From a virus, in the IMG/VR virus record IMGVR_UViG_3300030106_006393, positions 7,216-47,669 of that record: a stretch of DNA of 40,454 nt, one strand, 5' to 3'. This document shows, one piece after another, positions 1 through 40,454 of the stretch (position 1 is the first letter of the stretch; each line of letters begins with the position of its first letter). The position numbers and the translations under genes were made by a program. The notes beneath the pieces were generated by a model, which made no database searches, was not told the origin of the DNA, and was given only the letters and a program-made list of their open reading frames with translations.

Positions 1-423
1 GATGATGCTCTTGGAGATGTTGGCGCCGATGCTGGTGCTGACGCTGCAGCTGCAGAGCCTGAGGGCGATGACTCAATGTTGTTGGCTGCCCCTGGAAAGA
101 GAGATGACGACGAGCCCGTTGGAACTAGAGGTAGAACGGCGTCGGATAGAAGAAAAGAATACACACCAGTTACAAACGATAAGCGCCAATCTGGCGCTAG
201 AAAGAGATCATATCACTCAAAATATGGCAGAGAAGTGGCATCCTCAACCACAAGAAATACTTTAAAGGGTTTTGACGACCTTATAGGTCTTTCGAAGGGC
301 ATTTATGAGAATGAGGAGTCTAATTATGATAAGGAAGAGAAGTTAATAACAGAGATAAATTACGACGTTAAAAAACTAATTCAAGATCTTGAAAAGAGGA
401 GCAAAGATGAGACTCAGACATAA
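1..423 (+). CDS. C-terminal end of a probable portal protein (gp20-like), truncated by the window edge
   Basis: Frame 1 is open from the first base to a TAA at 421-423, so about 140 residues of a gene that starts upstream are visible. The fragment opens with an Asp/Ala-rich acidic stretch, continues with a basic Arg/Lys region containing RKEYTPVTNDKR, and ends in a charged helical tail. No catalytic motif is present. The position just before the prohead protease, scaffold and capsid genes is where T4-like phages carry the portal, and portals in this group often end in such a low-complexity charged tail. The portal call is inference from position and composition; the core of the protein is outside the window. 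The next gene's start codon lies inside its last codons, suggesting translational coupling. Confidence 0.5.
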   Translation, partial: DDALGDVGADAGADAAAAEPEGDDSMLLAAPGKRDDDEPVGTRGRTASDRRKEYTPVTNDKRQSGARKRSYHSKYGREVASSTTRNTLKGFDDLIGLSKGIYENEESNYDKEEKLITEINYDVKKLIQDLEKRSKDETQT

Positions 424-1234
424 CAAAAAAAGAAACACGGCTTTCGTTTATGAGGCATTGGTTAGAGAAATGACAAAGAGTGCCATCAAGAACGATCTAA
501 ACAAATTGAACAAGATAAAGAAGATAATCAAAGAACACTTCACGCGTGATTCTTTACTAAAGAAAGAGCTAACAATCTACAAGTCCCTGTATGAAACTTC
601 AGGGATGAAAAAAGACCTCGCAGAAAAAATGATTATGGAAGCTAGGATGGAGTATGCCAAGCTTGACAAATCTACAATATTTAAAGAGCAAAGTTCTTTA
701 ATAAAGGTAATCAACAGGTCATTGTCCAGCTCTGTGTTCTCCAATTTTGTACCTAACTACAAAAACCTGGCTAGTCTTTACTCTATTTTTAACGACGCTG
801 TCAATGTAAAGCAAAAGGTGATTCTAGAGCAAAAAGTTCTAGAGTCAATTACAACAGAAACAGTCTCTGAAGAAGACAAAGACCCAATCGATAATTTGGT
901 TTACAAGTCATTTGTTAAGAGATTTAACGAAAAGTATGAAAACCAACTCAACGAAGGTCAAAAGTCTTTGCTTACTAAGTATGTAACTTCCTTTGTCGAC
1001 GACGGCTTAGAGCTTAAGATGGCCATGAACGAAGAGATTGGCTCCTTAAAAACTAGAATCAGGGCTGCACGAGCAAATCCCGTAGTCTCTGGTGACCAAG
1101 ACCTTTTGGCAAAGACCAACAAAGTTATCGAGATACTTGAAAACTACCAAAACAAAGAAGTAGATTTGGTTATGGTTGAAGAGGTCTTAAAAATGCAAAG
1201 CTTGATAGAAGAGATAGAAAACGATGGCAACTAA
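407..1234 (+). CDS. Conserved-looking hypothetical protein, all-helical, in head-gene cluster
   Basis: 275 residues from ATG 407, chosen over an in-frame TTG at 389 because AGAGGA at 395-400 sits at ideal distance from 407. The gene overlaps the end of the upstream gene by 17 nt. The protein is lysine-rich and predicted mostly helical, opening with MRLRHNKKRNTAFVYEALVR and closing with a long acidic helix. There are no cysteine clusters, membrane segments or nucleotide-binding motifs. Position between the probable portal and the prohead protease suggests a head-assembly or prohead-core role, comparable to the place of T4 gp67/gp68, but no sequence similarity to those can be asserted. Function unknown. 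Confidence 0.75.
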   Translation: MRLRHNKKRNTAFVYEALVREMTKSAIKNDLNKLNKIKKIIKEHFTRDSLLKKELTIYKSLYETSGMKKDLAEKMIMEARMEYAKLDKSTIFKEQSSLIKVINRSLSSSVFSNFVPNYKNLASLYSIFNDAVNVKQKVILEQKVLESITTETVSEEDKDPIDNLVYKSFVKRFNEKYENQLNEGQKSLLTKYVTSFVDDGLELKMAMNEEIGSLKTRIRAARANPVVSGDQDLLAKTNKVIEILENYQNKEVDLVMVEEVLKMQSLIEEIENDGN

Positions 1235-1826
1235 AATAAAAATAATCCCAGCAGAACAGTCGGCAGCTGACACTGGTCTTGTCAAGATAAAGATAATGGC
1301 AGAAGAGCCAGATCCAGTTCAGGTTGATTTGCTTGCCCGACGTGCCTTGAATGGTGATATTATGATCTTTGATCACGACTTGGTGGACATAGTTGTTTCA
1401 CCAAAAAACAACAAGGTGGTGACCTTTCCAAAAAACTTGATGGAAAGAGAAGTGTACCCAGTGCAGGACAGGTTCTACAAGTTCCTTAGAAAAAAGGGAA
1501 TCATTGATCCTGGCAGCGTGCAGTCTGGAAACGTACACTCCTCTATGGAGGCCAAGATATACGAATCAGTACTGGAGGGCGTTGATGCGATCCAAAGCGC
1601 GATATTCGCAACAAGCCTTTTCTTAGAGGAAGAGCGCCCGGACATCATGGCAAGGAAGCACCTGCATCATGACATGACAACTCACTTGCTCGATCCTGAT
1701 GAAGAACACAGCACAGAACTTGGAGAGGTTCCTCATGCAGACAAAAAGGGATCGCTCGACTCTACACACAGAGCCTACGGATATCAATACATGTATTCTG
1801 TTTTGCGCGAAAGCGAGGAAGAGTGA
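1224..1826 (+). CDS. Hypothetical protein, head-gene cluster
   Basis: 200 residues from ATG 1224, overlapping the previous stop by 11 nt. The N-terminal third is a beta-type segment containing DLVDIVVSPKNNKVVTFPK. The middle is helical, with MEAKIYESVLEGVDAIQSAI, and the C-terminal part is rich in Asp, Glu and His. No known family was recognised. It lies in a run of overlapping genes (407-1234, 1224-1826, 1823-2164), so it is probably co-translated with them and made at similar levels. A structural or assembly function is possible from position only. Confidence 0.75.
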   Translation: MATKIKIIPAEQSAADTGLVKIKIMAEEPDPVQVDLLARRALNGDIMIFDHDLVDIVVSPKNNKVVTFPKNLMEREVYPVQDRFYKFLRKKGIIDPGSVQSGNVHSSMEAKIYESVLEGVDAIQSAIFATSLFLEEERPDIMARKHLHHDMTTHLLDPDEEHSTELGEVPHADKKGSLDSTHRAYGYQYMYSVLRESEEE

Positions 1827-2164
1827 GTTTACTATATTTCATATTATGTGCCTTTGGCTTAACGCAGATTATCGTGTACGGTTCGATCTTTGATTCAGTA
1901 AGACCAAAAGAAGGAAAGCTAGGAGAATTGTTTAGTTGTCCGATGTGTATGGGCTTCTGGGTTGGTGTAATTTTATGGGCCTTAAACAGTTATACGGGAC
2001 TATTTAGTTTTGATAATTCTTTTGTCACAGGTGTGCTCTTGGGTTGTCTTAGTTCCGGAACAAGTTATATCTTAAACATGTTGTTCGGGGACGATGGCAT
2101 CAAGATAGATCTTAAGAAAGACGAAGTTAAATCACGAAACCCCCGTGCCGCATTGAGAAAATAG
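1823..2164 (+). CDS. Small integral membrane protein with CPMC motif (DUF1360-like)
   Basis: 113 residues starting at GTG 1823, which overlaps the previous stop as GTGA. Three hydrophobic segments are visible at about residues 1-23, 42-60 and 66-88. Between the first two is LFSCPMCMGFWVG with Cys39 and Cys42, resembling the DUF1360-type signature (cysteine pair followed by GxW/GFW); the family match is from memory and unverified. The C-terminus is charged and cytosolic-like. A membrane protein among head genes could help tether early proheads to the inner membrane, as T4 prohead initiation is membrane-associated, but that is inference. A terminator hairpin overlaps its last codons. Confidence 0.75.
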   Translation: MSLLYFILCAFGLTQIIVYGSIFDSVRPKEGKLGELFSCPMCMGFWVGVILWALNSYTGLFSFDNSFVTGVLLGCLSSGTSYILNMLFGDDGIKIDLKKDEVKSRNPRAALRK

Positions 2165-2177
2165 GCACGGGCTTTTT
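2142..2177 (+). terminator. Intrinsic terminator overlapping the end of the membrane-protein gene
   Basis: CCCGTGCC (2142-2149) pairs perfectly with GGCACGGG (2164-2171) across a 14-nt loop, followed by CTTTTT. The stem spans the stop codon at 2162-2164. It separates the first gene block from the protease block. Confidence 0.75.
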
Positions 2178-2188
2178 AGGAGGAAGAA

Positions 2189-2254
2189 ATGGCACCATTC
2201 GCAACTATAAGATGGATGATCCGTCCGGTAGCCAATTGTTGTAAAGGATCGTAG
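2189..2254 (+). CDS. 21-codon ORF with strong RBS, in frame with the prohead protease
   Basis: ATG 2189 follows TTAGGAGGAAGAA, one of the best Shine-Dalgarno sequences in the window. It encodes MAPFATIRWMIRPVANCCKGS and stops at TAG 2252-2254. The frame continues open through ACG GCG CGG GTG into the protease gene, whose ATG at 2291 is in the same frame. It could be a leader peptide that couples translation to the protease, an independent micro-protein, or the N-terminus of a longer protease made by amber readthrough. TAG is used as an ordinary stop elsewhere here (for example 2164, 5076, 37462), so general recoding is unlikely. Function unknown. Confidence 0.4.
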   Translation: MAPFATIRWMIRPVANCCKGS

Positions 2255-2290
2255 ACGGCGCGGGTGATCCCCGTGTACAGGAAAATAGAA

Positions 2291-2887
2291 ATGAAGCTTC
2301 TAAGAGAATATTTTGAATTATGTGAAGGCGGCATATGCCAAGACCTCTTGACAGAGGACGAAAAGCGCAGAGTTGCCAACGGAGCCATTATTTTGTCTGG
2401 CGTTATGCAGATGTCGGAAACCCAAAATGGCAATGGCCGCGTATACCCTCATGGCGTATTAGTGAGGGAAGTTGAAAACTACAAAAAGATGGTCAAGGAA
2501 CGTCGCGCTCTTGGAGAGTTGGACCACCCAGATACATCAGTCATTAATCTAGCCAATGCGTCCCATCTCGTAACGGAAATATGGATGGACAACAACAAGT
2601 GCATGGGCAAAATAGAAGTATTGAACACTCCTTCCGGAAATGTATTAAAAGAATTAATCAATGCGGGCGTTAAGTTGGGAATCTCCTCTAGAGGTATGGG
2701 TTCCGTTTCTGAAAACAACGGACAAACCATCGTAGAGGACGACTTTCAATTGATATGCTTTGATATGGTGTCTGATCCTTCTACTCCCGGAGCATTCATG
2801 ATGTCAGAAGCAAGAGAAAGATCAAATATTTTTACAAAGGCCGACAAAATTAACAGGCTTTTAAACAGTATTATAGGGGACAAATAA
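2291..2887 (+). CDS. gp21: Prohead core protease, T4 gp21-like (peptidase family S80)
   Basis: 198 residues from ATG 2291, preceded by AGGAAAA; a GTG at 2264 is an in-frame alternative adding nine residues. Family hallmarks are ALGELDHPDTS (catalytic His near residue 79), LGISSRGMGS (nucleophile serine near 132-133) and FDMVSDPSTPGAF. In T4, gp21 is built into the prohead core, activates itself, and cleaves the scaffold, capsid and other head proteins after (L/I)-x-E sites, allowing expansion and DNA packaging. Length is close to T4 gp21 (212 residues). Its presumed substrates, the scaffold (5332-6417) and capsid (6436-8178), lie just downstream. A small hairpin, CGGG (2261-2264) with CCCG (2270-2273), sits in front of the ATG. 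Confidence 0.92.
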   Translation: MKLLREYFELCEGGICQDLLTEDEKRRVANGAIILSGVMQMSETQNGNGRVYPHGVLVREVENYKKMVKERRALGELDHPDTSVINLANASHLVTEIWMDNNKCMGKIEVLNTPSGNVLKELINAGVKLGISSRGMGSVSENNGQTIVEDDFQLICFDMVSDPSTPGAFMMSEARERSNIFTKADKINRLLNSIIGDK

Positions 2888-2888
2888 G

Positions 2889-3740
2889 ATGAGTTTTAAA
2901 TTATTGATGGAAGGCTGGAGAGGATACGTCAAAGAAGATGCCGACCCGGCAAAATTAGATCCAGAGAGGTTTCCATTGAAGTTGGGCGATGTTAGTCCAA
3001 AAGCATCTAAAATTACTTCTCGTGCTGGAAGCAAGGATGGCGCTTCTGGTGATGACGTGATTCCTGTCGAGGCAGCATCATACACGGCAGCACAGTTGAA
3101 GCCCTCACAGAGTTCTATGGATATATCTAAAGCTGTCAATTTTGCAATTCAAATGGCGCACCCTCAAGGAGTGTTAGACCTAGGAGGCAATTTAGATGCA
3201 TTAATAAGCCAAGACAATTTTATAATGGATGGCCACCACCGATGGATTGGCACCGCAATGGCAGACCCTTCAGCAAAACTTAATGGATTCAGAGTGGGGT
3301 TCCCAGGCAAACAACTTGTGGCCGTTCTCAACAGCATGACTAAGGGCTTGTTTAATAAACAAAGGGGAAAGGCAGCTACTGGAGGCTTTGAGCAGTTTAA
3401 TGAGCAGGGCATTCTACAGCAATTGCAAATTATAGCTAAAAAGGGGTCTTTTGGCAAGCTGACGCCAGAGCAGGTGTTGCAGGCCTTGTCAACAATTACT
3501 GGTACCGAAGGAGATGCAAATCAGCTAGTGATAGCTGGAGCAAAGAAGATGGCGAGCAATCTACAAGGTGTTACGTTGTCTGAGCCTGAGTGGGCACCTG
3601 CTCGCCCAGACATGCCGGTTATAGACAAGGAAAATGTTCCAACTGCAGCTCAAGCCCTTAATAAAGGTATCGTCGATGTTAACCCTCCGTATGCGAAAAC
3701 CGGTCGCAAATATTTAGACCAAGGAGAGGCTTCAAAATGA
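2889..3740 (+). CDS. ParB/sulfiredoxin-fold-like protein with DGHHRW motif
   Basis: 283 residues from ATG 2889, one base after the protease stop codon. Residues about 57-125 resemble the ParB/Srx N-terminal fold: VIPVEAASYTAAQLKPSQSS, then NFIMDGHHRWIG with the DGHHRW box at 114-119. In ParB/Srx proteins that box binds a nucleotide phosphate (CTP in ParB, ATP in Srx and in some serine kinases). The flanking LNGFRVGFPGKQLVAVLNSM fits the strand that follows. The rest is helical and low in complexity, with no helix-turn-helix recognised, so a classic DNA-partition role is doubtful. Being sandwiched between protease and scaffold genes argues for a virion or head-maturation role. Fold assignment is moderately sure; function is unknown. 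Confidence 0.6.
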   Translation: MSFKLLMEGWRGYVKEDADPAKLDPERFPLKLGDVSPKASKITSRAGSKDGASGDDVIPVEAASYTAAQLKPSQSSMDISKAVNFAIQMAHPQGVLDLGGNLDALISQDNFIMDGHHRWIGTAMADPSAKLNGFRVGFPGKQLVAVLNSMTKGLFNKQRGKAATGGFEQFNEQGILQQLQIIAKKGSFGKLTPEQVLQALSTITGTEGDANQLVIAGAKKMASNLQGVTLSEPEWAPARPDMPVIDKENVPTAAQALNKGIVDVNPPYAKTGRKYLDQGEASK

Positions 3741-3886
3741 AAATCACTAAAGAACAAATACTAAAGATGATTCAAGAAGAGGTTGACAAAGAAATAAGAG
3801 AGGGATTCTTTAGTCGTCTGTTCGGTGGTGGCGACGACAAAGAGATAACTAAGGTCATTGATGATCTTAACAAGGAAGATAAATGA
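3737..3886 (+). CDS. Small acidic/basic helical protein, 49 aa
   Basis: ATG 3737 overlaps the previous stop (ATGA) and the gene ends at TGA 3884-3886, which in turn overlaps the next ATG at 3883. The peptide starts MKITKEQILKMIQEEVDKE and contains FFSRLFGGGDD before a charged C-terminal helix. Overlap on both sides is strong evidence that it is a translated gene rather than chance. No family recognised. Its N-terminus resembles that of the next protein (helical, ending in EE/VIFEE), so it may share a partner or be a prohead-core component; that is inference. Confidence 0.65.
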   Translation: MKITKEQILKMIQEEVDKEIREGFFSRLFGGGDDKEITKVIDDLNKEDK

Positions 3887-4299
3887 AAAACAATGAGCTA
3901 AAAAAGATGTTGAAGCCATTAATAAAACAATGCATCAAAGAAGTCATCTTTGAAGAGGGTGTTTTGTCAGGCATAATATCTGAAGTTGTCGGAGGTCTCT
4001 CAACAGGACAGACCGTAATGGAGGCAAAAGAAGAGAACATCTTTACTGGTCCAGACAGGGCGCAAGAAAAAAAGAAGCGCCTTAGCGAAACCAGAAAAAA
4101 GCTTTCTGAAGCGATAGCAAAAGAAGGTTACAACGGAGTCAACGTATTCGAAGGTACCGAACCACTATCAAGTGGAGGCAACCCAGGTGCATCAGCTGCC
4201 CCGTCTAGTCCCTTGTCGGGCTACGCACCAGGCGATGCCGGCGTGAACATCGATGGTCTTTTTTCTGTTGCGGGTAAAAATTGGTCAAAACTGATATGA
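3883..4299 (+). CDS. Hypothetical protein, helical N-terminus and Pro/Gly/Ser-rich C-terminus
   Basis: 138 residues from ATG 3883, overlapping the previous gene by 4 nt. Residues 1-45 form an amphipathic helix with KEVIFEEGVLSGIISEVVGG. Residues 50-90 are charged and helical, and residues 95-125 are low-complexity (SSGGNPGASAAPSSPLSGYA). The last residues VAGKNWSKLI look like a short conserved tail. No enzymatic motif seen. The gene sits in the prohead-assembly block, so a core or minor capsid role is plausible but unproven. Confidence 0.7.
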   Translation: MKNNELKKMLKPLIKQCIKEVIFEEGVLSGIISEVVGGLSTGQTVMEAKEENIFTGPDRAQEKKKRLSETRKKLSEAIAKEGYNGVNVFEGTEPLSSGGNPGASAAPSSPLSGYAPGDAGVNIDGLFSVAGKNWSKLI

Positions 4300-4312
4300 A
4301 AGAGAGAAAATA

Positions 4313-4543
4313 ATGGCTAAACCAATACATGTTGAAGTGGTAGCACAGTCGAGATATACAGATGAGAACGAGAGACTAATAAAAAAGTTCGTTAGAAAAA
4401 TAAAGAAAAACGGAGTTTTGGACTTAGTTAAGAAAAGAAGGTACTACGAAAAGCCTTCTGTAAAGAGAAAAAGAAAAAGAGAGAGAAAGTTGAAGGTTTG
4501 TCAAGAATCAACAAATAAGCATAAAGCTAAATTTAAGGATTAA
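4313..4543 (+). CDS. rpsU: Phage-encoded ribosomal protein bS21
   Basis: 76 residues from ATG 4313. Residues 5-60 match bS21 in layout: a beta start IHVEVV, then ENERLIKKFVRKIKKNGVL, the diagnostic KKRRYYEKPSVKRKRKRER (bacterial bS21 typically has RREFYEKPTxxRKR), and a very basic helix. bS21 sits near the anti-Shine-Dalgarno end of 16S rRNA and aids initiation. Phage bS21 genes are known from marine phages, including T4-like pelagiphages, where they are thought to enter host ribosomes and favour viral messages. A Cys-containing tail of about 16 residues (KVCQESTNKHKAKFKD) extends beyond the usual basic end. It lies alone among head genes, so it is probably expressed late. Confidence 0.88.
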   Translation: MAKPIHVEVVAQSRYTDENERLIKKFVRKIKKNGVLDLVKKRRYYEKPSVKRKRKRERKLKVCQESTNKHKAKFKD

Positions 4544-4554
4544 GGAGTTATAAA

Positions 4555-5076
4555 ATGGCATCATTTCGCGGAGTTCACGGAGGCCTAGTAAAAAGAGGCC
4601 AAACAAGACGACCAGTCGGCATAGACGACAATAATAATATTAGTGGTAATCCTTATTCGGAACCGCATTCTGCTAGTTATAGCGCCTTAACTGTTCTGTC
4701 AGGTAGTTCTCTTTTAGATAATGGTCTAAATAGTAGCACAAATGGTTGCAATGGTTATCACATTGGAAACGCCAAGTACATACATCTTTGGGTCTCCGGT
4801 GGAGCAGAAACTGCAGGAGTCACACTGCATGGATATAACTACGATATTGGTAAGTGGGGTAAAATGGAGGTTCCATCAGGATTTAGTGGCCAAAGTGGTT
4901 TAGACGCCGCATCAGACTCCACAGCTAGGGACGGATACACGATAGCTACAGCAAAAGTAGGCCCAGGCGGTGAAGCAAGAATGAAGACAATCGAGCTTAA
5001 CGGAATTGACAGAATTGGACTTGTTCAGACAGGCTCAGCACCATCTGCGGTGAGAGCATCAGTTTCAACTATATAG
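4555..5076 (+). CDS. Hypothetical virion-associated protein, beta-rich
   Basis: 173 residues from ATG 4555, with AAGGAG at 4542-4547 as ribosome binding site. Composition is Gly/Ser/Asn/Thr-rich with few lysines, and segments such as KYIHLWVSGGAETAGVTLHGYNYDIGKWGKMEV read as alternating beta strands. The end, NGIDRIGLVQTGSAPSAVRASVSTI, is also beta-type. This composition fits an exposed structural or capsid-decorating protein. No family recognised; the role is inferred from composition and location. Confidence 0.7.
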   Translation: MASFRGVHGGLVKRGQTRRPVGIDDNNNISGNPYSEPHSASYSALTVLSGSSLLDNGLNSSTNGCNGYHIGNAKYIHLWVSGGAETAGVTLHGYNYDIGKWGKMEVPSGFSGQSGLDAASDSTARDGYTIATAKVGPGGEARMKTIELNGIDRIGLVQTGSAPSAVRASVSTI

Positions 5077-5086
5077 GAGCAACATA

Positions 5087-5254
5087 ATGGCTAGGTCAAA
5101 TACTAAGAAGTCGTCGGACTATATTATAAAAACTAACGATGTTAGGGGCCAGTATACCCCCGTCTCAACCAAGCAAGGCAACGATCAACAGCCACCCTTT
5201 ATCTTGGGGTTCAGAGGGGTTCCAACCATCCGCATTCGCACAAAAGCAGAGTGA
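5087..5254 (+). CDS. Small hypothetical protein, 55 aa
   Basis: ATG 5087 is preceded by AGGAGC at 5075-5080, 11 nt after the upstream stop codon, and the frame ends at TGA 5252-5254. The peptide runs from MARSNTKKSSDYIIKTNDVR to GVPTIRIRTKAE and is basic and proline-containing. Good ribosome binding site, tight spacing and same strand support a real gene. Function unknown. The 77 bp that follow (5255-5331) are AT-rich and hold only the scaffold gene's ribosome binding site AAGGGG. Confidence 0.6.
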   Translation: MARSNTKKSSDYIIKTNDVRGQYTPVSTKQGNDQQPPFILGFRGVPTIRIRTKAE

Positions 5255-5331
5255 CATATTTTCCAGTCATTTAGCAAATTTCAATACTAATTACTTTTGA
5301 GAAAATTCTTCTACTTTTAAGGGGTAAGTAT

Positions 5332-6417
5332 ATGTCATCCATGTTAGAACAAGCAATAGTCGACGCCAAGGCGTTGAAAGAGTCGGCAATCAAAAATGCC
5401 GAAGCAATGGTAATTGAGAAATATTCTGATCAAATTAAAGAGGCGGTCAACTCTTTGCTTGAACAGGACGAACTAGGTCTTGAGGACGATCCTCTGGCTG
5501 GCGAGGACGATCTCGCTGGTGGGGATGCAGCTCCAGAGACTAATCCTGTTTTAAATCAGGTGCCAACAGCAATGGAAGAAGATCTTCCAGCTGATTCTGG
5601 CGGCGGAGGCGTCACAGATTCCACAACTTTAACTTTGGATCTTCCTGATCTTCTTCAAAAGATGGAAGAAATAGAAAAGGAAGAAGGCATTGACGCTGTT
5701 GATGCCCTGGACGGAGAAAAAGAATCGCACGAAGAATTGGCACAGGACATGGCACCAGCCGTTGACTCTGCCCCTGAGTCTGCCAGCACCATGATGGAGC
5801 AGGTAGAGGAAGAAGACATCACAGACGCTCTCGTTGATGAAATTCTAGAGAGACTTCGAGTAGATATCGACCCACAGCCCCGAGGTTGGGCCGGTACACC
5901 ACGAAAGCACATGGAGGAGCTTGCAGACCAGGCTCTAGCTCGCGAAGCTGACGACGAAGTAAAAGAAGAAAACGAGGCCCTTAGAGCACGAGTGGCAGAA
6001 CTCGAAGAATCTCTAAGCAAAACAACAGATCAAAATCAAACACTTGTCGAAGAAAGAGACAAGTTTAGAGATGCCATATTGGTATTGAAAGAAAAGATTG
6101 ATATCGTAAACGTTTCGAATGCGAAACTGCTTTACATAAACAAGGCATTGGAAAATTCCTCCCTGAATGAGCGACAAAAGAAGAAACTTGTCGAAGCAAT
6201 TTCTAAAGCCGAAACAACTAAGGAAGCGAAGGTTATTTACGAAACACTTCAAAGCACAGTGGGAAGCACAGACAGACGTTCTATGCCGAAATCACTAAGC
6301 GAAGCAGTCAGTAGATCTAACTCTTCATTGCTTATTAACTCGCAAAGAAATAAGGAAAACACAACATCAGACGCCTTTTCTGAGCGACTCCAGCGATTAG
6401 CTGGACTTAAAAAATAA
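5332..6417 (+). CDS. gp22: Prohead core scaffold protein, T4 gp22-like
   Basis: 361 residues from ATG 5332. Residues 1-45 form a helix (MLEQAIVDAKALKESAIKNAE) typical of T4-like scaffold starts. Residues 45-190 are strongly acidic and low-complexity. Residues about 205-300 are a coiled coil rich in Glu/Lys/Leu, followed by a helical C-terminus ending RLQRLAGLKK. Such proteins form the prohead core, around which gp23 assembles, and are degraded by gp21 before packaging. Several (L/I)-x-E sequences that gp21 could cut are visible. Position directly before the capsid gene matches T4 order. No sequence-level catalytic signature exists for this family, so the call rests on composition and synteny. 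Confidence 0.8.
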   Translation: MSSMLEQAIVDAKALKESAIKNAEAMVIEKYSDQIKEAVNSLLEQDELGLEDDPLAGEDDLAGGDAAPETNPVLNQVPTAMEEDLPADSGGGGVTDSTTLTLDLPDLLQKMEEIEKEEGIDAVDALDGEKESHEELAQDMAPAVDSAPESASTMMEQVEEEDITDALVDEILERLRVDIDPQPRGWAGTPRKHMEELADQALAREADDEVKEENEALRARVAELEESLSKTTDQNQTLVEERDKFRDAILVLKEKIDIVNVSNAKLLYINKALENSSLNERQKKKLVEAISKAETTKEAKVIYETLQSTVGSTDRRSMPKSLSEAVSRSNSSLLINSQRNKENTTSDAFSERLQRLAGLKK

Positions 6418-6435
6418 CTAGGAGGTTACTATAAC

Positions 6436-8178
6436 ATGTCTGTTTTACAAAAATTGACTGAAGGTATCGTTCGACGTGACGTTTCTAAAGAGGGAGCAGC
6501 CCTTCTCAGCAAGTGGGAAAAGACTGGTCTTTTGGAAGGTCTCGGAAGCGATAACCATAAGAACAACATGGCCGTTCTCCTTGAGAACCAGGCCAAGGAG
6601 CTTCTCCGTGAGGCTTCCTCAATGGCTGCTGGCGACGTCGAAGGCTTCGCAGCAGTTGCATTTCCAATCGTTCGCCGTGTTTTCGGTGGATTGATTGCTA
6701 ACGATCTTGTCTCGGTACAGCCGATGAGTCTCCCAAGTGGTCTCATCTTCTTCCTTGACTTCACACACACTCACACCAGATCCGGAATGAACAAGGGTGA
6801 TTCCGTCTACGGTGGTAATGTTGTTGGTCGCCAGTTGACCGGTGGTGTCGACCTCGACGGCGACATGAGCAGTGGAGGCCCTGGTGGTTTCTACGAGCTT
6901 GGAACTGGCTACAGTTCGCCAACCGCAAGTGTTTCCCGCCACTTCGCAGCAGCTTCGACTGCTTGTGACGAGGTTGCACCTAGCGCAATGACAGAGGCAC
7001 AGAAGAAGCTTATCAAGTTTGACCCTGACGTTTTGGCTGGCAGCAGCGACGTTACAGTCCTTGAGCTTTCTGCTTCTGGTATTCCTTCGGATCTTAACAG
7101 AGACGCACTCACTGCGATTGCCGAGGTTACTGGTTCGAGCGCAAACAACCGTCTTGTCAGAAGACTTACACAGATTACCTCTGCAGGTAAGCTGAGAATC
7201 GTCTTCTTGGGCAACGGTGTTCCTAACGCTGGCGACAACGCTGACGGCGTTCTTTTGTCGTATCCGCTCGTGGACAAGTTCCAGGCTGGTGGTGCAGGCG
7301 CAGGCCAGGCCGACGCGCTTGGTTCTATCGTTGGTGCTGACACATGGGGACTTGAAGAGCCATCACCTTCGACTGGTGAGGTTGGTTCTGGAACTGGTAA
7401 GCAGCGCATACCTGAGATCGACATCAAGGTCGATAGTATTGCTGTGACAGCAGTCACCAAGAAGCTCAAGGCTAAGTGGACACCTGAGTTGGGACAGGAT
7501 CTCAACGCATACCACAACCTTGACGCAGAGGTTGAGTTGACCGGTATCCTTTCTGAGCAGATTGCTCTTGAAATCGATAACGAGATTCTCGGAGACCTCG
7601 TCAACGGTGCTACTGCAGGAACTCGCTACTGGAGCCGTGCTCCTGGCTTGTTTGTTGACAGCAATGGTAGTGAGCTTGGTGCCACTTCGGCATCTCCTGA
7701 CTTCACTGGTACTGTCAGTGAGTGGTATGAGACCCTCATTGAGACTATCAACGATGTTAGTGCTCAGATCCACAGAAAGACACTTCGCGGTGGCGCAAAC
7801 TTTGTTGTTTGTTCGCCCGAGGTTGCTAATATCCTTGAGTTCACAAGCGGTTTCCGCGCAAGCGTGACTGCTGACGCTGACAAGGGTGACATCGGTGCTG
7901 TAAAGGTCGGCGCACTTTCCAAGAAGTTTGAGGTCTTTGTTGATCCTTACTTCCCAAGAAACGTGATCCTCGTCGGTCGTAAGGGTAACTCTTTCCTCGA
8001 AAGCGGTTACGTGTACGCCCCGTATGTACCTCTGCAGGTCACACCTACCATCTTTGGCACCGAGGACTTCGTACCTCGTAAGGGAGTTATGACCCGTTAC
8101 GCCAAGCAGATGGTACGTCCTGACATGTACGGAATTGTTATCGTCCGTGGTCTCCTCGGTGAGGCAGGCGCTAGCTAA
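6436..8178 (+). CDS. gp23: Major capsid protein, T4 gp23-like
   Basis: 580 residues from ATG 6436, with AGGAGG at 6419-6424. The gp23 signature is clear: FPIVRRVFGGLIANDLVSVQPMSLPSGLIFFLDF at about residues 76-109, and near the C-terminus GKKGNS-like loops and FVPRKGVMTRYAKQMVRPDMYG. A candidate gp21 maturation site, Leu57-Arg58-Glu59 before Ala60, fits the (L/I)-x-E rule and the position of T4 cleavage after Glu65. Codon choice differs from neighbours (many GAC, AAC, TTC, CTT), as expected for a very highly expressed gene. It is followed by a strong terminator, allowing separate dosage. A family of HK97-fold capsid subunits; the closest relative cannot be named from here. Confidence 0.96.
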   Translation: MSVLQKLTEGIVRRDVSKEGAALLSKWEKTGLLEGLGSDNHKNNMAVLLENQAKELLREASSMAAGDVEGFAAVAFPIVRRVFGGLIANDLVSVQPMSLPSGLIFFLDFTHTHTRSGMNKGDSVYGGNVVGRQLTGGVDLDGDMSSGGPGGFYELGTGYSSPTASVSRHFAAASTACDEVAPSAMTEAQKKLIKFDPDVLAGSSDVTVLELSASGIPSDLNRDALTAIAEVTGSSANNRLVRRLTQITSAGKLRIVFLGNGVPNAGDNADGVLLSYPLVDKFQAGGAGAGQADALGSIVGADTWGLEEPSPSTGEVGSGTGKQRIPEIDIKVDSIAVTAVTKKLKAKWTPELGQDLNAYHNLDAEVELTGILSEQIALEIDNEILGDLVNGATAGTRYWSRAPGLFVDSNGSELGATSASPDFTGTVSEWYETLIETINDVSAQIHRKTLRGGANFVVCSPEVANILEFTSGFRASVTADADKGDIGAVKVGALSKKFEVFVDPYFPRNVILVGRKGNSFLESGYVYAPYVPLQVTPTIFGTEDFVPRKGVMTRYAKQMVRPDMYGIVIVRGLLGEAGAS

Positions 8179-8202
8179 TAGTGTCCGATAGCTAAAAGAA
8201 TT

Positions 8203-8236
8203 AAGCCCTCCATTCATTTGGAGGGCTTTTTCTATT
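8203..8236 (+). terminator. Intrinsic terminator after the capsid gene
   Basis: AAGCCCTCC (8203-8211) pairs with GGAGGGCTT (8220-8228) around an 8-nt loop, followed by a T-rich tract (TTTTTCTATTTT). It ends the capsid transcription unit. Confidence 0.88.
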
Positions 8237-8301
8237 TTGATTAACTATTTACTACAAGTGATAAGGCGAACTGCCTTTAAAAAATAAAGGAGATTTTTAT
8301 A

Positions 8302-8733
8302 ATGGCAAAATTAGGAAGATATAGTGCGGATAGGAAAAAGGTTGAATCAATCACTGCTACCAAGTCGTTGACAACAGCAGACTGTGGATCGTTGCTCGTA
8401 CTCAACGCTGCAGCAGGATGCACAGTGACTCTACCATCGGTAGCTGATGCGGGCAAAGGCTGGTGGGTTAGATTTGTTATAGGCACCAACTGCAGCAGCA
8501 ACACTATTGTTATTACAGAAAAGACCTCTGCAGACACCGATGTTCTTATCGGTGGAATCAACGAGTTGGAGGTTGACACTAGCGATGACGGACCAAGCAC
8601 AACCGGAGCAACCACTATAACCATTGCAAACGCTTTGGACACGGTTGGAGATTTTGTAGAGTTTATCTGTGACGGATCAAATTTCTACTTCCACGGACAG
8701 ACCAAGCTCGACGGCTGCATGACCATTGCTTAA
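8302..8733 (+). CDS. Putative capsid decoration/small beta structural protein
   Basis: 143 residues from ATG 8302, with AAGGAG upstream. The protein is Thr/Ala/Gly/Asp-rich with alternating hydrophobic strands (CGSLLVLNAAAGCTVTLPS, WWVRFVIGTNC, TIVITEKTSADTDVLIGG, VEFICDGSNFYFHG). That pattern is often seen in small beta domains of phage virion proteins that cover noise-free background terms, for example in head-decoration or fibre tips. It is flanked by terminators on both sides and lies just after gp23, a position used for decoration proteins. Function is inferred only from fold type and place. Confidence 0.6.
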   Translation: MAKLGRYSADRKKVESITATKSLTTADCGSLLVLNAAAGCTVTLPSVADAGKGWWVRFVIGTNCSSNTIVITEKTSADTDVLIGGINELEVDTSDDGPSTTGATTITIANALDTVGDFVEFICDGSNFYFHGQTKLDGCMTIA

Positions 8734-8761
8734 TAAGTAATTTGCCTTATCAATAGAATTC

Positions 8762-8800
8762 CCTCAAGGTCTTTTTTAAGCCTTGAGGTTTTCTATTTTT
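8762..8800 (+). terminator. Intrinsic terminator
   Basis: CCTCAAGG (8762-8769) pairs with CCTTGAGG (8781-8788) across an 11-nt loop whose own CTT/AAG ends can extend the stem. A T-rich tail TTTTCTATTTTTT follows. Confidence 0.82.
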
Positions 8801-8810
8801 TGGGACTAAT

Positions 8811-8818
8811 TATAATAT
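8811..8818 (+). promoter_or_regulatory. Candidate late promoter -10 box TATAATAT
   Basis: TATAATAT lies just after a terminator and 29 nt before the ATG at 8840, with no -35 element at the right distance. Related boxes occur 29-32 nt before the starts at 13820, 18488 and 22356. This resembles T4 late promoters (TATAAATA, no -35). Confidence 0.45.
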
Positions 8819-8839
8819 ATGCTTTTGAAAGGAGCAAAA

Positions 8840-9163
8840 ATGGGAAAGCTGAGAAAAAGACTGACAAAGACAAAGTATGCTAAGAAGTATGCTAAAAAGA
8901 GAGCAGCTCTGTTTAACACAGAGTCTGTCACAATTCCGACCCCGGAGCCAGTAACAGCAGAGGTCGAAAAGGCAGAGAAAAAAGAGCCAGAAGTTACAAC
9001 TGAGTGTAGTTTGCCTGAGCCTGAACCGGTGCAAGAGATAGCAGAACCAGCACCAAAGCCAAACGCACTAAAGGAAGTTGCCACGGCTCCACTAAAAAAG
9101 AAAAGGAGAAGGCGCTCGTCCTCACGAAAGGCGAAAGCCTCCACAAAGAAAGCAAACAGCTAA
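8840..9163 (+). CDS. Basic-acidic-basic hypothetical protein (possible DNA- or core-associated)
   Basis: 107 residues from ATG 8840, chosen over an in-frame ATG at 8819 because AAAGGAG at 8828-8834 fits only the downstream start. The N-terminal 25 residues are strongly basic (MGKLRKRLTKTKYAKKYAKK). The middle is Pro/Glu-rich and probably disordered, and the C-terminus is again very basic (LKKKRRRRSSSRKAKASTKK), histone-tail-like. Such composition suits binding to nucleic acid, for example packaged DNA or RNA. No family recognised. Its own promoter box and position after the decoration gene suggest late expression. Confidence 0.6.
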   Translation: MGKLRKRLTKTKYAKKYAKKRAALFNTESVTIPTPEPVTAEVEKAEKKEPEVTTECSLPEPEPVQEIAEPAPKPNALKEVATAPLKKKRRRRSSSRKAKASTKKANS

Positions 9164-9222
9164 TAACACAGCGGTTTTCTTCGTTTAGTTAACTAGTTAA
9201 AAAGAAGAACGGAGGATTCTTA

Positions 9223-10524
9223 ATGCCAACAACAACTTTGACACCAGCTAGCACGATGAGCAAGTCTATTCTTGCTTCTTCGGGTAGTGAGGGTGATGTA
9301 AACAAATCTGTTGCTTACAAAGTTTATTCTAATACATCGTCTCCATTGTATGATGCTAATTTCTTATCTGGCGCGGCAAGCCAGGTCACATATGTGTATA
9401 GAAAATTAGGAGGAGACGTTCTAGATATTGAGCTAACTACTGCAAACGTTTACTCAGCATATGAAGAGGCAACGTTAGAGTATTCTTATATCTTAAACAT
9501 ACATCAAGCGAACAATTCGCTCTCGTCCTATTTGGGTCACACAACAGGTGCTTTTGATCACTTGGGCAACCTCAAATCAACGGGAGATACCACACTGTCT
9601 TCTTCTTTGGCAGGAGAGCAAGTCGCCCTCAAGTATCCAAGGTTTGAATTTGGATATTCCAGAAGAGCAACAGAGGCCATCGCCGCAGAAGCGGGAATGG
9701 GCAGAGGACAAAGAGAGTATTCAGCGTCCTTTGATGTCGTTACAGGGCAGCAGGATTACGACCTTCAGACAATCGTATCATCATCTGCAGCCACCACCGG
9801 CTCGCTTCCATATTTTAACAAGGTTGGCAATAAAAAGCTTCTTATAAAGAAAGTGTTCTACAAAACTCCTCATGCGATGTGGAGATTCTTCGGATACTAC
9901 GGAGGATTGAATGTTGTAGGGAACTTGCACAACTATGGACAGTTTTCAGATTCCTCAACTTTTGAATTAATTCCAGCTTGGCACAACAAAGCTCAAGCAT
10001 TGGCGTTTGAGGATTCGATATATACAAGAATGTCTCATTTTTCATATGAGCTTAAGGATAACCAGCTAAGGTTATTCCCGATACCAGAGCGCCACGGCCC
10101 TACAAAGATGTGGATACAATTCTCAGTGCCTTCTGATCCATTTAAAGAAGAAGAATCGGGCACCAATTCTGGCATTGATGGAATAAATAATATGAACACG
10201 CTTCCATTTGCTAACTTGCCATTTAAGAGCATAAACAGCATTGGTAAGCAGTGGATCCGCCGCTTCGCACTCGCTCTTTGCAAAGAGATGTTGGGCCAAA
10301 TAAGAAGCAAGTTTCAGACAATCCCGATCCCGGGCGAGGCTGTAACTTTGAATGGTAGTGACTTGTTGACTCAGGCAAAGGACGAGCAAGAAAAACTAAG
10401 AGAAGAGCTAAAGACGACTTTGGCAGAAATGACCTACACAAAGCTCATCCAATCTGATTCAGACATGATGGATGCTACAGGCAAGATACAGGAAAAGATC
10501 CCAGTATCGGTATTTGTGGGGTAA
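9223..10524 (+). CDS. Neck / head-completion structural protein (gp13-like)
   Basis: 433 residues from ATG 9223 with ACGGAGG upstream. The N-terminus is Thr/Ser-rich. Residues about 55-90 (VTYVYRKLGGDVLDIELTTANVYSAYEEATLEYSYIL) are helical as in connector adaptors. The C-terminal third has WIRRFALALCKEMLGQIRSKFQTIPIPGEAVTLNGSDLL, which I recognise as a recurrent motif in neck or adaptor-type proteins of T4-like marine phages. T4 gp13 and gp14 close the filled head and form the tail docking site. The gene is followed immediately by another connector candidate (10531). The gp13 label is by position and remembered motif; similarity should be confirmed by profile search. Confidence 0.6.
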   Translation: MPTTTLTPASTMSKSILASSGSEGDVNKSVAYKVYSNTSSPLYDANFLSGAASQVTYVYRKLGGDVLDIELTTANVYSAYEEATLEYSYILNIHQANNSLSSYLGHTTGAFDHLGNLKSTGDTTLSSSLAGEQVALKYPRFEFGYSRRATEAIAAEAGMGRGQREYSASFDVVTGQQDYDLQTIVSSSAATTGSLPYFNKVGNKKLLIKKVFYKTPHAMWRFFGYYGGLNVVGNLHNYGQFSDSSTFELIPAWHNKAQALAFEDSIYTRMSHFSYELKDNQLRLFPIPERHGPTKMWIQFSVPSDPFKEEESGTNSGIDGINNMNTLPFANLPFKSINSIGKQWIRRFALALCKEMLGQIRSKFQTIPIPGEAVTLNGSDLLTQAKDEQEKLREELKTTLAEMTYTKLIQSDSDMMDATGKIQEKIPVSVFVG

Positions 10525-10530
10525 TGAAAA

Positions 10531-11019
10531 ATGGCAGATAATAAATGGAAGCAGCCTGGACAGCCGCCCCCACCGCTATTTCTTGGAAAGAAAGAGCGCG
10601 ATCTAGTCAAGCAAATTAATGATGAGCTAGTCGAACGGGTCATTGGCCAGCAGATCTTGTATTATCCTATAAGTATTGAAAACACAGACTTCCATCCGGT
10701 TTACGGAGAAGCAATACGAAAGAACTTTCTTAACCCTATTAGGGTCTATGCTCTTGTGGAGTGGCAAGGGTATGAAACAGAAACCACCAACTTGGGTGTT
10801 GACCGTCTATCTAAGATTACGGTACACTTCCACAAGAGAAGATTAACAGAAGACCAGAACTTGTTTGTTAGAGAAGGCGATTTTGTTTTGTATGGTGATC
10901 AATACTACGAAATAGTTACTCTAAATGAGCCCAAGCAGCTATTTGGGCAAATTGGACACCAGATGGAAATAACAGCAGAGTGTGTCAAGGCAAGAGAGGG
11001 TCTGTTTGATGCCAATTAG
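10531..11019 (+). CDS. Neck/connector protein (possibly gp14-like)
   Basis: 162 residues from ATG 10531, six bases after the previous stop, with GGGGTAATG as a weak ribosome binding site, so coupling is likely. The N-terminus is proline-rich (QPGQPPPPLFLGKKERDLVKQINDELVERVIGQQILYYPI). The C-terminal half is beta-rich, with LFVREGDFVLYGDQYYEIVTLNEPKQLFGQIGH, typical of beta-barrel connector proteins that sense 'a boundary condition' at the head-tail joint. Placed between the gp13-like and gp15-like genes, it occupies the T4 gp14 position. Assignment is moderate. Confidence 0.55.
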   Translation: MADNKWKQPGQPPPPLFLGKKERDLVKQINDELVERVIGQQILYYPISIENTDFHPVYGEAIRKNFLNPIRVYALVEWQGYETETTNLGVDRLSKITVHFHKRRLTEDQNLFVREGDFVLYGDQYYEIVTLNEPKQLFGQIGHQMEITAECVKAREGLFDAN

Positions 11020-11881
11020 AGAAGAACCAAAAGAAGAAATCAAGATTCCATTCTCTGCCTCCAAGATAGAGAACATCGATTCAGCAATGATCTCCTATTT
11101 GGATGAGGAATTGAACCTTCACACAACAACGAACAATGGGTGGAGCAAAGTACCAGTCATTTGGACCTCTTCAGAAAGAGTTTTTCAGAGCAAGAGAGAC
11201 TCTAGGATTAGGGATGATGCTGGATCTCTTGTTTTGCCTATAATCAGTGTTGAGAGAAAGGGCGTGGCGAAGGACCTGCAGAGAAAGGGCTCTGTACAAG
11301 CTGCTTTGGTGCCCGAGTTCGACGAAAAGGGCGGAACAATAAAAATTGCAAGAAGAATAAAGCAAGACAAGACGTCAAATTTTGCAAATGCATCTGCAAA
11401 AAGAAAAAGAGGACAACTAAACTTTCCGACAGCAAATAAAAAGATAGTTTATGAGACTCTAACAATTCCGCTGCCAATTTATATTACTGTTCAGTACGAG
11501 ATAACAATAAGAACAGAATATCAGCAGCAAATGAACGACCTAATAACACCTTTTTTGACAAAGCCAGGAGGCGTTCACTACATATTGATAAAAAATGAAA
11601 GCCACAGGTATGAAGGATTCATTAATCAAGACTTTGCACACAATAACAACATTAGCTCTTTCTCGAATGAGGAGAGAAAGTTTGAAACAAAGATAACAAT
11701 CGATGTTTTGGGTCACTTGATCGGAGCAGGCGTAAACGAAGACCAGCCACAGTTTGCAATAAGAGAGAATGCAGTGGACTTCAAGATGCCTAGAGAGAGG
11801 ATCATGACAAAGGACGAAGTAGAGAGAAAGTTATCCGAACTTTACGGCTTATCTGGAGTAGAGGACATATATTATGATTAG
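11009..11881 (+). CDS. gp15-like tail terminator / sheath stabiliser, copy A
   Basis: 290 residues from ATG 11009 (a GTG at 10982 is in frame but lacks a better ribosome binding site). It overlaps the upstream gene by 11 nt. It is a full-length paralogue of the next gene: shared blocks include SASKIENIDSAM, GSLVLPIISVER, KIARRIKQDKTSNF, VYETLTIP, TIRTEYQQQMNDLITPF, RYEGFI and IRENAVDFKMPRER. The layout (strand segment LVLPI after a basic 'ERxxxxKR' stretch, then two strands and a helix ending ITPF) resembles T4 gp15, the proximal tail-end protein that caps sheath and tube and contacts the neck. The resemblance is by eye, so moderate. Confidence 0.55.
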   Translation: MPIREEPKEEIKIPFSASKIENIDSAMISYLDEELNLHTTTNNGWSKVPVIWTSSERVFQSKRDSRIRDDAGSLVLPIISVERKGVAKDLQRKGSVQAALVPEFDEKGGTIKIARRIKQDKTSNFANASAKRKRGQLNFPTANKKIVYETLTIPLPIYITVQYEITIRTEYQQQMNDLITPFLTKPGGVHYILIKNESHRYEGFINQDFAHNNNISSFSNEERKFETKITIDVLGHLIGAGVNEDQPQFAIRENAVDFKMPRERIMTKDEVERKLSELYGLSGVEDIYYD

Positions 11882-13148
11882 GGAAAAGGACGTAGGAAGA
11901 AAGGAAGCGATGCGCCTAGGTGTATCTACAGCAGACCTGTTCATACCTCATGATTATCAGACGCCAATACCCTTTCAGGCATCAAACATCGAGAATGTGG
12001 ACTCGGCAATGTTTGACTATATCAAAAAGTTAAATATAAGTACGACTACTCATCGTGGTTTTGAGCCTGTTTCGCTCGTTTGGGTCTCTCCAGAAAGAAG
12101 TCTGGCTGCAAAGAGGGAACTACATTTTCGAGACAATTCTGGTGCTCTTATTCTGCCCATAGTTGCTGTTGAGCGCACAGGTATAGTGAAGGACCTGAAC
12201 AAGAAGGGTGCGGTTTGGGCAAATATCGTCCCACACTTTGATGAAAAGGGCGGATCAATAAGGATTGCAAGAAGAATAAAGCAAGACAAAACATCAAATT
12301 TTGTAAATGCCCGAACAAAGAAGAAAAGGGGCCAAATTAACTTTCCTGGCCAATACAAAGACAAGGTAGTGTATGAGACCCTGACTATACCTCAGCCGGT
12401 ATATGTCGAGATGACATACAAGATAACAATCAGGACAGAATATCAGCAGCAAATGAACGATATAATAACTCCCTTTATTACAACCCCCGGGGGAGTCAAT
12501 TATATTCTGGTGTCTCGCCATGGCCACCGATATGAGGGCTTTATTCAGCAGGACTTCTCTCACAACAACAACTATACCTCTTTTTCAAAAGAGGAGAGAA
12601 GATTAGAAACAACGATAGACATAAAAATACTTGCCTATTTAATAGGAGAGGGTCCTAACGCAGCACAACCGACTTATTCTATAAGAGAGAATGCTGTGGA
12701 TATCAAAATGCCCAGAGAAAGGCTTGTTTTTAGTGAATCTCCGGAGCATGAGCACGGTAGATTTTATGGCCTCGCAGGCGTCGTCAGATTAATAGACAAA
12801 GGCGAAGCAGATTTTCAGGTAAGTCCGTTTGTGTTTGACAGAGGAGCAGAAAGCTCGGGAGGAGGCGGTGGCGGAACCACCACCTCAGTAGCAGTGGCAG
12901 GATCAATTACAACTACCAATTATACTCCAAATGGGGAGTTTCAGCAAACGGGCGACGGAAGCAGGACAACGTTTACAGTTTCAGAAGCCTTCGTTATAGG
13001 CACCCAGCAAGTATTTAGGGACGGTGTCTTGATGTCTCCCGGAGAAGACAACGACTATACTGTGACAGACAATCGGACGATAGAATTTAATGATGAAGAA
13101 CCGCCAAGAGCAGATGAAAATCTGCATATAAGTTACGTTAAGGCGTAA
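11874..13148 (+). CDS. gp15-like tail terminator / sheath stabiliser, copy B, with a C-terminal fibre-like domain
   Basis: 424 residues from ATG 11874, overlapping copy A by 8 nt. Residues about 28-290 align along their whole length with copy A. After a Gly-rich linker (SSGGGGGGTTTS, near residue 330) comes an extra domain of about 85 residues: GDGSRTTFTVSEAFVIGTQQVFRDGVLMSPGEDNDYTV and HISYVKA. Domains of this type (a 'function-name-value' beta sandwich ending in xISYx) are common at the ends of phage fibre proteins. Copy B is therefore likely a neck or tail-end protein that also bears an appendage or contacts a fibre. Head-tail role by family and place; appendage role is inference. Confidence 0.55.
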   Translation: MIREKDVGRKEAMRLGVSTADLFIPHDYQTPIPFQASNIENVDSAMFDYIKKLNISTTTHRGFEPVSLVWVSPERSLAAKRELHFRDNSGALILPIVAVERTGIVKDLNKKGAVWANIVPHFDEKGGSIRIARRIKQDKTSNFVNARTKKKRGQINFPGQYKDKVVYETLTIPQPVYVEMTYKITIRTEYQQQMNDIITPFITTPGGVNYILVSRHGHRYEGFIQQDFSHNNNYTSFSKEERRLETTIDIKILAYLIGEGPNAAQPTYSIRENAVDIKMPRERLVFSESPEHEHGRFYGLAGVVRLIDKGEADFQVSPFVFDRGAESSGGGGGGTTTSVAVAGSITTTNYTPNGEFQQTGDGSRTTFTVSEAFVIGTQQVFRDGVLMSPGEDNDYTVTDNRTIEFNDEEPPRADENLHISYVKA

Positions 13149-13200
13149 TTTTAAAAAATAAATATCTATTTATATTTAGCAACAGAAAAGGAGATAGCTA

Positions 13201-13689
13201 ATGGCTGCTTTAGATAAACTAATTGATTTGTTGGAGCAAATAAAAGAAACAGACCCGTCTTTCACCAAAAAGGCTGGTAAGGCACTGAACGCACTTATTG
13301 GTGATGACGAGGAAGAAACTATAGAGGTATCAGAGGAGGACATAGAAGCCGAGGCCCCAGAGCCTCCCCCGATCCCGGAGCCAGAAGAGGAAGAGCAGCC
13401 TGTAGAGAAAGTCTACCCGGATGTTGTTGAAGTAAAGGGAGCCCACCTAAAAGAAATTCAGGACGAGCAAAAAGCAATAGCTCAGAAAATATCAGAATTA
13501 GGACTTTTGCTGCAAAATTACGAATCAGATAAAGAAAGACTATTAGAGTATATCGAGCAAAAGCAGAAATATCTAGTTGAGTACATCTCAAAGCTTAGGG
13601 AAGTGTACGATCTCGATCCTAGCAAGGAGTATGCTATAAATTTCCCCCAAAAAGAGGGTGAAAAAGCGACATTTACAAAGACAGACTAA
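13201..13689 (+). CDS. Acidic coiled-coil protein
   Basis: 162 residues from ATG 13201 with AAAAGGAGA upstream. Residues 38-70 are extremely acidic and proline-rich (EVSEEDIEAEAPEPPPIPEP). Residues about 80-140 form a coiled coil (HLKEIQDEQKAIAQKISELGLLLQNYESDKERLLEYIEQKQ). No enzymatic motif. It could act as a small scaffold or chaperone for the adjacent fibre and neck proteins. The stop codon lies within a hairpin (ACAGAC 13681-13686 with GTCTGT 13695-13700) that has no U-tract. Confidence 0.65.
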   Translation: MAALDKLIDLLEQIKETDPSFTKKAGKALNALIGDDEEETIEVSEEDIEAEAPEPPPIPEPEEEEQPVEKVYPDVVEVKGAHLKEIQDEQKAIAQKISELGLLLQNYESDKERLLEYIEQKQKYLVEYISKLREVYDLDPSKEYAINFPQKEGEKATFTKTD

Positions 13690-13790
13690 GTCTTGTCTGT
13701 GGTCTTGCGTAAATCTTACGATCTTGATAATCATGATCAATATTTAAAAAAATGACCCGGCCGAAAACAGTCACGCGGACCTATATATTA

Positions 13791-13798
13791 TATAATAC
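13791..13798 (+). promoter_or_regulatory. Candidate late promoter -10 box TATAATAC
   Basis: TATAATAC ends an AT-rich run (CTATATATTATATAATAC) and lies 29 nt before the TTG start at 13820. No -35 hexamer is seen 16-18 bp upstream. It matches the box before 22356 exactly. Confidence 0.45.
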
Positions 13799-13819
13799 TA
13801 AAAAGGGAGAGTCAAGAAG

Positions 13820-14056
13820 TTGAGTGAAGAAAGCAAAGAAAACCAAACATACGTGACATCAGATATCGGCATAGCCGCTTATCTTCAGATGTTTGATGTT
13901 AAGTTATTAAAGTGCCACCGTCTCCCTGGCGGAAGATTTCATTTCGAATTTGACAATCCAGAAGAGTGTAAGAAAAGATCAATAGAGTTTTTGAGTTCAG
14001 AATTTTGTAGATTCGATAACAATGTTAGGAATCTCAAAAAGTTGTTATTTTCTTAA
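13820..14056 (+). CDS. Small protein of DUF5659-like type
   Basis: 78 residues starting at TTG 13820; GGGAG at 13804-13808 and AAGAAG nearer the start serve as ribosome binding site, and no in-frame ATG or GTG is better placed. The sequence YVTSDIGIAAYLQMFDVKLLKCHRLPGGRFHFEFDNPEECKKRSIEF followed by FDNNVRNLKKLL resembles the DUF5659 pattern (TSDxxxAAYL, a strand pair ending FxFxD, a helix with LK). Proteins of this type are found scattered in phages and bacteria, function unknown. It lies alone between two expression units, with its own promoter box. Confidence 0.65.
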   Translation: MSEESKENQTYVTSDIGIAAYLQMFDVKLLKCHRLPGGRFHFEFDNPEECKKRSIEFLSSEFCRFDNNVRNLKKLLFS

Positions 14057-14092
14057 TCGTTCCAGTAAGCCCCAATTTATAATATTTTCTTT

Positions 14093-14116
14093 TAAACCTG
14101 TTCTGGTTTACTTTTA
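14093..14116 (+). terminator. AT-rich intrinsic terminator candidate
   Basis: TAAACC (14093-14098) pairs with GGTTTA (14105-14110) around a 6-nt loop, followed by CTTTTAATTT. The stem is short and weak, so it may be leaky. Confidence 0.45.
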
Positions 14117-14162
14117 ATTTCAAGCAGTTAATATTCCATCTAACAATGAGGAGGTACAGCTT

Positions 14163-17100
14163 ATGGCTGCAGCAACCGGAACGGTCGTTATCTCATCCGC
14201 AGGAGGAGATTTTGATTCGGCCGATTATCCCAGGTTTGTGTTAGGAGATGGTACTAATACTTTAACTTTTGTTTTAGATAAGGATGCGACAAGGCTTCAA
14301 ACTAGATATGATGGAGAATATGCAACAGCATATACTGCTTCTAGTCAGTTGCCTTTTGAGGACTCTCAGAGAGGTCGCCTAGCAGTTCCAACGTATGACC
14401 TTGGCAGCGCAACAAAGGGATCGATTTCGATCATCGCGTCTGACGCCGGCAATGCAAGTACATTTTGGAATAACACACTAGGTAACAAATCTGACAACTC
14501 TGGTCTCAGGGACATCACCGCTCGCCCTCACTGGGTACTAAGAGATGCTGATGGCAATGAAATCAAGGTTGGCTTTGGTACTTCAAACGCAACCTCCCTT
14601 ACCAACAACAATGCAGTATTGCTCGCGAAGTACGGTTCCACCGGGTCGCCAAGATACTGGTTGTATAGGGAAAATTCAAGTAGTAGAAACTACTTTATCA
14701 GAGTCGTCAATAATGGTAATAACAGTTGGAAGCTCCATCAGGCACTTTTCGGAGCTTTCAAGTACGCGTATAGAACTGGTCAAACCAATGTGGATGTTCA
14801 GGGTATCGGTCAAACCGGAAACCTGATGTCAGCATCTGTTGGTAATGACACTTATACCAGTGCACAGCTGTTTGGTCTTTTGCTATCGTATGAGACTGCT
14901 GGTGCTAAAGGCAATGCTTGTAGTTTGATATTTAATGATCCTCAAGCAGTGGCTGCGTCGGCTAGTACGAGACAGCAGGCGATTTCTTGGGGTTATGATG
15001 AGTATGCCGCTTCAAATGTCATGAACATTGCTAGGCACTCTGATCCGCAAGAAGACGCAAACAGTCCTCAATATTGGGCGACAAACTTGACCAATGAGGT
15101 CTATTTTAAGGGTGGCACCAAAGCTGGAACCGGAGCAGCTCTTAGCACGGCAGATATTGCCGAAGCGCTAAAAGACATGGTTAACGGCTCTAGACTAGGT
15201 ATTACTGCCGCTCGCTCAGACAGTACAGTTAATTTAACTAATGATACAGACGGTGATGTTGGTAACGTAACAATAACAACAACAAATGAAGGCTCCCTAT
15301 TTTCCGTTTCAGGTATGTCGAATGCCGGAGGAGGAGGGGGCAATGGAGGTACATCAATTATGGCTAGAACAAGGATTGGATCAAAACTCATCGCCATCGG
15401 CGGGTTAACCAAAGACAATGTTAGTTCAGGTTCAATAGAAGTTAAGCACCTAAGTTTTGGTGACTTGGGTGCAGGCGATTTCGTTACAGATCTGCAAGAT
15501 GCAGATACTTTGGCGCTTTCGTCATCCCGTGGGGCATCTGCGGGTATGCGTGGTCTCACGCTGGGAGCACTTAAGAGTTTCATCTCTGCTTCCCAACTTA
15601 CAAACATTACCGCATCTGGTGATGTTTTAATCGGTGATGGAACCGGCGACTCTCTTAATGTCACCGCTCGCATCATCTCAAGCCTTATTCCAAAGACTGA
15701 TGGCTTGAATGACTTGGGTAGCAATGCCCTTGCATGGAATACTGTTTTTGCAGAGTCTGGATCTTTCAGTGACAATGTTGGCATTGGAAATAATCTAACT
15801 GTTTCGGATACAGTTTCGGCTGCTACCGTTTCTGGTTCTGCATCTACTTTTCACGACCTTGCTGCTGATGATCTAACTGTTGGTGGCATTGTCGCCTCTA
15901 GTATCACAGCTTCAAATGGCGTTCTACTTGGTAGCTCAAATGCTGACGACTTGGGATTCTTGGGTGGCCAGATCACCGATCTCGTCCCACAGAACGACAA
16001 CAAGGTTGCCCTTGGTTCTGCAACCAAGAGATACTCACTTATTAGTGCTATGTCGGCTTCTGTCGCTGGTGCAGTTGGCGTTGTTGGTACTGTAACTGCG
16101 GGCGGTGTTACTTCCGGTGGAACCATTTCTGGTTCTATTGTAAGTGCAGCAACCCTTAACGTTGGTACGAAAGCAACAATGGTACATGCTGATATTAATG
16201 ACTCCTTGGAAGTTGCAGGTTATGCAGGCTTTGCAGGCGGTGTCGCTATCTCTGGTACTTTGTCACTAGCAGGTACGGCGGTTACCTCAACTGCTGCAGA
16301 AATTAACTTACTTGACGGTTCCGCCGCAAATACTGTCGTTGGCAGTGTTGCAGCAATTTATGGCACCACGGGTCAGTTGACTGCATCTGCGATGACAGTA
16401 GGTGGAACCATTTCTGGTTCAACTGGTAACTTCGAAGACCTTACAGCAGACAATGTCACTCTCGGTGGTCTTACGGTTAATAGTTTGACTGCTTCAAATG
16501 GAGTGATGATTGGTACTGCAGTCACCGATGACGTGTCTTTCTTGGGTGGTCTTATTACAGACCTTGTCCCACAGAACGACAGCAAGGTTGACTTGGGTAC
16601 TTCTTCGAAGCAGTTCGCTGAAGCACACATTGATACTGGTAATATTGATACAGTTGTTGCAACTGCACTTACTGCATCACATGCTAGAATCACAAACTTG
16701 GATGTTGACACTATCGTGTCAAGAACCGTTACCAAGGACTCTTTGGAGATTAAGGATAACTTGATCATCGCAGGTGTTTCTGGTTCGGTTGCAGGTGATT
16801 TCGTCGGTGCTGGTTTCCAGCTCGGTGGCAAGGTTGGTGTCTCTGGCACTGGTTCTGCACCGCTTATGTCGATGACACTAGGAAATAGATCGTTGACTGG
16901 TGACTCTTTGATTGTTAACGTTGACGGACAAGCAGGCGCAAGCTTCATGTCTGGTGGCGTTACAATGGGAGTCCTAGGAACCCCTGGTATGCGCTTTGGC
17001 GTTACAGGTTCTATTTCTGGTTCTTTGGTCCAGGCTAAGAGAATCGAAGCAGGACACCTTGCATTGAGAGGTGCACTTACTTCGACAAATCTTTCGGGTG

Positions 17101-18299
17101 CCACAGTTAATGCGCACGACATCACAGCAGATGATGCGGTATTTGGTGGTTTGACACTTAGCAGCATTACAGCGTCTAACGGCGTGTTGCTTGGTTCGTC
17201 TAACGCCGACGATCTTGCTTTCTTGGGTGGTCAGATTACAGATCTTGTACCGCAGAATGATAACAAGGTCGCACTTGGTTCTGCAACCAAGAGATACAGC
17301 CTTGTCAGTGCAATGTCAGCGTCTATCGCAGGAGCTGTCGGCATTGTCGGAACTGCTACTGTTGGTGCTTTGACATCTGCAGGAACCATTTCTGGCTCTA
17401 CAGCTACTGTACACGACCTCACTGCTGAAGATGTTACTGCAGGTGGTATTTCCGCCTCTAGTATCACTGCTTCAAACGGTGTGTTGCTTGGTTCATCTAA
17501 TGCTGATGATCTGGGATTCTTGGGCGGTCAGATTACTGACTTGGTTCCACAGAATGACAACAAAGTCGCTCTTGGTTCTGCAGCTAAGAGATACTCACTG
17601 ATTAGCGCAATGTCTGCATCTATTGCGGGTGCTGTTGGCATCGTCGGAACTGCTACTGTTGGAGCTTTGTCTTCTGCAGGTGCCATCACTTGTACTGGAC
17701 CCAGTTCTGCTATCTCCGGCGCGATGGGTCAGTTCAACCGAATTGACATCAACCGCTTGATTGGTAAGGGAGTTGTCACGCAGGACAATCTACAGACTGG
17801 TTCTGTTTTGACTGCTGCAATTCTCGATGCTAACGTTACAACCGCTAAGCTTGCTGCAAATTCAGTTACCAAAGCTAAGTTGAACGATGACATCATCCAG
17901 AACAACAGCGATGCCCACGGTGGTCTCGTTATTAGTTCTGGTCGTTTGAGCGTTGGATTCAGAAAGGACGTCTTTGTACGCTCTGACGGATCTAACATCA
18001 GTGGTACTGTGCCTACGCACGGTATGTTTGCTACTAAGGCTGTTCCGACGCCTTATACCACAGCATCACTTGGCGCACAGCCAGTTTCGGGTACCATTAT
18101 GGTTTACTTGAACGGTATTTTGCTCCACGGTGACCATCACCAGATCTCAGACGCCGGCCGTAACATTGGTAGTTCCGACTATCACATGTTGACTGCTTCT
18201 GCTAACGCTTATAAGATTCTTCTTAATGAGGATCTTGCGTTGGACAGCGATGATATCTTGACGGTTACTTATCTCTCAGGTTCAGGCGGAAGCTGGTAA
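14163..18299 (+). CDS. Long repeat-containing fibre-like virion protein
   Basis: 1378 residues from ATG 14163 with GAGGAGG upstream. N-terminal ~330 residues form a distinct domain (GDGTNTLTFVLDKDATRLQTRYDG, later WNNTLGNKSDNS). A Gly-rich linker follows near 395. Residues ~560-1175 carry four copies of a ~95-residue unit around SITASNGVLLGSSNADDLGFLGGQITDLVPQNDNKVALGS-type sequence (positions given separately). Related fibre stems (xIPxxDxxxDLGSxxxxW) occur in trimeric phage fibres. The C-terminus (IMVYLNGILLHGDHH ... DSDDILTVTYLSG) is a small beta domain similar to that closing gp15-like copy B. Position between neck genes and sheath matches neck fibres or whiskers; a tail fibre is equally possible. 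No S74 chaperone domain seen. Own terminator. Confidence 0.7.
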   Translation: MAAATGTVVISSAGGDFDSADYPRFVLGDGTNTLTFVLDKDATRLQTRYDGEYATAYTASSQLPFEDSQRGRLAVPTYDLGSATKGSISIIASDAGNASTFWNNTLGNKSDNSGLRDITARPHWVLRDADGNEIKVGFGTSNATSLTNNNAVLLAKYGSTGSPRYWLYRENSSSRNYFIRVVNNGNNSWKLHQALFGAFKYAYRTGQTNVDVQGIGQTGNLMSASVGNDTYTSAQLFGLLLSYETAGAKGNACSLIFNDPQAVAASASTRQQAISWGYDEYAASNVMNIARHSDPQEDANSPQYWATNLTNEVYFKGGTKAGTGAALSTADIAEALKDMVNGSRLGITAARSDSTVNLTNDTDGDVGNVTITTTNEGSLFSVSGMSNAGGGGGNGGTSIMARTRIGSKLIAIGGLTKDNVSSGSIEVKHLSFGDLGAGDFVTDLQDADTLALSSSRGASAGMRGLTLGALKSFISASQLTNITASGDVLIGDGTGDSLNVTARIISSLIPKTDGLNDLGSNALAWNTVFAESGSFSDNVGIGNNLTVSDTVSAATVSGSASTFHDLAADDLTVGGIVASSITASNGVLLGSSNADDLGFLGGQITDLVPQNDNKVALGSATKRYSLISAMSASVAGAVGVVGTVTAGGVTSGGTISGSIVSAATLNVGTKATMVHADINDSLEVAGYAGFAGGVAISGTLSLAGTAVTSTAAEINLLDGSAANTVVGSVAAIYGTTGQLTASAMTVGGTISGSTGNFEDLTADNVTLGGLTVNSLTASNGVMIGTAVTDDVSFLGGLITDLVPQNDSKVDLGTSSKQFAEAHIDTGNIDTVVATALTASHARITNLDVDTIVSRTVTKDSLEIKDNLIIAGVSGSVAGDFVGAGFQLGGKVGVSGTGSAPLMSMTLGNRSLTGDSLIVNVDGQAGASFMSGGVTMGVLGTPGMRFGVTGSISGSLVQAKRIEAGHLALRGALTSTNLSGATVNAHDITADDAVFGGLTLSSITASNGVLLGSSNADDLAFLGGQITDLVPQNDNKVALGSATKRYSLVSAMSASIAGAVGIVGTATVGALTSAGTISGSTATVHDLTAEDVTAGGISASSITASNGVLLGSSNADDLGFLGGQITDLVPQNDNKVALGSAAKRYSLISAMSASIAGAVGIVGTATVGALSSAGAITCTGPSSAISGAMGQFNRIDINRLIGKGVVTQDNLQTGSVLTAAILDANVTTAKLAANSVTKAKLNDDIIQNNSDAHGGLVISSGRLSVGFRKDVFVRSDGSNISGTVPTHGMFATKAVPTPYTTASLGAQPVSGTIMVYLNGILLHGDHHQISDAGRNIGSSDYHMLTASANAYKILLNEDLALDSDDILTVTYLSGSGGSW
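15852..17687 (+). repeat. Four in-frame intragenic repeats in the fibre-like gene
   Basis: Units lie at about 15852-16136, 16434-16626 (diverged and shorter), 17115-17399 and 17412-17687. Units 1, 3 and 4 encode nearly the same ~95 residues, but synonymous positions differ often (for example GGTAGCTCAAATGCTGAC versus GGTTCGTCTAACGCCGAC), so the protein repeat is kept while the DNA repeat is not. Confidence 0.85.
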
Positions 18300-18329
18300 T
18301 CCGAGAATAGATATTGTGATGATATCTTG

Positions 18330-18356
18330 GAGGGGCCTTCGGGCCCCTCTTTTTTT
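18330..18356 (+). terminator. Strong intrinsic terminator with TTCG tetraloop
   Basis: GAGGGGCC (18330-18337), loop TTCG (18338-18341), GGCCCCTC (18342-18349), then seven T. It closes the fibre unit. The next 130 bp up to the sheath gene hold AT-rich sequence and a promoter box, but no ORF. Confidence 0.93.
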
Positions 18357-18455
18357 GTGTCTATATAGTGTTGTTTAAAGATTTATTTCCAATACCTTTT
18401 GGATTCTTAAAGACTATTTATTTAAGTAAGAAGTATAAAGATCGCACGATTCTTT

Positions 18456-18463
18456 TATAAATT
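18456..18463 (+). promoter_or_regulatory. Candidate late promoter -10 box TATAAATT
   Basis: TATAAATT lies 32 nt before the sheath ATG at 18488, downstream of a strong terminator, with no -35 element. It is one base from the T4 late consensus TATAAATA. Confidence 0.45.
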
Positions 18464-18487
18464 AATCGCTTTAAGGAGAAACAAAAT

Positions 18488-21400
18488 ATGTCCGTTGATT
18501 CATTTAAGTTCGTCTCGCCAGGAGTCTTTGTTAACGAGATCGATAACACAGGAAGACCAGATGCCGATGCAGGCGCGAGAGGACCAGCTATTATTGGCCG
18601 ATTGGAAAGAGGCCCAGGAAACCGACCCGTCACCGTTGAGAGTTTCAGCGAGTTTATCGAGATCTTCGGTAATCCCATCCCCGGTGGAAGGGGAGGTGAT
18701 GTTTGGAGAGAGGGCAACTACCTTGCTCCAACTTACGCGGCCTATGCTGCGCAAGCTTATCTAAGAAACTCTTCACCGATAACCGTAGTCAGAGTTTTGG
18801 GTGAAGCACACCCAGACGCAGTATCCGGTGGTGAAGCTGGTTGGAAGGTAGATAATTCACACGCAGCAAACACGGATGTAACTCCAGTCGACAACGGCGG
18901 CGCATTCGGACTATTCTTGTTTTCTTCGGGCTCACATCAGATCGACCAGCAGGGAGCATTCCTGGGTGATTCACACCCCGTTGTCCGAAGAGGTCGAGCT
19001 AGAGCAACTGGTTCATTGGCAGCGGTTTGGTACTTTGATGAAGGCGCAATAGAGCTTTCAGGAGCGCTGCATGACGGAATACGAGCTGGTTATCTGGACA
19101 AGGCCGGCCTCGGCACAGGCCGGACGGCGTTGGCCGGAAACGGTATCGCCCTTAAGTCGAGCAATATCGCGACAATGGAATTCACAGCAGTTCTCTTTGA
19201 CGCCTCGAATGTTGGTAAAAAGGTTTCCTTCAACTTCGATAGAAGTTCCGACAAGTACATAAGAAAAGTTTTTAATACAAATCCGACCCTGTGTGGTGCC
19301 ACAACGGCCATCTCCAACACAAGCGGATATTGGCTCGGTGAAACCTTCGACAGGCATGCAAGAGACCTACACAGTAGTGGAACTCTGCACCAGGGTAACC
19401 TTGCAGCAGATCCTTCCTTGTATGGTGTTATCGTTGGTCTGGATGGTACAACAAACTGGGGATCAAACCAGATAAGCACTCAGCCTGCAAAGACTGGTTG
19501 GTTCTTCGGCCAGGACCTTTCAAGCAACACAACAAAGTTTGATGCTGCAAAGCAGCAAAAGCTCTTCAGAATAACTGCACTGGACGACGGCGCATGGGCT
19601 TCTAGAAATATCAAGGTTTCAATTTCAGACCTTAGAGCACCCACCGAGGTTGATCCTTATGGGTCGTTCACCGTAACTCTTCGTCACGTAAGAGACCACG
19701 ACGGTGCAATAAAGACTTTGGAGAAGTTTGCAAACTGTAATCTTAATCCTAATTCTAGAAACTATGTCGGAATTAAGATTGGTGATATGTATCAGGAGTG
19801 GAGCGATACCGAAAAGCGTTTCAGAATGTATGGACAGTATCCAAATAATTCAAGATTCGTAAGAGTTGAGGTTAACTCTGACGTTGAAGAGGGTATTACG
19901 GATCCGGCACTTCTTCCTTTCGGTTTTTATGGACCTCCAAGATACAAGAAGATTGACCTATCCGGTCAGGCGGTCGGTAAGATAACTGGATCTACGGTTC
20001 ACGCGTCTAGTACCAGTGACGGTGGAGTCGGAATTGGCGACGTAGAGAGCGCCTTGGCTACCGGATCTGTTTTCTTGTCTGGTAGTAATAACGGTGTCAT
20101 GTCGGGCTCGGTTGGTGCTTCGCCATTTAAGACAACAGCAATATTCGCTGCTGTTCACCCATCCGCCAGCGTTATTGCCGGTATCCCAGCAGATGCTAGT
20201 AAGCCACACCCACGAGCGACGGTCCTTTTTCCTTCGCTTCCTTTGAGGGTTTCGAGTTCGGACGACAGTTTGCGCTTTGACAAGATGGCTCACTTTGGTA
20301 TCACTACCACGAGATCACCGTCTAGCAAGAGGTTTGAAGAATCTTATTGGGACATTGTTGCTGGCGGTAAAGGCATTGCTGCTGACGCTTGGGACGCAGC
20401 CTCTAACACAGAGTATTCTTTCATATTTACTCTTGACGATCTTGTTGCTACCAATGCTGCAGCTACTTCGGTTAGAAAGGCACACTACGCGTCCGGCTCT
20501 AGAAAGGCTGGAACATCGTATACAGCACTTAGAAGCGGATACACCGACTTGATTAAGAGTGGATTTACTAAGTTTACTTCTCCAATGTATGGCGGATTTG
20601 ACGGCCTAGACATCAAGGAGAGAGAGCCCTTTGGTCACCATATTCTCGGTGCTTCTGGACTCACCTTGAAGAGTAATTATGCAGCAAACTCACTCAAGCT
20701 CGCGATAGACGCTGTCGCAGAGCCAGAGGTTGTGGACATTAACGCAATGGTAGTCCCGGGTGTTAGAGTCCCTCTAATCACTGATCACATGCTTACTGTT
20801 TGTGAAGACAGAGGAGACGCTCTGGCAATCATCGACGTCGAAAATAACGGCTACCAGCCTTCGACTGAGACTACTGACTCTTTCAAGACAAGAATAACAA
20901 ACAACAACGTAACTGACTGTGTAAACAACCTCAAGACAAGAGGACTTAACACCAGTTATGGTTGTGCGTACTTCCCTTGGGTTAAGATTCAGGATGAGAT
21001 CGCAGAACAGCAGGTTTGGGTACCACCTTCAGTCGTGGCACTTGGAACATTTGCAAACACTGAGCGTAATCACTCACTCTGGTTTGCTCCTGCAGGGTTC
21101 ACTCGCGGAGGCCTCTCTAATGGAGCTGCAGGTCTTCCAGTTCTGGGAGTTTCACAGAGACTTTCCGCTCAGGATAGAGATGAGCTTTATGAGCACAGCA
21201 TCAACCCGATCGCACAGTTCCCTGCAGAGGGCATTGTGATCTTCGGGCAAAAGACGCTTATGGCAACGCCATCCGCTCTTGACAGAATCAATGTTAGAAG
21301 ACTTATGATTTACGTCAAGAAGGAGATTTCGAGAACTGCTTCCGTACTGCTCTTCGATCAGAACGTACAGTCGACATGGAATCGCTTCAAGGGTCAGATC

Positions 21401-21598
21401 GAGCCGTTCTTGGCTTCGCTCAAGGCTAGATTGGGATTGGATGACTTTAAGGTTGTTCTTGACGCTTCTACTACGACTGCTGATCTTATTGATAGAAACA
21501 TCATGTATGCGAAGGTTTTCTTGAAGCCAACAAAGGCTCTAGAGTTCATCGCTATTGATTTTATCGTCACGAACAATGGCGCGGCTTTTGAAGATTAA
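18488..21598 (+). CDS. gp18: Tail sheath protein, gp18-like, enlarged
   Basis: 1036 residues from ATG 18488 with TTTAAGGAG upstream. The N-terminus VSPGVFVNEIDNTGRP and C-terminal region (NPIAQFPAEGIVIFGQKTLMATPSALDRINVRRLMIYVKKEI, then FVVLDASTTTAD-type and FLKPTKALEFIAIDFIVTN) are classic gp18 elements: an N-terminal strand that joins subunits and a C-terminal contractile core. T4 gp18 has 659 residues, so about 380 extra residues lie in the middle (roughly 110-750), presumably exposed domains on the sheath surface. Codon choice is biased like the capsid gene, consistent with high copy number. Tube gene follows, as in T4. Confidence 0.94.
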   Translation: MSVDSFKFVSPGVFVNEIDNTGRPDADAGARGPAIIGRLERGPGNRPVTVESFSEFIEIFGNPIPGGRGGDVWREGNYLAPTYAAYAAQAYLRNSSPITVVRVLGEAHPDAVSGGEAGWKVDNSHAANTDVTPVDNGGAFGLFLFSSGSHQIDQQGAFLGDSHPVVRRGRARATGSLAAVWYFDEGAIELSGALHDGIRAGYLDKAGLGTGRTALAGNGIALKSSNIATMEFTAVLFDASNVGKKVSFNFDRSSDKYIRKVFNTNPTLCGATTAISNTSGYWLGETFDRHARDLHSSGTLHQGNLAADPSLYGVIVGLDGTTNWGSNQISTQPAKTGWFFGQDLSSNTTKFDAAKQQKLFRITALDDGAWASRNIKVSISDLRAPTEVDPYGSFTVTLRHVRDHDGAIKTLEKFANCNLNPNSRNYVGIKIGDMYQEWSDTEKRFRMYGQYPNNSRFVRVEVNSDVEEGITDPALLPFGFYGPPRYKKIDLSGQAVGKITGSTVHASSTSDGGVGIGDVESALATGSVFLSGSNNGVMSGSVGASPFKTTAIFAAVHPSASVIAGIPADASKPHPRATVLFPSLPLRVSSSDDSLRFDKMAHFGITTTRSPSSKRFEESYWDIVAGGKGIAADAWDAASNTEYSFIFTLDDLVATNAAATSVRKAHYASGSRKAGTSYTALRSGYTDLIKSGFTKFTSPMYGGFDGLDIKEREPFGHHILGASGLTLKSNYAANSLKLAIDAVAEPEVVDINAMVVPGVRVPLITDHMLTVCEDRGDALAIIDVENNGYQPSTETTDSFKTRITNNNVTDCVNNLKTRGLNTSYGCAYFPWVKIQDEIAEQQVWVPPSVVALGTFANTERNHSLWFAPAGFTRGGLSNGAAGLPVLGVSQRLSAQDRDELYEHSINPIAQFPAEGIVIFGQKTLMATPSALDRINVRRLMIYVKKEISRTASVLLFDQNVQSTWNRFKGQIEPFLASLKARLGLDDFKVVLDASTTTADLIDRNIMYAKVFLKPTKALEFIAIDFIVTNNGAAFED

Positions 21599-21613
21599 AA
21601 TAAATAAAACAGT

Positions 21614-21650
21614 TGTCACAACTAATTAAAGTTGTGACACTAACTTTTTA
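21614..21650 (+). terminator. Hairpin between sheath and tube genes (terminator-like)
   Basis: TGTCACAACT (21614-21623) pairs perfectly with AGTTGTGACA (21630-21639) around AATTAA. A short T-run comes only after CTAAC, and the tube gene's TTTAGGAGG directly overlaps that run. It could be a partial terminator, an mRNA stabiliser or an RNase site tuning the sheath-to-tube ratio. Confidence 0.55.
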
Positions 21651-21665
21651 GGAGGAATTTACAAT

Positions 21666-22295
21666 ATGAGTACCGGATTTAACAATTTTTGGAGTAGCGT
21701 TGACGTCGAACCGAAAAGAAAGTTTCGATGGATAATGGGCTTCAACGGTGTTCCGCACTGGATCATGAAGAAAGCTTCACGTCCAAAGATCAGTCTAACT
21801 GAGGCAGAGCACGATTTTCTAAATTACAAGTTTTATTATCCCGGAAGAGTTTCCTACGATGAGTTGACTATGACAATGGCTGATCCTATAAATCCGGATG
21901 CATCTCTCACGATGTACGAACTCCTTCAAAAGTCCGGCTATAGAACTCCAGATAAGTTTGCTCAGAATAACCTCGGATTGGGTGGAGGTGACTCCAACGA
22001 CATTGGAGTTATAACAAAGAAGGCAGCGACAAGCGCTATAAATGGAATGTACTTGATGCTTCTGGATGCTGAAGGCGCACCAGTTGAGGAGTGGACGTTC
22101 TACAACGCTTGGATAAAGTCTGTTGACTTCGACGAGCTTGACTACACATCTGATGACCTATTGAATCTCACAATTACCGTCAGGTATGACTGGGCATCAA
22201 TTAAGTCACCAGATTCGAGCCGCGTCCACTTGGCAGCAAAGTCTGAGATTGGTGCAAAGCGCCAGGGCGTTAATCAGGGCGGCGCTACGCGATAA
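21666..22295 (+). CDS. gp19: Tail tube protein, gp19-like
   Basis: 209 residues from ATG 21666 with TAGGAGG. The sequence SGFNNFWSSVDVEPKRKFRWIMGF, followed by KKASRPKISLTEAEHDFLNYKFYYPGRVSYDELTMTMADPINPDAS, matches gp19-type tube proteins (strand, loop, 'RP-x-hydrophobic' strand, 'W/Y-x-hydrophobic' patches). T4 gp19 is 163 residues; a Gly-rich loop (about 97-115) and a charged C-terminal tail account for the extra length. Tube subunits form the inner channel for DNA passage. Adjacent to sheath as expected. Confidence 0.92.
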   Translation: MSTGFNNFWSSVDVEPKRKFRWIMGFNGVPHWIMKKASRPKISLTEAEHDFLNYKFYYPGRVSYDELTMTMADPINPDASLTMYELLQKSGYRTPDKFAQNNLGLGGGDSNDIGVITKKAATSAINGMYLMLLDAEGAPVEEWTFYNAWIKSVDFDELDYTSDDLLNLTITVRYDWASIKSPDSSRVHLAAKSEIGAKRQGVNQGGATR

Positions 22296-22325
22296 ATAAA
22301 TGATAAAATAGCCATTTAGATGTGC

Positions 22326-22333
22326 TATAATAC
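22326..22333 (+). promoter_or_regulatory. Candidate late promoter -10 box TATAATAC
   Basis: TATAATAC lies 30 nt before the TTG start at 22356 with no -35 element. It is identical to the box at 13791-13798. Confidence 0.45.
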
Positions 22334-22355
22334 AACATAAGAAAGAGAGGTTAAG

Positions 22356-23198
22356 TTGTCAGACAGAAATGAACAGAGGAGACGCCAAACGGCAGAACAT
22401 CTCCTCCATCAAACCACCGCTCCTCAAGGTGGCTCTCTACTAAACTTTTCAGTACCAACGGAAATAGTGGAACTCCCTTCGGGAGGGAAGCTATATCCTG
22501 TTGGGCATCCTTTACATGGGAAAAAAGAAGTAGAGATACGTCACATGACTGCCAAAGAGGAAGATATTTTGGCAAGTCAAGCTCTTCTAAAAAGAGGTAT
22601 TGCAATAGATAGAATGTTGCAAAACATCATCATGGAAAATGTAGATGTAGCAGATCTCTTGATAGGAGACAGAAACGCCTTGATGTTTGCAGCAAGAATA
22701 ACAGGATATGGCAATGCATATCCAGTAAAGATGACTTGCCAGGCATGCTTCAAGGAATTTGATCACACGTTTGATTTAGGAAACTTTACAGATTGCTATA
22801 CAAACACAGAAAATGAGGACGTTAAATATACAGCAAATGGTACGATAGAAGTTGAACTACCAAAGACTGGAGCCCTCGTTGAAATCAAGGCCCTAACAGG
22901 CACTGATGACGAGAGGCTAACAAAGACAAGAGAAATGAAGGAAAAGGCAGGTCTTCCGGACAGTGCCTTGACTGACATGTTAAAGGCAATGATTTATAGT
23001 GTTAATGGTGTTACGGATGGTAATGATATCGCAGGCTTCGTCGATAACATGCCAGCCTTGGACTCTAGAAAGATAAGAGATACATATAAAGAATCTATGC
23101 CAAACATAAGATTTATTCAGGAAGCCGAATGCACTCATTGTGGCCATACAATGGAAAGTGAGGTCCCTATAACAGGGGAGTTTTTTTGGCCTGGATAA
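22356..23198 (+). CDS. Baseplate hub assembly chaperone, T4 gp26-like, zinc-binding
   Basis: 280 residues starting at TTG 22356 with AGAGAGG 6 nt upstream. Residues 33-75 include VPTEIVELPSGGKLYPVGHPLHGKKEVEIRHMTAKEEDILAS, the hallmark of gp26-type T4-like baseplate proteins. Two cysteine pairs, C128/C131 (TCQACF) and C259/C262 (CTHCGH), probably bind one zinc. T4 gp26 is needed for hub assembly but is not prominent in the finished virion. The last codons cross a run of seven T, and a second ORF continues in another frame just before the stop (see 23191-23373), recalling tail-assembly chaperone pairs made by frameshift. Confidence 0.75.
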   Translation: MSDRNEQRRRQTAEHLLHQTTAPQGGSLLNFSVPTEIVELPSGGKLYPVGHPLHGKKEVEIRHMTAKEEDILASQALLKRGIAIDRMLQNIIMENVDVADLLIGDRNALMFAARITGYGNAYPVKMTCQACFKEFDHTFDLGNFTDCYTNTENEDVKYTANGTIEVELPKTGALVEIKALTGTDDERLTKTREMKEKAGLPDSALTDMLKAMIYSVNGVTDGNDIAGFVDNMPALDSRKIRDTYKESMPNIRFIQEAECTHCGHTMESEVPITGEFFWPG

Positions 23199-23373
23199 CG
23201 AATATATAAAAGGCGTATACGAAGAGTTCTTTTTACTGAAGTATCACGGAGGTTGGAGCTTTACGGAAGCGTATAATTTGCCAGTTCAAATTAGAAGATG
23301 GTTTCTCGACAGACTCAGTAAGCAGTTTGACGATGAGAACAAGCAAGCTGAAAAGGCAATGAAGCAAAAATAA
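23191..23373 (+). CDS. Small ORF overlapping the gp26-like gene, with no standard start codon
   Basis: 60 codons ending at TAA 23371-23373, coding DNEYIKGVYEEFFLLKYHGG, then WSFTEAYNLPVQIRRWFLDR and a charged tail. The frame is open from 23173, but ATG, GTG and TTG are absent before residue 1; CTG 23191 is the only near-cognate codon near AGGGGAG (23174-23180). Alternatively, a +1 or -2 shift on TTTTTTTGGC (23181-23190) would fuse it to the gp26-like protein. Short proteins with a YNLPxxIRRW core follow gp26-like genes in this position in T4-like phages as baseplate/tail-assembly partners, from memory. The protein-like sequence supports a real product; start is uncertain. Confidence 0.6.
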   Translation: MDNEYIKGVYEEFFLLKYHGGWSFTEAYNLPVQIRRWFLDRLSKQFDDENKQAEKAMKQK

Positions 23374-23402
23374 TGGGGCCAATGTGCCCCATTTTGTTTT
23401 TT
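23372..23402 (+). terminator. Intrinsic terminator after the baseplate-chaperone pair
   Basis: AATGGGGC (23372-23379) pairs with GCCCCATT (23386-23393) around CAATGT, followed by TTGTTTTTT. The stem begins inside the stop codon. Confidence 0.9.
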
Positions 23403-23449
23403 AGAAACTAATTAGTTTTGATTACTTGTACACTTTGGAGGACATAAAA

Positions 23450-23767
23450 TTGTCAAGCGAAAATGAAGAAATAGTAATAGACCTTATGGCAATAAACGAG
23501 GTTCCCTTGTCAATGCACCAGTTAGGTGGTCAATTTCGCCGTCTAATGAATGTTCTCATGACAGGAACTTACTATCCTGTAAAGATAAAAGGAAATTCAA
23601 TGCAAATAGATCGCTTCGTGAAAGCACTATCAGCAGAAAAAGACTATATTACGGCCTACAACAAATACGGACTAAACAATCCAGCCACTTACAGATCTAA
23701 ATATCGTTTAGATGGAGCGGTAAACAAATTTCAGAAGGACACTGGACTGGTTTGGCCTTTCAAGTAG
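23450..23767 (+). CDS. Small hypothetical protein, tail cluster
   Basis: 105 residues starting at TTG 23450, chosen because TGGAGGA at 23437-23443 fits it; an upstream in-frame TTG at 23426 lacks a ribosome binding site. The sequence is helical with IVIDLMAINEVPLSMHQLGGQFRRLMNVLMTGTYYPVKIKG, and ends KFQKDTGLVWPFK. No family recognised. Its place between the baseplate chaperone and the tape measure suggests a role in tail assembly. Confidence 0.65.
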   Translation: MSSENEEIVIDLMAINEVPLSMHQLGGQFRRLMNVLMTGTYYPVKIKGNSMQIDRFVKALSAEKDYITAYNKYGLNNPATYRSKYRLDGAVNKFQKDTGLVWPFK

Positions 23768-23785
23768 GACTAATGGAGGCATCCA

Positions 23786-26584
23786 GTGGCTAATTATAAT
23801 GACATAAGGGCGATCTTACAAACAGCCGTTGGTGGCACTTTAAGTTCTTCTGAACTTGATACGCTAGCAAGCGCTATCGTCGCATCTGCCGGCGGAGACA
23901 CCGCCGCCTCCACTGCAAACGTGGCCAATGTCAAGGCAAAACGAGATCTTGCTGCCGTCCTGGGCCGAGTCTCGGAAATGCGGAAGCTAGATGTCGAACT
24001 AGCTGAAAAACAATATGAACAACAAAAGCTGACAATCGCCCAAATAGTGGCTAGCGGCCAGGCTCTCGATGGCGAACTTGTTACAGCACTTCAAAAAGCA
24101 GAGGTGCATTATCTTAAGCTTAAAGCCGCACAAGATCAAGCAGGGAAATCTGGCGCAGTCCTTTCTCAAATAATAGATGACACAGCTTCAACCTTGTTGA
24201 ATCTAGGAAAAACAGGCGTAACTTCCTTGGGTGTTGTTATAGATATCAAGGATGCCTTCGGTGAATTGACCGGCGCCGCTGATAAGTACAAAACAAACGC
24301 TCAGGAAGCAACGGCGGCAGCGGAAAAAGAAAACCAAGCAGCAAAAGAGAGAGTAAAAAGCCTCGAAGAAGAAGCCCAAAAGACTGGAGATGCAATCGGC
24401 AAACAAGCAGAACTTGCAGAAGCAAAAGCCGAAGCTGCAGAAGCAGCGGAGAAGCTTAAAGAGGCCCAAGCGAAACTCGGCGAAGAGACTAAAAAATCAG
24501 GCAAAGCAGCCGGCTACGCGAAGGCTGCTTTTGCAAAATTTGCACAAGGAGATATGGCTAAAGGGTTTGTGCAACAGTTCGACCCTTTAAATGTGCTCTT
24601 CAGTCGTATACAGCAGACCTTTGAGCAAGCCAGAAACATCCAAAACGAAAGCTTGGATCTGTTTAAGGAAACAGGATTCGTCGTACGCGACGCCACAGGG
24701 GAGTATGATAGATTTAGGGAAACTCTGACAGCCACAGCCCTTGACTCAGCGACTCTGAGCGTTGAAAGTAACGAATTAACTAATGCAGTTGTGGGTCTTC
24801 AGGCCGCCTTTACAAGGTTCGATCCAAAGGGTCAGGAGGGGTTAATTAAGACTTTTGCAGTGCTGGAACAGGCAGGCATATCAACACAACAAAGCGCAGA
24901 AACTTTTGCCTTTTTCAGACAGGCTCTGGGTAAGACTGATGAAGACGCAGAACAGTTAACACTAAATATGATGTCGCTGGCTAACGAACTTAAGCGTCCA
25001 CCTTCAGAGATTGCTCAAGCATTTCAACAAGGAAGCAAGAGTCTAGCAGCATATGGTAGAGACTTCGTAAAGGTTCAGGAAAAGATGATCCGAGTTGCTA
25101 GCAGGTTGGGAGTGGAGGTTGATGGCTTAATAGGTGCTTTTGACGCAATGGATACCATCGAGGGAGCAGCAGAGACAGCCGGAAAGATAAATCAAATTTT
25201 AGGAGCAGGCATTGGACAAGGCCTCAATGCAATAGCTTTGGCAAATGCGGATTTGCCAGACAAGATTAAGATGGTTAGAGAAACAATCTTGAAAATGGAT
25301 CCCTCCGGTGCAATACTGAATAATAGGAAAATGGTAAAAGCCCTGTCAGAGGCCATCCCGGGCACGGACCCGGCTATGGTCCTAAAGCTGCTTCAAGAGG
25401 ACAAGAAGTTCAATGAAGAAATTGCAAAAAATACAGCGCAAGGAAATAAAGAAGACATAGAAGCTAGAGTGGCTGCCAACCAAACAGCTGATCAAAGAAC
25501 AAAACTAGCAACAGAAAAACAAACATTTGGCCAACAAGAAAATGCTAGCGGATTGATGGACGCGATCGCGGAATATTCCGGAGGGATCACCGCCGCCTTG
25601 TCCGGCGTCGCCGCAGTAGCTCAGGTTGCTATGGGCATGGCAGCCTTTAAGAAAGGCGGAGGGGGAGGCCCAGCTGCCTTGATAGCTGCAGCTACAGGCG
25701 GTGAAGGCGGCGAAGGCGGCGGCGGCGGAGGAGGAGGCGCTATGGGCGGACTCATGGGTGACTGTGTTAGAATATGTAATGATTCTATGGCCGACATGGG
25801 CAGGACATTTCACCCGGGTGGTCGAACTGCTGCAGACGCTGTCGACGACGCTGCCCAAGCAGCTCAAGAAAGTGCGGAAGATATCGTAGAAACAACTACA
25901 GAGGGATTTTCTGGCATGCGTGGTGGACTCAATGCAATGGCAGGAAGGGCCACAGGAGGTTTTCTCAGCCAAGATGCTGGAGCAGCTCTCACTGGAAAGG
26001 GCATGGGTGGAATAATGGGCGCTCTTGGTGCAACAACGGCCGTGCTCGGTACCGCAGCTCTTGCATTCAAAGTAGGCACATCACTTTTTGACGCTGTTGG
26101 AGATCAGCAATCTGGAGCACAAACTGCTAAGTTGTACTCCGGTGGTGGATATTTTGGTGGCGTTGGAGCCACCGCTGTTGAGGCAGGCAAAAGCAAATTT
26201 AAGAAAGATTCTATAGCACAATATGGCGACTGGAAAGCCAAAAGCATTGAAGAACAATTCAATTACTGCAGAGCCAACAACATGCAAGCACCACCCTATC
26301 AGGGCGGTCCTAGTTGCGGCGTTGTGAACGCGAAAAAGTTTGGATCAAAAACACAAAAGAATGATTTTACTGTTAGTGACTTTAAGAAAGGTGTTAACGC
26401 AAACATGTCCGATGAAATAATCGGAGTAAAAGAGGGTGGTTTAATCGCCAAGAAGCTAGATAGACTTATAAGCCTAATGGCGCAGTCTAGCGGTAAAGAA
26501 ATAGTGGTAAAGCTGGATAGAAAAGAGATTGCTAGGTCTGTTGTATCAACAGTGAATAATGATTTTTACAACATGGGAGTTTAA
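23786..26584 (+). CDS. Tail tape measure protein
   Basis: 932 residues starting at GTG 23786 with TGGAGG upstream. Long helical stretches include a heptad-rich, Ala/Lys/Glu coiled coil at about 165-240. The middle shows typical tape-measure patterns (LTNAVVGLQAAFTRFDPKG; MSLANELKRPPSEIAQAFQQGSKSLAAYG). A hydrophobic Gly-rich segment at about 610-650 (SGVAAVAQVAMGMAAF ... GGGGGGGGAMGG) could insert in a membrane during DNA entry. The C-terminus ends in a small beta domain (KEIVVKLDRKEIARSVV). Length exceeds T4 gp29 (590), implying a longer tail if one residue spans about 1.5 angstrom. It is the largest helical gene between tube and baseplate genes, as expected. Confidence 0.85.
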   Translation: MANYNDIRAILQTAVGGTLSSSELDTLASAIVASAGGDTAASTANVANVKAKRDLAAVLGRVSEMRKLDVELAEKQYEQQKLTIAQIVASGQALDGELVTALQKAEVHYLKLKAAQDQAGKSGAVLSQIIDDTASTLLNLGKTGVTSLGVVIDIKDAFGELTGAADKYKTNAQEATAAAEKENQAAKERVKSLEEEAQKTGDAIGKQAELAEAKAEAAEAAEKLKEAQAKLGEETKKSGKAAGYAKAAFAKFAQGDMAKGFVQQFDPLNVLFSRIQQTFEQARNIQNESLDLFKETGFVVRDATGEYDRFRETLTATALDSATLSVESNELTNAVVGLQAAFTRFDPKGQEGLIKTFAVLEQAGISTQQSAETFAFFRQALGKTDEDAEQLTLNMMSLANELKRPPSEIAQAFQQGSKSLAAYGRDFVKVQEKMIRVASRLGVEVDGLIGAFDAMDTIEGAAETAGKINQILGAGIGQGLNAIALANADLPDKIKMVRETILKMDPSGAILNNRKMVKALSEAIPGTDPAMVLKLLQEDKKFNEEIAKNTAQGNKEDIEARVAANQTADQRTKLATEKQTFGQQENASGLMDAIAEYSGGITAALSGVAAVAQVAMGMAAFKKGGGGGPAALIAAATGGEGGEGGGGGGGGAMGGLMGDCVRICNDSMADMGRTFHPGGRTAADAVDDAAQAAQESAEDIVETTTEGFSGMRGGLNAMAGRATGGFLSQDAGAALTGKGMGGIMGALGATTAVLGTAALAFKVGTSLFDAVGDQQSGAQTAKLYSGGGYFGGVGATAVEAGKSKFKKDSIAQYGDWKAKSIEEQFNYCRANNMQAPPYQGGPSCGVVNAKKFGSKTQKNDFTVSDFKKGVNANMSDEIIGVKEGGLIAKKLDRLISLMAQSSGKEIVVKLDRKEIARSVVSTVNNDFYNMGV

Positions 26585-26587
26585 TGT

Positions 26588-27433
26588 ATGGGAAGCGGAC
26601 ACGACTATAATGATGACGGATACACATCAGGAGTAGAAGCCATAACCAAGCAAGGTGGATGGCAAATTAGTTTTCAGCACATCCCAAGCGGTCATGGTGT
26701 TTTCTTTGAGGCTTTTGTAACAAATTTTGAAGATAGTTTTACTTCAACTTGGACGGAAGAAGACGTGTATGGACGTATGGACCCTATTGCGACATACCAA
26801 AATACAAAAAGAAGCATCACATTCACTTTCGATGTAATAGCAGAATCGCAAAAACAAGCATTAAAGAATACTCACAGATTTCAGCATCTTTCTAGCTTTT
26901 TGTATCCGGCATACGAAGTAAAAGATGGTGTAAAAACAATGGCTGCTCCTCCTTTAATAAAGATCAAGTTTGTTAACTTAATACAAAACGCTGCAGTCGC
27001 AGGAGAGCAAACCACAACGGACCCTCTTCACTCTGGTCTTATAGGCTATGTGGATGGTTTTAGTTATGCTCCAAAATTAGATACTGGTTTTGTACCAGAG
27101 ACAGTGGCAGGAAACACCACAGGAAACTGGCACCCTCTAATTTATTCTGTTAGTGTTAATTTCAAGGTCCTTCATAGCCACGATTTGGGTTGGGACGCAT
27201 CAACAAAGAAGTGGCTTGCTGGAGGCAAGGGCTTTCCGAATTCATCTGGAGCCGGCCCCGGAATCAATGCGAATGTTGAAGGCGAGAAGTTTGTAAAGCC
27301 TGGTCCGAGAAAAAAGAGCAAAACAGATACAGCCGCAACAGCTCAGGAAACCCCCAGCAAGCCAGGGACTAAGGTGGATAATGTTGCCGACAAGAAGGCC
27401 CTCGCGTCCGCCGTGCCAAATTTAAAACTTTAA
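26588..27433 (+). CDS. Baseplate tube-cap/tube initiator protein, gp48/gp54-like
   Basis: 281 residues from ATG 26588, three bases after the tape-measure stop codon. Diagnostic text: FFEAFVTNFEDSFTSTWTEEDVYGRMDPIATYQNTKRSITFTFDVIAESQKQALKN, with the VYGRMDPI block found in gp48/gp54-type proteins, then a LYPAY and PPLIKIKF strand. The protein has a tube-like fold that nucleates the tail tube on the baseplate. The C-terminal 60 residues are basic and low-complexity. Location between tape measure and gp53 agrees with this role. Confidence 0.82.
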   Translation: MGSGHDYNDDGYTSGVEAITKQGGWQISFQHIPSGHGVFFEAFVTNFEDSFTSTWTEEDVYGRMDPIATYQNTKRSITFTFDVIAESQKQALKNTHRFQHLSSFLYPAYEVKDGVKTMAAPPLIKIKFVNLIQNAAVAGEQTTTDPLHSGLIGYVDGFSYAPKLDTGFVPETVAGNTTGNWHPLIYSVSVNFKVLHSHDLGWDASTKKWLAGGKGFPNSSGAGPGINANVEGEKFVKPGPRKKSKTDTAATAQETPSKPGTKVDNVADKKALASAVPNLKL

Positions 27434-27443
27434 GGATTAGAAT

Positions 27444-27782
27444 ATGACTGATAGATACTTAAATAGACCAACAGTGATTAACGATTTAGATCGCTACAAG
27501 CCAATGCTGAAAGAGCGAGGGCTAAAGTATGCAAAGATATTTACCACTCCTGTTTTTTCACATCCAACAGAAGAAGATATTGCAAGACTAAATATCATCG
27601 CTCATACTTGGGTAATAGGAGATAAGTACCACAAACTAGCACATCAGTATTATGGAAACTCTCAGATGTGGTGGGTTATCGCATGGTTTAATCAGGCTCC
27701 GACAGAGTCTCATCTTGAAATTGGCGAAACGGTATACATTCCAACACCACTGCAAGAAGTGCTGTCTTATTACGGAGTATAA
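27444..27782 (+). CDS. gp53: Baseplate wedge protein, gp53-like, LysM-type
   Basis: 112 residues from ATG 27444 with TTAAGGATT upstream. The segment VIGDKYHKLAHQYYGNSQMWWVIAWFN (57-83) followed by LEIGETVYIPTPLQEVLSYY is a LysM-like domain as in gp53 of T4-like phages. In T4 gp53 it completes the wedge and joins wedges around the hub. Length is shorter than T4 gp53 (196), as in many marine relatives. Tightly followed by the next structural gene (2-nt gap). Confidence 0.87.
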   Translation: MTDRYLNRPTVINDLDRYKPMLKERGLKYAKIFTTPVFSHPTEEDIARLNIIAHTWVIGDKYHKLAHQYYGNSQMWWVIAWFNQAPTESHLEIGETVYIPTPLQEVLSYYGV

Positions 27783-27784
27783 AG

Positions 27785-30700
27785 ATGTCAATACGTGTAA
27801 GTGAAATCCAGAAAAAACTAAAGTCTCTTAATTATTCCAGTAATCTCAATGAAGACGAGAGAGAGGCACAAGCCGCTTGGGGCGCCGCCCTTATAGCTCT
27901 TCATTTTGCGTTTTCTAGAGATGCTCCTAATAGTGTTGAGGATGTTGATTGGGGATCTCTCTTTAAAGAATCAGGACAGAGTGCCTTTGGTGTCATTGCC
28001 ACAACCCACGTTGCCCGCTATCTCCAGGCTATTTCTACGAGAAAGATCGATGGTTTTGCTGCTGACGCAACTCATGCTGCCAACACCGGAAAGGTGAAAG
28101 GGTTAAAATTCGAAGCCAAGAACAGCTACGGCTCTGCAACAGAGGGTCTCGCCATAAATTTATATCTGGGGATGCACAACCAAAATAAAGAATCCGACGA
28201 GGGTGCTGCAGCTAGAAAATGGTGGAACGGCTTCCTAAAGAAAAATGAAATTCCCGAGCAAGTGGCAGGCATCCGCTACAATGTAGATCCATATGCATTT
28301 TACAATCAGTACAAAGCACTAGAAAACGAAGATGGTGGACTAGATCTGCTCGCAGCAGAACTTCAAAACTTTGAAACACCAATCCCAAATTATTTTGGGG
28401 TAACTGAAAAAAATTATATACTCGAAGCTCTGCAGGAAGGCGTGGGGGCTGGGGTCGGCCCGGGCCCCGAAAAAACAAACGAACAAAGAACTGCTGAATC
28501 TAAAAAGAAAATAGCTGAAATTGCAACAAAAAGAAAGCTACTGAAAGAAAACAACTTTAAAGAACAACTGATGCTGATGGCAAACATAGAGAGCCTGAAA
28601 GATCAAAACAAGGATTCTACCTATAGGAACTTTTCTTTTCTAAGATCTCACAACCCAGAGATTCCTTTAGAAAATCAAGTCTATGCTTTCAGAGGTAAAG
28701 AAGAGTTTTTAAACATGACAAACCTACAGGTATCGGCGCTAGTACCACACTTTAAGATGTTCATTAGGTATGGGGACAAAGACTTTGAACTACCCTTTCA
28801 GGGAACATCTTTAGATCCAGCGGAAGTTTTGACGTTTAACAGAACAAGAGCATTGGGCTTTAGAGACTTTGAGTGGACATACGAGGGAAAGTATTTAGAG
28901 ACTGCAAAGAAGCAAATAGAAGCAAACCTTAGTCTTTATGGAGATAATTTAGGGGTGTTTGATAAGGCGGTCGGAATTTATCAGCCAAACCAAGAAGATG
29001 TATCCAAAGTCTTGAAGTATAATGGTGCGCTGCCGACCGTCGACCTCAAAGGGGCAGGAAAAGTGCTCGCTCCGAGAGAGATAAAGTTTGCAGATCTCTT
29101 AACAAGGGATAGGGATCTACAGTTTAAGGTGCATTGTGGGTGGTCGGTTCCGCACGGAACCCCTGAAGAGCTAATAAGCACAAACTTAAAATCTGCAATA
29201 GAATCTAACATTGTAACACTTGTGATGGAACTTGTTGAGCATACGTTTGAATTTCAGCAAGACGGGACATTTGGATTAAACTTAAGATACAAGTCTCGCA
29301 TACTCGGAGGCCTTCAGGAGGTTGATCTGATGGCCCCACCGGAAGAGAGAAAGGGCCCGCTGACTGATCAGGCCAAAAAGAACAGAAAGTTTGAAACGGA
29401 ACTAAGAAGAAAATTTAGTAAAGAACTTGATTTCAATCCGACAAGCAAGAATGCTGATAAGGCTCCGATATTTAGTTCGGATGTTATAACAGAGGGCCAA
29501 TTGGAATCTTTTGCAGAAACACATTTTCCTACAAAAGACAAGACCGTTGTCGTTAGAGAACTAAAAGACATCTTGAGGTCCGGAGACACAAAGAATCATC
29601 GCCGTAGAGCCCAAGCGATTGTTGCACAACAACTCGCAAACAAAAACAGTAGAAGAACAGGGTCAAATCTTAGTAGAATTTTGAATGATATAGAAAATCG
29701 AAGCCGAGTGTTTTATCTGGAGGTTAACACGCTAGGATTTAAGAACTATTTTGAAGGCGCTAGAGCATCTCAGCAGATGCAAGAGGAACTGAACAACATC
29801 GACGGAACTCTGTCTGAAAAGGAATATAAGGAAGAGCAGAAAAGGATAGTCTTATTCTACGATGAGCAAGAGCGCGCACGACGCGCTCAGATATCAAAAG
29901 CAGCCGTCAATAAGTCTGGGAAAACGGCAACAGGGATTTTTAATAAAATAACATCAGAGGAGCTAAACAAAAGAGCAACTTCGGGACCAGCCGGACATGC
30001 CTCCGGAACCTTTAAGTTGCCTTACTTTTATTTTGGAGATCTGATAGAGGCCGCATTGAATGTTGCAGGTGAGCAATACACTAGAGAAGATGTATCTTTA
30101 ATATTAGGAACTATGCCTCATAAAAAATTTGCAATTTCAACGTTCGATATGAAGCTAGTTAATTTCAAAGCTGCAATGGTTGAGCCAAAAATTATTCAAA
30201 TCCCTCTAGTCGATGTGCCAATCTCAACCAGAAATTACAGCGCTTGGATACATAATGAGTATATCAAGAAGCCAACGACAAAGATAGAGTTGAGTAGTTT
30301 TATAATAGGGGCGTTCAACAATTTGATAAAGCCGGCTTTTTCTGGTGAGACTGATTTTGTAAAGCTCTTGGAGTCACAAAAGTCACACTTGGCAGTTAAT
30401 TCAAATACATTTAGTAGCGAGGTTCCCAAAAACGGAAAAACATTAAGAAAGGGACAGATCTCGCTAGACGATTTAAATGGTATAGCTACAAGCAATTCGC
30501 CCAAGCCAAACGTCGCAACTAAGAACTTTGTTTTGTTTTCGGCGAATCAAGTTGCGCTGCCTCTCGAAAAGCCCACACCGGAAGAGGTTAGAAAAGGTCG
30601 AGGCATTGTTTTGACCTTGGGCAGAGACAGAGGCCTAGTTAAGACGGCCAACTTTTCAAAGCTATCAATGCCGAACCTTGTAGCTGCTCGCTTTATGGCA

Positions 30701-31048
30701 GACTCTGGAAAGAATGAAAGAATAGACAAGATAAAAGAGCCTTACAACGTAGACCTAACAATGGTTGGAAATAATCTTTTCTCTCAAGGTATTCACTTTT
30801 ACCTTTTGCCTACAGTTCCCGGCAAAGAAGGTCAAAAGATCGCGAGAGAACTTGGCTTGGGCGGTTACTATGCAACAGTAGGTGCGTCGATGAAAATAGA
30901 CATGATGAGTGGGTTTACAACAACGCTCCGTGGATCGCTACAAAACTTCGGACCTCCTGACGATGTAAAGTCAGCCGTAAACGCTGCGGGACAAAAGGCC
31001 AAAGACCGAAGCCTAAGAGAACAGGTAAAGGAAGCTAAAAGAAAATGA
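27785..31048 (+). CDS. Large baseplate-associated structural protein
   Basis: 1087 residues from ATG 27785. Residues 1-30 (SIRVSEIQKKLKSLNYSSNLNEDE) resemble a peptidoglycan-binding-type helix pair, followed by an Ala-rich globular region (40-190). Residues 325-470 are beta-rich (ALVPHFKMFIRYGDKDFELPFQG). Residues ~430-520 include HCGWSVPHGTPEELI. The C-terminal region has NNLFSQGIHFYLLPTVPG and RELGLGGYYATVGASMKIDMMSGFTTTLRGSL, a block I associate with baseplate-hub-like proteins of large phages. No catalytic muramidase motif is obvious. Between gp53 and the last structural gene, so a hub or wedge part is likely. Family not named. Confidence 0.65.
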   Translation: MSIRVSEIQKKLKSLNYSSNLNEDEREAQAAWGAALIALHFAFSRDAPNSVEDVDWGSLFKESGQSAFGVIATTHVARYLQAISTRKIDGFAADATHAANTGKVKGLKFEAKNSYGSATEGLAINLYLGMHNQNKESDEGAAARKWWNGFLKKNEIPEQVAGIRYNVDPYAFYNQYKALENEDGGLDLLAAELQNFETPIPNYFGVTEKNYILEALQEGVGAGVGPGPEKTNEQRTAESKKKIAEIATKRKLLKENNFKEQLMLMANIESLKDQNKDSTYRNFSFLRSHNPEIPLENQVYAFRGKEEFLNMTNLQVSALVPHFKMFIRYGDKDFELPFQGTSLDPAEVLTFNRTRALGFRDFEWTYEGKYLETAKKQIEANLSLYGDNLGVFDKAVGIYQPNQEDVSKVLKYNGALPTVDLKGAGKVLAPREIKFADLLTRDRDLQFKVHCGWSVPHGTPEELISTNLKSAIESNIVTLVMELVEHTFEFQQDGTFGLNLRYKSRILGGLQEVDLMAPPEERKGPLTDQAKKNRKFETELRRKFSKELDFNPTSKNADKAPIFSSDVITEGQLESFAETHFPTKDKTVVVRELKDILRSGDTKNHRRRAQAIVAQQLANKNSRRTGSNLSRILNDIENRSRVFYLEVNTLGFKNYFEGARASQQMQEELNNIDGTLSEKEYKEEQKRIVLFYDEQERARRAQISKAAVNKSGKTATGIFNKITSEELNKRATSGPAGHASGTFKLPYFYFGDLIEAALNVAGEQYTREDVSLILGTMPHKKFAISTFDMKLVNFKAAMVEPKIIQIPLVDVPISTRNYSAWIHNEYIKKPTTKIELSSFIIGAFNNLIKPAFSGETDFVKLLESQKSHLAVNSNTFSSEVPKNGKTLRKGQISLDDLNGIATSNSPKPNVATKNFVLFSANQVALPLEKPTPEEVRKGRGIVLTLGRDRGLVKTANFSKLSMPNLVAARFMADSGKNERIDKIKEPYNVDLTMVGNNLFSQGIHFYLLPTVPGKEGQKIARELGLGGYYATVGASMKIDMMSGFTTTLRGSLQNFGPPDDVKSAVNAAGQKAKDRSLREQVKEAKRK

Positions 31049-32391
31049 AAATACAACAACCATTTATAGTACCATCGACAAACAACAGCAGAGCTAAGCA
31101 CAGTTACGACTCCCGCTTAGACTACAAGAAGATGGCTCTGGATTTTCTCGATGCCGTCCAGCAAAAGAACAGGTTTATAGATCTGTGGTATGACAAGCCT
31201 CTGTATGGAAAGATAGATATCGAGGGCAATGCAGTGTATAATCTTCCGGAAAGCACGTTAAAGCAGCTAAATTCAGATGGCGAGATCTTGTTTGCGATTG
31301 ACTTTGTGGCCCATGCCTTTGAGGATATGAAAAGATTCTTTACAGACGCCGTCGCAAAAGGGCAAATGGGAAACAAAATAGGCTCAATTCAGGGACTGAA
31401 TCCCAAGAGAGCATGGACTAGTCCACTTGCAGCGTTTAATGAGCATATGGCGATGTTGAAAAATTTCTTTATATCAGAATTCCTTATGGCCAATAAGAAG
31501 CACATACAGAATATACATGATGTAATAAAACAATACAGAAGATTTGTCAAAGCTTATGCTAAAGATTTTCCGATGACATTTAGTAGATTTTTGTTGTCTG
31601 GTTTTTGCCCTATACAATCCAGCGGACTTATCATCGAGCTATCAGAGTTTCAGCACGGCAACGATATAACGAACCTTGAGATAATGGACTCTTATGTATT
31701 TAATAAATATACATCGATGGCCAACAGGTATGGGTTTTTTGTAAATAAGAATGCGCCTTATGCTCTTGTTGCTAATCTAAGTTCGTCAACAATGAAAAGG
31801 TACATGAGGCACTATGATATTCAAAACCCAAAGCACTACTTTGAAGACTATTGTTACCCAGCGTACAGGTCAGACATGCACAGAATGAGGGAGTTTGTCT
31901 ATGAGTGTTACAAAGAATTTGTTTTGGCAAGGCCCTTTCGTAAATCGACAGTTGTCACAAAAAGGGGCATAAGCAAGAGAACCCGAGCGAGAGAGTTCTT
32001 GACATTGACTCAATATAACAGTACAATAAGTATGAATGAGTGGACTGAGATATGTATATTCGTAAAAGCCTCAGAGCTTGGGATAGACATGCATCCAACA
32101 GAGGTGAAGAGATTGGTAGAAAAAGTAAACTATCTTAGAAGCAGAGAAAACGAAGTTCAAGACGAGCGCGCCACAGCTTCCGGCTGGGCAGCTGGTAATC
32201 TCTCTCAGGAAGAGAGAGAAGAGAGAACACAACGAAGAAATGCAGAAAGAAAACTGTGGGCAAACCGTTCTATGAAAGAGATAAACGACTATTTCAAAAA
32301 GAGAGACCCAAGGGTTAACTTGCTTCTCAAGGGAAAGGTCCCAACTGGTTCAGATCATTCAATGGGCGATCCAAACAATTTAAGTTATTGA
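31045..32391 (+). CDS. Hypothetical structural protein at the end of the tail cluster
   Basis: 448 residues from ATG 31045, overlapping the previous stop as ATGA. It is rich in aromatic and basic residues (Phe, Tyr, Arg, Lys) and mostly helical, with FVAHAFEDMKRFFTDAVAKG, LMANKKHIQNIHDVIKQYRRF, and a charged coiled-coil C-terminus (EEREERTQRRNAERKLW). No enzymatic motif. Translational coupling to the 1087-residue protein suggests the two work together in the baseplate. Function unknown. Confidence 0.65.
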   Translation: MKIQQPFIVPSTNNSRAKHSYDSRLDYKKMALDFLDAVQQKNRFIDLWYDKPLYGKIDIEGNAVYNLPESTLKQLNSDGEILFAIDFVAHAFEDMKRFFTDAVAKGQMGNKIGSIQGLNPKRAWTSPLAAFNEHMAMLKNFFISEFLMANKKHIQNIHDVIKQYRRFVKAYAKDFPMTFSRFLLSGFCPIQSSGLIIELSEFQHGNDITNLEIMDSYVFNKYTSMANRYGFFVNKNAPYALVANLSSSTMKRYMRHYDIQNPKHYFEDYCYPAYRSDMHRMREFVYECYKEFVLARPFRKSTVVTKRGISKRTRAREFLTLTQYNSTISMNEWTEICIFVKASELGIDMHPTEVKRLVEKVNYLRSRENEVQDERATASGWAAGNLSQEEREERTQRRNAERKLWANRSMKEINDYFKKRDPRVNLLLKGKVPTGSDHSMGDPNNLSY

Positions 32392-32397
32392 GGTTAA

Positions 32398-33594
32398 ATG
32401 TATTTTCAGAGTATTGATGACAAGCAAGAGTGCTTGGGTCTCTATTACGACTCTCGATGTGTGTTTGAGGACATCGACTTTTCTAAGCTGACAAGGACTT
32501 GGAAGTATACCAAGACCCTGTTAGATCATGACAACATAGAGTATGGATTTTTATTTTCCGGCGGCAAGTCGATAGACGAGATGTGCCCTGACCACATGCG
32601 TCACGATTGGGATGCTGTGTCCAGAAGGATGAATGCGTTTTTAAAATCTCTAAATACTGCAAAGGTAGACCTTTCTGAAAACTGCTTCTTCGAAATTATT
32701 TCGCCCAAAGAAATTTCCAGATTTTTGGAAATCAAAAACAGGATAACTGAGCATGTATTCTCTAGCGTTTCTCGTCCAAAAGAATACGAGCACTTATTGA
32801 GCATCGCGAAGATGATTGAAGAGATAAAACACCAAGAAGTTGTGATCGACACAAAGAGGCTAAAAGCGGATTCCTATAAAGCTAAAAACATGGCCTTTTC
32901 CCAAACTCTGAGAAAGGTACGAAATCGCGTATCTTACAAGCTCTTCGGAACAAAGACAGGAAGACTAACAGTCGATAAAGGCTACTTTCCAGTTTTGACT
33001 CTCGATAAGGAATTGAGAAAGTATGTAATTCCAAATAACGACCTGTTTATAGAGGTTGATGTAAATGGTGCGGAAATTAGAACCCTATTGGCTCTTTTGG
33101 GAGAAGAACAGCCAGATGTGGACATTCATGACTGGAATGTAGAAAATGTCTACAAGTCCGGAACCAGAGAAGAGGCAAAAAAGAGATTTTTCGCTTGGCT
33201 GTATAATCCTGCCTCGAATGATGACGCCTCATCCGATACCTATAACAGAGAACTGATAAAGAAGAGGTTTTGGGACGGAGAAAAGGTCACTACACCGTTT
33301 TTTAGAGAAATCGACAGTGATGAGTATCATTGTGTAAATTATACTTTACAATCGACGTCAAATGATGTATGCTTGGAGCAGGCAAGAAAAGTATTCGATA
33401 TATTAGACCAAAAGAAGAGCAAAATTGCCTTCTTGATGCATGACTCTATTATCTTAGATTTCGCCGCCTCTGAAAAGTCGCTATTGCGAGAGATCATAGA
33501 GGCCTTCAGAAATACGAGATTTGGACAGTATAGAGTCAATGTCAATATGGGTAAGAATTTTGGAGAAATGAAGGAAATCAATTGGAAACAATAA
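32398..33594 (+). CDS. polA: Compact family A DNA polymerase (palm/fingers only)
   Basis: 398 residues from ATG 32398 with TTGAGG upstream. Family A motifs align in order: TKTGRLT (185-191), motif A EVDVNGAEIRTLL with Asp221 and Glu226 (E. coli Pol I D705/E710), motif B R257-K261-F265-Y269 (R754, K758, F762, Y766 spacing exactly kept), a Q-helix NYTLQSTSND (about 314-323) and motif C MHDSIILDF with His348/Asp349 (H881/D882), Ser350 replacing Glu883. Both catalytic aspartates are present. No 3'-5' exonuclease or 5'-3' exonuclease domain fits in the first ~150 residues, which are divergent; a FEN-type exonuclease is separate at 37533. Role: genome replication or a reduced accessory polymerase. 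The gene's 3' end overlaps the tubulin-like gene. Confidence 0.85.
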   Translation: MYFQSIDDKQECLGLYYDSRCVFEDIDFSKLTRTWKYTKTLLDHDNIEYGFLFSGGKSIDEMCPDHMRHDWDAVSRRMNAFLKSLNTAKVDLSENCFFEIISPKEISRFLEIKNRITEHVFSSVSRPKEYEHLLSIAKMIEEIKHQEVVIDTKRLKADSYKAKNMAFSQTLRKVRNRVSYKLFGTKTGRLTVDKGYFPVLTLDKELRKYVIPNNDLFIEVDVNGAEIRTLLALLGEEQPDVDIHDWNVENVYKSGTREEAKKRFFAWLYNPASNDDASSDTYNRELIKKRFWDGEKVTTPFFREIDSDEYHCVNYTLQSTSNDVCLEQARKVFDILDQKKSKIAFLMHDSIILDFAASEKSLLREIIEAFRNTRFGQYRVNVNMGKNFGEMKEINWKQ

Positions 33595-34418
33595 TTGCAC
33601 TCGGTACGGTTGGATGTAATGTAGCGCGAAAGCTAGAACAGTACGAACAATACGACGTATACAAGATTGATCACGAAGAGTCAGAAGAAAAGAACTATCA
33701 AAAGATCAGAAAGTACGATAATCCTGAAAAATACGAGAAAACAATCCCTGGAGTAAAGACACTCTTAAAAAAGGTGGAGGGTTCTGTGCTTTTTGTTGTA
33801 TGCGGTGCAAGCACCGTTGCATCTGCTTCTTTGGTCATACTTGAGCAGATTCACAAAAGGTGCGACATCAATGTTTTGTACGTAAAGCCAGAAACAGACC
33901 TTTTGAGCGAACAAAAGAAAATGCAAGAGAGGGCTGTCCGCAATGTATTGCAGCACTATACTCGTTCGGGTATGTTGGAAAGAACATTCTTAGTATCTAA
34001 CGAGTCTCTAGACCCGATGGTTGAAGATGCATCAATATTAGGGTATCACGACTCTTTGAACGACCTGATCTCTTCAGCGTTTCATATGATCAACTTCTTC
34101 AATCACGTTGACTCTGTTACCGACACATTCTCGCCTCCAGCGGAGACTGCTAAGATTTCCACGATTGGAATGATGAGTATCGAGACAGGCAAGGAAAACA
34201 TGTTCTTTCCTCTTGACAGAGTCAGAGAAACACGCTATTATTATGGCATACCTGAAGAAAGCCTCAGGAAAGAAAAGCTGCTTCACAGAAAGATTGTGAA
34301 ACAGGTGAAAGAAAAGGCAACAGACAGCAAGAAGGTAAGCTATGGGATATACTCAACAACTTATAACGACGAATTTGCATACGTTTTGTCTCATTCGTCA
34401 TTCGTACAAGAAATGTAA
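33582..34418 (+). CDS. Divergent tubulin/FtsZ-superfamily-like protein
   Basis: 278 residues starting at TTG 33582 with AAGGAA upstream, overlapping polA by 13 nt. N-terminus ETIIALGTVGCNVARKLEQ fits the first strand-loop-helix (FtsZ GxGGxGxN). Residues 68-92 (SVLFVVCGASTVASASLVILEQI) fit the tubulin signature strand and T4 loop, where FtsZ has GGGTGTG; here it is degenerate (CGASTVAS). INVLYVKPETDLLSEQKKMQERAVRNVLQ matches FtsZ VxVVTKP ... RxxxAxxGLxxL; LVSNESLDPM matches FtsZ IPNDKL. The C-terminal 100 residues are too divergent to judge. Could be a viral cytoskeletal element (as PhuZ/TubZ are) or an adapted non-polymerising relative that handles replication. The fold call is by eye, moderate; activity unknown. 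Confidence 0.6.
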   Translation: METIIALGTVGCNVARKLEQYEQYDVYKIDHEESEEKNYQKIRKYDNPEKYEKTIPGVKTLLKKVEGSVLFVVCGASTVASASLVILEQIHKRCDINVLYVKPETDLLSEQKKMQERAVRNVLQHYTRSGMLERTFLVSNESLDPMVEDASILGYHDSLNDLISSAFHMINFFNHVDSVTDTFSPPAETAKISTIGMMSIETGKENMFFPLDRVRETRYYYGIPEESLRKEKLLHRKIVKQVKEKATDSKKVSYGIYSTTYNDEFAYVLSHSSFVQEM

Positions 34419-34425
34419 TTTTTAC

Positions 34426-34453
34426 TTGACAAACAAGTCAAACTTGGTATAAT
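34426..34453 (+). promoter_or_regulatory. Sigma70-type promoter for the SSB gene
   Basis: TTGACA (34426-34431), 16-bp spacer, TATAAT (34448-34453): both hexamers are perfect consensus. It lies just after the tubulin-like gene and 71 nt before the SSB ATG, so transcription by the unmodified host polymerase, hence early expression, is likely. Confidence 0.88.
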
Positions 34454-34460
34454 AGATTTA

Positions 34461-34496
34461 GTTGGTCGGGCTATTTGCCGACCTGCTTTAGCCAAC
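34461..34496 (+). promoter_or_regulatory. Structured leader of the SSB mRNA (possible autoregulatory element)
   Basis: In the ~60-nt leader GGTCGG (34464-34469) can pair with CCGACC (34478-34483), and GTTGG (34461-34465) with CCAAC (34492-34496); TCGG/CCGA can nest inside the latter. T4 gp32 controls its own translation through a leader structure, so similar control is possible. There is no T-run, so it is not a terminator. Confidence 0.4.
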
Positions 34497-34524
34497 AAGA
34501 GCACAAAAATAAAGGAGAAATATT

Positions 34525-35298
34525 ATGGCTCTCAATTTAGATCGCATGCGCGAGAAACTTAACGCTGTCACCGGAAAGGGAGATGGCAAGCGGGGTGACT
34601 TCTGGAAGCCCAAAGACGGAGAGAACAATATTCGAATTGTTCCGACACCCGATGGAGACCCCTTTAAGGAGAAGTTCTTCCATTATAACGTAGCACAGGG
34701 AGGATTCCTGTGTCCAAAGAGGAACTTTGGTGATAACTGCCCTGTCTGCAACTTTGGAAACAAGCTGTGGAACGAGGGAACAGAAGAGAGCAAGAGAATG
34801 GCAAAGCAACTTTTTGCCAAGCAGCGCTTCTTTTCACCAGTTTTGGTCAGAGGAGAAGAAGATCAAGGCGTACGAGTCTGGGGATACGGTAAGCTGGCTT
34901 ATGAAAAGCTGCTGACAATTGTCCTCGATCCTGACTATGGCGACGTGACTGATCCTGAAAGTGGCAATGACCTCAAGGTTATGTATGGCAAGCCACCAGG
35001 CGCTTCATTCCCTAGAACTGATATTCGAGCCCGACCTAGAAAGACGGTGCTGTGCGACGATGCTGTGGGCGGCGATGAACGCTGTGCAGAGCTGCTTGAG
35101 ACAGTTCCTAATCTGGATGAGATTTTCGAAAGAAAGTCCACAGAGGAAGTTCAGGCCCTGCTTGACGCTTTCTTGGACGGAGACAATACAGACAATCAGG
35201 TAGAGAAGTTTGGTGGCACTACGACCACCACCACGACTACCACTACAAACGAAACGGATGCTGTTGAGGCAGCATTCAATGATTTGCTAAATAACTAA
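34525..35298 (+). CDS. gp32: Single-stranded DNA-binding protein, gp32-like
   Basis: 257 residues from ATG 34525 with AAAGGAGA. It starts with a basic arm (LDRMREKLNAVTG). Zn ligands in the T4 gp32 pattern are His53, Cys63, Cys72 and Cys75 (FHYN ... CPKRNFGDNCPVCNFG). The core follows with YGKPPGASFPRTDIRAR. A run of ten Thr near residue 230 links to an acidic C-terminal tail (ETDAVEAAFNDLLNN) of the kind through which gp32 recruits replication partners. It covers single strands at the fork and works with UvsX and helicase found downstream. Own sigma70 promoter and structured leader. Terminator follows. Confidence 0.93.
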   Translation: MALNLDRMREKLNAVTGKGDGKRGDFWKPKDGENNIRIVPTPDGDPFKEKFFHYNVAQGGFLCPKRNFGDNCPVCNFGNKLWNEGTEESKRMAKQLFAKQRFFSPVLVRGEEDQGVRVWGYGKLAYEKLLTIVLDPDYGDVTDPESGNDLKVMYGKPPGASFPRTDIRARPRKTVLCDDAVGGDERCAELLETVPNLDEIFERKSTEEVQALLDAFLDGDNTDNQVEKFGGTTTTTTTTTTNETDAVEAAFNDLLNN

Positions 35299-35313
35299 AA
35301 CAAAACCGCAGGT

Positions 35314-35341
35314 AGGCACGGGTTTACAGGTGCCTTCTTTT
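35314..35341 (+). terminator. Intrinsic terminator/attenuator between SSB and FKBP genes
   Basis: AGGCAC (35314-35319) pairs with GTGCCT (35330-35335) around a 10-nt loop, followed by TCTTTTA. The short stem and interrupted T-run suggest partial read-through into the genes behind. Confidence 0.6.
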
Positions 35342-35359
35342 AAAGAAAGGAATAAAATA

Positions 35360-35800
35360 ATGGGAAAGAAGAGAAAGGCCCTTAAGGGCAGGACAGTTAA
35401 CGTTCATTATGTAGGAACTTTGGATGACGGTACAACATTTGACAGCTCCAAGGCTCGTGGAGAGCCAATTTCATTTGAGGTTGGTGCTGGTGAGATGATC
35501 CCCGGTTTTGATACTGCTGTAGACGGCATGACAATCGGAGAAACAAAGAATATCACGGTTCCGCCAGAAGAGGCATATGGAGACTTTAATCCACAGGCTT
35601 TTCAGGTTGTCCCGGCAGAAATGTTCACGGAAGGCTTTAATCCGGAACTTGGACAGGTTGTGCAAGGAACCACAGGTACCGGAGAAACTTTTACTGCTAG
35701 AGTTCATACGCTAGAAGACAACTCTGTTACTCTAGATTTTAATCACCCAATGGCTGGTAAGAATCTCAATTTTGAGATCGAACTAGTTAGCGTGGAATAA
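35360..35800 (+). CDS. SlyD-like FKBP-type peptidyl-prolyl isomerase
   Basis: 146 residues from ATG 35360 (AAGGAA upstream); a GTG at 35330 in frame lies in the terminator stem and is rejected. FKBP layout: VNVHYVGTLDDGTTFDSS, then MIPGFDTAVDGMTIGETKNITVPPEEAYGDF, an inserted flap of about 45 residues (80-125) and LDFNHPMAGKNLNFEIEL. The AYG and NHPMAGKxLxF boxes are characteristic of the SlyD branch, in which the flap acts as a chaperone domain. The His-rich metal-binding tail of E. coli SlyD is absent. It catalyses prolyl cis-trans isomerisation and protects folding proteins, plausibly for phage structural or replication proteins. No signal peptide, so cytoplasmic. Followed at once by the secreted protein gene. 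Confidence 0.9.
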   Translation: MGKKRKALKGRTVNVHYVGTLDDGTTFDSSKARGEPISFEVGAGEMIPGFDTAVDGMTIGETKNITVPPEEAYGDFNPQAFQVVPAEMFTEGFNPELGQVVQGTTGTGETFTARVHTLEDNSVTLDFNHPMAGKNLNFEIELVSVE

Positions 35801-35801
35801 A

Positions 35802-36320
35802 ATGCTTAAGAGTATCTTAGTTTGCGCCATGGCGCTAATGATGTCGACACCAGCTTTCGCACAAGAGAAGAATTGGGATAAACGTTCCGGGCTTAGATTT
35901 GGATATGGTTATCTTAACGGGGTGCGAGAGATGGAAAACATGAATAACCCCGGAAAGGTTAAGCGCCTCAGTCCTCACACTTTTGTGTTGGGGTTTGAAA
36001 TGCAGCAGGTGCTGGAGGGCGGAGACTGGTTGGATATCTTGTTTATCCAAAACGTCAGTATTAGCGGACTGGATCAAAGTGTGATTAATCCATCGGCCAG
36101 CGCTCTGGTTGGGTTTGAAATTGATAAACAAATTCAGCTAGGCGTCGGCCCAAATATCTCGACATTTGATCCATCCGGCAAGGACAAGATAGTTCACCTG
36201 ATTATAGCTGCTGGGTGGACATTTCAAGCTGGTATCTTTAGTGTTCCAGTTCACTTTAGTATCGTCCCCGATTCAGATGGATATTGGGGCGCAGCGTTAA
36301 CAACTGGTGTAAATTGGTAG
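35802..36320 (+). CDS. Secreted, probable outer-membrane beta-barrel protein
   Basis: 172 residues from ATG 35802, one base after the isomerase stop codon. A signal peptide is clear: MLKSILVCAMALMMSTPAFA with cleavage after Ala20 (AFA-QE). The rest alternates aromatic/hydrophobic and polar residues in strand pattern (SGLRFGYGYLNGV, HTFVLGFEMQQVL, ALVGFEIDKQIQLGVGPN, HLIIAAGWTFQAGIFSVPVHFSIV, YWGAALTTGVNW), ending in an aromatic residue as barrels for BAM insertion do. No lipobox. A phage-coded surface or periplasmic protein in an early operon could block superinfecting phages or alter the envelope; this is inference. Its UvsX neighbour overlaps neither gene. Confidence 0.75.
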   Translation: MLKSILVCAMALMMSTPAFAQEKNWDKRSGLRFGYGYLNGVREMENMNNPGKVKRLSPHTFVLGFEMQQVLEGGDWLDILFIQNVSISGLDQSVINPSASALVGFEIDKQIQLGVGPNISTFDPSGKDKIVHLIIAAGWTFQAGIFSVPVHFSIVPDSDGYWGAALTTGVNW

Positions 36321-36331
36321 GAGTAAATAAC

Positions 36332-37462
36332 TTGGCAAAAATTAGTAAAATTAAACCCGGTAAAATCTCTATGGATGAGATGCGCCGTATCATCAACAAG
36401 AAGGCTGGCCATGAAGTGGCGCATAGCCTGGCAGAAGACAATCCAACAGAGGTAAAAGAATGGATCCCAACTGGCTCACGCTGGCTAGATTCCATTATCT
36501 GTAAAGGAAAGCTTGCAGGTATTCCTGTAGGGAAGATCGTAGAGATTGCAGGGCTAGAAGCCACCGGAAAGTCTTATATGGCAACGCAGATCGCTGCAAA
36601 TGCCCAAAAGATGGGGCTTGATGTTGTGTACTTCGACTCTGAGTCTGCTATCGACCCTTCCTTTCTAGAAAGGGCAGGCTGCGATCTTGACCGCCTGATG
36701 TACATTCAGGCCGAGAGTGTGGAGTTTGTTCTAGAAACTATCGAAGAGCTACTGGCGACAGGCAACAAGTGGCTATTCATTTGGGATTCTTTGGCGCTAA
36801 CTCCAGCTATCTCTGATATCGAGGGTGACTTTAATCCTCAGTCATCGATGGCAGTAAAGGCAAGAATCTTGTCAAAGGGCATGTCAAAACTAACTGTACC
36901 AATTGCCAACAGCAAGGCAACACTATTGGTGCTTAATCAGCTGAAGACGAATATCACTCGATCTCCATCTGAAGCGATGACAACCCCATATGTAACACCA
37001 GGCGGCAAGGCGATGCACTACGCATATTCTTTGCGTATCTGGCTTACAGGAAGGAAAGCAAAAGCATCCTTCGTGCAAGACGAGAATGGTTTTAGAATTG
37101 GATCAGAAGTTAAGGCAAAACTTGAGAAGTCTCGTTTTGGCACTGCTGGTCGTCACTGCAACTTTAAGATTCTTTGGGGCAACACTGACAGTGTAGGCGT
37201 TCAGGATGAGGAGAGTTGGTTTGATGCCATTCAGATTTCAGATAGTCTAAAGCAGTCTGGAGCCTGGTTCTCGCTAACCCTTGAAGACGGAACAGAAAAG
37301 AAGTTCCAGCGTAAGGGTTGGGTAAAAGAACTGCAAAACGAAGATTTTCGCAAAAGAGTCTTGCAAATCATCGATGAGGATGTTATAATGAAATTCGATA
37401 ACAGAACAGGAAATGCTTCCGACTATTACGAGAAGGAAGAAGACTCGCCCGCTAAGGAGTAG
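36332..37462 (+). CDS. uvsX: UvsX, RecA-like recombinase
   Basis: 376 residues starting at TTG 36332 with TAGGAG upstream; the longer in-frame ORF (ATG 36284) would run inside the preceding gene and has no ribosome binding site. Walker A GLEATGKS (74-81), Walker B WLFIWD (147-152), the FDSESAIDPSF segment after strand 2 and VTPGGKAMHYAYSLRIWL are all RecA/UvsX hallmarks. It forms filaments on ssDNA with gp32-type SSB, pairs homologous DNA and drives recombination-dependent replication. Length is near T4 UvsX (391). It is followed by a strong terminator. Confidence 0.95.
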   Translation: MAKISKIKPGKISMDEMRRIINKKAGHEVAHSLAEDNPTEVKEWIPTGSRWLDSIICKGKLAGIPVGKIVEIAGLEATGKSYMATQIAANAQKMGLDVVYFDSESAIDPSFLERAGCDLDRLMYIQAESVEFVLETIEELLATGNKWLFIWDSLALTPAISDIEGDFNPQSSMAVKARILSKGMSKLTVPIANSKATLLVLNQLKTNITRSPSEAMTTPYVTPGGKAMHYAYSLRIWLTGRKAKASFVQDENGFRIGSEVKAKLEKSRFGTAGRHCNFKILWGNTDSVGVQDEESWFDAIQISDSLKQSGAWFSLTLEDGTEKKFQRKGWVKELQNEDFRKRVLQIIDEDVIMKFDNRTGNASDYYEKEEDSPAKE

Positions 37463-37490
37463 ATCCTCCGTTTGGTCCTTAGCAACGTAT

Positions 37491-37520
37491 GCCCCGGGGT
37501 CCTCCCCCGGGGCCTTTTTT
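37491..37520 (+). terminator. Strong intrinsic terminator after uvsX
   Basis: GCCCCGGGG (37491-37499), loop TCCTC (37500-37504), CCCCGGGGC (37505-37513), then CTTTTTT. It is the most GC-rich hairpin in the window. Confidence 0.93.
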
Positions 37521-37532
37521 GAAAGGTAAGAC

Positions 37533-38492
37533 GTGAAGAAGAGACTGATGATTGTGGATGCGCACAATCAATTTTTAAGATCATATATTGTAGACCCAAG
37601 CCTATCAACAAATGGGCAACCCATCGGTGGTTCAAAGGGTTTCCTAAAGATTCTAAATAAGCTAACAAGAATCATAAGCCCAGACATGACCATTGTAGTT
37701 TGGGATGGTGAGGGAGGTTCGCAAAAGCGCAGAGCCCAAAACAAGAACTACAAGCAGGGAAGAAAGCCTGTCCGCCTCAATAGAGACATACGTCACCTTA
37801 CAGAGGAGCAGGAAAGGGAAAACAAAGCATGGCAACAGATTCGTGCAATTGAGTACCTAAATCAGACCCCTGTTGTTCAGTTCATGGAGCCGAGAGTAGA
37901 GGCAGACGATGTCATTTCTCATGTTGCCCAAGCGCCAAAATTTGAAGAATGGCAAAAGGTAATCATCTCCAGTGATAAAGACTTTATTCAATTGCTGAAC
38001 GATAAGACTATCCTATACAGGCCAACACAGGATCAGGTTTTGAACAAGAACAAGGTTCTAGAGGAGTATAGTATTCATCCAAACAATTTTGCATTAGCTC
38101 GTGCTATGGTTGGAGACAAGAGTGATAACTTAGACGGTGTCAAAGGCGTAGGCTTGGCGACCGTTGCAAAGAGGTTTCCGTTCTTCGCAAGAGAGGAGGA
38201 GTGCTTTATTGATGACGTTATCGAACATTGTCATTCTCAAGAGACCGGTCTAAAGGTTTATGATCGGATTCTGGAAGAGCAGGACAAGATAAACAGCAAC
38301 TACAAGATTATGCAGTTGTATTCACCTACAATTTCGGTACAAGGTAGAATGAGAATCAACGAGACTCTGGAGGGACACCAGCCAGAGTTCAATAAGACAG
38401 GCTTGCGAAAGCTGATGCTTCAGGATGGTATTGGAGAGGTGTCCTTAAGTTCTCTGTATGAGAGTTTTAACAGAATGATTTCAGACTTTTAG
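37533..38492 (+). CDS. rnh: 5'-3' exonuclease / RNase H of the FEN family (T4 rnh-like)
   Basis: 319 residues starting at GTG 37533 (GAAAGGTAAG upstream). FEN-type metal ligands appear in order: Asp9 (MIVDAHN), Asp58 (VVWDGEGGSQKRR), Glu123/Asp125/Asp126 (EADD), Asp148/Asp150 (SSDKD), Asp195/Asp198 (GDKSDN), and a helix-hairpin-helix GVKGVGLAT. In T4, RNase H removes RNA primers and adjacent DNA on the lagging strand with gp32. Its length is close to T4 rnh (305). The family A polymerase in this genome lacks this domain, so this is probably the missing partner in trans. Only 12 bp separate it from the uvsX terminator; its promoter is unclear. Confidence 0.92.
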   Translation: MKKRLMIVDAHNQFLRSYIVDPSLSTNGQPIGGSKGFLKILNKLTRIISPDMTIVVWDGEGGSQKRRAQNKNYKQGRKPVRLNRDIRHLTEEQERENKAWQQIRAIEYLNQTPVVQFMEPRVEADDVISHVAQAPKFEEWQKVIISSDKDFIQLLNDKTILYRPTQDQVLNKNKVLEEYSIHPNNFALARAMVGDKSDNLDGVKGVGLATVAKRFPFFAREEECFIDDVIEHCHSQETGLKVYDRILEEQDKINSNYKIMQLYSPTISVQGRMRINETLEGHQPEFNKTGLRKLMLQDGIGEVSLSSLYESFNRMISDF

Positions 38493-38494
38493 TC

Positions 38495-38523
38495 TTGCAT
38501 CTTTCTGTTCTCTGTGTTAAGAT
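38495..38523 (+). promoter_or_regulatory. Possible promoter for the helicase gene
   Basis: TTGCAT (38495-38500), 17-bp spacer, TAAGAT (38518-38523), 25 nt before the ATG at 38548. Both hexamers are near consensus at the right spacing. Confidence 0.45.
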
Positions 38524-38547
38524 CGTTTATAAAACAAAAGGCTAATC

Positions 38548-39921
38548 ATGACAGATAAAGAAAGAGAAGATTTTTCTAATTTTGGAAAGACTTTTCAAGA
38601 GGACTTGTGCCATCTGATTTTGGCTGATAGGCCTTTTGCTGATCAGATATTTGAAGTATTGGACACGAACTTCTTAGAGCTTAAGCACTTAAGAGTTTTC
38701 GTCAAGAAGATTTCGAATTATAGAAAGAAGTATGGTGTCCACCCTACGGAAAAGATAATGAAGTCCATTATCAGGACAGAGTTAAAAAGAGAACCTGAAT
38801 CAATTCAGGTTCTTATTAGGGACTACTATGCGAGGGTGTTATCTTCTGGCCTTGAGCCGGAAGGTTCAGAGTATATCAAGGATGTCTCTCTTGATTTTTG
38901 CCGAAAGCAAAAGCTGAAAGAGGCCTTAATTAAGTCTGTTGATTTGATCAAGCGATCTTCTTTCGAGGAAGTCAGCAGCGTTATCAACGACGCGATTAAA
39001 CTTGGTAGTGACAACAATTTCGGGTATGATTATCTTCTAGACTTTGAGAAGAGATTTGAAATTAGAGAGAGAAACCCAATCACAACAGGTTGGTCAGAGA
39101 TAGATTCTTTGTGCAAAGGGGGCCTGGGCAAAGGCGAGCTAGGAGTTTGTATTGCTCCGACTGGCGCGGGCAAGAGTATGGCGCTGGTTCATTTAGGAGC
39201 CCAGGCCCTCAAGGCAGGCAAGAACGTTGTTCACTACACTCTCGAATTGGGGGACACGATTGTAGCAGGAAGGTACGACAGTTGCATTACGGGTGTGGAC
39301 CTATCAAACATGACGTCTTTCAAAGAAAAGATCTATGAAGAGATTCAAGACATTGAGGGCAGGTTGGTCGTCAAAGAATATCCGACTCGTTCAGCGAGCG
39401 TACAAACGCTTCGAAGCCACCTTGAAAAGATGAAACTAAGAGGCTTCGAGCCAGATTTGATCATCGTGGACTACGGAGACCTTCTTCGGCCAATTTCTTC
39501 AGGAAAAGATGAGAAAAGACATCAACTGGAGACTATTTATGAGGAGTTGAGAGGAATTGCGCAAATCAACGAATGCCCAGTCTGGACTGCCTCTCAAACA
39601 AATAGAAGCGGGTTGAATGCTGAAGTCATAACGATGGAAGCTATTTCAGAAGCGTTCAACAAGTGCTTCGTCGCTGATTTTATATTTACTGTATCAAGGA
39701 CTATTGAAGACAAAAATACCAATAGTGGGCGCATCTTTGTAGCTAAAAATAGAAACGGACCCGATGGATTGGTTTATCCAATATTCATGGACACGAGCAA
39801 CGTAAAGATTAAAGTGCTACCGCCCACAAATGAGTCTGTCGATGACATTATAGAAAACTCAGCGAAAAAGCAGATGCAAAAGTTAAAAGAAAAATACAAG
39901 GATTTTAAAAAGGAGAGTTAA
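38548..39921 (+). CDS. gp41: Replicative DNA helicase, DnaB/gp41-like
   Basis: 457 residues from ATG 38548. N-terminal helical domain (1-165), then RecA-type core: Walker A APTGAGKS (203-210), TLELGDTIVAGRYD (231-244; DnaB motif SLEMxxxxLxxR), Walker B DLIIVDYGDLLRP (303-315), and sensor WTASQTNR (347-354). DnaB-type ring helicase moving 5'-3' at the fork, normally loaded through gp59 and tied to primase gp61 in T4. Length close to T4 gp41 (475). Upstream weak sigma70-like promoter. Two genes on is class II RNR. Confidence 0.94.
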   Translation: MTDKEREDFSNFGKTFQEDLCHLILADRPFADQIFEVLDTNFLELKHLRVFVKKISNYRKKYGVHPTEKIMKSIIRTELKREPESIQVLIRDYYARVLSSGLEPEGSEYIKDVSLDFCRKQKLKEALIKSVDLIKRSSFEEVSSVINDAIKLGSDNNFGYDYLLDFEKRFEIRERNPITTGWSEIDSLCKGGLGKGELGVCIAPTGAGKSMALVHLGAQALKAGKNVVHYTLELGDTIVAGRYDSCITGVDLSNMTSFKEKIYEEIQDIEGRLVVKEYPTRSASVQTLRSHLEKMKLRGFEPDLIIVDYGDLLRPISSGKDEKRHQLETIYEELRGIAQINECPVWTASQTNRSGLNAEVITMEAISEAFNKCFVADFIFTVSRTIEDKNTNSGRIFVAKNRNGPDGLVYPIFMDTSNVKIKVLPPTNESVDDIIENSAKKQMQKLKEKYKDFKKES

Positions 39922-39925
39922 TATA

Positions 39926-40454
39926 ATGGAATTATCGAATCAAATACTATCAGACATCACAGTTCACATGAAATATGCACGGTTTCTTCCGAGTGAAAAT
40001 AGAAGAGAGTCGTGGGAAGAATTAGTAACACGCAATATGAATATGCATCTCAAGAAGTATCCACATTTGGAGCTTCAGATAACAAAAGCATATAAGATGG
40101 TATTTGATAAGAAGGTCTTGCCTTCTATGAGATCTATGCAGTTTGGCGGAAAGCCAATCGAAATCAACCCTTCGCGAATGTTCAACTGCTCATTCGTTGC
40201 AGTGGACGACTATAGGGCGTTTAACGAAACAATGTTTCTACTTCTTTCGGGATGTGGAGTTGGCTATTCCGTGCAAAGTCACCACGTAGAGCAGTTGCCA
40301 GAGATTCGCAAGCCAACCTCTAAAAGAACATATCGATACCTTATCCAAGATAGTATCGAAGGCTGGGCCGATGCAGTTAAGGCTCTAATGGAGACATACT
40401 ACGGAGTCAGAACCTCTCACATTCGCTTTGATTATGGAGATATCAGAGCAAAGG
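39926..40454 (+). CDS. nrdJ: Class II (adenosylcobalamin-dependent) ribonucleotide reductase, N-terminal part
   Basis: ATG 39926 with AAAGGAGAG upstream; the frame is open to the window edge (176 complete codons). The protein includes VLPSMRSMQFGGKPIE, PSRMFNCSFVAVDDYRAFNETMFLLLSGCGVGYSVQ, and HHVEQLPEIRKP, the characteristic early part of the monomeric class II enzyme with its first active-site Cys (NCS). It reduces NTPs to dNTPs, using vitamin B12 and no oxygen. Located just after helicase, it supports nucleotide supply for replication. The C-terminal radical and redox cysteines lie beyond the window. Confidence 0.92.
   Translation, partial: MELSNQILSDITVHMKYARFLPSENRRESWEELVTRNMNMHLKKYPHLELQITKAYKMVFDKKVLPSMRSMQFGGKPIEINPSRMFNCSFVAVDDYRAFNETMFLLLSGCGVGYSVQSHHVEQLPEIRKPTSKRTYRYLIQDSIEGWADAVKALMETYYGVRTSHIRFDYGDIRAK

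Follow-up and report, generated by a model that had tools for sequence, protein, structure and literature searches.

To our knowledge, almost every known relative of tubulin and FtsZ is a GTPase that forms filaments. In PhuZ of phage phiKZ and in TubZ, the catalytic aspartate lies in loop T7, and T7, the base of helix H8, and strand S9 make the protofilament contact (PMC3678025). The T7 loop with H8, the glycine loop T3, and the C-terminal tail are all part of the protofilament interface or needed for assembly in these proteins (PMC3678025, PMC5322520). Diverged families have been found by sequence analysis before. FtsZl1 and FtsZl2 (Makarova and Koonin 2010, PMC2875224) are FtsZ-tubulin families of which the former has no recognizable T6-H7 segment and may not form ordinary filaments (PMC2875224). 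Tubulins have also been reported in marine jumbo phages, and those phages are phiKZ-like and carry a shell protein (PMC9123017). The protein described here, which we call TUB, comes from uncultured phages with T4-like replication genes and has kept and lost different parts of the fold.

The window analyzed is a stretch of 40,454 nucleotides from a 71,447-base IMG/VR record. TUB is encoded on its plus strand at positions 33582–34418 as a 278-residue protein with a TTG start codon, and AF2, Foldseek, and hhalign point to a minimal protein of the tubulin/FtsZ fold. As the preliminary description had pointed out, the 5′ end overlaps the polA open reading frame (32398–33594) by exactly 13 nt, and an SSB gene, here seen to be of the gp32 type, lies downstream. 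The TTG start is supported by the homologues, which begin with METII or MDTII at the same position; the start codons of 141 distinct relatives are ATG in 121, GTG in 13, and TTG in 7. Sequence comparison indicates a real gene, because dN (0.009) is far below dS (0.145) between the window and a 97% identical relative (L001) and because homologues reach down to 28% identity. In a set of 126 relatives made non-redundant at 96%, residues G8, Y24, L84, Q124, R128, and S129 are near-invariant, so the motifs discussed below are not chance resemblances. The TUB gene of L035 contains a stop codon and the polA gene of L112 (3962–5130) lies in two frames, which could be sequencing error or decay.

The AF2 model of the window protein, built from a 53-sequence alignment, has a mean pLDDT of 94.6 and a pTM of 0.92. 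It predicts two domains, a Rossmann-like N-terminal domain and a C-terminal domain of strands S7–S10, with helix H7 between them. By our own assignment in tubulin nomenclature, the elements run S1, H1, S2, S3, S4, H4, S5, H5, S6, H6, H7, S7, S8, H10, S9, S10. The best Foldseek match in the PDB is Bacillus TubZ (4ei7; E 2e-12, probability 1.00), with dozens of FtsZ structures behind it (E about 1e-11, TM-score by query up to 0.73), and all 50 PDB matches listed are tubulin-superfamily proteins that align over the full length of TUB. Among viral models, the closest is A0A6J5RW92 (E 9e-13, query TM-score 0.76), a 452-residue protein of an uncultured Caudovirales phage annotated as "FtsZ Cell division GTPase" that is 11% identical to TUB; identity between TUB and its fold matches in general is about 9–13%. 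A complete two-domain tubulin/FtsZ fold is thus predicted with high confidence. The fold had been proposed from motifs, with residues 1–175 as the segment to compare, and the structural matches to TubZ and FtsZ extend it to the whole chain.

Profile comparison points the same way. The 126-member profile matches a profile of nine PhuZ sequences with P 3.7e-7 and a probability of 93% (hhalign), and the profile of the 111 members that retain the nucleotide pocket matches nine FtsZ sequences with P 7.5e-4 over residues 3–168. In the FtsZ alignment, T1 falls on T1, T4 on the GGGTGTG signature, the T6 asparagine on the T6 asparagine, and H7 on H7; loops T1, T2, T4, and T6 and helix H7 are in register with both PhuZ and FtsZ. 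A first comparison, with a 53-member profile, gave P 1.3e-5 against PhuZ, whereas about two dozen controls from unrelated neighboring families all gave P ≥ 0.047; the known relation between PhuZ and FtsZ scored P 1e-7 in the same comparison. Later controls against a mixed PhuZ and FtsZ profile went down to P 0.012, compared with about 5e-6 for TUB. Because the values for TUB lie far below those of the control comparisons, we consider the homology to tubulins real on the strength of these profiles, with PhuZ the nearest family among those testable. Simpler searches are silent. The window protein has no PHROG match and only sub-threshold Pfam matches, its relatives have no match in PHROGs, and neither phmmer nor a profile hmmsearch finds a match in the PDB. 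Pfam Tubulin (PF00091) is touched by 12 of 53 relatives, with a best E of 0.003, and stays below its curated cut-off in G000. TrkA_N is touched by just as many; Pfam touches to Rossmann/TrkA and RecC-like families were dropped as sub-threshold. A single-sequence hhalign comparison with one β-tubulin was uninformative.

TUB shares features with FtsZ, TubZ, and PhuZ but fails the tests that define each of the three. Like PhuZ, the tubulin of the phiKZ-like, nucleus-forming phages, it is phage-encoded, has the tubulin fold, a GGAG-type T1 loop, and an altered T4 loop. Unlike PhuZ, it has 278 residues rather than the 314–327 of the nine PhuZ used and has no C-terminal tail; all nine PhuZ keep a [LIS]D..D[ILV] motif at T7 (read by eye), whereas TUB has neither H8 nor the T7 aspartate. 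The genomic setting appears to differ as well. PhuZ queries lead by tblastn to phiKZ-like phages, and TUB phages carry T4-like replication genes, with gp32, UvsX, DnaB, and DnaE, and have TUB between polA and ssb. TubZ, which serves plasmid and phage segregation, is the top fold match but is a polymerizing GTPase with H11 and a tail (381–399 residues in the matched PDB chains). With FtsZ of bacterial and archaeal division, TUB shares the fold and the register of the T6 and H7 asparagines but not GGGTGTG, the NxDxxD of T7, H8, or a division-gene context. FtsZl1 and FtsZl2 differ in keeping GGGTG(S/T)G, in being cellular and longer, and in their tie to membrane remodeling (PMC2875224), and TUB is the opposite of FtsZl1 in that T6-H7 is kept and the signature is lost. 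Since it has the fold of the superfamily but falls outside FtsZ, TubZ, and PhuZ, we class TUB, on profile and model evidence, as a new and divergent family within the tubulin/FtsZ superfamily.

Three landmarks had been read from the window sequence in FtsZ order, GTVGCN, VVCGASTVASASL, and VLYVKPETDLLSEQKKMQERAV, and all three are present in that order. The T1 loop (33597–33620, plus strand, as are all features of TUB) comprises residues 6–13, ALGTVGCN, with the family form GLGxAGCN, and aligns with CGGAGF of PhuZ and GVGGGGGN of FtsZ; G8 is found in all 126 relatives, G11 in 119, and C12 in 108. At the T2 position, Asp30 (33669–33671) is kept in 113 of 126, and Asn140 (33999–34001), at the guanine-contact position of T6, in 111. 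Helix H7 (34044–34100; residues 155–173 by DSSP) carries the base-stacking position 156 and Asn160, the latter kept in 112 relatives, and His168, kept in 122. The T4 or tubulin signature loop (33801–33827), placed on the FtsZ signature by hhalign, reads CGASTVASA at residues 74–82. The alteration of GGGTGTG reported earlier for the window protein therefore stands, and it extends to the family: GGGTG(S/T)G is GASTVAS in the window and G[SA]Gx[IV]SG in the family, whose full form G[SA]Gx[IV]SGA replaces GGGTGTGA. The accompanying remark that known phage tubulins keep the signature needs qualification for PhuZ, where the loop is not uniformly GGGTGTG (GGASGS, SGGSGS, SGASGS, and others).

Fifteen of the 126 relatives lack N140, and 14 of these are exactly the 14 that lack N160. 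An acidic residue replaces glycine at T4 position 77 in 13 of the 15 and in only two other members. Among 58 conserved columns, the loss of N140 is associated most strongly with N160 (14/14), A10 in T1, D30 in T2 (p 9e-5, a statistic that ignores kinship), and I14 in H1 beside T1. Sequence co-variation by itself, with no structural input, thus points to the nucleotide site of tubulins. The hypergeometric values for these columns ignore the tree, on which well-supported branches force only two losses: in a 53-member tree built without these columns, N140 and N160 are lost jointly twice on such branches. Parsimony on the 126-member tree requires six changes for N140 and five for N160, and tree-corrected pair tests had too few independent supported pairs for significance. 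We infer that the pocket works in most members and has been lost as a whole in several lineages. Most members, that of the window included, would bind a purine nucleotide, by analogy guanine. The window protein keeps G8, G11, D30, N140, and N160 and so probably binds nucleotide, perhaps weakly, since its T4 loop departs further from the signature than the family consensus does (S77, A80, and S81) and a histidine occupies the stacking position (His156). A nucleotide-free relative, as had been suggested, is therefore unlikely in the window, although other lineages do lose the pocket.

The region expected to hold the T7 loop and H8 (residues 174–191, 34101–34154) has no helix and no conserved acid: the model runs from the end of H7 at residue 173 to the start of S7 at 192 with no helix between, and the best candidates for an acid are position 188, with Glu in 65 and Asp in 30 of 126, and position 181, with Asp in 45. 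A glycine loop is missing from the T3 region. The chain ends just past S10 (strand residues 265–272 of 278) with no C-terminal tail, and in relatives it is longer by about 20 residues at most. Because H8, a conserved T7 acid, the T3 glycine loop, and the tail are absent from sequence and model, TUB is unlikely to form ordinary GTPase filaments, and the same would hold for most members of the family. It may still polymerize by a new interface.

Conservation in TUB peaks elsewhere. The most conserved element (0.80) is the C-terminal end of H5 (33951–33968), residues 124–129, QHYTRS in the window and QEYARS in the family. The least conserved stretches are the T7/H8 region (0.43), the first half of H5 (0.44), and the T3 region (0.45). 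Q124 is present in 126 of 126 relatives and R128 and S129 in 125 each, and these three residues are retained in 14–15 of the 15 pocket-less members. H168 on H7 is invariant in the pocket-bearing members and kept in 11 of the 15 pocket-less ones. Since the end of H5 is the most conserved element and T3 and T7/H8 are among the least conserved, the strongest selection appears to act on a face of TUB outside the canonical filament contacts.

TUB is not a peculiarity of one contig. A pattern scan of IMG/VR, using a seven-sequence alignment, finds relatives on at least 162 viral contigs, most of them 36–55% identical to the window protein. A search anchored on polA instead of TUB avoids circularity: TUB lies downstream in 11 of 11 loci of a first such scan and in 72 of 72 viral loci with more than 1.5 kb beyond polA of a wider one. 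Eight large records, the window's own among them, have one copy each. TUB is thus a core gene of a large group of uncultured phages, with records up to about 200 kb. tblastn with three queries finds no TUB in 50,697 cultured-phage records, a search of about 85,000 cellular genomes gave no convincing match, and the open-access literature searched contains no description of the family. Candidates from outside this group did not hold up: a 38-residue C-terminal match in Niabella, the one match from cellular genomes and absent from the first scan of them, is probably due to chance; gp002 and gp003 in the polA–ssb gap of Flavobacterium phage immuto, considered as a split or distant TUB, were tested and ruled out; and the open reading frame at the same place in Microcystis phage Mel-JY01 resembles neither TUB nor PolA.

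The order polA-TUB-ssb-...-uvsX-exo-dnaB is essentially constant. In the window, all on the plus strand unless a strand is left unspecified, TUB is followed by genes for the gp32-type SSB (34525–35298; PF08804, E 1.7e-13; phrog_1192, E 2e-24), an FKBP-type peptidyl-prolyl isomerase (35330–35800, strand unspecified), which only some relatives have inside the replication cluster, a UvsX/RecA recombinase (36284–37462; PF00154, E 5e-38), a 5′–3′ exonuclease (37533–38492; PF02739, E 7e-26), and a DnaB-type replicative helicase (38548–39921; phrog_19, E 2e-71). In most loci, polA and TUB lie −3 to +26 nt apart; in some the distance is about 310–322 nt, and in a few it is 0.8–1.5 kb.

The polA gene encodes a small family A DNA polymerase of 398 residues (32398–33594, plus strand; Pfam PF00476; AF2 pLDDT 92.4) that Foldseek matches to Klenow and apPol. 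AF2 and Foldseek predict a Klenow-type polymerase with no 3′–5′ exonuclease domain, and the catalytic Asp221 and His348-Asp349 and the finger-domain residues R257, K261, and Y269 are kept in all 20 aligned members. PolA also has a conserved N-terminal region of about 200 residues, and its motif C is HDS/HDE-like. A DnaE-type Pol III α of 1143–1164 residues is encoded in all eight TUB genomes searched, the window's own included (noted at G000:56429–57232 and in seven other records, L208–L215), which makes PolA a second polymerase; it may serve in repair, in translesion synthesis, or in filling gaps. The coupling of TUB to a phage DNA polymerase proposed at the outset thus holds for the gene arrangement, but the polymerase in question is an exonuclease-less PolA beside a DnaE replicase. 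The bacterial β clamp (PF02767) was found in none of the eight genomes in a search that detected its positive controls, and the gp45 clamp (PF02916) in none of the eight in a search that had no positive control. Because the two open reading frames overlap, translation of TUB looks coupled to polA. On its other side, 8 nt past the TUB stop codon, lies a σ70-type promoter (34426–34453, plus strand) with a perfect TTGACA-N16-TATAAT and a TG before the −10 element, and comparable sites occur 3–10 nt past the stop in many relatives. With a strong promoter of its own between the two genes, ssb can be transcribed without TUB, so co-transcription of TUB with ssb need not hold.

The explanation that best accounts for these observations, and to which we give an even chance of being right as a whole, is that TUB is a nucleotide-binding, non-hydrolyzing, non-filament protein that assists or scaffolds the PolA/SSB machinery. 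Most members would hold a purine nucleotide without hydrolyzing it in trans and without forming an ordinary protofilament. As a monomer or in small assemblies, TUB could use its invariant face, which combines the end of H5 with the second half of H7 (Q124, R128, S129, H168, and M169). In its nucleotide-bound form it would serve PolA, which lacks an exonuclease and whose gene ends inside the TUB reading frame, as an accessory or scaffold, and perhaps also help SSB or UvsX at sites of replication or repair. In some lineages, the nucleotide would have become dispensable while the H5 face stayed intact. The choice of PolA as partner and the accessory role are best guesses from gene order, and the roughly 0.3–1.5 kb that separate polA and TUB in some relatives speak against a PolA partnership.

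TUB could instead be a cytomotive filament like PhuZ or TubZ, polymerizing by a noncanonical interface and placing the replicating phage DNA within the host. The closest profile match is indeed PhuZ, a phage tubulin that centers DNA (PMC4244570), TubZ is among the best structural matches, and TUB sits inside a replication cluster. We nevertheless consider a DNA-positioning filament unlikely, as the T7 loop and H8, the T3 glycine loop, and the C-terminal tail are missing or unconserved. A one-sided tubulin could alternatively bind host FtsZ by its nucleotide-side face and cap or poison Z-rings, halting division during infection. An FtsZ-like nucleotide-binding half with the lower, T7/H8 interface gone is the anatomy expected of such a cap. 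Antagonism of FtsZ nonetheless seems rather improbable to us, because TUB is strictly found in the replication cluster and not among host-takeover genes and because conservation peaks at the end of H5 and in the latter half of H7 rather than in the loops on the nucleotide side.

The same invariant polar residues, lying away from the classical pocket, could instead form an active or ligand site, Q124/R128/S129/H168, of an enzyme or nucleotide sensor with another reaction. We know of no precedent for such a use of the fold in the tubulin superfamily, and H168 is lost in 4 of the 15 pocket-less members, which leaves an enzyme or sensor with little probability. That TUB is an unrelated, NAD-binding-like Rossmann protein merely resembling FtsZ, as the equal number of TrkA_N and Tubulin touches in Pfam might suggest, is nearly refuted by the exclusively tubulin-superfamily matches among those listed, which include the C-terminal domain, and by pocket co-losses that coincide with T1, T2, T4, T6, and H7.

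The accessory or scaffold role can be put more boldly. TUB may have left the cytoskeleton altogether to become a core, non-polymerizing subunit of a complex for phage replication or repair around the exonuclease-less PolA, with a structural or sensing pocket that was repeatedly discarded and a new protein-binding face that stayed invariant. We regard this version as possible and advance it tentatively. A core gene that retains the fold and the base-recognition residues without the parts for polymerization and hydrolysis would reveal other uses of the tubulin fold, and it would add to the phage replication machinery a new component that the family libraries searched do not recognize. Six pocket-less relatives in two supported clades provide natural controls for the role of the nucleotide.

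Gaps of recurrent size occur between polA and TUB (about 305–322 nt in several loci) and between TUB and ssb (about 360–440 nt in others), which suggests that optional small genes have been inserted on either side. Directly 5′ of polA, and conserved there in the relatives, is a gene for a 448-residue protein (31045–32391 in the window) with no assigned function and no Pfam or PHROG family. The closest large relative, G003, about 190 kb in length (L198–L207), encodes a GroEL-like chaperonin and a ribonucleotide reductase of the B12-dependent type. It also carries a PurZ-like adenylosuccinate synthetase (phrog_1211; G003:70329–71213) that was not found in the other seven records searched and suggests 2-aminoadenine in the DNA of this phage.
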